From the NCBI GenBank assembly GCA_964036665.1, contig OZ038527.1, positions 17,940,221-18,004,220 of the forward strand: a DNA stretch of 64,000 bases, written 5' to 3'. This DNA comes from Gordius sp. MW1. Its lineage: Eukaryota > Nematomorpha > Gordioida > Gordea > Gordiidae. Position numbers and translations under genes: made by a program. Under the pieces are notes generated by a model that made no database searches, was not told the DNA's origin, and was given only the letters and a program-made list of their open reading frames with translations. Of the stretch, positions 1-64,000 are shown one piece after another (the stretch's first letter is position 1; the number at the start of each line of letters is the position of its first letter).

Positions 1-312
1 TGTCATCGAAATTTAATTTATTAATATTTGGATTGTCAATATGTATACCTAACCCTGACACTAAACCTAACTCGAACCTGATGAATTTATTTAAGTATTG
101 CTCAAGCCATAGTCCGACCTAAAATTACTTTATTCCACCTTTTAGGGCTATTTTTTATTAATCTTTAATTGAATCATTAAGATGTAATGAAATTTAGTGT
201 TATTATTAAAAGAAACTAGTCATAGACTAGCAGACATAAAAAGTCTCTTCAAGCACCTTCCTGCGCACCAAGCATTTTTTCTTATAAAAAACTGCTTTCA
301 ATTCCTAAATTA

Positions 313-1385
313 ATGCATAGCTTCCTGTCCTCTGCAGTGTTCTTACATCGCCAGGACTTGTCCAAGTTTGATGCAGAAAGGTCTTCAACAGAAAAAATAA
401 TCAATCTAACCCTAGGCTCCACACAATGGCAACAAGCTTGTCTTCCAACAAAAGGGGGGGGGGCTAGGCTTAGGCTCAATAGCCTCCGTTTCTCTCTCCG
501 CATTTATATCAACGCCTGTCCAATGAAAGCATCATTTTAACATTAACCCCACAGCCTGACAATTTACCCGACGTCGCCTTCCAACAATGGAAGGAATAAA
601 TTTGTTAGCGTCCCTACTCAATTCCCTGAAGTAAACTCTCAAAAGGGTTGGAATGGCCCCCTGTCCGAGTGCCTCTTAAAGTCTCTTTTAAATGGCGCTT
701 CGACAGAGGAATTTCCAGGGCTTAGGAGCTTACTTTCACGCTCAGGTTACTAATGGCTGCCCAAGCCGTAACCACGGTCTAATTTTATAGAACAACGAAT
801 TCCGCATCGCAGTAGGCCTAAGATTAGGATGCAATATAGTTGCTGAACACACGTGTTCACTTTGTAATAATTCCGTAAAATCGAATGGCCATCATGGCCT
901 ACACTGTAATCGCAACAAAGCCCGGTATCTTCGACATACCGCGGTTAACAAACTCATACATAATTATTTCACCAAAGCTGGTTTCCCCTCTATTCTCGAA
1001 CCCACAGGCCTTTGTGAAGATAACAAACGACCCGATGGCCAAACTTAGACGCTTGGGAAAAAGGACTCAGTTTAACATGGGACTATACATGTACTGACGT
1101 ATTTGCCCATCTAATCATAACAAAGATCCCTTGTCTTCAGCCGAGGCTCTGAAAATGTCAAAAGACTCAGAAATTAACAATACTACTATAATTTTTTGTC
1201 CCATTGTGACAACCACCCTAATAACCTTTGGCCCCCAAGCCTTACAAATTATTAAAAAAATAGGGAAACAATTTCATTACTATCCAATGATATCGGCGAA
1301 TCGTTTTTTATATGACAGAAAATCGGCATAACTATCCGTAAATAATTCATTAGCCATAGCGGAATGTTTTCCGAATATTTACAAT
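313..1385 (+). pseudogene. C-terminal part of a non-LTR retrotransposon with a restriction-like endonuclease region (decayed)
   Basis: Three forward frames, joined by frameshifts and stops, give a continuous series of motifs known from invertebrate non-LTR element C-termini. They are a post-RT segment (TQWQQACLPTKGGGARLRL near 415-475), then RIAVGLRLGCNIVAEHTC near 800-855, a CxxC...HHGLHC zinc-knuckle-like motif (855-910), an R-RH-like stretch, and a KRPDG...LTWDYTC stretch (about 1025-1095). The last looks like the PD-(D/E)xK core of a restriction-like endonuclease, as in R2/NeSL-type elements. The remainder (SSAEALKMSKDSEINN... to about 1385) matches the tail usually found after that core. 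It has no intact ORF and no visible RT core, so it is 5'-truncated and dead. Element class is fairly sure; clade is tentative. Confidence 0.7.
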
Positions 1386-1552
1386 TCTTAGCTTCCTAAT
1401 TTATTTATCTCACCTTCACGAAATATGTAATTTTTTGATAAAAATGATAAATGATTATTATAATAAAGAATTTCAAAAATTTTTATTAATCTATATTCAA
1501 GTTTTGTTGTGAACATAGACTAGATAGACTGCTCATCAACGCACAAAATGTT

Positions 1553-2466
1553 TAGGGGAGACCGGGGCTAGTCGTAGCCCGGGGTTACTATTATCTTTCT
1601 AATTATTTTTTAAAATAATAATGATATTAAATCAAAATTTAAACCATATGTGTATTTTTCCATAAGGCATAAGTAAAAAATTAAAAAATTTTATTGAGAA
1701 AAAAGGATTTTTCGGGGCGATTAGTAGCCTTTACAAAAAATTTTATTTTGCACATAAAATTTTTTGGCTGAATATTTTGGATCAATTTATTTAACTTTTA
1801 TCTTATAAAGGGAGATTTTTTATATAAAAACCGTCTAATGATTAAATTTTTATATGCTATATAACATCTTAAATTATTGATTGTTTATGAAAATAGGGGT
1901 CGCGGCTAGTCAGAGAGGGGCTATTGCTAGCCATTTTTCATAGTGTCTTACAAATGACAAGATTTAAAAACAAAAATTTTTGTTGAATAATCTAACTTAG
2001 TGTTATTTGGAATAGAAATAGACAATGATTTTACATTACAAAACGACTAAAAGTTATTTTTCATTGCTAAATCCGTCTTTTAAGTGTTCCTAAGTCAGAT
2101 TATCATCTTGACCCTTTTTTATTTGTTTTATAAAAAAAAATTATATTACATTTACATTTTCTACATTTTTTATAATGGAACAATATTTTTATGGATTTGA
2201 GTTAGCATACACTAATAAGAAGTGAAAACGTCAGAGTTAATCAAACGGCTATGACTAGCCCCGGGCATTTTCAAAAAGTTTTGCATTTTTGTTTTTTTTT
2301 AACTGAATTTTTGAGAAAACTATTACTTATTTCCCTCCAAATTTTTTTCCTGAGTAAAAATAGGCCTTAAAAATATATTCCAACAAAAAAATTGGAAAAA
2401 TTGTTTTTAGTTTATTTTATAACGCGATTTAATTTTTCATAGCTAAAGTAGCCCCGGTCTCCCCTA
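1553..2466. mobile_element. 914-bp non-autonomous element with 18-bp terminal inverted repeats
   Basis: The stretch begins TAGGGGAGACCGGGGCTA (1553-1570) and ends with its exact reverse complement (2449-2466). Inside, variants of GGGGCTAGTCGTAGCC recur in both orientations near 1564-1584, 1714-1730, 1897-1935 and 2246-2264, separated by very AT-rich DNA. No ORF is present, so it must have been moved by an enzyme encoded elsewhere. I see no convincing target duplication, so the superfamily is undetermined. Confidence 0.7.
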
Positions 2467-2516
2467 CCCTTTTTTCCGCAATTTTAATGTTAAATGGTAA
2501 AGAATATATTATATAG

Positions 2517-3364
2517 GTGTGTTATCCTCCACCCCCTTACGTGTGAGTTATCTTAGTCTGTGGTGTTATCCGATAATTTACATATACGTCCCCCCCCCCA
2601 CACATACACACATAAGCGTGATTTTTAGCCCTATTTGTGATCAGTCACGATTTTTAGCGCCTTTAAGATATAAATAGTTAAAACGAGTTTTATTGCTTTT
2701 TGCCGGAGAAACAAAATACTTATGCTAAATAAAACAAAAAAAATAATGATCATCCCCCTCTACAAAAGTTAAAAAAAAAATATTTAGTACCCGATAATTT
2801 AGATTTTGTTTTAGTTCGCGATATATTCGCGGAACAATTATACGCGCGCGGACGTTTTATCGCGGAAAGTTTTAAAAAACTAAAATTAAATGAGTATTTT
2901 AAATTGGCGCCGGAATAAAGGTAAACGATACCCACCTTATCATTCGAAAAATTCGATTGAAACAACATATCCTAATTCCCGACCGAAAAACAATTCGTAA
3001 ATCGTGTCTCCGCGGGGTTATCATTTCGCCGGGTGTGGTATCCTCCACCCCCTACGTCCCATCCCTTTACGTGTGTGTTATCCGATAATTTATATATACG
3101 TCCCCCCCACACACATACACACATGCGCGTATACTCCTATTTATGATGAGTCACGATTTTTAGTGCCTTTAAGATAAAAATAATTAAAACGATTTTTATT
3201 GCTTTTTGCCGGAGAAGTAAAATACTTAAACAAATAAAAAATAATGATCATTACGCTCTACGAGTGATATAAAAAATGTGTAGTCCCCGATGATTTAAAT
3301 TTTGTTTAGTGCGCGATATATTTGCGGAACAATTACAGGCGCGCGGGCGTTTTATCGCGGATAG
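2517..3364. repeat. Direct duplication of a ~340-bp unit with a ~510-bp period
   Basis: A unit starting GTTATCCTCCACCCCC and ending CGTTTTATCGCGGA occurs at 2517-2868 and again at 3031-3364. The copies share the blocks TCCGATAATTTA, a C-run followed by ACACATACACACAT, TTGCTTTTTGCCGGAGAA and GCGATATAT. The 2869-3030 segment between them (GGCGCCGGAATAAAGG... to CCGCGGGGTTATCATT) is found again, split into two halves, around the Ginger1 insertions (6073-6101 and 9839-9965). No coding capacity. Confidence 0.75.
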
Positions 3365-3728
3365 ATTAATAAATAAACTCGTGGGAAGGGAAGGGGAGTA
3401 GGGGAAGGAAAGGTGGGACGACTCATCTATACTCCGTATAAACGTAGCATATTTGCTATGCAATTTATGGGCGAGAAAGGTAGGAAGGGGCGAGAATGCC
3501 TATAGGGGGGTATTAAATGCAAAATAATTAGTTATAGACCTTTGTAGGGGAGGGCATAAGGTAATTATCAATGTTAACCAATTCAAAAACGAAAAAAAAA
3601 TTTGATTTATTTGGCCAATGGTCATTTTTTCCATTGGTCAGTATCCTGCGGACGATCAAAAAGTCATATTATCAATGATATTAACAAGAACAAAATATTA
3701 ATTTAATTTAAAAAAAAAATAAAAATTT

Positions 3729-3812
3729 TGCCCTCTCCCGAGCTTGAACCAGGGATATCCAGGTCACCCTGTTTACAAGCCGTGCGCTATAACCCGTCAC
3801 ACCATGCCGGTA
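3729..3812 (-). other. tRNA-like (SINE-type) segment
   Basis: Read on the minus strand, the segment ends with a Pol III B-box-like GGTTCAAGCTC inside a plausible TpsiC arm, preceded by an A-box-like region near GGTGTGACGGGTTATAGC. The cloverleaf is imperfect and the segment lies inside a dispersed repeat, with a nearly identical copy at 61720-61802. It is therefore better read as a tRNA-derived SINE head than a tRNA gene. Confidence 0.5.
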
Positions 3813-4539
3813 TTAAAATAGTAGAAGTTATTATGTTATTTATATAGATAATGAAATAATAAAGTTCTGTTTTATGTTTAGAAAATCAATATATTTCATC
3901 GGTCAGTAGCCAGCGGACGGTCAAAAAGTCAAATTATCAATGGTATTAACAAGAACATAATATTAATTTAATTTTAAAGAAAAAAAAATTAAAATAAAAA
4001 TTCCTTTTAGTTTTAAAAGAGGGCTAAATTCTGAAACTACCCGCCCGATTCGCTCGAAACTTTACCCGTAGGTGCCCAGGGCGGCCAGGGGTAAAATAGC
4101 CTTTTCAGATTCCTAAAATACCTTTTCGTTTTAAAAATATCGGACATTTCCCGGCCACACGTGCGGTGTAATATCTATGACACGTAGAAAATTTTACTAA
4201 TTATATAAACTTACGCGCGCCATCTAATAAAGTACAATTCGTGTTTTAATAGTTTAATAGTAGATTGAATTTAATTAGAAAGAACGGGCTATGATTATAC
4301 CTTTGAAGGAGGTTTCGAATTTTGTGTTAGTTTCTATCAATATATTGTATCGTAAATTAGAATCTAATACCTATATTTTTTAACTATTACTTTTTAGGTT
4401 TTCTATGAAACAATCTATTTAAATGAAATGTATTAACCCATTAGTAAAATATATATGCATTTATAAGGTTAAAAATATATGTTACAATGTTGGCTGTCTG
4501 TTAGACCATCTATAATAAATTTTTAGGTTATATATAAAA

Positions 4540-5215
4540 TTTGGCCAATGGTCATTTTTTTTCATTGGTCAGTACCAACAGATACTCTATAAATCAATGA
4601 TAGCCAAAAAAAACGGAAAAAAAGGTTTTGATGCTCACTTTGGCCAATGGTCATTTTTTTCCATTGGTCAGCAGCCAGCGGACGGCCAAAAAGTCATATT
4701 ATCAATGGAATTAACAGGAACAATCATAAGAGTCAAAAAAAACGGAAAAAAAATTTCGATTCACAATTTGGCCAATGGTCATTTTTTTCCAATGGTCAGC
4801 AGCCAGGACACGGTAAAAGTGGATATAAATTAATAAGAGTCAAAAAAAACGAAAAAAAAATTTTCGAATCACATTTTGGCCAATGGTCATTTTTTTCCAT
4901 TGGTCAGCAGCCAGGACACGGTAAAAGTGGATATAAATTCATAATAGTCAAAAAAAACGAAAAAAAATTTTCGAATCACATTTTGGCCAATGGTCATTTT
5001 TTTACATTGGTCAGCAGCCAACGGACGGCCAAAAAGTCACAATAGCAATGGTAGTAACAGGAACAATCATAATAGTTAAAAAAAACGAAAAAAATAATTT
5101 CGATACACATTTTGGCCAATGGTCATTTTTTTCCATTGGTCAGCAGCCAGCGGACGGCCAAAAAGTCTTATTATCAATGTAGTAACAAGAACAATCATAA
5201 GAGTCAAAAAAAAAC
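4540..5215. repeat. Hairpin minisatellite array (107/128-bp monomers)
   Basis: Successive TGGCCAATGG starts lie at 4641, 4769, 4877, 4984 and 5113, giving spacings of 128, 108, 107 and 129 bp. Every monomer contains CCAATGG-(~10 nt)-CCATTGG, an inverted repeat able to form a hairpin, followed by GTCAGCAGCCA. Long monomers then carry GCGGACGGCCAAAAAGTC; short ones carry GGACACGGTAAAAGTGG. The array ends at 5213-5245 with a B-box-like motif (GGTTCGAATCC on the minus strand). The array stays open in one frame, which creates false ORFs. Confidence 0.9.
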
Positions 5216-5627
5216 TCCGGGATTCGAACCCACAAACTAGTAAAATTAATTAAAATTAAAAGTAAACAGCGTGAGAAGACATTCGGTGCGTGACAAGACA
5301 TTCGGTGCAAGACACCGAAGAGCGTGACAATATATAGATTCGGTGCAAGACATTCGGTAGCGTGACAAGACATCGGAAAATGGAAAGTGAGCTTATGATG
5401 AAACATAGACCCTTGTAGGGGAGGGCATAGGGTAATTATCAATGTTAACCAATTCAAAAACGACAAAAAAAATTTCGATTTATACTTTGGCCAATGGTCA
5501 TTTTTTTCATTGGTCAGTAGCCAGCGGACGGCCAAAAGGTCACATTATCAATGGTATTAACAAGAACAATATACTAATTTAATTTAAAAAAGAAATAAAA
5601 ATTTTGCCCTCTCCGGGATTCGAACCC

Positions 5628-5760
5628 ACATTAGTAAAGGCATAGGGTTTGGTAAGGGGCACAGGGACCCATATTAGTAAAGGCATAGGCTTTGGTAAGG
5701 GGCACAGGGACCCATGTCAGTAGAGGCGTAGGCCCTTGAGGAAAGGGCATAGGGTAATTA
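5628..5760. repeat. ~44-bp tandem repeat next to a B-box motif
   Basis: Three tandem units of the type ATTAGTAAAGGCATAGG...GGGGCACAGGGACCC follow a minus-strand B-box-like GGTTCGAATCC. The same arrangement recurs at 32560-32910 and 63620-63750, so it is a fixed part of the composite repeat. Confidence 0.7.
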
Positions 5761-6789
5761 TCAATGTTAACCTATTCAAAGACGAAAAAATACCATAAAT
5801 TGCATATAGCAATTAAAAATTTCGCTTTATTTGGCCAATGGTCATTATTTCATTGGTCAGTAGCCAGCGGACGGTCAAAAATTCATATTATCAATGGTAT
5901 TAACAAGAACAAAATATTAATTTAATTTAAAAAAATTAAAAAAAAATTAGTCCTCCCTGGCTTGAACCCGGGATATTCAGGTCACAAAGCTGGCGCCAAT
6001 AACTTGGTGGACGGACGACGGACGACGGACGGACAACCAAAAACGAGCCCATAAATTGCATAGCAATTAAAAATTGTATGAGTATTTTAAAGTGGCGCCG
6101 GTGTAAGGGTTTAGTTTAGAAGTCAACTAGGTAAAAATGCGCTTACACATGTCAATCACGATCAACTGACAGTGACAGATATACTGTCCTATCTTGACAC
6201 ACGTCAATTACGTTTATATAAGAAATATAATACTAAATTATTTGTAAATAAATATATTATGATATATATAATACTAAATTGTAAATAAATACATAATTAA
6301 TCGTAAATGAATATATTTTTTTAAATAAATTTGTTTTATTAAATTAATTGTGTTAATACTAAGATAATATTAAATTATTAGGGCTCTAATTGGCAAAACT
6401 TAATATATATATTATCATAATAAACTTTATGTACTATAAAATATATATATTATAATAAACTTTATGTAGCTATGAAATATAGTTTCTACTAAATAACTTA
6501 TTAAATAGAATTGTGTTAATAACTTATAAAATTTAGATCTGTTCTGTGTTAATAGTTAAGATAATAATAAATTATTAGGGCTCTAATTGGCAAAACTTAA
6601 TATATTTATATCATAATAAACTTTATGTGGCTAAAAATATAATTTCTACTAAATAATAAATGTGGTAATAAATTTAATGATAAAGTAAAGTACTAATTTT
6701 GTCACATGTCTCTCTTTATATTTACTTCGATAAATTTATTAGTTAAAATCATATATATATATATATATGTATGTATAAATGATCATAAA

Positions 6790-7478
6790 CACATATAGTT
6801 ATTTCAATGGAAAAGTAATCAATAACAACCAACATGCAAATGTTGCCTTGTTCTGTTTTAGGCAACATGCATAGATCTATTCCAACATGTTTTTAATTCC
6901 AAGGGGTTGGAATCAGAGCCACATTATGAAGAACTGGTGTGACCTTATCAATCCTAGCCATGTGTGTCTGACATGCATGACAAGCCCCAACTTATTCTCG
7001 ACATCTTTTGTCATGTTAGGCCACCAATATCTACTCATAACATATAAGAACACAGTCAAACATTATATACAATGTAAAAGCAATTATTCACAAAATTATT
7101 TAAACTTTAAATTGTATAAACTCTCAGCTATCTTTTCTTGAGTAGGATTAAACCCAAGATGGCCCCCCAAGCTTTTAGCATGTATGCTATCAGTTAGGCC
7201 ATCATGGTGTAATTTGATAACATTCATAATCTCTTCCTTTGTCATCACCACCCTTGTCAACATTTCTAAAGATTACAACTTACAGCAAATTTTAATAATA
7301 TGATACCTGTCTTAATACCTCCTATGTTTTTCACTCTTTTGTGATATAATTGCTCATTTTTAATAGTAAAAAGAGCTGCCTTTCTTTTGAGATAGGCCCT
7401 CTGATTCTTATCATATATAACAGGCATCAGTCCTTCCTTTATATACTTAATTATCTCCTCAAAATGATATTTTGACAT
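6790..7478 (-). pseudogene. Ginger1 integrase-like transposase, broken
   Basis: From 7478 downward the minus strand encodes MSKYHFEEIIKYIKEG and KRKAALFTIKNEQLYHKR. After frameshifts come an H2C2 zinc-binding region (GGHLGFNPTQEKIAE, RYWWPNMTKDVE, CHACQTHM) and the start of an integrase core (VGIDLCMLPKTEQGNI then VVIDYFS), which contain the first catalytic Asp. The order is that of Gypsy/Ginger integrases. Stops near 7085 and frameshifts inactivate it, and the rest of the DDE core is absent. Its location inside a TGT...ACA/CCGG element argues for Ginger1 rather than an LTR retrotransposon. Confidence 0.75.
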
Positions 7479-7557
7479 CTAAAAGAATAAAATAAGTTAC
7501 ATAATAATATTAAAAATAAATTATATTGATTAAATATAAAAATTTAGTGCAAAGTGA

Positions 7558-7865
7558 AATAACTTAGCATTGTTTTTAAGATACTTTGCATTAAATTTTT
7601 ATATCTTATCAATCTACATATAAATGTGTTATAAATAATTGACTCGTGCATTTAATAAAAACTTCAAATTTTGGAAAAATCTTGGCTTTTAAAATAACTT
7701 AGGATTGTTTTTAAAATACTTTGCATTAAATTTTTATATCTTATCAATATACTTATAAATGTGTTATAAATAACTGACTCATGCATTTAATAAAAACTTC
7801 AACTTTTGGAAAAATCTTGGCCTTTACAATAACTTAGCATTGTTATTAAAATACTTTCTTAATTT
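7558..7865. repeat. 135-bp tandem repeat (~2.3 copies) in Ginger1 element 1
   Basis: AACTTAGCATTG-type starts occur at 7561, 7696 and 7831, exactly 135 bp apart, with shared blocks ACTTTGCATTAAATTTTTA and TTTGGAAAAATCTTGG. It lies between the transposase start and the right terminus of element 1. Confidence 0.8.
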
Positions 7866-8384
7866 AATTATTTATAAAAGCATTTTTTACTTGTTTTTAG
7901 AATACTTGTTTTGAGGCGGATTTTTATAAAAGAGCTGCATATTAAGCTAATTATTTAAAACATTTTTTACTTGTTTTGGGATTTTGAGGCGGATTTTTTT
8001 AATGCACAATTCTCACGATTGTTTTTCTATTGCCTTTTTGGTACGCAAGCCTATCAAAATTAGTGGTTCCCCACGTGGTGATAACAATCACGCTAATCAT
8101 TTTTAGCTATTTCAATTTTGACCAATTATATGTAGGCGCACTTTTATCTAGGCGCACAATTAGAACCCTACACCGGTGTAGCGTATGAGACGACGTAGCG
8201 TTTAAGATCGCGTAATCGTCAATCACGCCTCCACATTCGTTGAAAACACGAAAAAAGTACTTGTTTTGTCAATCACGAGATTTTTTTGAGTAACATGATT
8301 GGTTCAAATTTCGGAAAAACATACATCTTATTTTACGTAATGACATTCATTTGAGATCACGTAATTTGCAAACTTTTTTACCAA

Positions 8385-8935
8385 TATAATTTTGTATTTT
8401 GTAGTAAGTAAGTTCCTAAGATTATAAATATAACTAATGCAAAAGTTTGTTATTTACCTTTTTAGATGTATGCTTCTATAATTGTTGAAATTGTATTAAA
8501 CTTTGTATTTTGTAATAAGTTAGTTCCTAAGATTGTAAATATAAGCTAATGCAAAAATTTGTTATTTACCTTTTTAGATGTATGCCTTTATAATTGTTGA
8601 AGTTGTAGTAAACTTTTTATTTTGTAATAAGTAAGTTCCTAAGATTATAAATATAAGCTAATGCAAAAGTTTGTTATTTACCTTTTTAGATGTATGCCTT
8701 TATAATTGTTGAAATTGTAGTATTTTGTAATAAGTAAGTTCCTAAGATTATAAATATAAGCTAATGCAAAAGTTTGTTATTTACCTTTTTATATGTATGC
8801 CTTTATAATTGTTGAAATTGTAGTATTTTGTAATACGTAAGTTCCTAAGATTATATATATAAGCTAATGCAAAAGTTTGTTATTTACCTTTTTAGATGTA
8901 TGCCTTATAAGTCCCTAATATTATAAATATTAACT
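8385..8935. repeat. 103-112-bp tandem repeat, five copies
   Basis: AGTTCCTAAG occurs at 8411, 8522, 8634, 8737 and 8840, each followed by ATTATAAATATAAGCTAATG and TTTGTTATTTACC. The first two periods are about 111 bp and the later ones 103 bp after a short deletion. The array occupies the same relative place in element 2 as the 135-bp repeat does in element 1. Confidence 0.85.
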
Positions 8936-8977
8936 ACTTAATTTATACTTTGATTAATTTAGCATTTATTTAATAGA

Positions 8978-9055
8978 ATGGAAGAATATGGTTTTGCTGA
9001 GATTATGGATTATATGAAAAATGGGACTATTCCTATATTTGATAGTTGTTTATAA
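8978..9055 (+). pseudogene. N-terminal remnant of a Ginger1 transposase
   Basis: A 25-codon frame, MEEYGFAEIMDYMKNGTIPI followed by FDS and a stop, aligns with the start of the element 1 transposase (MSKYHFEEIIKYIKEGLMPV). Nothing recognisable follows, so only the N-terminus survives. Confidence 0.6.
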
Positions 9056-9304
9056 AATCTTTTTAATTGTTACTATACTATTTTTACTTTATATTTACTT
9101 TAAATAAAATATATTATTCTTATTTCAATGTCTAATGATATTTGACAAAACATGGTTTTAATATGCCTTTTTCCAATAAAGATGATATGTAATGGCTAAA
9201 AATATATATTTATTAAAATAATAATATCTATATCATTATTTTATATTATAACAGCTTTATCAGATGCAAAATAAATTTAATAAGTTAAATTTATATAGAT
9301 TGGA

Positions 9305-9451
9305 CAGTGGCGTAGCCAGACGGGGGGGGGGAACGGGAAATCCCCCCCCCCCCGAAAAAAAATATCAAATGTTTATTTTGTTTTTTTAAATAATGTTACA
9401 AAAAAAATTTATTATTTCCCCCCCCCAGAGAAAATCCTGGCTACGCGCCTG
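9305..9451. mobile_element. 147-bp hAT-type MITE with a perfect 8-bp target duplication
   Basis: Ends CAGTGGCGTAGCCAG and CTGGCTACGCGCCTG form an imperfect inverted repeat. Both sides are flanked by the identical octamer AGATTGGA (9297-9304 and 9452-9459). The middle is G and C runs with AT-rich filler. Eight-base duplications are typical of hAT elements. The intact duplication suggests a fairly recent insertion into Ginger1 element 2. Confidence 0.8.
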
Positions 9452-9838
9452 AGATTGGATCACTTATAAAAGAATTAAAACCAAATATATGACACCTAAG
9501 ATCATCAGGGATTATAAGATCCTTTATATAAAATAATTATTTTTAAAAACTTAATACATATAAATTGAATTTGTTTATAATGGTTAAAATTAAATATTTA
9601 ATGAAGCTTAATTTATATTATGTTAAACCTTTATTAAAAAAATATTTAATGAACTTAATTTATATTATGTTAAACCTTTATTAAAAAATCTTAACAAAAT
9701 TGTTGTATAACCACAATTTTTGATTGACATTTATACCAGCCTATAGTAATCTTTTTTGCAATTATAGTGCAGAAATACATGATTGACGTGTTTGATTGAC
9801 TTCCGCGATATCAAACCATACGCGAATTCAACATTACA

Positions 9839-9965
9839 CCGGAATAAAAGTAAACGATACCCACCTTATCATTCGAAAATTCGATTAAAACACCGAAACA
9901 CCATATCCTTATTCCCGACCAAAAAAAAATTCGTAAATCGTGTCTCCGCGGGGTTATCATTCCGT
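9839..9965. repeat. Right half of the host repeat split by the Ginger1 pair
   Basis: CCGGAATAAAAGTAAACG through CCGCGGGGTTATCATT matches 2910-3030. Its missing left half is at 6073-6101. Confidence 0.8.
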
Positions 9966-10031
9966 CGAAACCCAATAGCTATTAGTAATTTTTGTAAATT
10001 AAATAATCTTAAAAAGGTAATTAAAAAATAA

Positions 10032-11137
10032 TGAGTTGGGTAGATATCAAAAACAGTATTCTAAAAAAGTAACCATGTTTGTTTAATAAATATAGCCCCA
10101 TCTATATTATGTATAATATTAATTTATTGACGTACGTTCAAATTTATCAAGGCCTTTACAATAAGTCCAGTTGGCTAAATGTTATACAAAACCTTTGACA
10201 CTATATTTTGTAGGAGTTCTGATGTTACATTTGACACAAGGAATGCCGTAAAGGTATTTTCCAAGAATCATTGATTACTGTTGCCCTCAAAAAAGAGCCG
10301 CAGAGGCATATGGAATAAAATTTGAATTGTTCATATGATGGCCTAAATTAATATAACTATTAAAAAATAAAGTTTTAATTATATAGCTAATTACCCTTGA
10401 TTCTGAACCATCACAAAGGATGTTTTTTCTTAATGGTGAATTAAAAATGTCCTTTAAACGAGTGTCTTTATATTTTTTCTATAGTAAATTTGTTAACAAA
10501 TTATTAAAATGAGAATGAATAATATAATATTAAGTTTTGTAAATAATAATCTTAATAAAAGCAATAAATAAAGATTTATCGGTCTACCTGTGCTGGAAAA
10601 TAAAAATTGTTGGAATGGCATTTTCTCTCAATTGATGATAGTTTGTTGAAGTTGGATAGAACAAAATGGTAAGAGCATACTCTAGAATCTTTTGTTATTC
10701 CAAACTCTTATGGAAAGAATATTGTTTATCCCGACTTCTTCTGCTGGAACAAAAGGCACAGCGCAAAATGTCATAGTTAAAATACACCGATTGTAATCTT
10801 CAAAATGGCGGAAAATTTGAGACATAATTTACCATATGGAACATATGGCATGAGCAGTCTATCTAGGGTATGGTTGGGAAAGAAATTTCAAAAATATTCG
10901 TTAATTTACATACAAGGTAAAAATGTATTTTTATTTATTAATTTTAATTTTTTTATTTAGATGTTTATTAAGTTAGAGAAGTAAAAATATTTTTATGAAA
11001 ATAATTATTTTATATGTTTAATTTTTTAAATAATTTCTATTATATTAAATAAGCTATTTTAATAGTAAAATTTTTTTATGTTTTGTCTAAACAATTTAAT
11101 ATTGGATAAATATATAATTTTAATATTTATTTGAGTT
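10032..11137. other. No gene seen
   Basis: AT-rich sequence without a convincing frame, repeat or RNA on either strand. Its end probably includes the lost 5' part of the Gypsy element that follows. Confidence 0.5.
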
Positions 11138-14100
11138 TTGTTATGTATTATAATTAATTATAGGGTTAAAAAAGTTGAGAGGTTACATAGACTGTCAACA
11201 AAAGTGTGTTTTGTTTGTAAAAAACAGGGTCATTTAATTAAAAATTGTAGGAGAAATGGGATGTGTCGCATAAATAGTTTCAATAGAAATTTAAATTATG
11301 GTAATAATTTTGATGGGACTTGGTTAAGGGATAGTAAGAGAACTAGAGGTGATAATTAAGTGAGCGATAGGCTAGAGTATGAACCCGAGGTAAATCCGTC
11401 ATATGTTAGGTGTTGGAGCGGGTGTGCAGGTAATTGTAATAAGAAGGGTAGATTGAATCAGAGAAATGTCAGCGATTGACTAGAAAGTTGTAATTGTAAG
11501 AAACAGCTTAAAAATGTAAATAGTTGTTCTTCTATTCTTTTACCGTCAAATTTTATCAATAATCGTAATTAACGCGCGTTCACACTTTATCATTTTTTTA
11601 ATGCACCCATTACGTCGCGTCTAACATTGGTAATATAATAAATGGTATTGATAAAAAAATTTTGCTAGATACCGGTTCGTCCATTACTTTGATGGCTGAG
11701 TCAGAATTTAAAAAGATTTAGCAAAACAGGTAAATGGGGATTGTATCCAATTAACTAGTTGTACCTGTGTCTGGGTTCACGCAGGTGAAGAAATAATGCG
11801 TTTAAAGTTATATCTTGTGAAGAAAAGGGTGGAAAATATTTTACGATGGTCTTGGATTTGCAAATTGGGTCCGTTAAATAATTGGTGGGGTGTGTGTGAT
11901 AGGCTTTGCGATAAACCCGTAATTAGGAAGGTAGGAAATATAATCTACCCCCGTGTTAATTGCCCATTTTTGGTTAGGTGTCAATTGACTATAGACGGAA
12001 CTCCAAAGGAGAGAACTCGTTGTTGACGGCTAGGTATAAAAGTCCCTCTGTAAATCCTGGTAGGGCTTGGGGTGCTAAATATAATATTTTTTGTGTACAA
12101 AAGGGTTCAAGAGATCAAATTCAGTAGAAATATGCACCAATATTTGAAGATAGGAGGTTGCTTAAAGGAAGGTATTTTTCCATCAAACTTAAGCATGCTC
12201 AATTTAGGTTTTGCCCGGCGAGTCGTGTTTCATTATTGTGGCGTGAACAGGTACAATAGGTTTTGGATAAATGGCTAGCCGACAGCGTAGATACCGTTAA
12301 ATTTTCCGAATGGGATACCCCATTGGTTCCAGTTAAGAAAACGGATGGGTCACTTAGACTATGCGCGGATTATAGGATAACGGTCAATAAATATGTGGTC
12401 GACGTCAAATACCCATTACTCAAATTAGAATGTATTTTATCTAATTTGCGTAGTGCGAATTGTTTTTTTTAAGATAGACCTTGCAAGCGCCTATTTACAA
12501 TTAAAGGTTGAATGCAAGACGGCGTTAGTTTTAACTATTAACACTAACCAAAGGATGTTTGCCTTAAAGATTACCTCTTTCGGTCTTAGTGTATCAGCGC
12601 CGATTTTTTCAAATAACCATGGCTTCCTTGTTTGTTAACATGGAGGGTGTAATTTATTATTTAGACGATATCTTGGTTACTGGATCTAATACAAACGAGC
12701 ATGACCAACATCTAGACATGGTTTTAAACATAAAAAAAAATAAAGGTCTACGGTTATCAGCAAAAAATGTGATTTTTGTGCGGAGGAGATTACGTATTTG
12801 GGACACGTATTAGGTGAAGATTCAATTCGTCCAGTATTAAGCAAAATTAAAGATTTACAGCAGTTGAAAGCGCCGTTTAATAAAAAGGAATTTAAGCCAT
12901 TTTTGGGAATGATAACTATTATATTCGGTTCAATCCTGAATTTAATCGGTGGTCAGGTTCTTTAAACAAATTTTAAAGAGAACGTGCAATTTAAATGGAC
13001 ACAATTTGAGAACGATTTGACATGTTGCGCGAAACTCTATTAAAGAAACCAGTATTTGTTTGCTTTGACGCTTCAAAAGAGCATGTTTTGGTAGTCGATG
13101 CATCAAATAATGGTGTGGGAGGTGCATCATGTCAGCTTGAGGATAAAGTTGAGTATCCGGTAATGTATTTCGCCAAGAAATTAAATAAGACTGAGCTTAA
13201 CTACTTTGTTATAGAGAAAGAAGCTTTGGCTATGGCGTATGGGCTGAAACGGTGTAGAATTTTTGATAGTTAAAAGATTTATCGTCTATATAGACCATAA
13301 ACCATTGATAGGCTTGTTTCGGAAAGATAACAACGAATTGTTGATGTCCCCCAGATTGCAGCGTTGATTATTAGTGTTAGACACTAACGTTGATTTATTG
13401 TAAGGGAGAGGATAACGGATTAGCCGATGTTTTATCTAGGTAAGGTCCTGAAAATATTAGCGCGGAGGAGTCTCCATTGGTATGCAAAATAATTTGCGGT
13501 AACGTAATAAATGCCTTAAAAATCGTAGATTTGGAGGGCATCTCCGCTGCTTGCAACACTGATAGAAATACTAGTGTGGTCAAGAAAATATTTATTGGAG
13601 AGGAAACGCAAGGAGAGGTCCCGCAGCAGTGTAAAAATGCGCTGTGTGAGCTGTATATCGAAGACGAGAGCAGATAAGGTTGTTATACCCGATGTACTTA
13701 TACCAGCAATTTTAGAAATACATTTTGGTACGGTTAAAACGAAGGCTTTCGCCAGGCAGTATGTTTAGTAGCCTGGAATTTCGAAAAACATTGAAGAGCA
13801 GATTAGACGATGTGATTTATGCAAGTCTAATGCTCCAATGCATCTTAGAAATAAAGCTGGGAGATGGTCTCGACCTAGGGAACCTTGGGAAAGGGTACAC
13901 GTCGATTTTTTTGAATGGGGAAAGAAAAACTATATAATAGTAGTTGATGCATTTTCCGGTTGGACGGAATTTCAGAAAATTAATAACACGCCTGCTAGAG
14001 TGACCATAAATTTTTTAAAGAACCTGATAAGTTCTTATGGTTTTCCTAGTATGCTTGTCACAGACAACGGTAAAGCGTTTGTCTACGTTGAATTTAAGAC

Positions 14101-14200
14101 TTTTTGTCAGACGTGGAAAATAAAGCATGTGTCAACACAGCCTTATCATCCGAGTTCCAATTGTCAGATGGAACGGTATGTGGGAATAGTGAAGAAGTAG
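11138..14200 (+). pseudogene. Ty3/Gypsy-type retrotransposon gag-pol, decayed
   Basis: Domains appear in Gypsy order but in shifting frames. There is a Gag zinc knuckle CFVCKKQGHLIKNC (11210-11250) and a protease motif LLDTGSSITLMAESEF (11660-11705). Reverse transcriptase runs from about 12080 (LKEG, WLADSV, PLVPVKKTDGSLRLCADYR, then YLDDILVTGS at 12655). RNase H contains VVDASNNGVGGASCQLEDK and IEKEALAMAYGLKR (13090-13260). The integrase core is at 13838-14200 with HVDFFEWG, VTDNGKAF and QMERYVGIVKK; Asp and Glu of the last two are separated by 35 residues, as in active integrases. Many stops and frameshifts inactivate it. I could not find long terminal repeats. This is an ordinary genomic retroelement. 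Confidence 0.9.
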
Positions 14201-15205
14201 TTAAGATTCACCAAATCAGAAAGCGATGGTGTTTGGTTTACTAAATTATATTTTAATGCAGCACCTCGTGGTTTGGAGCTGCCTCCAGTGGGAATGTAAT
14301 TTTTAGGTCTCTTGTTGATTTGATTCATGAGCGGAGCCCTGTAGTTAGCAATAATGCTATTTCAAACTATAGTGTATAGATTAACTTCTGTGGTGTAGAA
14401 ATTACACCGGTGCGCCCAAATGGTTGAAATGGTTGATATCGCGCGTAGTGGAAGTAATTACTTCAAAAATTAAAGTGTGCGTGCTGCATACTAATAAAGT
14501 TAAAACACGATATTTCGAGCAGCTAATGTTATATTCTTATATAATACTCCTTTATTTATATCACAGGTGGACATTATTACCACCTGGTGTAGAATTAGAA
14601 TATCAGTGTAGCGGATAGCGGATCTGGTGAGACCAGGTCCGCTGCTCATTAGTATTCTCATCGGAGACGATGAGCTGCACTGGCTACGCTTCTTATGTGA
14701 ACCTCATTTAGCCCCTGTGAGGCCTGTGGCTCAGGGAAGAGGGGAGAACACTATTAGACATGCTAATACACGGGGAGGTTGGCGGACTCGAAAAGCGCTA
14801 TGGCGGAGGTGTGGAAGATGGCACCTACCCCCAATATGCGAAACTGGGCGAGGAGCGGTCGTAAATAACGGTACGACAGAGAGGGCATCATCTAACACGG
14901 CGGGAGTGCCGCTGGTTTAGTTTGAGTGAGTTAGGGCTACAACGGAAGCTTTGAGCGTGCTCCCGCAAGAGGCAAACGTGTTATCTTATGCAACACGCCG
15001 TGTAGCTCCTATTGCGCGCATCAGCTCGGGCACAGTGGTATCCACTCCTGAAGGCCTAACCCCTGCTATAGGTATAGCTCACAACTATACGACGCCTAAT
15101 AGCATAACAGCTTCGGATCAGCACATATTAATGGAGGAAGATGTGCTTTCAGTGGGTGTTGATGAAGAGGCGGACGGCACTTTTAATATAGGGAGGATGT
15201 CATGA
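14201..15205 (+). other. Downstream part of the Gypsy element, two GC-richer open frames of unknown nature
   Basis: After the integrase core the sequence is degraded to about 14610. A 12-bp-arm hairpin at 14617-14643 (AGCGGATCTGGT, GAG, ACCAGGTCCGCT) follows. Forward frames 14627-14920 (97 codons) and 14951-15205 (84 codons) come next, clearly richer in G+C than the surroundings. They show no domain I recognise and may be the 3' end of the element or its LTR. Confidence 0.4.
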
Positions 15206-15314
15206 ATGAGCTTGTCGAAAGATTCCCTCTCCCCCTTTGCGTGGCACGATACTTTATGATTTACGATATTCGTTAAACTCAATATCATTCTTTTGGTGTA
15301 AAACTATTTGATTC

Positions 15315-16690
15315 TCATTTGGGCAAATAAGTAGAGCTAAAAAAGCTACAATATGTCTGATCGGGATCTGTAATATTGCTATTACTTTTTATAAAACGAA
15401 TGTCGGTATTAAATTGAGAAACATAAACTAAATGTCGGATCTCACGTGGTGAGTAACGATTCATTTTTGTCTGAAAAGCATAAATTAAAGGTTTGTGGTC
15501 CGTTAATGTGATAAAATTGCGCCCCTCAAGTATGTGTCTGAAACGTTTGATCGCCAGATAAATAGCTAGTAATTCCCGACTAAATGTACTATATCGTGTT
15601 TGAGCTGATAGTAATTTATGAGAAAAAAGGCTAAGTTCTTGTTTATTATTACTTACCTGATGCAGAACTCCCCCGACTGCTATGTTCGAAGCATCTGTGG
15701 TTAATGTTAACAAACTGTTTGGTTTCAAAAACGCTAAATTAGTTGCTTTAATTAAACTTTGTTATAAAAGATTAAATGAATTCATTTTTGCCTCCGTTAT
15801 TTTAAAATATTTTCATCATTGTTTATCAAATCAGTGAGTGGTTTAGAAATTGAAGCACAATTTGGTATTAAACTTCTGTAAAAATTCACTATACATAAAA
15901 AGAATCATGTTCAAAATAACGACAGTATCATAATAACGACAACCATAAAAAATTAGTATTTAATATATTAAGTATGTATAAATTGCTTTTATATTATTAC
16001 ATATAGTTTATTATATACACTTAATTATATAGCACCCTTTACCAGACTAACTTGTAATACTTAATTATATAATTTAGTATTGAATATATTTCAAGCTATA
16101 CTCCTCATGGAATGCACAATTATATATCACTTAATAAGATTAAGTAATTTTATAATAACTTTTCTTGTGTTTAATATATTATAATAAGTATGTAGAAATT
16201 GCTTATATATAATTCTATATATTTATTATATACATATAATGGTTGTCAGTATTATGATACTGTCGTTATTTTGAACAGAAGCGCATAAAAAACGTTTCAA
16301 ACTCATCATCGTTTGAGAAATTGAAAAATCATTGCATCGATTTTGTTTGATAAGGGGCGTATGCCACTTTGAACAACTTGATAACCGAGAAAGTTGAATG
16401 TCTATACACCTAAAGAACATTTTGACAGATTTATACGAATACCGTTTGTTTCTAACCGTTTAAAAACTGTTAAAAGATGTAATCTGTGTTCATGTTCTAA
16501 GGAACTGGCGATAAGTATATCATCGAAGCATACACAAAGTCCAAGCCATTTAAAATTTCATCTATGGGGCGCTGAAATATCTGTGCTGCATTCCGCAGTC
16601 CAAAAGGCATTCTTAAAAATTAAAAAAGCCCAAAAGGTGTCGTAATTGCGGTTTTCGGGATGTCCTCCGGTGCCATCAAAATTTAATGGT
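15315..16690 (-). pseudogene. Second Ty3/Gypsy pol fragment, reverse orientation, split by a MITE
   Basis: On the minus strand the region reads RT motifs (PEDIPKTAITTPFGLF, then LRMPFGLRNAAQIFQRPIDE and LNGLDFVYA, about 16690-16480). Thumb debris follows, and then a 137-codon RNase H frame at 15315-15728 (LTTDASNIAVGGVLHQ, SRELLAIYLAIKRFRHILEG, LTDHKPLIYAF). The motifs differ from the forward element, so this is another Gypsy lineage. A 0.38-kb insertion at 15902-16283 interrupts it. Nothing remains of gag, protease or integrase. Confidence 0.85.
15902..16283. mobile_element. ~380-bp MITE inserted in Gypsy RT
   Basis: TGTTCAAAATAACGACAG and onward (15908-15946) is repeated inverted at 16241-16277 over nearly 40 bp with few mismatches. 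CATAAAAA flanks both sides (15894-15901 and 16284-16291), an apparent 8-bp target duplication, although the outermost six bases do not pair. AT-rich interior without ORF. Confidence 0.7.
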
Positions 16691-18370
16691 AAGCTTTTAT
16701 TAAAACCAACTTTCAAAAAATAGATTTGGTTGAAAATTCGGGGTCACCATTATATAGCAAAAAAGGTTGGTTTGGTAGTGTATTTAATTATATCAAATTT
16801 ATAACGATAGTAAGGAATATATAAATTGCGCATTTATATATCAGTAAGTGTTGTAATTAACGATAAACATTCAAATTAAAGGTAAATCTCTTCGCGTGAT
16901 TTTCTCTTAACCTTCTGCGTTTCTCTACAAATCATTTTCGAGATAAATGAACTCTAAGTTTAAAAGATCCACTACCTATTTCAAATTTAAATATAGTTTT
17001 TTTTAATTTGCACTTTCCTTTAAAAATGTTATTTTTAGGAATTAGTTCATATCTTTATATTGTCAGTGAGATGTCGTGTCGCGTCTTTAAAAAGTTTGTG
17101 TATTAATGTTTTTTAAAAATATAAAGGTTTGCCATTTGGATTCTTTAACACATATTTAATATTTTTAATAAAACAGGAGAAATTTTTTATTTGGTATAAT
17201 TTTTTTTAAAGTCGAGACAAGTCGAGAATTCTGTTTAAGACGAGACGAGACAAGATTTTGCTTTCGAGACCTAGACGATACAAGATCGAAACACCATAAA
17301 TGGCTAAATTTAATTATCACTAAAAGGGATGTATTATAAAAGTGGGGATAATATATTTAAAGCTACCCTGGAGGGGGGGGGTGGTTACTCAAAAACTCCC
17401 CTTGTCTATGCCATTGTGCTTCGCAGTGTCGTTAAAATTGTGTGACTTTGTAACATTCAATTGTTTTAAAATTGAGTTAAATTTCCATTATTTTACATAA
17501 TTCAAATGATATCCTTAGCTAATTGCAAACACAAGTTTTCCAAGACAACCTTTAATTTGGCATTTGTGCTGTAGTATTAATTAGATATTGTCAACCTGGT
17601 ATTCTGTCATAAAAGTTGAAAAGCAATTTTTTTGGCCTAGTAAAATCAAATGCCTGCATTAAAAAATAGTGATGATGAAGTTTGCCACAATAAATAATAA
17701 TTCTATTAAAGAATTATCTAGCTAGATAATATATTTAGAAATAAAAATGTGTTTTTAATTTAATATTATTCACTCCTGCTACCTTAATCTTGTCTCAATA
17801 CCGCTTAATTATTAGCCCATGGGTGTTTGTAGGTATATGAGCGAAAATTTATAAAATAAATGACATCTACATTATGTACCAATTTAACTCTGTATTCTAA
17901 TTTGAAAATCAATCCGCTTTGCAGTAAACATTTGGTAAAACAACCCATTATTAAATTTTTTTGATTTGTTTTATTATATGCATTTTTATTACCAAAGCTA
18001 ATATATTTAAGTCAAAATGATTTTATATATGAGTGCATATTGTTTATTTGCATTAGATTATTGCTAACTTTTATAAATGATATTTATTGATCAATTTTAT
18101 ATTTAAAAGTAATTGTTCTTTAGTAAACATTAAATTTTTACAAAATGCATTAATTGCTATATCATTTAAACATCTAATGATTACCACCATACATTCACCA
18201 TTATAATTCAATAATATTAAAATCTTAATTATATCAAGCTGTGTCAATACATTTTTTATAATTGCCATAAAAAATTGCAGTTTTAGTTATAGTTGATCAT
18301 GACTCATTATTGTTACATTACATCCCTAACTTTTATGTTATTTTTTTTAAGTTTCACATAGTAAAGAAAT

Positions 18371-18539
18371 CATGGGCATAGCTAGCATTGGAATTAGAGG
18401 GGGGCAAATATGATTTAGGGAGGGGCAAAATGAACATTTTTTATAATTTTAGCCATAATTTTAATAAATTTTAACAGTTTTTTGGATTTAGAGGGGGGCA
18501 CTTGCCTTTCCCTGCCCCCTCCCCTTGGCTATGCCCATG
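18371..18539. mobile_element. hAT-type MITE, GGGCGTAGCC family
   Basis: It starts CATGGGCATAGCTAGC and ends TTGGCTATGCCCATG. Flanking octamers are AAAGAAAT (18363-18370) and AAAGGAAT (18540-18547), a one-mismatch target duplication. The interior keeps the family pattern of two G/C-run blocks around an AT-rich TTTTAGCCATAATTTTAA core. Confidence 0.8.
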
Positions 18540-19489
18540 AAAGGAATTAGTTGCTATTAGTACATCTTAAATAATCTCACATTAAAGGCAAAAATATGTT
18601 TTATTGAAAATAATTTATGCATTTGCAAAAAACAAAATCATTAATTACCTTTTCACCATTTTTTACGACTAATTAGATAACATGTCAGAAATTCCTTTCC
18701 ACAACATTCTTGCCCCTATTTTATCTAAAGGAGATTGTAAATCTCTGCACCTAAGCTAACAGATTTTTTTGGTTAGGCCCTCTTCCCCCCATCTCTAACC
18801 AAATACCATTTGAAGAGTTCCAACACAGACACATAGAATGCTTTAAGTTTGTTGTTTAAACTATATCTTGCATATTAGGAAAGGTTTGAATATTTACTAT
18901 AACTTTTAATTGCGCTTTGTAATGAAAAGCTGATTTTTGGGTGGGGGGGGGGAGTGTTATACGATAATTTATTTGAGGCTCATTATTGAAATTAAATCCG
19001 AAATTGCTAATTGTTTTTGCTGTTTATTGAATTTATGTGAGCCCAACCAGAACCGAAATCTTTTTTAAATAACAACTTTTAGGCAATAATACGTAAGCAT
19101 ACTGCTATTTATTAGGAAATCAAAATAGGGATAACTAAGTATTCAATTTATCTTAATAAAATTCAATAAATTAAATTTTAATGTTAATTATCTAATTATA
19201 AATCTTGATTTAACGGGTTTAACTGATTATTTACTTATAAAATTTTATGTTTTTATATGTTTATAAAATCAAAAAAAAATAATTTTTAACAAAAAGTGTC
19301 TTTAGTGAGAGAGAAGGGACTAGGGTTCAAAACGCATTTATGGCCCTTTGAAATTTTAGCCATTTTTTTGATTTAGAGGGGCAGCCGCCCCTCCCTGCCC
19401 CCCCCCTCCCCATTTGGCTACGCCCATGTTATGGCCTATAAAAAAATTTAATAGACTTTGATAGGCCCAATTATATTAATTAAATTTTT

Positions 19490-19551
19490 GTCCAAGCCTG
19501 GCCATAAATAATCTCGTGCCTCGGGCCGGGCCCGTGCAGGTCTGCATAATA
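19490..19551 (-). mobile_element. Fragment of the GGGCCCG-rich hAT-type family
   Basis: Its complement, GCACGGGCCCGGCCCGAGGC, resembles the left end of the element at 52590-53341 (GCACGGGCCGTCCGAGGC). Only this terminal piece is recognisable. Confidence 0.5.
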
Positions 19552-21705
19552 AATTTTAACCTTTCCGTTTTTATATCAAAGTTTTATTGTTGATTTTATT
19601 TTTTCGCAACAAAATATGTTTGATAGGTAGCCAGTCCAACAGCAGCCTTGTGTTATCAATTTTTTCCCCTTCTTTCTACACTCCTCTCTCGCATGTTATA
19701 TTCAAGAAAACAGCACAAGAGAACTTGTATGCGTTCGTTTTGTGCAAATATTGTCAATCAGCATTGTCACGCTAAAGTTTTTTTTCATTTTAAATGCGCG
19801 TGCGAGCTTATTTTGCCTCTCTGTTTAATTTCAAAAGGGCTTTCTAAATTTGTTTAAGATTTTGTCATATTAGGGTTGAAATTGGTTACCAATTAGGAAC
19901 TTAAAACTTATGATTATAGTTATCGTAAGGTCAAAAACTGCATTTTGTTAAGTTTTTGGTTTTTTTTTTGCATCTCAGCTTTTGAATTTCAGTAAAATTT
20001 GTATTCTGGACCCAGACTTGTATAAAATTGTTGATTGATTTCCAGGCAGGCTACCTTTAGGAAATGAAATTTTATTTTTGGCTTTTTTTGTATTTATATA
20101 TTATATTTGACTCCAATTCAGAAGTCACGCAGTTTATTGATAATTAGCTAAATCATTACCTCTAAATAGAACAATTCCGACTATAAACGGGCAATTTATT
20201 CAAAAAAATCCTGAAATTTTTCTTAGGGCAGCGAAAACAACTTAGCCCGCATGGTAGGATTTTATAACTTGACAAAACAACTAAATTAGGATGAGCGTCG
20301 GTTTAGCCCAATAAAGGCAGGAAGGGACGTTCACCCCCTCCCTCCTTCCACCACCTAAATTAATATTCTATAAAATGAAATAATGGGCAAATTTTTAAAA
20401 GTAGCATTTGTCTCCTGAGTTAAGCATTTCAAATCTCGAATCTCTTTGGTTTTAACTATACTCTGACTACTCTTATGTTATATACATGAGTTCCAATAAG
20501 AGCGAAAACCTTATATGTCTGTCATTTTCGGGACATAGGCTAAAAGAGATTGGGTAAATTTTGCCACATTAGTCTCTAATTTAAAGATAAAATGTTTGTG
20601 AATATCCGATATTGTACTCCCTAGATGGCATATAAATTAAAGTTATAACTATTTGATTCCCGGTAACCACCCGTTGTAGTCGGGGGCCTTCTCTTCAAAA
20701 TACCCAAACCCGGAATAGTTTTAAACCCTTATTTCAATATCACATTAAAACATAGCCTAATAATGCTGTAGATAGACTGACTAACAGCTGTTTTTTGCAT
20801 TCAAATTTATTGAACAACTTAAGCCGCCTTAATACAACCCTATGTCATTGGAGAAGTTCTACACAATTTCAACTATTTTTACAGTGAAGTTTGAAAACTT
20901 TTTCACCTAACTAAGATTTTTTTCTTTGTTAAGGGCTTATATTAGGTGATATTAGTTTAATACAAATTTTTAAAGTAAATAGCGTTTCTTTGTTAATATA
21001 TATGTGCCAGTGCCTAAGATGGCAAACTACACCCTAACTCATCCATTTCATAGTATTAATAGTCTATGGTTATCTTTATATAAATACAGTATTAACGAGC
21101 ATGTCTTTCAAAGTTCATATTTGTTTACATTTTCCTGCTCGAACCCTTCTAAGTGTACGCCCGACCATGCCTATATCATTAAAACTGTCCAGCCCGAAAT
21201 GCTGCTTTTTTTAATTTTAAGCAATAATTTCGTTTTTTTTAACAACTTTTAAGTTGTTTTTCGTTTTTTTGGATTAGAACTAAGATTAATAAATATTAAA
21301 TACAAATTGAATGAAAAGTGACAAAATAATCACGAAAACAAAATGCTACGTATTTTTTAAAAAGTTAAGCCCGATTTGTCTCAATCTTGTTACGGTGCTC
21401 GCCCGGACCCACCCGAAGATCTAAATTTACGCCAATTGTCCGGCCCGTAAAAATACTCGAAAATCCTGGCTACTCGTTACAATGGCAACACCTTGATAAC
21501 TCATGACAGCCTGTTAGATGTACATCTTAATATAGGTAGAATTAATAAATGATTGGGTATTTGGTATAACGGAGAAGGCATTTGATGTACATATAATAAA
21601 TCCTGTATCTAAAATAAATTGTGAAATATGCCCAAATTTATCGTTTGGAATAGCTATGACGGGCTCCTCCGACTCCTGACCTCCTTGAGGTAGCCCCTTC
21701 CTTAC

Positions 21706-24700
21706 ATGCCTTTCGCTACTCGCACCGTCTCTTCGGTACCTTCCGCCGGAGGAAGAGACGACGACGAAGCCCTTCGTCGATCCGTACTTTCCCGCGGTCC
21801 ACACGACGTCTCCAACGCGGCTGCTTGTCAGCTGTTACGACAAATGGCGTCTCTGACTCGCATGGCGGCCGACGTATTCGGCGACTTGCACGGCCGAGCA
21901 GCTGGGATGTACCGTCGAGCGGCAAACCTGCAAACCCGCGTGGATAAATGTAGCATTGGGGTGGCGAGCCTAGAAAAGATGGCCGACGTGGCGGCACCAG
22001 CGCCCGCGTTAGCGCCATCTGGCGGATCTGGTTTCAAAAGTGAGAACTTTGGTTATGTAAGCGAAGTATTTAATCATTTTTATCGGGTGTTTTGACACCA
22101 CCAAGTTTGGATGACGAATGTACGTTGCTTTATTCTTACTAAAAGTTGTTGATTTTTGAAAAATTATGGTAAAAGATTTACTGATGCTATTGTAATTATT
22201 TTAGCTGACGTGCAGATTGCTGGTTTTAATTTTGTTTTGTACAATTTTTTGAAGAAAATAATGCAAATTCATTGTTCATTCTTTATGTTTAAGCTTTATT
22301 TCATGGTGTTTTTTTAAGTGTAGGTTTATAAAACACAATTAGATATTTAACTTCGCATAATTTAAATTTGTAATAAAACTACTACTGAGGAATAGAGGCG
22401 AATTTAAAAGTTATTATTAGGATATATGTTAAATGACATGGACATCGGGGGAAAATACGCATAAGAACCATAGATATAAGAACTTATAAAATCGTTATCA
22501 CTGTAACATCATCTCGAGGCTTTACAAATTTTTACTCCCACGAGAAGAAAGAAAGCGACTAGATCGCTTAATGAATATTAATTAAGCGTTTTTAATTTAG
22601 ACGCTAAAATATTCGCTTTTTAAGCTGTAGTCCGCCTAAATTTTGAATTTTATAATTACAATAAGGAATGACATATTACGGAACGTTGGTCTAATAGTAC
22701 CGGTGATTAAACGCCATTTTTTAATTGACATTTCCCTTAATTTTGCGATATATTATTAAAAATTCACTATTTATTTAGTAACTTGGCCCAACTATTTAGT
22801 CACGTGATATAGTTGGCATTTGCGTTTAAATTAATCAAATTTAGGATGACCTTTGATTAAAATACTTTTTTAAATTCAAACCAAACAAAAAAAAATTAAA
22901 ATGCGTCATTATGTTGTATTGTGGCCCTTCACGACCCAATATCGATTAAGGTGTGGTATTCGCATGTTAGTCGTTATACAAATTTTCCAATTTTATTGTA
23001 ATTAATAAGTCAGCATTTTTAACATCTTACAATGGGCCTTTACGTTTTAATATAGATAAGGTGCGGATTTAACTTCAACAAAACTAATTTAAAGTTGTAA
23101 TTTTTTTGTATTACACTAGCTGACCCTGCAAACGTTGTTTTGCTAAAAATACAATTTTCTTTAATATAATAAAATTCGAGAAAACTTCAGCCTTGTATGT
23201 ATGACGTCATTATTGTATAGGATGCTATAAATGAAACTGGCCGGGAAATGTCCGATATTTTTAAAACTAAAAAGAATTTTAGGATTTTGAAAACTCTATT
23301 TTACTTCTTGCCACCCTGGGCATCTATGGCTAAATTTTCGCGCAAATCGGGCCGGTAGTTTCAGAATTTAGCCCTTACATACCTAACATTTTTATTATAC
23401 TTTTAAATATCTAATTCAGCCTTGTATGTATGACGTCATTATTGTATATGATGCTGTAAATGAAATTGGCCGAGAAATGTCCGATATTTTTAAAACTAAA
23501 AAGAATTTTAGGATTCTGAAAAAGCTTTTACCTTGGCCGCCCTGGGCATCTATGGCTAAATTTTCGCGCGAATCGGGCCCGTAGTTTCAGAGTTTAGCCC
23601 TTACATACATAACAGTTTTATTATACTTTTAAATATCTAATTCAGCCTTGTATGTATGACGTCATTATTGTATATGATGCTATAAATGAAACTGGCCGGT
23701 AAATGTCCGATATTTTTAAAACTAAAAGAATTAGGATTCTGAAAAAGCTATTTTACCCTTGGGCATCTATGGCCAAATTTTCACGCGCGGGCCGGTAGTT
23801 TCAGAGTTTAGCCCTTTTTTAAAACGTAATGTCCGATAATTTTAAAACTAAAAAGAATTTTAGGATTCTGAAAAAGCTATTTTACCCCTGGCTGCCCTGG
23901 GCATCTATTGCTAAATTTTCGCGCGAATCGGGCCGGTAGTTTTAGAATTTAGCCCTTACATACATAACATTTTTATTATACTTTTAAATATCTAATTCAG
24001 CCTTGTATGTATGACGTCATTATTGTATATGATGCTATAAATCAAACTGGCCGGGAAATGTCCGATATTTTTAAAACTAAAAGGAATTTTAGGATTCTGA
24101 AATTTTACCCCTGACCGCCCTGGGCACCTATGGCTAAATTTTCGCCCGAATCGGGCCGGTAGTTTCAGAGTTTAGCCCTTTTTTAAAACGAAATGTCCGA
24201 TATTTTTAAAACTAAAAGGAATTTTAGGATTCTGAAAAAGCCATTTTACCCCTGGGCATCTATGGCTAAATTTTCGCGCGAATCTGGCCGGTAGTTTCAG
24301 AATTTAGCCCTTACATACATACATTACACACATACACTTTACTTTATATATATGGATTACTAATACTATTAAGGCCATAATTCTTTTATATTATACTTGG
24401 TAAAAGTAGTAATAGGATGATGGTCTGTTTTCCAATTCTAAGCTCATTCTTACCATTAATATTTGTTATACTCGTTATTAATAATAATGTAAATTTGGGG
24501 AACACTTCACAAAATATAGAGAACTATAGTATAAACAATTAATTTGGGATCACTGAATTTACGTTCTTTTCAACGGTGTAATAGTTAAATAAATTCTTTA
24601 ATTTTCCTTGAAGATTTTCGAAGCAAGATGCCTATCGATCAACAGGTAGTGGGTAAGAATACGATGCCTTTGGAAGTTCAGAAATTGTACGAGCTTTGCG

Positions 24701-27700
24701 ACCCCGCACCTCCTCTCTCCAAACTCAACAAATATAGGTTAGTATGTACTTTTTTTCTTGTGTCCACCTAGGCCGAAATTAGCCCGTGAAGTATCTCTTT
24801 TAATTAAAGTAACGTGCTTTATTTGAATGAAAATGATATTTAATAGATAATTTCATAGTTGGGGTATAATGATAGCCACTTTATAGATATTTTTCTAAAT
24901 GAGGTTGAAACAATATTTGAAGTTTTTAAAGGAAAAATGGCTCAAATTTTTTATAACGAATCTACTTTTTAATAAAATTAGTTAAGTAGATAGTGATTTT
25001 ATCTTGTTGTTACATTATCATAAATTTGTAAACCGTTGGTTTATTGTTTAAGCTATTTTTCATTATTTGCTGTAACTAAATTTTAAGGCGTTAACCTAGT
25101 TTTACCCGTGTTCCTAATGAATTGCAAGGAGTAACATTTAATTATTCCTTTTTTAAAAACTAATTGTAAACCTATAAGTTGTTCTAATATACGTTGATAT
25201 AAATTGATACAATTTACAAAATTACAAATGATAAGAGTCAGCTTATTTTATCGTCTGCTTTTTTACCCATTGTGAAATAACCACAATTTTTATACAGAGA
25301 AGACGGGAAGGATGCCATAAAATTTTACACAGATCCCGAATATTTTTTCGATTACTGGAAGACGGGAATGTTGAATGCTCCCGAGCCCAAACCCACCGAA
25401 CCTAAGGTTACTCGCAAGGTAAACAATTCTAATAGTTTTTATCAAACCATGGAAACTCTTTTACCTTGTTGTCAGGCTTATCGTTCGTCTACAATGCCCA
25501 TTTTTTTTAATGACTAAAAATTATCAAAAGCTTGCTTTTTATATGTCCTTTTTTGTCTTTACCATAATTGAGCTTTAAATCATGCAAAAAGTCCCAGCCA
25601 CTTCAAATTCTGTAAAAAATAAGTTTGTGTTTGTTATGATTCAATTGTTTCTGTAGCTTTATAAAATATACTAGAATATCTCTGTAAATGTTGTCTTGCT
25701 TAGTTTTTGAGGTATAAATCCTTTAATATGCCTGGGGCTTACAGAACCCCATGGACGGCTGCCCCCCTCTAAATCCTAAAAATTTTATTGAATTATGGCT
25801 ACTATTTTAAACAAATTTATTTTGTCCCTCCCTAAATCATTATTACCCACCTCTAATTTCAATCCTGGCTATGCCCATGGTTAGAATAATGGTCTTTGAG
25901 AAATATTGTAAAGGAATATTTAAATTCTTTTTCTCTTATTGTAGAAGGTGGGCTCCTGGAAGCCCTTAGTCATATAACTTTTGTATTAAAACCAAATATT
26001 ATTGAGAAATTCTATGTTCATTTTTATTTAACTATTGAAATAATGGAATCATAACAATCAATAGTTACTGATAAGCAGCATTTTTAAACGAGTTGGGGTC
26101 CTCATGACCCCACCTAACATACAGAAGTGATAAGTAAAAATTTATCTTATTGAATGCTCTATTTAGTATCAAAACGTTGATACAACCTTACAGCTCCATG
26201 ACAAATCAAAACGTTTTCGACCGACCATCTCAGATATGGATAATTTTTGGTGAGGATGTAGGCCTCATGTATTATAGTAATTTTGGAAAATTTTACCCAT
26301 TTTGGGCCAATAATTTTTAAGTTATGGACGTTTAAAGGGCCAAAATTACGCTCGGGACCGTTTTATAGATTTTACCATTTTTGAATGTAATGGCGCTATT
26401 CAATCAAATTTTGGTGCATTTTGTTCCTAAAAAAATTCTCTATCAAAATAATTTAATTAAAAACCCCAAACTTTTGCGGTTTATTTTTTGTGGTCAAATT
26501 AGTGAAAAATCAAAACCTATTTGTCGATTATATGAAATCACCAATTTCACAATGTGCACTCCTTTATGGCCCATCATATTTCAATCATAAAAAGTTTGGG
26601 GACCGGCTACGAGATGGTCAAGAATTCGAAAAATTACATTTTCACCAATAATATTTATAGATGGCGGTATAATTAATTATCACAAGAACATATTATGATG
26701 TTTGTTTTTCATCAAATGTAAAATTTATTAAAATACATGCTAAATAAATAATATTTGAATAAAAATAAACTTAAATTTTAAACTTATATTTGCGCGATGG
26801 GCAAGTAACCGAGTTAGCAATAATTTTTTAAATACCTTTCATCCCGCAAATTTTTTATAAATTTAGGATGGATTATCAATACAAAAATAATAATATTTGA
26901 GCAATTTTGCCATCATGTTAGTATTTATTTTTTTTCCAACCTCACATTTATTTTAGCCCACCCCTATATCATTTAAGTTAAAATTCAAGATCTAATTTTC
27001 AAGCTCGGAAAATTGTCCAATGCGCAGAAAAAAAAGATCAAAATTTAAGTTTATTTTTATTCCAATATTATTTATTTACCATGTATTTTATTAAATTTTA
27101 TTTGATGAAAAACAAACATCATAAGATGTTCTTGTGATAATTGATTATACCGCCATCTATAAATATTTTTGGTGAAAATGTAATTTTTCGAATTCTTGAT
27201 CATCTAGCCGGTCCCAAACTTTTTATGATTGAAATATGATAATGGGTTATAAAGGAGTGCACATTGTGAAATTGGTGATTTCATATAATCGACAAATAGG
27301 TTTAGATTTTTCACTAATTTGACCACAAAAAATAAACCGCAAAAGTTTGGGGTTTTTTGTTAAATTATTTCGATAGAGAATAGGAACAAAATGCACCAAA
27401 TTTTGATTGAATAGCACCATTACTTTCAAAAATAAGACAAAAATAGTAAAATCTATAAAACGGTCTCGACCGTGATTTTGGCCCTTTAAACGTCCATAAC
27501 TTAAAAAGTATTGGCCCAAAATGGCTAAAATTTTCCGAAATTACTCTAATACATGAGGCCTACATCCTCACCAAAAACTATCCATATCTGAGATGGTCGG
27601 TCGAAAATCGTCTTTTTTGACGATTCGACGTGGAATGGCCCATATATAATCCATTAAAATGACCTAAAAATAGCGAGAAATTCGACTTTTTAAACCATAC

Positions 27701-29528
27701 CCTCTAATGTATTATATTTCAAAAGGTATTATCCCCCGCGCCGCCCCCTACAAATCTCCAGCCTCTACGGAAAAACGACTTTGCCGACGGCCCATTAATT
27801 GGACGAGGCACATACCAAACCCTTTTACCGCACCCCCCACCCCCCAACACTTTAGCTTTAGGGCCCGCTCTCAGACAACTTACCATAGGACACCCACCTT
27901 CCTCCTCAGCCCTCAATTATTATCCAGGCCATTGTCCTAATTACCTTCCACCTCCGTGGCAGCAATCGGGCCCCCCCGCAGTCGGACATTACGGCTTACC
28001 ACCGACCATGCCCTACCCTCATCAGTCGCCTGGCGTGCCCCGCCCTTTTTTTTCCAGATCCGGCCCTACTTCTCACCCTAATTACCTCCCTCACCCTCAT
28101 CATGATTCTCTACCCCCACCCGTCGCCACCTCCTACATTCGATCCCAGGTAACGGGTTTGGGGGCCTACGAGTTGACTCCCATGGTTTCGCCACCATCTC
28201 CTACTCCCTCGGGCAGCACCACCCCTCAGCGTTCCCGCCCTTCTAATCCTCCCCCGCCCCTCCCCCCACCGCCTCCACCCCCACTACCCGCCCTTACATC
28301 ACTCATAAGCGACGATCATCATCACTTCCTACCCCCTCCACCCTCGCTCACGAATACGCCCACAGCGGGTACATTTTCCCCTCCTCCACCCCCACCACCC
28401 TTCTCCTTGGCTGAGCATGATTCGCTGGCAACCATAGGATACGTAGATGAGCACGAAACTGACAATGTCGACCAAGTTTCGGGCAAGATAATGGTTGGTA
28501 ATACTATCCCTCAGACCGGCGATATGCATCGAGATAACCTGTTATCAGCTATACGAACTGGTGATAAATAATTGTTGATAAAATGCATGGGCGTAGCCCC
28601 AGGGTCAAAATTTGTGGGAGGCAATTTAATGATTTAAGGGGAAAAGAGAGGGAGTAAAATCATAAATTTTTTAAAAATTTTAACAAATTTTTGGATTTAG
28701 AGAAGCAGTCGTCCTTCTCTGCTTCTCCTGGCTAAGCCCATGATAAGATATCTATTGTGTCGTACGCACACACGGCTCTTATATTTCGACGATTAAATTG
28801 GGTTATAGTGCATTTGATTTGGTAGCCTAAATTTTATACAAGGAGTTTGTTAGGAATCTCTGTTATGTTCTTGGTTAAGATTATTAATGCACATCCCGGC
28901 TCTCAAACCACAACTTTTCCATCGATAACTTTTTGCTAGTGGAAGTGCTAGTTCGTTAACGGAATTTTAAATGGAGAAGATGCATTGTTTGTACGATAGC
29001 TATTTTTATTGGTAATTTAAGCAAGTAGACCTTGGCATGTTCTTAGCAGCGCCTCGGTGATTTTGTTTTGCAATTAATGTGAAACTAAGTAATGTTACAT
29101 TTTTATCTGCGCGAAGCAATTATTCAAATGATAAAATTTAAAAAGCTTGAATTCACCATTACTTAAGAAATTAGAGGAAGTTTGTTAACTTTTTTGCATT
29201 TCACATTGAAATTCGTTTCTTATAAGGCGTCCCACTCAAAAAAGTGGAAAGCAGCGTTGCCCTCAGCAACGGACCTACGCCCGAGGCTTCTGCTCCGCTA
29301 GTAACCACAAAAGATAAGATTATCACGGCAGGGAAGGTTAACGGAGAGATTTTAAGTGGCCCGGCTGGCCGAATAACCATCATAACACCCAATACACTGG
29401 CAGCCGGTATTGGTGCAACCTTGCCCACAGATGTAGCTTCTATACTAGCCCGACGCATAGCCGTGGAATACTCTGACACTGAAGACACGGAAGAAGGTTC
29501 TAGCGGAGAATGGGTGGAAAATACTTGA
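21706..29528 (+). CDS. WASF: WAVE/SCAR actin nucleation-promoting factor, 5 coding exons
   Basis: Exons 21706-22039, 24614-24737, 25298-25418, 27726-28560 and 29227-29528 join in frame to 571 codons plus TGA; all introns are GT-AG. WAVE proteins, in the WAVE regulatory complex, relay Rac signals to Arp2/3 at the leading edge. Residues 1-110 form the WAVE homology domain (CQLLRQMASLTRMAADVFGD). Exons 2-3 carry LYELCDPAPPLSKLNKYRED and AIKFYTDPEYFFDYW. Exon 4 is proline-rich (194-455) with runs of 5-8 prolines. A WH2 motif spans the last splice (DNLLSAIRTG|VPLKK, 462-477), followed by a connector helix DVASILARRIAVEYSD (540-555) and an acidic tail with its single Trp (566). Oddities: I find no lysine-rich basic region between exons 3 and 4, and the WH2-connector linker is about 60 residues instead of about 25. 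Family is certain; the start of exon 4 is the least sure boundary. Confidence 0.93.
23188..24330. repeat. ~228-bp tandem repeat array in WAVE intron 1
   Basis: CAGCCTTGTATGTATGACGT begins units at 23188, 23417, 23643 and 23998. The last interval includes an extra partial unit of about 130 bp that starts at AATGTCCGAT. Each unit has ATGTCCGATATTTTTAAAAC, CCGCCCTGGGCATCTATGG and GAATCGGGCCGGTAGTTTCA. The same core occurs once, reversed, at 4011-4160 and again at 62010-62160. A CTAGCTGACCCTGCAAACGT motif lies just upstream (23118). Confidence 0.85.
25730..25879. mobile_element. Degraded GGGCGTAGCC-family MITE in WAVE intron 3
   Basis: The right end CTGGCTATGCCCATG and interior CGGCTGCCCCCCTCTAAATC match the family. 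The left terminus is altered (CCTGGGGCTTACAG) and no target duplication is visible. Confidence 0.6.
26209..27614. repeat. Long inverted repeat (foldback element) in WAVE intron 3
   Basis: Left arm 26209-26779 and right arm 27040-27614 are near-perfect reverse complements of about 570 bp with a 260-bp spacer. Both arms hold the same small frame (QISEKSKPICRLYEITNFTM), once on each strand. A short perfect hairpin, GGGGTCCTCATGACCCC, lies 100 bp to the left. I see no transposase and no clear target duplication. In the WAVE pre-mRNA the arms could form a long duplex. Confidence 0.9.
28586..28742. mobile_element. GGGCGTAGCC-family MITE in the last WAVE intron
   Basis: Begins CATGGGCGTAGCC and ends TGGCTAAGCCCATG. 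Flanks ATAAAATG and ATAAGATA agree at 6 of 8 positions, consistent with an aged octamer duplication. Confidence 0.75.
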
Positions 29529-30117
29529 ATTTCGCCTACTTCACTGCACTAGATTGCGCCCGCTCGCTTATTTTCTATAGTGTTTCTATCGCCGTTTATA
29601 TACTTTTTATGTACAAATCATGGGATTAAATCGTGTTTTTTGTGATCGATTCGTTTACTATGTACAACTTCCACGCTTCCTAGCCTTGGATACCTCGCTT
29701 AGAAATGTCTTATTTTATACACTAATAAATACGCTTTTTTAACATACGAGAGGCATGGTGATTATGTTTTTAAATTTTTAAAATTTCTTATCTATTATTA
29801 ATGAAGTTTTTTGGTGAAAGATCGATATTTGTAGTATAAATTTTAAGCCTATCTTTTTAGCCACTTTGCTTAAGGCAAATTTCTTAGGATTAAGCACATT
29901 TAGATTTTAAGAACACATTTTATTCAAAAAATTTATTTCAGTAAATTATGATTTTTGATATCTCATATTTGTTTTCTAGTAACTTATAGTTCCTCCCCTA
30001 ACTTAGCCTAAAGAATAGAATTTGTTTATGGAATGCTTTTTTTTATAATAGAGTCTCAATCACACAATATATTTCCGAGATTTTTATTGGTGTCTATTAA
30101 TCATTCTGTATTTTCGA

Positions 30118-31563
30118 TTAATTACCGCTTATTTTAAGACGACTCGGACAACTATCTCTTACATTTGTGTCGTCAGCTAACCACGTTCCCGTTTTCCTTA
30201 ATTCCATCCACGTGAATATTGCGATAGTGATTACTATAAAAGCGCCTACAATTGCAATTGGCCACATCTGTTCCCACATCGTCTTGCTAGTCTCTATTTT
30301 CTGTTCACGCTGCTGAGCTATTAAGTATTGACTGTAAGAATCCGTCATATTACGGGAGAGTTCATTGAGGTAAGTAAGCGTGTCAACACTAAGATGTTTG
30401 TTTGGACCGGCATTGTCGAGTTTAGAAGACCCTTCGAAGAGTAAACTAGCTATATCGGTGCTCAAATTCTTTCTCGGCCCAACGTCTTTGGAGCCTAGTG
30501 TTTGGGAGTTATCCGTCTTAATGTCTTTTCCGATCCCATTTTCAATGCAGGAATACTCTCGTAAAAAGTTTGAGATATTAGCGGCCCCGTAAACGCTTAG
30601 ACTTGGGGTAGAAATGCAAATTGTTTCGACCACGTGTTGACCTAAACGATCTAAATCGGTGTCATCTTGCGTCGAGCTAGGCACGTTAAGGGATGCCCTG
30701 CTGAGAGCGACACCCAACCTTATGTAGCCGTAGAAGATGTGCATGAGATTACAGGTGCATTGCAAGGGATTGTGGGAAAGGAAGATTATTGAATTCCGCA
30801 TTGGTATCGATGCGCTATCTATTTGCGATATAGCGTTGTTTGAAAGATCAACCAATTCTATCTTGGTGGGTAGTGACGCGTTGAACCCCTTCAAATTATT
30901 GGAATGTAAATCTAACGCCTTCAAATTGCTCAAATTTGTAAAAACATCTGCGCTTAAACTTTGAAGATTGTTGCAACACAGATCTAATTTTTCTAGCATC
31001 GCGAAAGTTTTACCCGAAACTAATGGGAAGCCTAAACTTGTCAAATGATTTTCCCCTAAATCCAAAGATTTCAATTCAATCAGGTGCTCAAAATAATAAA
31101 GCTTGACACTCGATAATAGGTTGCGCCTCAAACTAAGATGCCTGAGATTGGATGTGTGGATGAATGCATCTTTTTGTAAATCTTTAATCTCCCCCGATAC
31201 CCAAGCAAACCGACTCAGATTAAAAAGTGATGCTAGGACTCTTAAAAATTCTCCTTGAACAATAGGAAAACTAATATCGTGGAGGGTAACGTTGCTTACA
31301 TTACGATTGGGATTCAGTTTATGAACGAAGGCTAGCATTTTTGAATAGGACGTTCTTTGGCAGCTAAATGAATTATAATCAAGATGACATTCAAAAATTT
31401 TAGTAATGTGAGTAGATTTTGACATCAAAGGTTTGGAAGTAGTGGTGTCATTTAGCGACATATTAAAAGAGCTGTGAGTGACAGAGGTAGTCAGATTTGT
31501 TGTCACCATAGAATTCGTATCTGACAAAGCGTTGAGTAAGATTACATAAATAATTTGGATCAT
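30118..31563 (-). CDS. Single-pass leucine-rich-repeat membrane protein (single exon, 481 aa)
   Basis: An uninterrupted minus-strand frame. Residues 1-15 are a hydrophobic leader (MIQIIYVILLNALSD), followed by a Thr/Ser/Asn-rich segment with many N-glycosylation sequons. Leucine-rich repeats occupy about 138-262 (LRHLSLRRNLL, LKSLDLGENHLTSL, LEKLDLCCNNLQSL, LKALDLHSNNLKGF, IELVDLSNNAISQI). They are capped by a C-terminal LRR flank NPLQCTCN with cysteines at 269, 271, 316 and 339. A transmembrane helix lies at about 433-453, then 28 cytoplasmic residues. The layout predicts an extracellular recognition or adhesion receptor. No Toll/IL-1 receptor or other signalling domain is present. It lies tail to tail with WAVE, 589 bp apart. 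I do not recognise a specific orthologue. Confidence 0.85.
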   Translation of the reverse strand: MIQIIYVILLNALSDTNSMVTTNLTTSVTHSSFNMSLNDTTTSKPLMSKSTHITKIFECHLDYNSFSCQRTSYSKMLAFVHKLNPNRNVSNVTLHDISFPIVQGEFLRVLASLFNLSRFAWVSGEIKDLQKDAFIHTSNLRHLSLRRNLLSSVKLYYFEHLIELKSLDLGENHLTSLGFPLVSGKTFAMLEKLDLCCNNLQSLSADVFTNLSNLKALDLHSNNLKGFNASLPTKIELVDLSNNAISQIDSASIPMRNSIIFLSHNPLQCTCNLMHIFYGYIRLGVALSRASLNVPSSTQDDTDLDRLGQHVVETICISTPSLSVYGAANISNFLREYSCIENGIGKDIKTDNSQTLGSKDVGPRKNLSTDIASLLFEGSSKLDNAGPNKHLSVDTLTYLNELSRNMTDSYSQYLIAQQREQKIETSKTMWEQMWPIAIVGAFIVITIAIFTWMELRKTGTWLADDTNVRDSCPSRLKISGN

Positions 31564-32230
31564 AAAGATTGAATGCCAGTATAAATAAAGACTAATTAGA
31601 ATATATAAATTTAAACTAACTCATTTTAAAACAATGTGTTATATACTATTGTTGGAGTTGTTTTTTATTTAATCGTTACGATATCACATTTTTGCTCTAT
31701 TAATTTAAAATATATTTATATGACTTGTATCTTATTAAATCAATGTCTCAAAATGATTTTTTTGGAGAACCTCTAAGTAAAAAATCTAACTTTGACCTAG
31801 TATGATCAAACCTTTAGGAATAAACCTTAAGGGTAACTTGTTCCGATTCGTAACAGTACAGCCTTTACAAAAAAGAGAAATTGTTTAGAGAGTATATTTA
31901 TTAATAATATAAAATTAAATTTTAACTGCTTAATATTAAGTTTATTTGAACCAAATGACAATTTTGAACAAATACTCTATATAAAAATTAGATTCATCGT
32001 GAGCATAAGGAGCTCAAAATTTTATAACAAATAACAAAAATATAAAAGCTTTGTTGATTCATTAATTTTTTATATAGGCTTATTATCACCCATAAATTGA
32101 TTAGCAATATGCCCAATTCAAGCGATATACTTATAAAAGGATTTAATGTAAAAGTGTTATTTCAAATAATATTGGGATTACAGAAAAAATTAAATAGCAT
32201 TGAAAGAAGGGATACTAACTTTTGTTTAAA
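31564..32230. other. Intergenic, nothing recognised
   Basis: AT-rich DNA immediately upstream of the LRR start codon; it may include that gene's promoter, but I see no specific site. Confidence 0.4.
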
Positions 32231-33215
32231 TCAAAAAGTATAAAAATATTAATTTGAAAAAAAAACGAAAAAAATTTTTGATTCACACTTTGGCTAATGG
32301 TGATTTTTTCCATTGGTCAGCAGCCAACGGACGGCCAAAAAGTCACATTATCAATGGTATTAACAAAAACAATATATTAATTTGAAAAAAAACGAAAAAA
32401 AAAAATTTGATTTACACGTTGGCCAATGGTGATTTTTTTCATTGGTCAGTAGCCAGCGGACGGTCAAAAAGTCATATAATCAATGGTATTAACAAGAACA
32501 ATATATTAATTTAATTTAAAAAAGAAATAAAAATTTTGCCCTCTCCGGAATTCGAACCCACATTAGTAAAGGCCATTTGAAGGGGAGGGCACAGGGTAAT
32601 TAGCAATGTTAACCAATTCAAAAACGAAAAAAAAAATTCGATTTATACTTTGGCCAATGGTCATTTTTTCATTAGTCAGTAGCCAGAACACTGTCAAAAA
32701 GTCATATTCTCAATGGTATTAACAAGAACAATATATTAATTTAATTTAGAAAAAATAGAAATTTTGCCCTCTCCGGGATTCGAACCCACATTAGTAAAGG
32801 CATAGGCTTTTGTAGGGGCACAGGGACCCTTATTAGTAAAGGCATAGGCTTTTGTAGGGGCATAGGGACCCATAATAGTAGAGGCGTAGGCCCTTGTAGG
32901 AAAGGGCATAGGGTATTTATCAATGTTAACCTAATATACCCAATTCAAAGACGAAAAAATAAAATTTTGATTTATTTGGCCAATGGTCATTTTTTCATTG
33001 GGCAGTAGCCAGCGGACGGTCAAAAAGTCATATTATCAATGTTATTAACAAGAACAAAATATTAATTTAATTTAAAAAAAAAAAAAAAAAAATTTGTCCT
33101 CTCCCTGGCTTGAACTCAAGACCTCCAGGTCATAAAGCTGGCGCCATAACTTGGTGGACAACGGACAACGGACGGACAACAAAAAACGAGCCCATAAATT
33201 GCATAGCAATTAATA
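32231..33215. repeat. Decayed partial copy of the composite repeat
   Basis: Contains isolated hairpin units (TGGCTAATGGTGA...CCATTGGTCAGCAGCC near 32291, and others near 32420, 32650 and 32980), B-box-like motifs (32545 and 32777), ~44-bp tandem units (32810-32910), and a tRNA-like minus-strand segment (33095-33160). It ends with GCCCATAAATTGCATAGC at 33190. Confidence 0.8.
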
Positions 33216-33578
33216 ATTTCGGATCTAAGTCTTAAGAGACGCGTAGCATTGCCAAGGCATAGTTAAAAATGCATAATTTGCATGTTGGACTATAAATAAT
33301 TTTGTCATCGTGTGAGAATTTTAAAACAAGTAACTTTCTATAAGGTTTATGCTTATAGTCATGCCAAAATAGAATATTGATTAATTTGTAAGCGATCGAA
33401 ATACAAGTACAACATTGATATGAATTTGGTAGCAATGTGACAATATTTTAATTTACCTCGTTATCATTTTAAACTCAATTACTCAAATTTTTTGAAATCA
33501 CATTGCTCCCAATCTGCTTCTGAGCATATTATTGAATTACTAATTATCGAATTCAGCTAATCATACATGTATAAAAGC

Positions 33579-33779
33579 TAGAGTTGTTAAATTGCTAACT
33601 TGCTTTAACTAAAGCTAGCATGTGCTCGAGCTTCTGCTCGGCCCTCGAGCATTTTTATATGCTACTGTTCTGCCTAGTGCACCGAAGCAAGCACTCTTTG
33701 TGCTAACGCGCATATTAAGCAACTCAGTGTGCGTGCTCGCATCTGGAGTTTGAAGCAAGTTAGCAATTTAACAACTCTA
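33579..33779. mobile_element. 201-bp hAT-type MITE with perfect 27-bp inverted ends
   Basis: The first 27 bases (TAGAGTTGTTAAATTGC...) are the exact complement of the last 27 (753-779 of this kb). Flanks ATAAAAGC (33571-33578) and AACAAAGC (33780-33787) agree at 6 of 8 positions. TAGAG ends and an octamer duplication suggest hAT. The interior is rich in GTGCTCGAGC-like words; no ORF. Confidence 0.8.
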
Positions 33780-34386
33780 AACAAAGCTAACGACAATTTG
33801 GCATAAATTTAGATCAATTCACCCCATAACTACTGCTATTATTAGTGTACCCAAGTTGCGCGATTGGATGCACCATACGAATATGATATTATATAAAAAT
33901 GAAATAACTTAACAATATAGTGACCGGGTTTGCTATATAAAACTGTTTGCGGGTTTGTTGACTGCCATACAGAGGCATAGGCAGGATTTCTTTTGAAAGA
34001 GAAGGGGGAGGGTTAAAAAAGTTTCTTTAAACATCTAGTAAATTTCGTATGTTATTAAAATAGATTTAGATCTTTAATAAAATATTTATATACGGGCGTA
34101 ACATCGTCGTGAGTTTGTCCAGGCAAACTTAGGTAGTTTCACATTCTTTTGACGCAGGTGTAACGGAAATGTAATTAAATAGAATCTAAAAGTTTTATCT
34201 AATTTTGGGGAAAACCTGTCATCCCTTATCCTAAAGATGGAATTAAAAAAATACTTACACAACACATGAATGCTCTGCATTTGTTCTAGGAATCAAAAAA
34301 CCATTTTAATTTCTTTATATATTAATTGGGCCACCTTGATTCTTTCATTAAACTTTTAAACTAACTTTAAATGGCTACATCAAGTG

Positions 34387-34539
34387 CATAGGCGTAACCA
34401 AGGGGACGCAGGGAGGGGTGGCTGCCCCCCCTCTAAATTAAAATATTTGTTGAATGGCTAAAATTTCAAAAAATGATCATTTTGCCCAGCCCTAAATCAT
34501 TATTGCCACCCTCTAATTCCAATGCTGGCTACGCCCATG
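34387..34539. mobile_element. hAT-type MITE, GGGCGTAGCC family
   Basis: Ends CATAGGCGTAACCAAGG and GGCTACGCCCATG, with flanking octamers ATCAAGTG and ATCAAATG (one mismatch). Confidence 0.8.
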
Positions 34540-34938
34540 ATCAAATGTGTAATTATTGATCTGCGTCAAATTTCATATTTATAGACTAGTCCACCCATAA
34601 TTAATTTTTCACCTTATATAAATTATAATTTACTCTTCAAAAATAATGAATTAAGATAATCTCATCCGTATTTTATTTTTTTACATATCGCCTGTTAATT
34701 TTTAGGTGTTTCCACATTCTGAGCTTTTTTTCATTACACATTTAAACCAAAAATATTTAACAAAATCAATGTTTAAATTATTTTGTTTAATTTTCCCAAA
34801 AAAGCATGCAATCTTTCATGTTTATAAATTATCGATTAAGAATATATACTCCATTTTTTTTATAATTTATTTGAAATTAATACTAATTCATTATACATAT
34901 CTGCAAGGATGAGTAAAGTGAAATGAAGTATCATCTTT

Positions 34939-35857
34939 CTAATCGTTCACGGCAAACTTCTCCAATACCATCTTAAATAGTCTTTCACATTTATCCGATG
35001 AATCATTGCATTCTCTTAGCTTATTCATAAGCAGCAAATCCTCCAATTTCAATCCTAAAAAAATAATTTATATACTAGATATTCAATCATAAAAATTTTA
35101 TCAATTTAACCTTAAACATACCAATAAAAGGGATGCTTAATGGCCGGTGCTCAACTTGTTCTACCATTATATTCACCTCGGTAAATTTAAGAATTGACAC
35201 CAAAAACGTCCTATATTTATCAGGTAAATTCTGCGTTTAAAATTTAAATATATTTTTTGTCTAATTTTACCTTGGACAGCTTTACAATAAGGTCGGGATC
35301 CAGGGTTTTTAAACCCAATATCATTGCATAGGCGCTATTGTAAGAGTTGTGCTTATCCATAAGATTCTAGCAAAATTATATACATATTCGAAAATTAATA
35401 CCTCAGTGACTCCTAATAAATACAGTAATCCTGATGCTCTATCCTTACGTTTAAGGCTATATAAATGACGTGAAGTCCAATCCGTTAGCTACGAAGAGCA
35501 ATATATTTTGATATTGTAATTAATAACTTGCATCGTCAAAGTGCATCAGATAAGAATACACTCCAGTGTGCTTTATTTCCAATTCACCATTAATATACTC
35601 ATTCCATTCCTTTTTTGAAAGTTTCGCAAACAAACGTTTATCTACTCTATGCAGTAATGCCTGAAATCATAGTTGTTAAAAATTACAAATGATAAGATTA
35701 CGGCTAGTTGCTCGGAATCAAATTCTTCCAAGGGTAAATTGGCCGGAAAAAAGGGAGTCATATATTGTTCCTTGACTTTGAAATCTTTGTAACTTTTAGG
35801 ATGCTTTATAACATATCCCGTTTTCTTCCCAGATAATTTTTGCAAAAAATTCCACAT
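34939..35857 (-). CDS. Small RasGEF (CDC25-homology) domain protein, 6 exons, 230 aa
   Basis: Minus-strand exons 35702-35857, 35532-35660, 35402-35488, 35271-35366, 35122-35230 and 34939-35054 join in frame to 230 codons plus TAG. Introns are 41, 43, 35, 40 and 67 nt. Intron 2 uses a GC donor (GCAAGT...AG); the others are GT-AG. After 40 N-terminal residues the order fits a CDC25 domain, which expels GDP from Ras-family GTPases: FDSEQLAALLHRVDKRLF, HFDDLTDWTSRHL, RASGLLYLLGVTENLMDKHN, YAMILGLKTLDPDLIVKLSK and LSIPFIGLKLEDLLLMNK (the usual P-x-P-Y-L-G-x-x-L-x-D-L position). No REM, PH or other domain is encoded here, so either it is a minimal exchange factor or upstream exons are missing. Catalytic competence is unproven. 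Confidence 0.78.
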
Positions 35858-36269
35858 TTGATAAAGTTTATAATCGATAGTTTGTTTTAATATTAGTAGT
35901 TGTTATTTCGTAAGAACTTAAATATGAAAGAATGTCGCATTCTAGAACTTCAGATATATAAATCTTACTTTTATACTTCATAAATGGGGATTATTTCTAA
36001 TTGTAAATTAACTCTATCTAGATATATTATTAACCCGACAGGGACCACTAACGGTTCGGCCGAATTAATTTCTTTGAAAACTTTCCAGAGCATCTCAATA
36101 TGCTCTAGACTAGATAGCCCAACAATTAAAAAATATTGAAAAATTGCCTACTTCACGATATAAAGGGGCGTCACCCTACCAGGTTACACTAGGAGATCTA
36201 AAAATAAGCAAAAATATTTTTTATTAGATGACTAAGATAAGTTATATATAATGGAATGTTGACAATCAA

Positions 36270-36406
36270 CATGGGCGTAGCCAAGGAGGGGCAGGGAGGG
36301 ACGGCTGTCCCCCCTTCTAAATCCAGAAAATCTTCAAAATTTAATATAATTATGACTAAAATTTTAAATTGCCCCCCCTTTAATTCAAATCCTGACTACG
36401 CCCATG
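36270..36406. mobile_element. hAT-type MITE, GGGCGTAGCC family
   Basis: Begins CATGGGCGTAGCCAAGG and ends GACTACGCCCATG. Flanks ACAATCAA (36262-36269) and ATAATCAA (36407-36414) differ at one base. Confidence 0.82.
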
Positions 36407-36677
36407 ATAATCAATGAATGTGAGGTCTAACATTGCATTATTAGCATAAAATTATGATGGCTTTTCTGCACACAACGCAGCGCAGTTGTGTACACTTTTT
36501 GAGTTGATATCTATCTATTGTGTTTCTGACCTTGTAAGTCTAGGATTTAAAATTTATTTAGAAAGTCAACTGTATTTTTAAAACAATTCTGGACAATCAC
36601 TTTTTTATGATTTATTTCTCAAAACAATTGAGCAGTCAGGGATTTTGATAAGCGGCATATAACAATAATGGTATGTA

Positions 36678-37003
36678 CAGTCGAAACTTCTTAATCGCAA
36701 ATCGGATTATCGCGAAAATCTTTTAATCGCGAAGTTAACCGCCATTTTGTTTTTTTTAACGATAATATTAACAAAAACATCGTTTATTGACAAATCGCTA
36801 ATAGTACAATATCGGATATTCACAAACATTTTCGAGTCCTTAAATCAACATAATTATATAAAATATCGTTTTATTGCGAAGCGTAAGAAATGAATATTTA
36901 ATATAATGTACATATACTTTTATTTCCATCGTTTAATCACGAAATATCGGTTAATCGCGAATTTTTTCAGGCCCAAGGCTTTGCAATTAAACGGTTTTGT
37001 CTG
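36678..37003. mobile_element. 326-bp pogo/Tigger-like MITE
   Basis: Starts CAGTCGAAACTTCTTAATCGC and ends GCAATTAAACGGTTTTGTCTG, imperfect inverted repeats of about 22 bp, flanked on both sides by TA (36676-36677 and 37004-37005). CAGTCGAA-type ends with a TA duplication are typical of the pogo/Tigger branch of Tc1/mariner. Internal AATCGCGAA words repeat; no transposase. Confidence 0.7.
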
Positions 37004-37005
37004 TA

Positions 37006-39524
37006 CCTATTTCTACCTAGAAAAGTTACTCTTTTTTTATCAACATTTAATCAAAGGGATCTACGCAGCCCATAAATTTATTATAAATCTTTGCGCATCG
37101 AACCAAAAAATTTTTCCTGGGTCTTTAATAAGTCGTGATTCTTATAAATATAATAGGTTAAAGAATGACAATTTGTAAGCATGTACTGTAATGACATTAG
37201 AAATATAATTTTTCTGAATAAATCCTTTCTTTCTCATTGATTTTATGTCGATTTATGGGCATAGACAATTCAAACGTTCTGTACCAGTGCCTCCGATATA
37301 TTCACTCATGAAAACTATTAACTAATTTGGCGCTGGTAATTATCAAAATATAAATTAAAAGGGACAAAATTTGAGTTTAAAGAGTGGTCATATCGCGTAC
37401 AATTAAGATAATTTTTTATAAAAAAAAGTATAATATAAAATTACAATCCTCTATCAAGTACCGCATTGAACTTATTAATGGGACCGCCTTCCAACATATT
37501 TAGGATGATAGGGTTTTTTCAAAACTTTAATTTTTTTTTATAAGAACATTAAAATACTTTTCTGTTTTATAATTTGTTTGGTTTTAGTAACCTCAATGGT
37601 GGCTTAGTCAGTTAGCAATCACGGGTAGGTTGATATAACCCCCTTTTTTCGAACATCACTATGCAACCCGATTTCAGTATATTCAAGATATTTTATATTT
37701 GATTCTGATGCTTAAAAATTACTTTGGCTTATTGCTTTAACAAAACATTTTCAAAATAAAAGATTTGATTTTTACATCTATGCGTAATCAAGTTTTGTTT
37801 CAATTTTATATATCACACGGTTGAATTTTTTAATAAAAATTAAATAAATTTGATCTTTAAAAATTTTTAAAAGCGTGATAAAAAGATTTACAACTTCACT
37901 TAATTGAAGGCATACAAAATTATGAAAAAGGTGGAACATGCTAAATTTGTGCGTTCGCATAAAGGGGGCACGTTTAAAGTGGAGAATAAATTGAGGTTGA
38001 TATGATAGGCAGTCTTAAACTCAAGTTGTTTGTGAAAATATAAATCATATACATGAATTTTTATCCCGACTAATAATATTATTTGTGTGGCGTATGCGTG
38101 GGGGGGGGGTCGGTTTATAACTCCCCCATTGACAAAATTTTTTTTCAATAATCATATGGAAAAGGCAATGATATTAGAAGAAGCATTCTTCAAAATTTAA
38201 TATAATATGACATAAATTACTAAAAAATATCATTTTGCCCCACCCCAAATAATTATTGCCCCCTCTAAATTTAATCCTGGGTAATCCCATGATTGTTAGT
38301 GTGGCCCTGATAGAAATTATTAATTTAACTTAATTAATTTTAATTCCAATTTCAAATGAAAAAAAATTTCAATAATCATATGGAAAAGGCAATGATATTA
38401 GAAGAAGCATTCTTCAAAATTTATTATAATATGACATAAATTACTAAAAATTAACTTTTGCCCCACCCCAAATCATTATTGCCCCCTCTAAATTCAATCC
38501 TGGGTATTCCCATGATTGTTAGTGAGGCCCTGATAGAAATTATAAATTTAACTTAATTAATTTTAATTCCAATTTCAAATAAAGAGCTACATTCTATGCC
38601 TAATTTTAAAAACTTTCCTGCCCAAGTAAAAGGAATTTAATTCTTAATTATTTACCTAAAGTATTTCATTTCTAATCTAGAACAAGAAGATTCTAATACA
38701 AGCGAAATCATTAGTGTTCAAGGTAATTAATAATTTAATCTTTCTACGTGTTCAATATACTTAGTTACTAGAAAATAGCTTAATATTTAAGATATAAATA
38801 TCGTATTATGATAAATTTACAAAGTGTTTTGCTTTCTTCACTCTTGCATGCTTTGGCTTTTTTAAAATGGCCTGATTTTCGCTTCAAGTTGGCAATAAGG
38901 GTCAATCTGAGTTGCATGCCTAATTCTTTTTATTTTTTATTTCCGAGCCCAGCCTAAAAGCCTTAAACAATTAGTATAGTATCGATAAATATTAATGCAA
39001 AAATGGATATCTTTGTATGCACTTTTATTCCCCTCCACTTAACAAATGTTTTAGAGCTTCGAAATATAAGAAAAATTAAGAATAAATCAAAATGCGATTC
39101 GTTGTCAATATATAGAGTATAGCGTGGGAATATTAAGTGTAAGTTAAATTGACGAATGTCAACTTGTTTAAAAGTATAAAACTAAATGACGGATGATATA
39201 ATCATAGTGTCAGAAATCCAATGAGATTTTTAATTAATACGAGTGTAGAAAAATTAAAGGGAATAGTTAAATAGTGCGGGTCTGATAATGAGGGAGCCAC
39301 AGCAAAATGTACACATCTTTTATATCGTTTTAATGTTTTATTCAAAAAACTACATTATTTCTTAAATTTTCTACCTCTTGAACAAACAAAATCTGCCCTA
39401 AACTTATCTTATTTTTACCATAAAGTTAATTTTTCGATGATTAAAAAAATTAAGGTGATCTAATCACATAGTCTAATTATGATAAATTATAAAGAAATGT
39501 ATTGATTTGCGGTTTACTCTATAA
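37006..39524. other. Intergenic, no gene seen
   Basis: AT-rich. Holds the tandem duplication at 38146-38582 and C-run fragments, otherwise nothing I can support. Its right end is the upstream region of mS22. Confidence 0.45.
38146..38582. repeat. 224-bp tandem duplication
   Basis: CAATAATCATATGGAAAAGG begins at 38146 and again at 38370. Both units contain GAAGAAGCATTCTTC and the degenerate right end of a GGGCGTAGCC-family MITE (CCTGGGTA(A/T)TCCCATG), so a MITE remnant was duplicated together with its flank. Confidence 0.85.
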
Positions 39525-40871
39525 ATGAATACTATTCCTTGGTTTTTAAAAATCCTTAAAACTAGTGTTAAACGCTTTTCGACCCAAAAATTGCCATCAT
39601 ATGAAGATTACATTAAATCCTCTCATAACTTTGATATTGGCCAAATATTTATTGATAGCAACATACAAACCATAATAAAAAATATAAATATGGAAACTAT
39701 GGATATTAATAAAGTTTTCCTACCAAATAAACAAAAACGTGAAATGCCAACTATCAAATTATTAACTACCGATCAATATGAACAATTAATTGATGATGCT
39801 AAGATAAGGGCATTAGAAAAATTGCAACCCCCTCCCTTTTTATTGCCTAGATGTCCCATAGAAGTATTTTTATTGTTAAAATGAATTTAAATTAATAGGG
39901 ATCTTTGAAATTTGATAAAGAAATTGAAAACTTTGACACCTCCACATATGTTTTTACTGATATCACATTTGGGATTAATAATAGAGATAGGTTCATAGTT
40001 GTTAGAGAGCCAAATGGTGTTTTAAGGAAGGCTACTTGGGAAGTATGTTTAAATAAAACCTGTTTATGAATTTTAAGGAAAGAGATAGAATGAACCAAAT
40101 ATATTTTCCTAAAGAGAGAAGAGAGCTGCATTTACCTAAAATGTTTGAATCAGAATATTTTCAGGTAAATAAAACCTTTTGTATATTAGCTGTTAAATAT
40201 TATTCAAAGTTTGTTTTTAAAAAATAAATAATTGTCAGTAAATAAATATTATAATTAAATATATTTAATCTCTGGATTTAACACTTTTATATTAGGATGC
40301 TCTTGAAAAGGGTAAATATATATTTGTGCTTGATAGAATTCTTACTCAATTTGAACCTGATCATCCTTTATACCTGCCCCTCATGTTTCAAACTTTTGAT
40401 CATGTGATTAAAAATGGACATCTAAGGGAACTTGTTTCAACACGATATTTTGGATCATTTGTACTTTACCAAGCTCTCAAAAATGATGTGGATGACATCT
40501 TAATTTATATACTCGAATCATTAAATAACAAGGACTTTTCGAATCAATCGCTGTTGGCCTGTTTCTATGTGCTATCCTTGCACCTAAATGTTGTGTCAAT
40601 AATCAAAAGCAATATTCAAAAGACAACTTTTAATCAATATAATCCAGAAAATAGTGCAAAATTACCAAATTCTTCAGCAATTAATGATTTTAATACATTA
40701 GAAGAGAACTATTCTGCAGAAGAAATAATAAAAATGTTGAATGCATACATATCTCAAAGGCAAAAGCTTTGTTCAGACCATTCAAAATTGGAAAAAATAG
40801 AAAACGGCATAAAAAATTATTTAAACCAACGCGATCAAGCCCAACACATATTAAAAAAACAAAGCATTTAG
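39525..40871 (+). CDS. MRPS22: Mitochondrial small-subunit ribosomal protein mS22, 4 exons
   Basis: Exons 39525-39863, 39899-40042, 40078-40164 and 40296-40871 all join in phase 0 to 381 codons plus TAG, close to the roughly 360 residues of the human protein. Introns are 35, 35 and 131 nt. mS22 is a metazoan-specific component of the mitoribosomal small subunit. Diagnostic blocks are [20 protein letters not shown] (exon 1), [20 protein letters not shown] and [12 protein letters not shown] (exon 2), [16 protein letters not shown] (exon 3), then [20 protein letters not shown] and [16 protein letters not shown] (exon 4). The N-terminus ([20 protein letters not shown]) is basic and hydroxylated, as expected of a mitochondrial targeting sequence. 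The gene lies divergent from the RasGEF gene. Assignment is confident from block order. Confidence 0.92.
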
Positions 40872-42760
40872 ACTTTACTGATTTATAAACAAATTGACAA
40901 TGTTTTATTATAATAGTTGAACATAATATTTTATTAATTAAATACAAAAACTTTACAATAATTTTTACCCTTCAAATTTTATCAAAAGGGGTTGAGCTAT
41001 TTATCTCATTTATGTAGTCATACTTTTGTGCTAAAAGTATATTTTAGAAAGTATATTGCATATAAAGTAACCTTTATATAAGCTTTTATAACTAAATTAT
41101 TTTTGAAACAAGCATTAAATAATTTTTACTAACCATATTAAATGCAATAATATAATAGCTCCTTGGACCACGTTAAGACAAAATTTAAATTTATTTTTTT
41201 ATCAACTCATTCCAATCTGAAATTCACAGCCATTGCTTATTTGGCCCAAAAATGCTTTTGATATGAATTTTATCTAAAAATTAATATTTAATGTTGTTAT
41301 GCCTTAATATTTATATCACTCTGCATGCAAAAACCTTCATCATAACATGCTAAACATGAATTGTTTTTTTGTCCATTTATTTTATTTGTATCAACTGGAG
41401 TTGCAGGAGTCACAGTAGCATGTTACTCAAGCAGGTCTTTAGGTTCAGAACAAAAATTAATAATATGCTTAAAAATTTGCCCATTTGGACGTAATTAACA
41501 ATAATTCTAGAATAAATATTATCACCTATACTCGATTTTTGATTGAAATACGATCAAAGAATAATATTTTCTCTTAAATAAAGACATTTTGCATCGAGGG
41601 TTTTATTTTTTTAATATTGCCAAAATCAATTAGCCCTCATAGTTTACATGTTAAAAAGTCGATTTACTTAAATCACTAATTTGTAACTAAAACCACCACT
41701 TTGATTATTTGAAATATTATATAACAAGTAAAAATCGCTTAGGTTTATTTTGATCAGACATAATCAGTATTTTGTTGTTATGACAATTTATTAGTGTTCA
41801 TTTTCTTAAGAGATTGGATGAGGGCTGACGTTAGTTTATATAAATTTATTTTTACAAAGATTCTAGTTATATACATAAATCAATGGGAAAGTTTACAAAT
41901 ATAACAATTCACGAATCGTAGTAAACAATATTTAAAAACAGATTTTAAAATAGGGAATCAGATCGTATATTCTTATAGCACAGGATAAAGTATAATCAAT
42001 ACATATCAATGAAAAACGAAGTTGGTTTTAAATGGTCAAGGATGATTTAATGGCCCATGCATGCCTTGGTAGCTCTTCACTTTTTAACGATCCTCTGTTG
42101 TGGCGTTCCTACGTTCTTTATAATGGTTAGTTTATTTTTCACGGATCCTTTCTTATTTTTTCCAACCTATAAACGTTTCAAAAGTGTATAGATTTTTTAA
42201 AAATAATTTAAAGAGTCAGTGGTAAATTAATTCTTTGATTTTTGTAAAAAGAGGTGTGCTTTTTAACAATGATTAATGTATACTCAACAATCTATAAAGA
42301 GCAGAGAATAAAAGACTGCTCAATCGCTTTAAAAATTATTACAAATTTTGACATCCATTTAAATATATATCAAAATGGTTAGGGAGATGCTTATTATCAT
42401 ATATCTAAGACAAACCATTTTTGAAATAACTTTCATGAGCTTTTTTAATTTAAAATAAAGTCATAAAAAGTAATTAACATAAATAGGGCAATCTACATTT
42501 AATAATATTTATTAAAGTAAGTAATGCTCATGTGATTAGATTGAAGAATTTTTGAAATAGCTATAATGAGTAATTGTATAATAGGAAATTAATGATTATG
42601 AATCAATATATTCCCTATGATTACAAAAGTTAAAACTTAAATAAGAGTTGGGTAGTCTATTAGTCTATGATAAAACAATAATCCACGACATTAAAACCGA
42701 TAAACTTGCAAACTAAGCCCCGCTAAGTATTGTAACAAATGATTATTTTATCTCAGATGA
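40872..42760. other. Intergenic, nothing recognised
   Basis: AT-rich sequence downstream of mS22 with no frame, repeat family or RNA that I can support. Confidence 0.45.
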
Positions 42761-42772
42761 TTTGGTACCCAC

Positions 42773-42960
42773 CCCTATTAAAATACGCCCTTCGGGCGTA
42801 ACTGGGGGCTTCGCCCCCAGACCCCCTTGGGGGCTTGACCCCCTTGGGGGCTTCGCCCCCAAACCCTCTGCTGGGGGCTCCGCCCCTAGTCCCCCGTTGG
42901 GGGCTCTGCCCCCAAACCCCCATCTCCTGGGGGCTCCGCCCCCAGACCCCCGGAGAAGGA
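42773..42960. repeat. GC-rich cluster of GGGGGCTTCGCCCCC-type hairpins
   Basis: Within 190 bp there are several self-complementary words: CGCCCTTCGGGCG, then GGGGGCTTCGCCCCC twice, GGGGGCTCCGCCCC twice and GGGGGCTCTGCCCCC, separated by AGACCCCC or AAACCCCC spacers. The block is extremely GC-rich in an AT-rich region and stays open on both strands, producing spurious Gly/Pro/Ala frames. A similar word recurs at 59427-59450. Confidence 0.85.
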
Positions 42961-43085
42961 AAGGGGGGGGGGGGGGGAAGGGAAGAGGGGACGACTCATC
43001 TATTCTACGTATAAATGTAGCATATTTGCTATGCAATTTATGGGCGAGAAAGGTGTGAAGGGGCGAGAATGCCTATAGGGGGTAG
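42961..43085. repeat. Left-end fragment of the composite repeat
   Basis: After a G-run come GACGACTCATCTATTCTACG, GCATATTTGCTATGCAATTT and GGGCGAGAATGCCTATAGGG, as at 3411-3510, 50905-50990 and 61401-61500. Confidence 0.8.
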
Positions 43086-43089
43086 GATA

Positions 43090-44235
43090 ATTGCTAAGGT
43101 TTCCCCCTTGACTACTCCCATGCTAGTTACACAACATAAAAATCTACTTTTTTGTAAAAAAAAAATAAAATTAATTTAAATTTAAAACCTCAATTTTACT
43201 CGCCGTTTTATAACGTATGTTTTGCATGTGATAAAAATTTGAAGAAGAAAAATATAGTATTTTTTTAATTTGGCAGAAGCTGGCTATGTAACAAGGGATT
43301 GTTTTGTAAAATGAAATGTGAACATTAAAATAATCAAATATACTTTAAAAATTCTATTTTTAATTCAAAAATCCATATTGTCGTAAAGAATGTTTCCAGT
43401 TATAACAACAATTATCCTCGTCTAGGTTAGGCTTTCTTTAGTGTATTACTAATTTTATATTAATTTATTTGCTAAAATATAAAAGGCAAGGAGGGGGTTA
43501 TAAAAATAACCAGGCCAATTGATGAACCTTAAATTAAATTCTGGCTACTACTATTAATATAAAACTATTGGTATTCTCTTCCATATAAATCTTTTCAATA
43601 TCCATGTAAATATGATGACGTATTATGCATGTTTAATGTTATTACTACATATTAAACTCGCCACTCACGCCCCCTAGCGGTGGGCGGATAAGAGAGGAAG
43701 ATAGGGGTAGGGGTTTAACCTTGGCATAGCGCCATTGAAAAAAAAATCAATATAAAATGACGAAGGAATAATTTCCCCCTTTCCCCTTTTAATTATATAA
43801 TAATAATTCTAATATATTGATTATCTAGTTGTAATTTTCAATTATGACAACTGCAATTTCAAACCTAAATATTAGGTTAATTTTAAGTGTTAGAAAATAG
43901 TTTCAATTAAAATAACAACAGGCGGAAATTAGAAATAATAAAATTAATTAATCAACTTTTTAATAATAATAGAGAATTGGATTGCCTGTTACGACCGCAC
44001 ATCTAAAAATGATAAAATTTAATAACTTACTTTTGGTTAATGTAAAATGTTATTAAATTGGGATAATTCCTATTGTGGCTTATAATAAAAATTTTTGAAA
44101 ATAAAATTTAAATATATAAAAATGCGTTAGATATTAAAAAATATGACTTTTAAAAATAAGATGTAATAATAATTAGATTTATTAATAAGATATCTAAAAA
44201 TAAAATAGTATAGATATTCAAAAATGGTATAAGGC
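43090..44235. other. Intergenic, nothing recognised
   Basis: AT-rich sequence between repeat blocks; no supported feature. Confidence 0.4.
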
Positions 44236-45092
44236 ATTTTTTTCATTGGTCAGCAGCCAGGACAGGGTAGAGGTGGTTATAAATTCATAATAGTCAAAAA
44301 AACAATTTTCGAATCACATTTTGGCCAATGGTCATTTTTTTCATTGGTCAGCAGCCAACGGACGGCCAAAAAGTCATAATAACATTGGTAGTAACAGGAA
44401 CAATCATAATAATTAAAAAAAAACGAAAAAAATAATTCTGATTTACATTTTGGCCAATGATCATTTTTTCCATTGGTCAGCAGCCAACGGACGGCCAAAA
44501 CGTCATAATAGCATTGGTAGTAACAGGAACAATCATAATAATCAAAAAAAAACGAAAAAATAAACTTGGATTCACATTTTGGCCAATGGTCATTTTTTCC
44601 ATCGGTCAGCACCCAACGGACGGCCAAAAAGTCATAATAGCAATGGTAGTAACAGGAACAATCATAATAAGCGAAAAAAAAACGAAAAAATAAACTTGGA
44701 TTCACATTTTGGCCAATAGTCATTTTTTCCATTGGTCAATAGCCAACGGACGGCCAAAAAGTCATAATAGCAATGGTAGTAACAGGAACAATCATAATAG
44801 GCGAAAAAAAACGAAAAAATAAACTTGGATTCACATTTTGGCCAATGGTCATTTTTTTCATTGGTCAGCACCCAACGGACGGCCAAAAAGTCATATTAGC
44901 AATGGTAGTAATAGGAACAATCATAATAGTCAAAAAAACCCGGGATTCGAACCCAAAAACTGGTTAAATTAACAAAAATTAAAAGTAAACAAAACAAGAC
45001 ACTCGGTGCGTGACATCCACGTTCGGTGCGGACGCCGAATAGCGTGACAAACAAAATGGAAAGTGAGCCCATAAATTGCATAGCAATTAATA
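44236..45092. repeat. Hairpin minisatellite array with terminal B-box and hairpin
   Basis: Six to seven tandem units of the CCAATGG...CCATTGG minisatellite, mostly the long monomer type (about 118-125 bp, CCAACGGACGGCCAAAA). They are followed by a minus-strand GGTTCGAATCC at 44943-44960, TTCGGTGCG words and the terminal GCCCATAAATTGCATAGC. It lies just beyond the 3' end of STT3B. Confidence 0.88.
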
Positions 45093-45381
45093 AAGTTGTG
45101 CGTGCTAGTGTTGTAAAAAGACCCGGGTTTTGTTGGGTCGATTTTTGGTTCAACTAAGACTAACAGTAGACTGTGTCTGATTTTCGAATTCGGAGTAAGC
45201 CTAGAGGTTGACTAAGAAAAACAGACCAAAAATCTTTAGTCTGTTTATGTTAATTTGACTAAAACTAGAGGTCGACCAAACAAAATCCAGCCATTTTTAT
45301 AACACTAAATATTAACAAATGTTTATAATCTCGAATAAGACAATTTTAATCAACAGTTGATGTAAAAACGGTTTAAATAGA

Positions 45382-48300
45382 TTAAAAGTTATGGGGTAGC
45401 ACCTTTTGGGGGTAATGCTTGGCAGGTGCTCTTTTGATTTGAGGTATTTTGGGGACGCGGTTAACTTCGTCCAACACCTTGTAAATTCGCACCAACCAAT
45501 GTCCCGTGGTGTAAGCCTCTTCGAAGTATGTCAAATCAAAATTTTTATTCCCTATTTCGACGTCTCGCGTTCTATCGTAGCCGTAAGGCATCCTGTAATC
45601 GAACTATACGCAATCGGAGAAAAGTGAAAAAGAAATTATCGCATAACATACACAGTTAAATTACATGTTATTACGTTCGATTCACCCTAAATTACAACTT
45701 ATTTCAGGCAAATAGTATAATTAGTTACTGTTTAGAAAAAATTGCACATTAATCTTATATGCTGCCAATACGTTTTCTAAGCTTAAACAAGATTTAAAAA
45801 CATGTCCCAGTAAAGCATATTAGATGAGAGGTGCGCTTGCTAAACATAAAATGAATCATTGATTTTAGTTGACGGCACTTTAATAGCAATATAAAAATTG
45901 ACAAGGTACTTTATTTGTATTAAATACGGTTATTAACAATACGAAGTTAGCCACATTAATAAAGTCTAAGTTTAGGTAAGATGAAGCCAACTTAAGGATT
46001 ATGTAATTGAATAAAAGGTTGTATTAACAATTTTAGAATTAGTAATTATTTACCTTGAGTTTACCAAAATTGTAGTAAGACAGTTTGTACATAAGGCAAT
46101 TAAGAAGCGTGGGCGAGCCTTCGTTATCGACCCGAAATTCACCGTTTGCCGTGAAATAATCTTGCTCCTTATAATTTTGAGATGATGTAACAAATTAAAA
46201 TTTTTTTCGCAACCAAATTCACGATCTGCTTTTATAACGTATTTTTCTATAAATTTAATTGCCGACGCTTTAATGAATTTACATTGAAAACGTTGCTAAA
46301 TAAAAATTCGCATCATTTTCTAGCTAATTTATATAAGATTTTAGTATATATTCGACATTTAATAAATTATATGATAAAATATCAAAGGTGGAAAATATTC
46401 CACATTAGCAATTTAGATTTTTATATTCGACATTTTACTTTTGCCCATAAAAATATAATTCCAACAGTCGCTCAAAACGGCCATAGATTACAATAGCTAA
46501 AGTCTTTATATATTAGACTAAACTATCGGTCCCCAAAAAAACGTGGTTGAGTAATTATAAATTTGAAGATTGCAAACGTAGTTAGTTTGTTTGACTTTAG
46601 TAAATATAGTATTGTTCACAACACCTTAGCGAGTCGTTTAAATGCCTTAAACCTTAAAGTTGGACACATTTATGGCAAACTTCGCTGTCAAACCGAAGCT
46701 CTATCCAAACAGCTAATTAAAGTCAGTTTCACTATTTAAACTTATTTAATGTAAAAAAAACTTGGTTGGTTTTCTACAATCGTACCCCGCACCAAAAAGA
46801 TACATTTTAAATATCAAAATTTTCGCAAAACAAATAGAAAATCTAAAATATCAAAACGAACCCTGATATCTTTGGGGTGTTCACCCTCGGCTATTCGGAC
46901 CATCCAGAGGAATTTATTGATGTCGTCGCCGGAAAATCCAATGACCCCACCGAATATGACCAACACGTAATTGACTCCCAGCATTTTGGCGATGTCGTAA
47001 GCTGCTGATTCGTTGGAAGACATCGCTTTACCCACCTGAAACAAGGCGAAATATTGTTGTATAAAAACTAAAAGTGGTTTTTTGAATAGGATACTGCTCT
47101 TAAAATTTAGCCGTAGAAAGTTAAAGTCATTAACTTATGTTTTAAATGTTTGCCAACTATAATTTTTCAAATATGTTCCCGGCGGCGTTAGTATAGTACT
47201 GCTTTTCCAAAGCTACACGTTTTTCAGACTATTGTAATAACACACAAAAAAAATCTAGGATAGAAAGTGCCCTTTTAGACGACTTAAAAGAAGAGAAGAG
47301 AGATGATAAGCGTCAAATCCATGTTGTTAATAATATTAATGTGTTTTTCTATATCTTTATGTCTAAATATGAAGCCCCTAAGGTAAGTGGTATCACAAAA
47401 TTAAGCATGATATATCAGTTTATTAGCCAAATAAAAATGAATGAAAATTCATGAATAAAGGACTCACCGCAAGCAGAGGCGACAAAAAGTCTTAGGGGAA
47501 AAAATATTCAATGTTTCAACTCCCTTACTATTTACCATTATAGCTTATTACTAATTAAACATCTCAATACAACTTTATCACTTACTTAAATAAATTATAT
47601 AATATAATAAAAAAAAACTTTATCACTTGTATTATTTCCTTAAAGGTTTACTCTTTGTCTTCATTTTTATAAAATTTAACTTCATTTGATTGGAAATTTG
47701 GTTGGGCAATAAGATTATAGTTTAGATATATTGACCTCGGACCAGGGTCAGACAATTTAAAAATCGGCAACGGTCATCATTAATTTGCAAAGAATTATTT
47801 AGCCAATTTCACAATTACATAAAGTAACAACCTAGACAAGTTGCCAAAAGTAATTTATATATAAAGGTAATCAATGGGGCACATAACAAAAATGTAATCT
47901 GGGCTCAGGCGAGGTTGAAAAAATTAAAGCCAACCAGCGGTCATTAGCTAGTCTATTTGCGAAAGTAAAATAAAAATCTTTTAGAACAGCATAAGAATCC
48001 GTATAAGTTTCCACGGCGATTTTTGATAAAAAAGCCGAGTTGGACAGGACATGACAACCAAAAATGAGCCCAACCATTTGGAGCATATGGCATGAATGTG
48101 GAGGATATAAGCTTAAATTATTAATATATTAATGTCATCCTTTACCAAAGCAATGTGGCTATTGTTCCAGGTGTTATTGTCAACTAGGGTCGTTTTGTTG
48201 CCCATCCCAGCGATTTGGTATCCGTAATCCCACCAGGACATGACCGTGGCGTCGTCTGGGGTATTTTGGGAGAGCCAGTAATACGCTTCCCGAAAGTCGT

Positions 48301-51300
48301 CTATTATGTAGCGTTCCCTTCAATCCCAACAAAGATGTAATCGTATATAATACCATTCAGCATAATAAAGATATTTTTTGAGAGAATCTCAAATCTTACA
48401 TTAATTAGATTAAGTGTTATTAAACAAAAAGAGGACAAATACTTTGGCCGAATTTACAATTAAAGGACTTAAACTAAATTGATTTATTCTTCCGTCAGTA
48501 ACGAAGTCTTTTCTTTTATGGTTATTCTACACTTATGTTTTTCTTCAAGCTTTCTTTGAATTTTCATAGAGTATTTTACAATTTTTTAAATTTAGACATT
48601 TGCTGTATTTAAATAAAATATACATCTAATGCTTAGACATTGAACAAATAATTGTGTTAAATACATTAAATATTAAGCCTGCATAGACTAATGGATCAGG
48701 TGTATTTGAATTGCATTAAAAGGGGTGGCATTAAATTATAATTTAACATTATTAACAAAATCCGAGTTAAAATCTACATATTCAATTTTGATTGGGGTCT
48801 CATATATTCAAATTTATACTTAGAACGCTAAATTCACTTAAAACTTCTCTAATTTTTCCCACAATCAGCCGGATTCTTGTCCATAAAAGTACAAATGTTT
48901 AAACACCTAATCTCTAAAATATAATTCGAAAACTTCTATTTTATAGATGTGTTCATGGCTGATAATAAAAATTCCCATTTAAATCAAGATTTCGTCAGTC
49001 CCAAAAAGTTTTTCCCTAATCCTTCCAATGTTTAACATAAGCTTATAGACAGAGAATGGAAGCTCACAACCAAATAAGTTTAACAATTTTCAGGCTAGAG
49101 TCGTGCATTCAAATCGATTTGTCCTATTTATGTAAAATTGTATAAGTTGTGCCTCTACAGTCATCACAGTAAAAATAAGGAGCAAAATTATGAATTTGGG
49201 ATAAAAATGTACCCGTCGCTGCCGTAAGAGGCTAGAACGACGCTGGGGCTGGAGTAGGCGTTCGAAGTGACCCAGGTGGAGTGGACGGCAAACATGAGGA
49301 GTAAGAGAACTAGTACGAGTACGGTGAGGCCTTTAATATTGAGACCGAGGCTGTCGTCTTTGTCCGATTTCAAGAAACTCGGATTTATTTTGGGGATCTT
49401 GCCCGCCTACCACGCGAAATAGAATAAATACATTTTTGTAAAATTAACTTAATAGCTACTGAGAGAGAGATTTAAATTATATAAATTTTTAAAGTTCGTA
49501 GTTTTTTTAAATATTTGTCCTTACAAAAAACATTATAATTAGGGGGTAAAAACTTTAAAAAATTTATCGAATTTAGCATAATTCGCAAATTTATCGAGAA
49601 CCGATTTTTAACCTCTTATCACCCGCAACGCAAAGAGTAGTGTTTCAAATGCGTTCTAACTTTCAATGACATATTTAGTTTAAACATCCTCACAATTATA
49701 TATAGATGAGAGAAGGCTGACCAACAACGTGGAATTATTATAAAATGCTTATAAGTCGATAGGCGGGATGAGCAAAATTCCTCACCTTATCGTACAAATT
49801 GCGTTTAGAGGAGGGAGAGGTCGGAGAAGGGGCTTGGTGCCCCTTATGCCCCACCACAACTTTTTTCCCTTTGCCGCCATTCTTTTCTTCGGACGCATCC
49901 TCGCTCGAACTACTACTAGTAGCGGCGGGCTCGAGTTCTCGGTCGAGCGTAGTAGACTTGCCGGTCACTTTCATGAGATCCTCCGTTTCGTAGTCCTCGA
50001 GCGGAGCTAACAAAGAGCCAACGCCTCTTTTAGCCGCTGTAGTAGGAGCGTCTAGCGCTGGAGCAGCAGCCTCGTCCTTGAGGTATTGGTCGAAGAGCGT
50101 TGAAAAGGCCACGCTAGCGAGCACACAAATCACGGGGGTCAGCGTCAGCATCAAGCGCACCATGACGCCCGCGAAATAGACGGCGCTCATGGCGAACAGG
50201 ATAACTAAAAGCGTTTTTAGGTGTAAGCAAATTTAGTTTTTGTTATTTAATTATTTCCGGATAATAATTTTAAATTGGACATGGGCGTAGCCAAGGGGGG
50301 TGGGGGCGGCTGCCCCCCTCTAAATCCAAAAAATTGGTGAAATTTATTGAAATTATGGCTAAAATTTCGAAAAATTATCATCTTGCCCCCCCCCTAAATC
50401 ATTTTTGTCCCCCTCTAATTCCACTGCTGGCTACGCCCATGAAAATGGAACTGTAGCAATCCATCGATTTTAACTAGGTAAATTTGAGTTCGGCTAAAAA
50501 AAAATTCTGTACGTTAATTTTTGATTAAGCTATTCAACAATGAGGTGATTTAAATTTATCATTTTTTTCTTTGGTATCTATTAAAAGGGCGGTAGTGATT
50601 TTAGTTCAATCTAAAACTACCTGTTCTATAACAACAAGTTTTAAACAAAATAAAGACAAAATTTGAAGAAATTAGGTTTAAGAAGTCGAATAAACATATT
50701 TTTAAGAACGATTAATTCAATTTTAAAATGTTTAATAAAAGTACTTTCCATTAACTATTTGCCTGCCTAATAAATATTCATTCATTAAGCTCAACTAAAA
50801 CCTTTTCGTGTGTTAATTAAAAAAAACTCGGGCCTTCGGCCCTCGTGGGAAGGGGGAGAAGGGAAGGGAAGAGGGGAAGGGAAGGGAAGAGGGGAAGGGA
50901 AGGGGGGACGACTCATCTGTACTTCGTATAAATGTATCATATTTGCTATGCAATTTATGGGCGAGAATGCCTATAGGGGGGTATTAAATGCCTAATGATT
51001 AATTAATTATTTATACAAATTTTCCATTATAGGCAAAATGTAATATAGGCAAAATGTAATATAGGCAAGGGTTAGGGTTAGATTTAGTGTTTGCTTCTAG
51101 TTGCGTATTACATTAGTTTTTATGGCCTTTAGTGATTATGGGTCTAACAAACTTTATATTATAAAACAACACAATGTTAAGAATTTGCAGAATTGTTGGG
51201 AGAAATTTTTTGTTGAATTTGAACAATTTTTAATTAAAAAAATCAAAAATTTGGCCAATGGTCAGTTTTTCTCTATTGGTCAGTACCAACAGATACTCTA

Positions 51301-54300
51301 TAAGTCAATGATAGCCAAAAAAAACGGAAAAAAAAATTTTGATGCTCACATTGGCCAATGGTCATTTTTTTCCATTGGTCAGCAGCCAGCACACGATAAA
51401 AAACGATATAAATTCATAAGAGTAAAAAAAACGAAAAAAAATTTTCGAATCACATTTTGGCCAATGGTCATTTTTTCCATTGGTCAGCAGCCAGGACACG
51501 GTAAAAGTGGATATAAATTCATAATAGTCAAAAAAAAAAACGAAAAAAAAGTTTTCGAATCACATTTTGGCCAATGGTCATTTTATTCCATTGGTCAGCA
51601 GCCAGCGGACGGCCAAAAAGTCATAATAGCAATGGTAGTAACAGGAACAATCATAATAGTCAAAAAAAAAACGAAAAAAATAATTTCGATTCACATTTTG
51701 GCCAATGGTCATTTTTTCCATCGGTCAGGAGCCAGCGGACGGCCAAAAAGTCATAATAGCAATGGTAGTAACAGGAACAATCATAATAGTCAAAAAAAGC
51801 GAAAAAAATAATTTCGATTCACATTTTGGCCAATGGTCATTTTTTTCATTGGTCAGCAGCCAACGGACGGCCAAAAAGTCTTATTATCAATGATAGTAAC
51901 AAGAACAATCAGAAGAGTCAAAAAAAACTCCGGGATTCTAACCCAAAAACTAGTTAAATTGCATAGCAATTAGAAGTAAACAACTTTTATTTATGTTTAT
52001 TATATAACATTGGTCAGCAGCCAGCGGACGGCCAAAAAGTCATAATAGCAATGGTAGAAACAGGAACAATCATAATAATCAAAAAAAACGAAAAAAATAA
52101 TTTCGATTCACATTTTGGCCAATGGTCATTTTTTTCATTGGTCAGCAGCCAGCGGACGGCCAAAAATTCTTATTATCAATGATAGTAACAAGAACAATCA
52201 TAAGAGTCAAAAAAACTCCGGGATTCTAACCCCAAAACTAGTTAAATTGCATAGCAATTAAAAGTAAACAACTTTTATTTATGTTTATTATATAACTAGT
52301 TAAATTGCATAGCATTAAAAGTAAAGAACTTTTATCTATGTTTATTATATAACAAAAACTAGTTAAATTGCATAGCAATTAAAAGTAAACAACTTTTATT
52401 TATGTTTATTATATAACTAGTTAAATTGCATAGCAATTAAAAGTAAACAACTTTTATTTATGTTTATTATACAATAGATAATTTAACAAATCTTATATAT
52501 AACACACCGAGGGAGAGAGAGATGAGGGGTGGGGCACCTCTTATGCATGAGATAGAGATGAGGGGTGGGGCACCTCTTTCTCATGCATATAGAGCCCTGC
52601 ACGGGCCGTCCGAGGCCCGGCCCGAGTTCGGCCCGGCCCGACGGGCTTTCGGGCCGAACTCGGGCAGAATTGTATAAAACAATCGGGCCTCGGGCTCGGG
52701 TCGGGCCTCGGGCTCGGGTCGGGCCTCGGGCTCGGGTCGGGCCTCGGGCTCGGGTCGGGCCTGATGCGGCTGCCCGACCTGAGGCCCGAGCCCGGCCCGA
52801 ATTGAATTAAAGCAAATTAATCTTTTATAAAATAGGATTTAAATCAACTCAACTCAATATTAATAATTATCTTCGCGCAGCCTACATTATATAGCTTCTA
52901 AACTTCAGCTTATTTCCCTTGTCTAATATAATATAACTGACCTGAATTGGAAATCCTATTATATTTTATAGAATCATAGTAGCTGTTACAACTTTAGAAA
53001 TAAGAAAAGTAACTATTTCAAAAAGTTTTTTATTTGAAACTGTTAAAAATTTATTTTATAAAGTTAAATTTTTAGCTTTAAATGATTAGCTGAATAAACT
53101 CTAACGAGTGGAAACGGATTTTTTATTTCAAATTCATTCTAGTTGTAAATTAGGAGTAGGTGAAAAAAATTTCGGTAATATATTTTTTTAAAAATTTTAT
53201 TTAGAAAATCGGGTCGGGCTCGGGCTCGGGCCTAAAATAAAAAAGTCTTTCGGGCTCGGGCCGGGCTCGGGCAAAATAAAAATTGAGAAGTCGGGCTCGG
53301 GCCGGGCTCGGGCCGAAGAAATTTCATTTTGCAGGGCTCTACATGCATAGCAATTAAAAAGCGATAACCTAATATACCCAATGCAAATAGATAGGGAGGA
53401 CAACGGACAACGGACGGACAACGGACAACCAAAAACGAGCCCATAAATTGCATAGCAATTAATTCATTTTACAGCCTCGCCTCTCCAAATATATGTTTGC
53501 TTTAATCAAAACTAAGTAACACGCTATAAATCAGGCTTTTTTTTAGTAAATATTTATTTTTTAACGATGCTTGATTATTGTTCTAAAAAAGAGAAAAGGG
53601 TAAATAAGGTTGTTATGAAGGGAAGAAAGCGTGAAGCAAAAACGTAATCGATAAAACGGTTTGATGAGCCTCGTAGTTCTTGCAACAACGTAAAATAACC
53701 TCTACCTGTATTATCCTCAACCTTACACATCATTGGGTATCACATGCGCCCTATAAATCATCGTATGATTGAGCCACTGTAATTTCACAGGGCCAAACAC
53801 AAAATTCTCCCCTATATATAAAATCCTGAAAATTACACGTAAAAAGCAGGGGTCCCGAACCCGAACCCGGTAAAACCCGATATTTTACAGAACCCGAACA
53901 CAAACCCGAATCCATTTTTAAAAATACCTTTAAAACCCAAACCCGAACCTGATGAATACAAATAAGGGTTCGGGTTTTTAATTTAAAAATATATTGTGAA
54001 TTGAATATCTCAGTTTTCTCTATCATGACAATTTAACGAAAACCATAAGATTGTAATTTCAATATTTTTATGTTTCCACCATTTTTCATTCATTAATACT
54101 AATTATCTCAAGAATTATTTGTAAGTATTATATATATAATTGATATGATATAATTTCTTGAACCCGAACCTGTACCCGAACCCAATTCCTTAAACCCAAA
54201 CACGAACCCGATTTCAAAATTTATGCCAAACCCGAACACGAACCCGATTTTATTTTGGGCGGGTTCAAACCCCTGGTAAAAAGTAAACGTAACGCCCAGC

Positions 54301-56968
54301 CCAAACTAAACATGAAGAGATTATGAAACGCTAATTCACTTTCGACGCAATATTAAATGCCTCAAACTAAATCGCCAAGTTACTTTGAGGTCGTGTAAAA
54401 AGGTCTGAAAAAAGAGCTTATTTATGTAGCGGGGGACGCTAGACTAATGCAATAGACTATAGAACAGCTGATATCTAGGGGGGGGGGGGGCGGCTGCCCC
54501 CCTCTAAATCCAAAAATTTGTTTAAATTTATTAAAATTATGGCTAAAATTTCAAAAATGTTCATTTTGCCCCTCCTAGATCATTATTGCCCCGCTCTAAC
54601 CCCAATCCAGGCTACGCCCATGATTGTATCATTAGTTTATGTAGGGGGGGGGGGGGGGGGCTTACTAAAAACGCGTTCGTCGGTGAGCTTCTTGAACACG
54701 AACCAGAGGCCGGCTGGGAAAATGCATAGGAGGACGTGATTGTCGAAGAAGAAGGAACACCACGTGGTGGGTTGATGCTCGGACACGCTAACTATGATGG
54801 GGATGTGTATCTTGGCGTAACCCGTATCCCACAACGAATAAAAACGACCGCTCCATGGGGCTATGTAACCTGAACCCGCCCCCACCAAAAATTAGTTTAA
54901 GGCATATAATGAATGATATAATATAAGATTTATTTTAGGTGTGAAGGGGGGGGGCAAATATTACTGTTCATAATACTTCCCTACCCAGATTCAAAAGGAT
55001 AAATTTAAATGCTGACGTATAAATCACGATTTTAAGAATATCCGACCCTGAATGAAAGAAATCTTTGCCGGATGGTATAGATTGTGAATTTATATTAATT
55101 TTAAATTCGATAAATTAAAGATGCAAAATACATTAAATTAATTTGCAGACTCAAAGGTAATTTTATTCCCCATTAATGACAAATATTAACCAAATGGAGA
55201 TAGTCAAAACTATTTCCAAAACGGGGATATAAATGGACTTAGAGGGCATGTGTTCACAATCAAATTGTGCACCTAATAATTTTTGTCCTCATTTCGGCGC
55301 CATGTTTATAACAGGAGCGTAGCTGTGCAAAGGCATAAAATGACAACTCCCTCTTGCCCCATCAGGCCAATTTTTTATACTCCTTAAATCTTTATTTTAC
55401 TTATTGCCAACTCCCTTTAAGTTTTGGTTAAGCCCATGTTAAGAAACAAAATTAACTTTAGGTCAATCTTCCAGAAAAAAAAGAAAAAACTAATAAATTT
55501 CCGAATCTAAAATATATTTTATGGTAATATATAATAAACAACATAGGAATTTTTTAAGATAAATTTTAACATGATACTGTGTATATACCGAGGTAGGTTA
55601 GGATGACAACGTTGGCAAAAACTGAGGCAGCACCCACAATAACGGATGTTGTAAATAGTTTTTTAAACAAATTTTTGGGTATAAATATCCTTAGATATTG
55701 CACAAAGTTGTATATATTCAGCAACACAAAAACACCTAACACATTTTGGTTATAACTTTTAATAATTCATAATATACCTGCTGCTGCCATGTGTTCACTA
55801 GTCCGCAATGGTTGAAAACCAACAAATGGTACCTCCATAGAAAGTATCAAACCAACAATGTAAAAAGTTGTATAAGCTATAAATCATTTACTTTTTTAAA
55901 ACATAAAATCACATACCTGTATACAATTTGACATTGTATCTTCCCATCACCAACAAAACAAACACGTGTAAGGGGATTAAATTTATTATATAAACATATC
56001 CACCCCAAGCTGACACCTATAAGATACTAAATGACTTGTTTATCTTTCTAAATTTACCATGTAAAAGTATGAGAGTGCAGTTAGGATTGACCAAGAGACT
56101 GAACCACTTTTCATAGATTTTATCTAAAGTTTTATTTTAAAATTATGTTGATAAAATTTATACTTACCCATAAATAATATGTAAACATTAAGGCAAATAT
56201 AGCTATTCCTTCATTGTCATAACTACCAGCCACAGATCTACTTATGTAGCCAGGAACTAAAAAAATATTTTATAAACTTGAAATATACTTAAACAATGAA
56301 TACCTATGGCTATGAAGCATGCAGCTAACAATCCTGCCCCAGGTGTCCACAATTCTTTTGTTAATAGATATGTAGCAATGGCAGTTAACCCACTATAAAA
56401 AAATGTAAGCGTATTTTAACAAATAACTAAGATATAAATGTAAAAAACAAAATATTATTGAATTATGGCAATAATTTTGTTAATTCTTTGAATTAATTTA
56501 AATGGTGAATACCTAAAAACTGGTGCAAGAAAAACACACACATCTTGAATATGCACGGGAATGTGTAAAAAGTGCAAAATATAATGTATTGCCCCAGATG
56601 TAATCATAAGGCCTGGATAAACCTTAAAAAATATTTTATTTCTCTAAAACTAATATTAATATACAGTTCCACCAACGATCCGGCCCAATGGATACCATGC
56701 TCTTTCATCAAACCAATTCAAAAAATTGTAAAACCCATTCTCCACCATATATTTTGTAGCACGATAATTAAACCTGATATAAAATGTAAAATTTATTAAT
56801 GATAAATTACCAAGGATCAAATTCATGAATAATGCTTTCGAAACGAATGACAGCAAAAAGCCGAGAACTAAATCCAACGATCCATGCTAGAAGCAATACC
56901 ACAAAGGTAATTAAACTGAGCCATGCTTGAGGAGTAGAGATTGCGGTTTTAATGCTAAAACTTGACAT
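45382..56968 (-). CDS. STT3B: STT3B-type catalytic subunit of oligosaccharyltransferase, 16 exons
   Basis: Minus-strand exons 56811-56968, 56665-56773, 56513-56622, 56304-56392, 56168-56256, 56058-56123, 55917-56016, 55778-55876, 55589-55735, 54666-54869, 49786-50204, 49213-49406, 48146-48317, 46862-47035, 46054-46167 and 45382-45603 join in frame to 821 codons plus stop, near the human length. The ER enzyme transfers the glycan from dolichol to Asn in N-x-S/T sites. Catalytic landmarks: EFDPWFNY (49-56), SYDNEG (167-172), SVSE (350-353), WWDYG (623-627), DNNTWNN (641-647) and DxxKxxxM (690-697). About a dozen membrane helices precede the luminal domain. An acidic/Ser/Lys insert in exon 11 is characteristic of STT3B rather than STT3A. 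The exon holding the ATG is preceded by a good acceptor near 57005, so a further 5' exon (leader or longer N-terminus) is possible. Confidence 0.95.
47735..48085 (-). repeat. ~350-bp dispersed repeat in STT3B intron 13
   Basis: This segment corresponds, in the other orientation, to 60530-60870. Shared blocks are GCAACGGTCATCAT, CAAGTTGCCAAAAG, GCCAACCAGCGGTC and TTGGACAGGACA, ending in GAGCCCA. It gives a reading frame ([19 protein letters not shown]) in both copies, which is a property of the repeat. Confidence 0.75.
50280..50441. mobile_element. hAT-type MITE, GGGCGTAGCC family, in STT3B intron 10
   Basis: Begins CATGGGCGTAGCCAAGG and ends TGGCTACGCCCATG. Flanks AAATTGGA and AAAATGGA differ at one base. 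Confidence 0.85.
50822..50995. repeat. Left-end fragment of the composite repeat with CGGGCCTTCGGCCCTCG hairpin
   Basis: The palindromic GGGCCTTCGGCCC, purine-rich GGGAAGAGGGGAAGG runs, GACGACTCATCTGTAC and TTGCTATGCAATTTATGG follow in the same order as 61335-61500. Confidence 0.8.
51250..52480. repeat. Hairpin minisatellite plus ~60-bp ATTGCATAGCAAT tandem repeat, STT3B intron 10
   Basis: Seven hairpin-minisatellite units (51250-51925) end in a minus-strand B-box-like motif. A second short array follows (52000-52205). After that come four tandem units of CTAGTTAAATTGCATAGCAA followed by TTAAAAGTAAACAAC and TTTATTTATGTTTATTATA (52238-52480). Both classes of unit carry their own short hairpin. 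Confidence 0.88.
52590..53341. mobile_element. 752-bp hAT-type non-autonomous element with GGGCTC-rich arms and perfect target duplication
   Basis: TAGAGCCCTGCA at the left end is inverted exactly at the right end (53330-53341). The octamer CATGCATA flanks both sides (52582-52589 and 53342-53349). Just inside each end are tandem CGGGCTCGGGTCGGGCCT (left, 52686-52760) and CGGGCTCGGGCCGGGCTCGG (right, 53213-53320) arrays, separated by 400 bp of AT-rich DNA with no ORF. TAGAG termini and an 8-bp duplication indicate hAT. It lies in STT3B intron 10. Confidence 0.9.
53847..54275. mobile_element. 429-bp hAT-type non-autonomous element with CCCGAAC-rich arms and perfect target duplication
   Basis: Starts CAGGGGTCCCGAACCCG and ends CGGGTTCAAACCCCTG. 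GTAAAAAG flanks both sides (53839-53846 and 54276-54283). ACCCGAAC-type words are clustered at both ends, with an inverted GGGTTCGGGTTTTT near 53967. No ORF. CAGGGG termini with an octamer duplication fit hAT. It lies in STT3B intron 10. Confidence 0.9.
54478..54622. mobile_element. Truncated GGGCGTAGCC-family MITE
   Basis: CGGCTGCCCCCCTCTAAATC and the right end AGGCTACGCCCATG are intact; the left terminus is replaced by a G-run. It lies about 45 bp from STT3B exon 10. Confidence 0.7.
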
Positions 56969-57239
56969 TTCTAATGCATTGGATAGGATGATTTGAATGC
57001 CACGCTGTTTTAAAAAAATATGATCAGAAAATTAAATGTTAATCGATTCAAGCTTATATTTAAATAATATTTATAATTTATGTATACATCTAATATCTTT
57101 TAATTTATAGAGCATGTACTACTGAAATAACATAGTTTGGAAGGATAAACTTTGCTCAGGTGGAAATAGCAAAAAACCTAGGAAGGGATAGGGTATACAC
57201 CAAATATGAATTGATCAAAATTTAAGTGTAATGGAACCT

Positions 57240-58140
57240 ATGCTCTTCCCTTTTACGTAACCAATATTTTCAAGCTATAAAGGACTGTTGGCTGTATGAT
57301 GAACCTATAGAGTGCACCTTTTAGTCTTCTTAGGATGTTTTGGCGCACAGAACGCCTGTTAGGTCTTTCCATTTGAGCCATCCGGAATTTCCCTGGATTT
57401 TTTTTCCATTCCAATGTCCGCTTGAAGTATTGATCCTAGATATTTGAAGGAATCCACGCTTGTGAGTTTTTAATAGCCTTAAGTAAGGGGTGCACATAGC
57501 TGATTTTTATCTGATTCAAACTTTATCTTCATGTATTCTGTTTTCTTTTGATTTACCCTGAGACCACTTTCTTCTAATGCATTTACCCAATTATTAACAG
57601 TATTAGCCAATTCTTGTTCACTTTTGGCACAGTGGATTATATGGTCTACAAAGATCATTGCCCAAGAATCCTTTGTAATAACATCCATTAGCATTATGAA
57701 TAGGAAGGGACTAATAGCTTAACCTTGGTAGACTCTAGTGTTAATGACAAAACCCTTTGTAGTCCCCACCGTTGTTCTAACGTATGTTCTGTTTACCTTA
57801 TACATATCTTTATTGCTCTGACGTATAATTCTGGCACATTGTTTTCTTTAAGATCCACACTAAAGTCCGAGGGACTTTTTCAAGCACTTTTTCTAGATCG
57901 GTGAAACGCATGTGCAAATCCTCCTCCCTTTTTCAAACCCGTTCCATTAATCGTCTAACATTGTTCTGGACATCGTAGACCTCTCAGAATTGGTTGTCTC
58001 TAATTTTAACTAAACTCCAAAGCCGTTTTTCAATCACTTTTTCCCACACCTTGAAAGTATGACTTATAAGCTTTGTAGTTGTTAAAATCCTAAATATCCC
58101 CTTTCATCTTGTATATCGGTAACATATAGCTATCCCTCCA
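57240..58140 (-). pseudogene. Non-LTR retrotransposon reverse-transcriptase fragment
   Basis: In shifting minus-strand frames the region reads YVRAIKDMYKVNRTYVRTTV, AISPFLFIMLMDVITKDSWA, MIFVDHIIHCAKSEQELANT, ALEESGLRVNQKKTEYMKIK, DSFKYLGSILQADI and LKGALYRFIIQPTVLY. This is the palm and thumb order of LINE reverse transcriptases. The usual catalytic F/YADD reads FVDH, and stops break the frame, so it is inactive. The most open part is 57479-57694. Confidence 0.8.
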
Positions 58141-58204
58141 CTCGTTAAGCATTTCACCTACACATATTAAAATCTAACAATATTTGTAATGTGCTTTTGA
58201 AGCC

Positions 58205-58320
58205 CAGTCCTAGCCCGCTAGAGAATATTAAGGCCCGTATAGGCCCGACTTGTTTTTTTATAAAGCAGAAGCCCGTCCAAGCCCAGGCCCGTGTGCGGGC
58301 CGGCCGCGCAATTCTCTAGC
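58205..58320. mobile_element. Short GC-rich remnant bounded by a 10-bp inverted repeat
   Basis: GCTAGAGAAT (58219) and ATTCTCTAGC (58311) enclose AGGCCCGTATAGGCCCG and GTGCGGGCCGGCCGCGC. The composition resembles the 52590 hAT-type family; no target duplication is seen. Confidence 0.45.
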
Positions 58321-59970
58321 AATGAGTAAGCTATCCTAACATTCTTATTGTAATGGAGCTAACCACAGAAGGAGTACAAATGAATACATGGCTGTAGCCC
58401 CATTTATAATGAATTTCAGAATAGGAAAGGGATATACATAATTCGTGTTTTAAGAGCGAACTTGAGATACAATAAAATTCTATTAATCTTTAATTGCAAT
58501 TAATGAATAATTAATTATTAATAGAAATTAAGCGAGATAAGTTGAAAATAAATTAATTATTAGTTCACTAAAAGTCGAACTGGATTAATTATATAAATTT
58601 TTTGACCCAAATTTATATTACATAGGGCTTCTTAGATTAATTTTGCTCAGCAATCAATGCAAATATTTACTTAAAAGTCGCATCGAAAATTAAAGAAATT
58701 CCCAAACCTTTACTGTTATTAAAATACTAGCTGATTACAAAGAAAGAAAATCATTCATTACTAGCCAGGCTAGCCTCTCAGGCATAAAATATTAAGAATG
58801 ATTTATTTTTTCAATTAAAATCAAACAAAATAAAAAACATATAGTCTTTATAACATATTTAGTATTTGTAAAGCAAGCGCGTAGGGAAGGGGGGTTTTCG
58901 GGTTACGACCCCCCCCCCCCCTCATTGAAAAAAAAATCATTTTTTTCAAATTATACGGAAAAAATATTAATAGAGTCTTGTGTGTGTTGCGCATATAGAA
59001 ATAATATATTATCTTAATTAATTTGATATTAATTTTAGATAAAATCTACTAATTATAACATTATTTATACAAAAAATTTATGTCCCGAGTGCGTGTTTTC
59101 TAATAAGAAGAAATTTAATTTTTAATTATTTCTCTAAAAAACTATCTCAACCTCTAAATTAAACGAGGAAGATGCTGATACAAGCCAAATTTTAGCAGCG
59201 GGGCGAACTTGGGCTAATAATTTAATTTAAACGGTCCCGGGCAGGACAATTATTGGTTCTGGTGGGAGATTTAAGCCTAAAAGGCTAATGCAAGTGTTTA
59301 GTTTAAACAATGGCCCTAATTAGCGCAAACAGAAAAATTGGAAGGAGCTATTTGCAATTTGCGTCGCTTAAGATATTATTAATGCATTTTTTACCAAAAA
59401 CCAATCATATATACTGAAAAAATGCTGGGGGTTTCGCCCCCAGACCCCCATCTCCTCGGGTGGGCCCGTTAAATTTTTTTAATAGTATTATGAAATAAGT
59501 TTTTTTGAAACCCCCCCCCTTGAGGCAATCCTGGCTACGCCCTTGTTGTAAAGCATTTAACTGCAATAGTGTGGCCCTTAAAGGCCAAAAAGCTAATATT
59601 GACAAATGGTTAATAAGTCAGCAGGAATTGTGCTGTTGAGTAATAATTAAAAAACTTTAAAATCAAACTTCCTCGTATAGCTTACGATTTACCTTGAAAT
59701 TGATTTAGCATTGAAATTTTTCCATTATTCATAGCAATGTAAGTAACGCCAAAATATTTTATGTTATATTCACTTGATACACCTTAGTTGTGTGCAATCA
59801 TATATATTATTTGCTTGGTGAATTCTCAAATAATCTCGATCGCCAAACTTTGAAATGTCTTTTAGCTTAAAATTAAAACTTAGTTAAAAAATTAGGAAAT
59901 CAATTATTTCTCTAATTAAAAATGTATATATGATTAATACCATATCTTACTTTTTGGTATTTTATATAAA
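58321..59970. other. Intergenic, fragments only
   Basis: AT-rich, with a G/C-run fragment at 58880-58922 and a broken GGGCGTAGCC-family MITE at 59427-59545 (ending CTGGCTACGCCCTTG). Nothing else supported. Confidence 0.45.
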
Positions 59971-59974
59971 TTAG

Positions 59975-60150
59975 GGAATCATGGCCAAAATGTGTTTATT
60001 TGTGGCCCTTTTTTACACTTCTCGGGGTTTATTTCCTATTAATCAGCGTGGTATACGTCAACGACGACTTCAAGCGAATTCTATATAATCGTGCACAAAA
60101 GCTGTCCTCGCCATTCTTAATTACCGTTAAAAAATCCCCATTTAAATCAG
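59975..60150 (+). CDS. Candidate internal coding exon of an unidentified membrane protein
   Basis: The frame is open from an upstream stop at 59967 to past 60150. It is bounded by a plausible acceptor (AAATTAG|G) and a strong donor (ATCAG|GTAAAC), giving 1 + 174 + 1 nt. It encodes a likely membrane helix (LWPFFTLLGVYFLLISVVYV) followed by NDDFKRILYNRAQKLSSPFL and ITVKKSPFKSG. Codon usage is richer in C at third positions than the surroundings, as in the known exons. I do not recognise the protein and found no partner exon inside the window. It could be an artefact. Confidence 0.35.
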
Positions 60151-60167
60151 GTAAACTAAATAAAATA

Positions 60168-60340
60168 CATGGGCGTAGCCAGGGGGGAAGGGGGCCGGCC
60201 CCTTTAAATGACAAACAAACAAAAAATTTCAACACAAAAACTCTTAAAAATTAAAAAAAAAAATATAGGTTTTGCCCTACCCCTAATTGAATTTTTAAAA
60301 TTTTCGCCTCCCCCTAATCCAATACCTGGCTACGCCCATG
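60168..60340. mobile_element. hAT-type MITE, GGGCGTAGCC family
   Basis: Begins CATGGGCGTAGCCAGG and ends CCTGGCTACGCCCATG, the best inverted repeat in the family. Flanks ATAAAATA and ATAAATAA agree at 6 of 8 positions. Confidence 0.82.
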
Positions 60341-60529
60341 ATAAATAATTAATTAATTACAATACATTTAAGTTCTAAAAATGTTAAAGTTTAGACTCAA
60401 ATGTCTCCTTAGATATCTTAAGATTTAATTTTGTATTAATTGACTAGATAGTTTAGTGTGGAAATATATATATGTAACCCTAGCTTGAAATAAAATTCAC
60501 CCTCGTAATTTATATTAATTGTCATGCAA

Positions 60530-60870
60530 TTTATGGGCTCGTTTTAGATTGTCCGTCCTGTCCTGTCCAACATGTAATTTTTTAATAATTGCTACGGAAA
60601 CTTATGTTATTGTAAAAACTTTGATTTTGCTTTCACATGAAGACCAGGACCGCTGGTTGGCCTTCATTTTTTCGACCTCGCCCGAGCCCAAATTCCATTT
60701 TTATTTTGTCTCGACTGATTAACTTTATATATTAGTAAATTTCTTTTGGCAACTTGCCTAGCTAGTTGCTTTATAACGCATAATTGCGAAATCGGCAAAT
60801 AATTGCGTGCAAATTAATGATGATGACCGTTGCTTATTTCTAATTTGTATGATCCGAGGCGAAAATTTGT
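60530..60870 (+). repeat. ~340-bp dispersed repeat, inverted relative to 47735-48085
   Basis: Starts with TGCAATTTATGGGCTCG, then TGTCCAACATG, GACCGCTGGTTGGCC, CTTTTGGCAACTTGCC and ATGATGACCGTTGC. These are the blocks of the STT3B-intron copy reversed. It shows that this family also ends in the GCCCATAAATTGCAT signature. Confidence 0.75.
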
Positions 60871-61326
60871 GTTTATTATTATTTCTTTTTGTTGCTTATT
60901 CTCCTAAATCTTACTTTTTGAAGCTCGTCCCACTTTTAATTTCTCTAACCCTGGGCCTAGGCTAAAGTACAATTTTGTCCTAATATTTTCCGCATATATA
61001 CTAAAGACCGTTGTTTATATTTAATTTGTATAACCCCGGCCTGAGGGGTATATCCATTTTATTTTTGTACCCGCAGCTTTTGACCCTTTTGGTACCTTAA
61101 CTTCAAATATACATCTTTCCCACAAAAAATATTTTTTTCGGCTGAAAATAAATGATGAAAACAAATTATTTTTTCCTTTTACTGGGCCTTATTTGTTTTT
61201 AAATTTTTTGTGACTTTTTTGTGTTTTGTCCATTTTGTTAGTGTGGTGGTTAATATAATGAGAGTAGTTAGAGGATTTAATTGCAAGTATTAATTGCCTG
61301 GAACACGATAAGATACTTTTCATTAC
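60871..61326. other. Intergenic, nothing recognised
   Basis: AT-rich sequence before composite repeat copy B; no supported feature. Confidence 0.4.
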
Positions 61327-61719
61327 AAATAAACTCGGGCCTTCGGCCCTCGTGGGAAGGGGGAGAAGGGAAGGGGAAGGGGAGTAGGGGAAGGGAAGGG
61401 GGGACGACTCATCTATACTCCGTATAAACGTAGCATATTTGCTATGCAATTTATGGGCGAGAAAGGTAGGAAGGGGCGAGAATGCCTATAGGGGAGGGGG
61501 GTATTAAATGCAAAATAATTAGTTATAGACCCTTGTAGGGGAGGGCATAGGGTAATTATCAATGTTAACCAATTCAAAAACGAAAAAAAAATTCGATTTA
61601 TTTGGCCAATGGTCATTTTTTTCATTGGTCAGTAGCCTGCGGACGATCAAAAAGTCATATTATCAATGATATTAACAAGAACAAAATATTAATTTAATTT
61701 AAAAAAAAAATAAAAATTT

Positions 61720-61802
61720 TGCCCTCTCCCGAGCTTGAACCAGGGATATCCAGGTGACCCTGTTTACAAGCCGTGCGCTATAACCCGTCACACCATGCTG
61801 GT
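61720..61802 (-). other. tRNA-like segment in composite repeat copy B
   Basis: Nearly identical to 3729-3812, with the same minus-strand B-box-like GGTTCAAGCTC and A-box-like region. Confidence 0.5.
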
Positions 61803-62529
61803 ATTAAAATAGTAGAAGTTATTATGTTATTTATATAGATAATGAAATAATAAAGTTCTGTTTTATGTTTAGAAAATCAATATATTTCATCGGTCAGTAG
61901 CCAGCGGACGGTCAAAAAGTCAAATTATCAATGGTATTAACAAGAACATAATATTAATTTATTTTTAAAGAAAAAAAATTAAAATAAAAATTACTTTTAG
62001 TTTTAAAAAAGGGCTAAATTCTGAAACTACCCGCCCGATTCGCTCGAAACTTTACCCGTAGGTGCCCAGGGCGGCCAGGGGTAAAATAGCCTTTTCAGAT
62101 TCCTAAAATACCTTTTCGTTTTAAAAATATAGGACATTTTTCGGCAACACGTGCGGTGTAATATCTATGACACGTAAAAAATTTTACTAATTATATAAAC
62201 TTACGCGCGCCATCTAATAAAATACAATTCGTGTTTTAATAGTTTAATAGTAGATTGAATTTAATTAGAAAGAACGGGCTATGATTATATACCTTTGAAG
62301 GAGGTTTCGAATTTTGTGTTAGTTTCTATCAATATATTGTATCGTAAATTAGAATCTAATACCTATATTTTTTTAACTATTACTTTTTAGGTTTTCTATG
62401 AAATCACAATCTAATTAAATGAAATATATTAACCCAATAAAAAAATATATATGCATTTATAAGGTTAAAAATATATATTACATAGTTGGTTTGGCTGTCT
62501 GTTAGACCATCTATAATAAATTTTTAGGT

Positions 62530-63215
62530 TATATATAAAATTTGGCCAATGGTCATTTTTTTTCATTGGTCAGTACCAACAGATACTCTATAAATCTGAT
62601 AGCCAAAAAAAACGGAAAAATATTTTTTGATGCTCACTTTGGCCAATGGTCATTTTTTTCCATTGGTCAGCAGCCAGCGGACGGCCAAAAAGTCATATTA
62701 TCAATGGTATTAACAGGAACAATCATAAGAGTCAAAAAAAACGGAAAAAAAATTTCGATTCTCAATTTGGCCAATGGTCATTTTTTTCCAATGGTCAGCA
62801 GCCAGGACACGGTAAAAGTGGTATAAATTCATAAGAGTCAAAAAAACGAAAAAAAAATTTCGAATCACATTTTGGCCAATGGTCATTTTTTTCCATTGGT
62901 CAGCAGCCAGGACACGGTAAAAGTGGATATAAATTCATAATAGTAAAAAAAACGAACAAAAAAATTTTCGAATCACATTTTGGCCAATGGTCATTTTTTT
63001 CCATTGGTCAGCAGCCAACGGACAACCAAAAAGTCACAATAGCAATGGTAGTAACAGGAACAATCATAATAGTCAAAAAAAACGAAAAAAATAATTTTGA
63101 TACACATTTTGGCCAATGGTCATTTTTTTCCATTGGTCAGCAGCCAGCGGACGGCCAAAAAGTCTTATTATCAATGGTAGTAGCAAGAACAATCATAAGA
63201 GTCAAAAAAAACTCC
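62530..63215. repeat. Hairpin minisatellite array in copy B
   Basis: Same monomer order as 4540-5215: a divergent first unit, long, short, short, long, long, with the CCAATGG...CCATTGG hairpin in each, ending at a minus-strand GGTTCGAATCC. Confidence 0.9.
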
Positions 63216-64000
63216 GGGATTCGAACCCACAAACTAGTTAGATTAATTAAAATTAAAAGTAAACAGCATGAGAAGACATTCGGTGCGTGACAAGACATTA
63301 GGTGCAAGACACCGAAGAGCGTGACAATATATAGATTCGGTGCAAGACATTCGGTAGCGTGACAAGACATCGGAAAATGGAAAGTGAGCCCATAATGAAA
63401 CATAGACCCTTGTATGGGAGGGCATAGGGTAATTATCAATGTTAACTAATTCAAAAACGAAAAAAAATTTCGATTTATACTTTGGCCAATGGTCATTTTT
63501 ATCATTGGTCAGTAGCCAGCGGACGATCAAAAGGTCACATTATCAATGGTATTAACAAGAACAATATATCAATTTAATTTAAAAAATAAATAAAAATTTT
63601 GCCCTCTCCGGGATTCGAACCCACATTAGTAAAGGCATAGGGTTTGGTAAGGGGCACAGGGACCCATATCAGTAAAGGCATAGGCTTTGGTAAGGGGCAC
63701 AGGGACCCATATCAGTAGAGGCGTAGGCCCTTGTAGGAAAGGGCATAGGGTAATTATCAATGTTAACCTATTCAAAGACGAAAAAATACCATAAATTGCA
63801 TATAGCAATTAAAACTTTCGCTTTATTTGGCCAATGGTCATTTTTTTCATTGGTCAGTAGCCAGCGGACGGTCAAAAATTCATATTATCAATGGTATTAA
63901 CAAGAACAATATATTAATTTAATTTAAAAAAAATAAAAAAAAAATTCGTCCTCTCCTCTCGAACCCGGGATATCCAGGTCACAAAGCTGGCGCCAATAAC

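Follow-up and report, generated by a model that had tools for sequence, protein, structure and literature searches.

A shared CCGG between two Ginger1-type transposons of Gordius sp. and the genome-wide excess of such junctions

Ginger1 DNA transposons have been described by Bao, Kapitonov and Jurka (2010, PMC2836005) as having TGTNR ends, a Gypsy-like integrase and a 4-bp CCGG (or CCGT) duplication; the criteria for the group include terminal inverted repeats of about 40–270 bp, an H2C2 and a DDE core, GPY/F, a YPYY motif and, at the C-terminus, an OTU or Ulp1 domain, and Ginger1-2_HM of Hydra is named as a family whose copies are nearly identical. No mention of stacking or arrays at a shared CCGG was found in that description, whose main text has the word 'tandem' 0 times, and Ginger2/Tdd elements, which have the same TGTNR ends and Gypsy-like integrase, are described there with an AT-rich target, RTATAY, as opposed to the CCGG found here (PMC2836005). 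Among bacterial elements, IS30 of E. coli is described as targeting either a hot-spot sequence or a site adjoining resident inverted repeats, and as forming dimers with abutted ends (PMC9333248). The likeness of the elements presented here to IS30 is one of behaviour, not kinship, and lies in an excess of insertions beside resident ends, measured here with estimated denominators; IS30, however, is bacterial, has a 2-bp spacer and moves by copy-out-paste-in via circles, whereas here the spacer is a 4-bp CCGG and the families are mixed. Drosophila P elements form double insertions with one common 8-bp site, much as two elements share CCGG here, although their transposase is unrelated and their pairs belong to the same family. 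Gypsy-type integrases have been studied for guidance by chromatin factors. Shared-duplication arrays were not encountered in passages of the Medicago Harbinger (PMC2213677) and Genome ARTIST (PMC4744444) papers, and the open-licence literature yielded no earlier report of Ginger1 stacking, a weak negative given that scope.

The window, a stretch of 64,000 nucleotides from Gordius sp. MW1, contains two such elements side by side. A left CCGG duplication (6098–6101) precedes element A (6102–8172), a CCGG common to both elements (8173–8176) separates it from element B (8177–9838), and a right CCGG duplication (9839–9842) follows; the positions 6098, 8173 and 9839 given in the original prediction are exact to the base. 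The pair interrupts a target repeat on the plus strand, with its left half at 6078–6097 and its right half at 9843–9967, and an uninterrupted copy of that repeat lies on the same strand at 2891–3031, with CCGG at 2910. The proposal that the pair splits a repeat intact at 2885–3030 holds on alignment, as its outer flanks, once joined, align to 2885–3030 (TATGAGTATTTTAAA[G/T]TGGCGCCGGAATAAA...), and other copies in the genome are free of the insert as well. Five insert-free paralogues (one on C6, one on C5 and three on C4) are in register at the insertion point, where one of them has CAGG and another a four-base gap immediately to the left; for a sixth, on C3 (L024), the uninterrupted state comes from the search and not from the comparison in register. 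The left half of the repeat measures only some 24 bp, since about that point is where other copies start too.

Element A (family VI; 2071 bp, TGTAAGGG...CCCTACA) is, judging from its ends, inverted termini and relatives, a shortened and decayed copy of a 4-kb Ginger1 transposon, the longer relative L093 having H2C2, DDE-core and OTU pieces. Its coding remnants are on the minus strand and comprise a transposase N-terminal remnant (7305–7478; ...YLKRKAALFTIKNEQLYHKR...) that is L093-like by eye, the first and second halves of an H2C2 zinc finger (7120–7272 and 6955–7038; Pfam Integrase_H2C2 E 0.0011 and 0.00027, both below cut-off) and a remnant resembling by eye the start of the L093 DDE core (6802–6876). 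In L093, Integrase_H2C2 (1.8e-10) and OTU (3.1e-5) score above cut-off, the DDE core is represented by rve (7.2e-6) and rve_3 (3.1e-4), each below cut-off, and the GPY/F letters LPSWIGPYKIAS are recognised by eye in a piece without a model match. An OTU domain, likewise above cut-off, adjoins a family IV end at L039 (5.4e-6), and none was seen in A or B. The predicted Ginger1 identity, with a Gypsy-like integrase, CCGG duplication and TGT...ACA ends, agrees both with L093 and with Bao et al. 2010 (PMC2836005), from whose description A differs in being shortened and B in having no frame found.

Element B (family I, on the plus strand; 1662 bp, TGTAGCG...CATTACA) belongs to a Ginger1-type family with many copies, full and partial, and is 99.5% identical to another copy across 1658 bp, while alignments over 500 bp between A and the other loci compared reach at most 95.4% identity. 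It includes tandem units of 103–112 bp (8377–8928, plus strand; repeat family D3) and no open frame of 120 aa, on which basis no integrase was found in it; B looks, from its sequence, like a non-autonomous Ginger1-type element. The 'head to head' orientation originally ascribed to the pair has little meaning, because B is without a coding frame found and the two elements belong to different families.

The termini of both elements fit TGTNR (TGTAA, TGTAG, TGTAG and TGTAA). Plain local alignment of the 150-bp ends gave a score of 28 for A and for B, which is not above internal controls and indicates that their inverted repeats are short and imperfect. In an end-anchored test, carried out after the local one, the first 50 bp scored 33 (A) and 34 (B) against the inverted last 50 bp, and none of 2000 shuffles keeping TGTA reached either score (2/2000 did for L093), so that inverted termini are present in both segments as predicted; the ends of A scored only 0 and 4 against those of B.

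Where two elements share one CCGG, the word TACACCGGTGTA arises, and a search of the genome (212 Mb) for further pairs found 64 occurrences of it compared with 6 of the reversed word. Ginger1-type ends were present on both sides at 42 of the 59 sites read, and the lowest side score among these junctions was 28, against a maximum of 19.5 among 500 random sequences, with an end library derived in part from the junctions themselves. The 42 junctions comprise 30 combinations of end types (32.4 expected by chance), the commonest occurring three times. Chains of three (VIII-IV-VI on C5) and four elements (II-III-II-III on C7) were also observed; two small stretches searched did not contain the outer ends of the C7 chain. 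The prediction that a CCGG duplication is re-used as a target, and that arrays are built in this manner, is supported by these junctions and chains, while its cautious 'could' proves an understatement, re-use being far above the level of random CCGG choice. The scale of shared-CCGG stacking is what is new here.

The excess was measured in several ways. Among 220 listed ends of three types, 28 (12.7%) face another such end across CCGG, for which random CCGG choice predicts about 0.3%, and 24 still do so after removal of two end types for which junction flanks are the sole source. Two of the pattern searches for ends, with last letter H, leave out types such as I_L, II_R and III_R, the last of which was added later. 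Single insertions exhibit a weak context preference, with few T at -1 and a purine at -3, which TACA happens to fit. When sites with the same octamer are compared, sharing affects 84 (from the 59 sites read) to 91 (scaled to 64) of the Ginger TACACCGG sites, whose total is estimated at 1230–1474, whereas only 14 other TACACCGG sites, out of an estimated 1484–1728, have a Ginger element across. Use of non-Ginger TACACCGG sites is itself about threefold that of CCGG in general, so that part of the excess reflects context. CCGG counts inside elements, from one copy each, were 0 in A, B, III and IV (0.4–0.6 expected), 2 in VI (2.3 expected) and 0 in II (11 expected); as only II stands out, no claim of self-protection by CCGG depletion is made. 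Partner age, estimated as divergence of 300-bp ends from the column majority, differed by at least 5 points in 13 of 26 pairs, a measure inflated by subfamilies and rearranged copies and left unused.

Plain chance, whereby all CCGG sites are equally targeted and pairs arise because Ginger1 carries CCGG at both ends, accords with the occupation of CCGG and with the CCGG at each end, but predicts about 1.3 to 2.0 both-Ginger junctions against the 42 seen; all CCGGTGTA words together likewise predict 7–11 palindromes against 64. It is strongly disfavoured and very improbable, since the genome would have to contain no more than about 9,000 CCGG sites, whereas the density in the window (78 in 64 kb) extrapolates to about 250,000. 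A small accessible subset of CCGG sites, in open chromatin, unmethylated or tolerated by selection, might instead take the insertions with no recognition of ends. CpG methylation may govern insertion, and some repeats do recur as Ginger flanks (AGGGGAGA/CCGG, 7/220); this heterogeneity is nonetheless unlikely, given that the same octamer is used less at non-Ginger sites than at Ginger ones, by an estimated factor of 6–9, and that recognised ends are scattered, with a median spacing of 298 kb. Of 100 rows examined for ends, 14 hold a repeat with CCGGTGTAATGTGCGACAAG or a variant of it, in which AT invariably precedes CCGG, and were set aside as having no relation; another 14 rows were assigned to no type. 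On C1 and part of C2, where 72 ends were recognised, five are shared by flank, against a single neighbour pair within 10 kb that is not shared, and strictly within the end list the figures are 2/72 against 2 of about 1786 (P 0.008), with neighbours drawn from a list that is missing several end types.

Two further explanations concern the origin of the joints themselves. Dimers of the IS30 kind, in which the ends of distant copies are joined (PMC9333248), would allow two elements to be pre-joined over a 4-bp spacer and inserted as a unit by their outer ends. The CCGG between the ends has the form of such a joint, and a zero-spacer end joint of family VI exists at C8:6342616 (L019). Against such ready-made pairs stand the near-random pairing of families, the orientation of the C7 chain's fourth member, which is reversed with respect to a tandem copy, and the unlike similarity of A and B to their relatives, which together render them distinctly unlikely. 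Assembly artefact, or recombination of dispersed copies at CCGG, is the least probable origin and highly unlikely: three junctions (L087–L089) do resemble local duplicates of one, but homologous exchange between elements of different families would need more than 4 bp of identity, and the pair in the window sits inside one target repeat with matching halves.

The excess at TACACCGGTGTA sites and the weaker use of non-Ginger TACACCGG sites suggest that the elements probably choose one another's ends as targets, in the manner of IS30. According to this end targeting, which we infer and consider probable from the sequence of this one genome, the Ginger1 transposase inserts at any CCGG but much more readily where CCGG abuts a resident Ginger1 end, and A and B would be sequential insertions. 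One element, probably A, would have inserted at CCGG within a dispersed repeat, duplicating that site, and the other, probably B, would later have entered one of the two CCGG copies of A, in preference to CCGG in general and whatever the family of the abutting terminus. A second insertion into the CCGG of the first, as originally proposed, does explain the pair, while we infer this order of events over a ready-made pair. Transposase bound near the resident's end may attract the incoming complex: GTCAAT, the best among the 6-letter words compared, occurs in bases 5–130 of 9.2/17 end types (summed shares) against 0.3 in bases 200–325, and is missing near about half of the types. Because every insertion makes two new end-abutting CCGG sites, short mixed arrays would grow. 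The broader proposal is more tentative, namely that Ginger1 transposases may possess a dual specificity, for CCGG and, far stronger, for CCGG bounding the terminus of any Ginger1 family, thereby producing self-extending mixed-family arrays; an integrase of the retroviral/Gypsy kind would then possibly do in a eukaryote what IS30 does in bacteria when it targets ends.

If true, the homing of a DNA transposon with a Gypsy-type integrase on the termini of its own kind would represent target choice by terminus recognition, and the origin of mixed transposon arrays would be explained. It would also constitute a natural safe harbour, since elements landing on each other spare genes, and it would become testable whether end targeting as in bacterial IS30 extends more widely among enzymes of this group.

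In the window, element A (6102-8172; end family VI) lies between the CCGGs at 6098 and 8173, and element B (8177-9838; family I) lies between those at 8173 and 9839, so that the two stand end to end as had been predicted. TGTA points inward at all four termini. The expected inverted termini were recovered on both segments by end-anchored comparison of 50-bp ends (A scores 33 and B scores 34, with 0 of 2000 shuffles reaching the score in either case), and since local alignment of 150-bp ends (28 for each element) did not exceed internal controls, these terminal repeats are short and imperfect. The ends of A are unmatched by those of B (end-anchored scores of 0 and 4), indicating two different elements. 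The joined outer flanks of the pair align with the repeat at 2885-3030, in agreement with the original prediction that they are its two halves. Seven of the 13 genomic matches to this repeat, including the window copy, span the CCGG position without an insert, as do five paralogues displayed in register, one carrying CAGG at the site and another showing a gap of four bases immediately to its left; a sixth paralogue, displayed in the opposite orientation, is left out of this comparison. The left half of the target repeat is only about 24 bp long because other copies also start about there. Elsewhere in the window, copies of TTTGGCCAATGGTCATTTTTTTCCATTGGTCAG, a short repeat whose inverted core is CCAAT-like, occur at 3577-5944 and, by eye, at 44277-44735, 51101-51811 and 62835-63290, while open frames at 13772-14200 (+) and 15315-15761 (-) resemble by eye the integrase and RNase H of a Gypsy-like retroelement.

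A and B are Ginger1-type elements, ordinary in kind. In Bao et al. (2010; PMC2836005), Ginger1 is described as having TGTNR ends, 4-bp duplications of CCGG (75 %) or CCGT/ACGG (24 %) and an integrase with a C-terminal OTU or Ulp1 domain, features that are matched between them by A, B and a 4.0-kb relative of A bounded by CCGG (L093, C1:4829900-4834050, coding on the minus strand). On that strand of L093, in separate frames, H2C2 (1.8e-10) and OTU (3.1e-5) lie above cut-off, the DDE-core pieces rve (7.2e-6) and rve_3 (3.1e-4) fall below it, and the letters IGPYKI can be read by eye. Together with the CCGG duplications and TGTA ends, the H2C2, DDE-core and OTU pieces uphold the predicted Ginger1 assignment. 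A aligns with L093 at 102-177, 2673-3427 and 3779-4082 and accordingly has no counterpart of most of its coding part (approximately 178-2672), retaining the termini and H2C2 halves that fall below cut-off. B contains tandem units of 103-112 bp and no open frame of 120 aa. Relatives of A are spread across the genome (counts being lower bounds), and copies of B are many.

Two TGTA...TACA elements with a common CCGG produce the word TACACCGGTGTA, which occurs 64 times in the genome (212 Mb in 12 contigs), versus six for the reversed word. Of these sites, 59 were read (15 loci, 35 further sites, two of them in one locus, and another 9) and scored against a library of 18 end sequences drawn partly from these same junctions. 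Recognised ends were found on both sides in 42 of the 59, where no side scored below 28, whereas 500 random sequences reached 19.5 at most; the strict count is 41, because end type IX derives from one of the junctions (L065) and a one-base variant elsewhere. One side was recognised in 15 junctions and neither in two; three of the 15 (L087-L089) resemble local duplicates of each other, and the partner in another (L078), left uncounted, matches the right end of family III over its first 14 bases.

Under random choice among 200,000-300,000 CCGG sites (extrapolated from 78 in the 64-kb window), only 1.3-2.0 junctions between two Ginger1 ends are expected, versus the 42 seen. This calculation uses approximately 1230 Ginger1 ends adjoining CCGG, estimated from CCGGTGTA (1476 and 1482 on the two strands) against its reversed word (842 and 886), or approximately 1470 with a background computed manually from the two junctions that lack any recognised end; all CCGGTGTA words together would yield 7-11 palindromes, versus 64. 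The sharing of sites by CCGG-bounded elements of many families is shown to go far beyond chance. A mild context effect exists, since TACA fits the preference of 192 unshared flanks for few T at -1 (6 %) and purine at -3 (71 %). Where the octamer TACACCGG is the same, Ginger ends, estimated at 1230-1474, are shared in 84-91 cases, compared with 14 of an estimated 1484-1728 non-Ginger sites (the 15 one-sided junctions minus L078, duplicates left in). The two rates differ by a factor of 6 to 9, against a general rate of 0.25-0.29 %. Regional clustering was assessed with 100 listed ends from C1 and part of C2, of which 72 were assigned and 28 dropped. Their median spacing is 298 kb, five are shared by flank, and one unshared neighbour pair lies within 10 kb (same-element and shared-chain pairs excluded). 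The strict within-list comparison (2/72 versus 2/~1786, P 0.008) is weaker, since several end types are absent from the list; with the neighbour count doubled to allow for these, 5/72 stands against 4/1786 (P 8e-6).

The share was also estimated per end type from the 12 bases before CCGG, allowing two mismatches; the patterns do not cover mutated ends or any flank whose base at -12 is G. A Ginger1 end stands across CCGG in 7/51 family I right ends, 12/69 family II left ends and 9 of the 100 family III right ends listed (of 105), or 28/220 listed ends when pooled, versus 0.08-0.17 % for random or shuffled flanks; 24/220 remain once IX and TGTCAGG, two end types seen in junction flanks alone, are dropped. 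AGGGGAGA followed by CCGG is a recurrent landing place (7/220 flanks), and its words stand inverted and uninterrupted twice in the window (1545-1570 and 2449-2474).

Longer chains also occur. A run of six consecutive ends on C7 forms II-III-II-III, its elements separated by CCGG, CAGG and CCGG and the last III reversed (a search of two small stretches did not recover the outer end of the first or the fourth element), and on C5 the chain VIII-IV-VI has two CCGGs in common, VIII being represented by its inner end only. The predicted re-use of a CCGG duplication as a new target, and the growth of arrays by it, are supported by the 42 junctions and by these chains. On C2, the end TGTCAGGTTATA adjoins family II and recurs elsewhere across CCGG from II left and III right ends. 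Family pairing is close to random (30 pair types versus 32.4 expected; 5 same-family opposite-end pairs versus 3.8). Identical-end pairs are absent from the 42 (3.7 expected, P 0.017; the uncounted L078 would be one), perhaps owing to the instability of long palindromes. Within a cluster of family VI pieces (L019 1500/1501, C8:6342616), a family VI left end is fused to another's right end with zero bases and no CCGG; a circle or dimer could have supplied such an end-to-end joint, or the CCGG may have been lost. At position 1283 of L015, a family VI element whose end reads TGTAAGGG is preceded by CCGG TGTAAC; the six letters TGTAAC resemble the beginning of family IV ends, such as excision might leave behind. 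At C2:20147479, CCGG-G-CCGG between two family I ends represents side-by-side sites, not one shared.

Similarity to relatives, a weak guide to age, suggests that A was inserted before B: B is 99.5 % identical to locus L002 over 1658 bp, while A reaches at most 95.4 % in alignments over 500 bp with the other loci compared. A common transposase binding site may be represented by GTCAAT, the best among the 6-letter words compared, which lies in bases 5-130 of 9.2 of 17 end types (summed shares) versus 0.3 in bases 200-325; through it, the transposase of one family would recognise ends belonging to another. GTCAAT is lacking near the terminus in roughly half of the end types, and confidence in the overall explanation is reduced for this reason. 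A preference of Ginger1 for stacking was not found described in the open-licence literature searched; the same behaviour is reported (PMC9333248) for IS30 of E. coli, which inserts into hot spots or beside the inverted repeats of resident copies. On the best explanation, a resident Ginger1 terminus probably attracts the incoming insertion, so that Ginger1 would favour CCGG at resident Ginger1 ends and stack by re-use of that CCGG.
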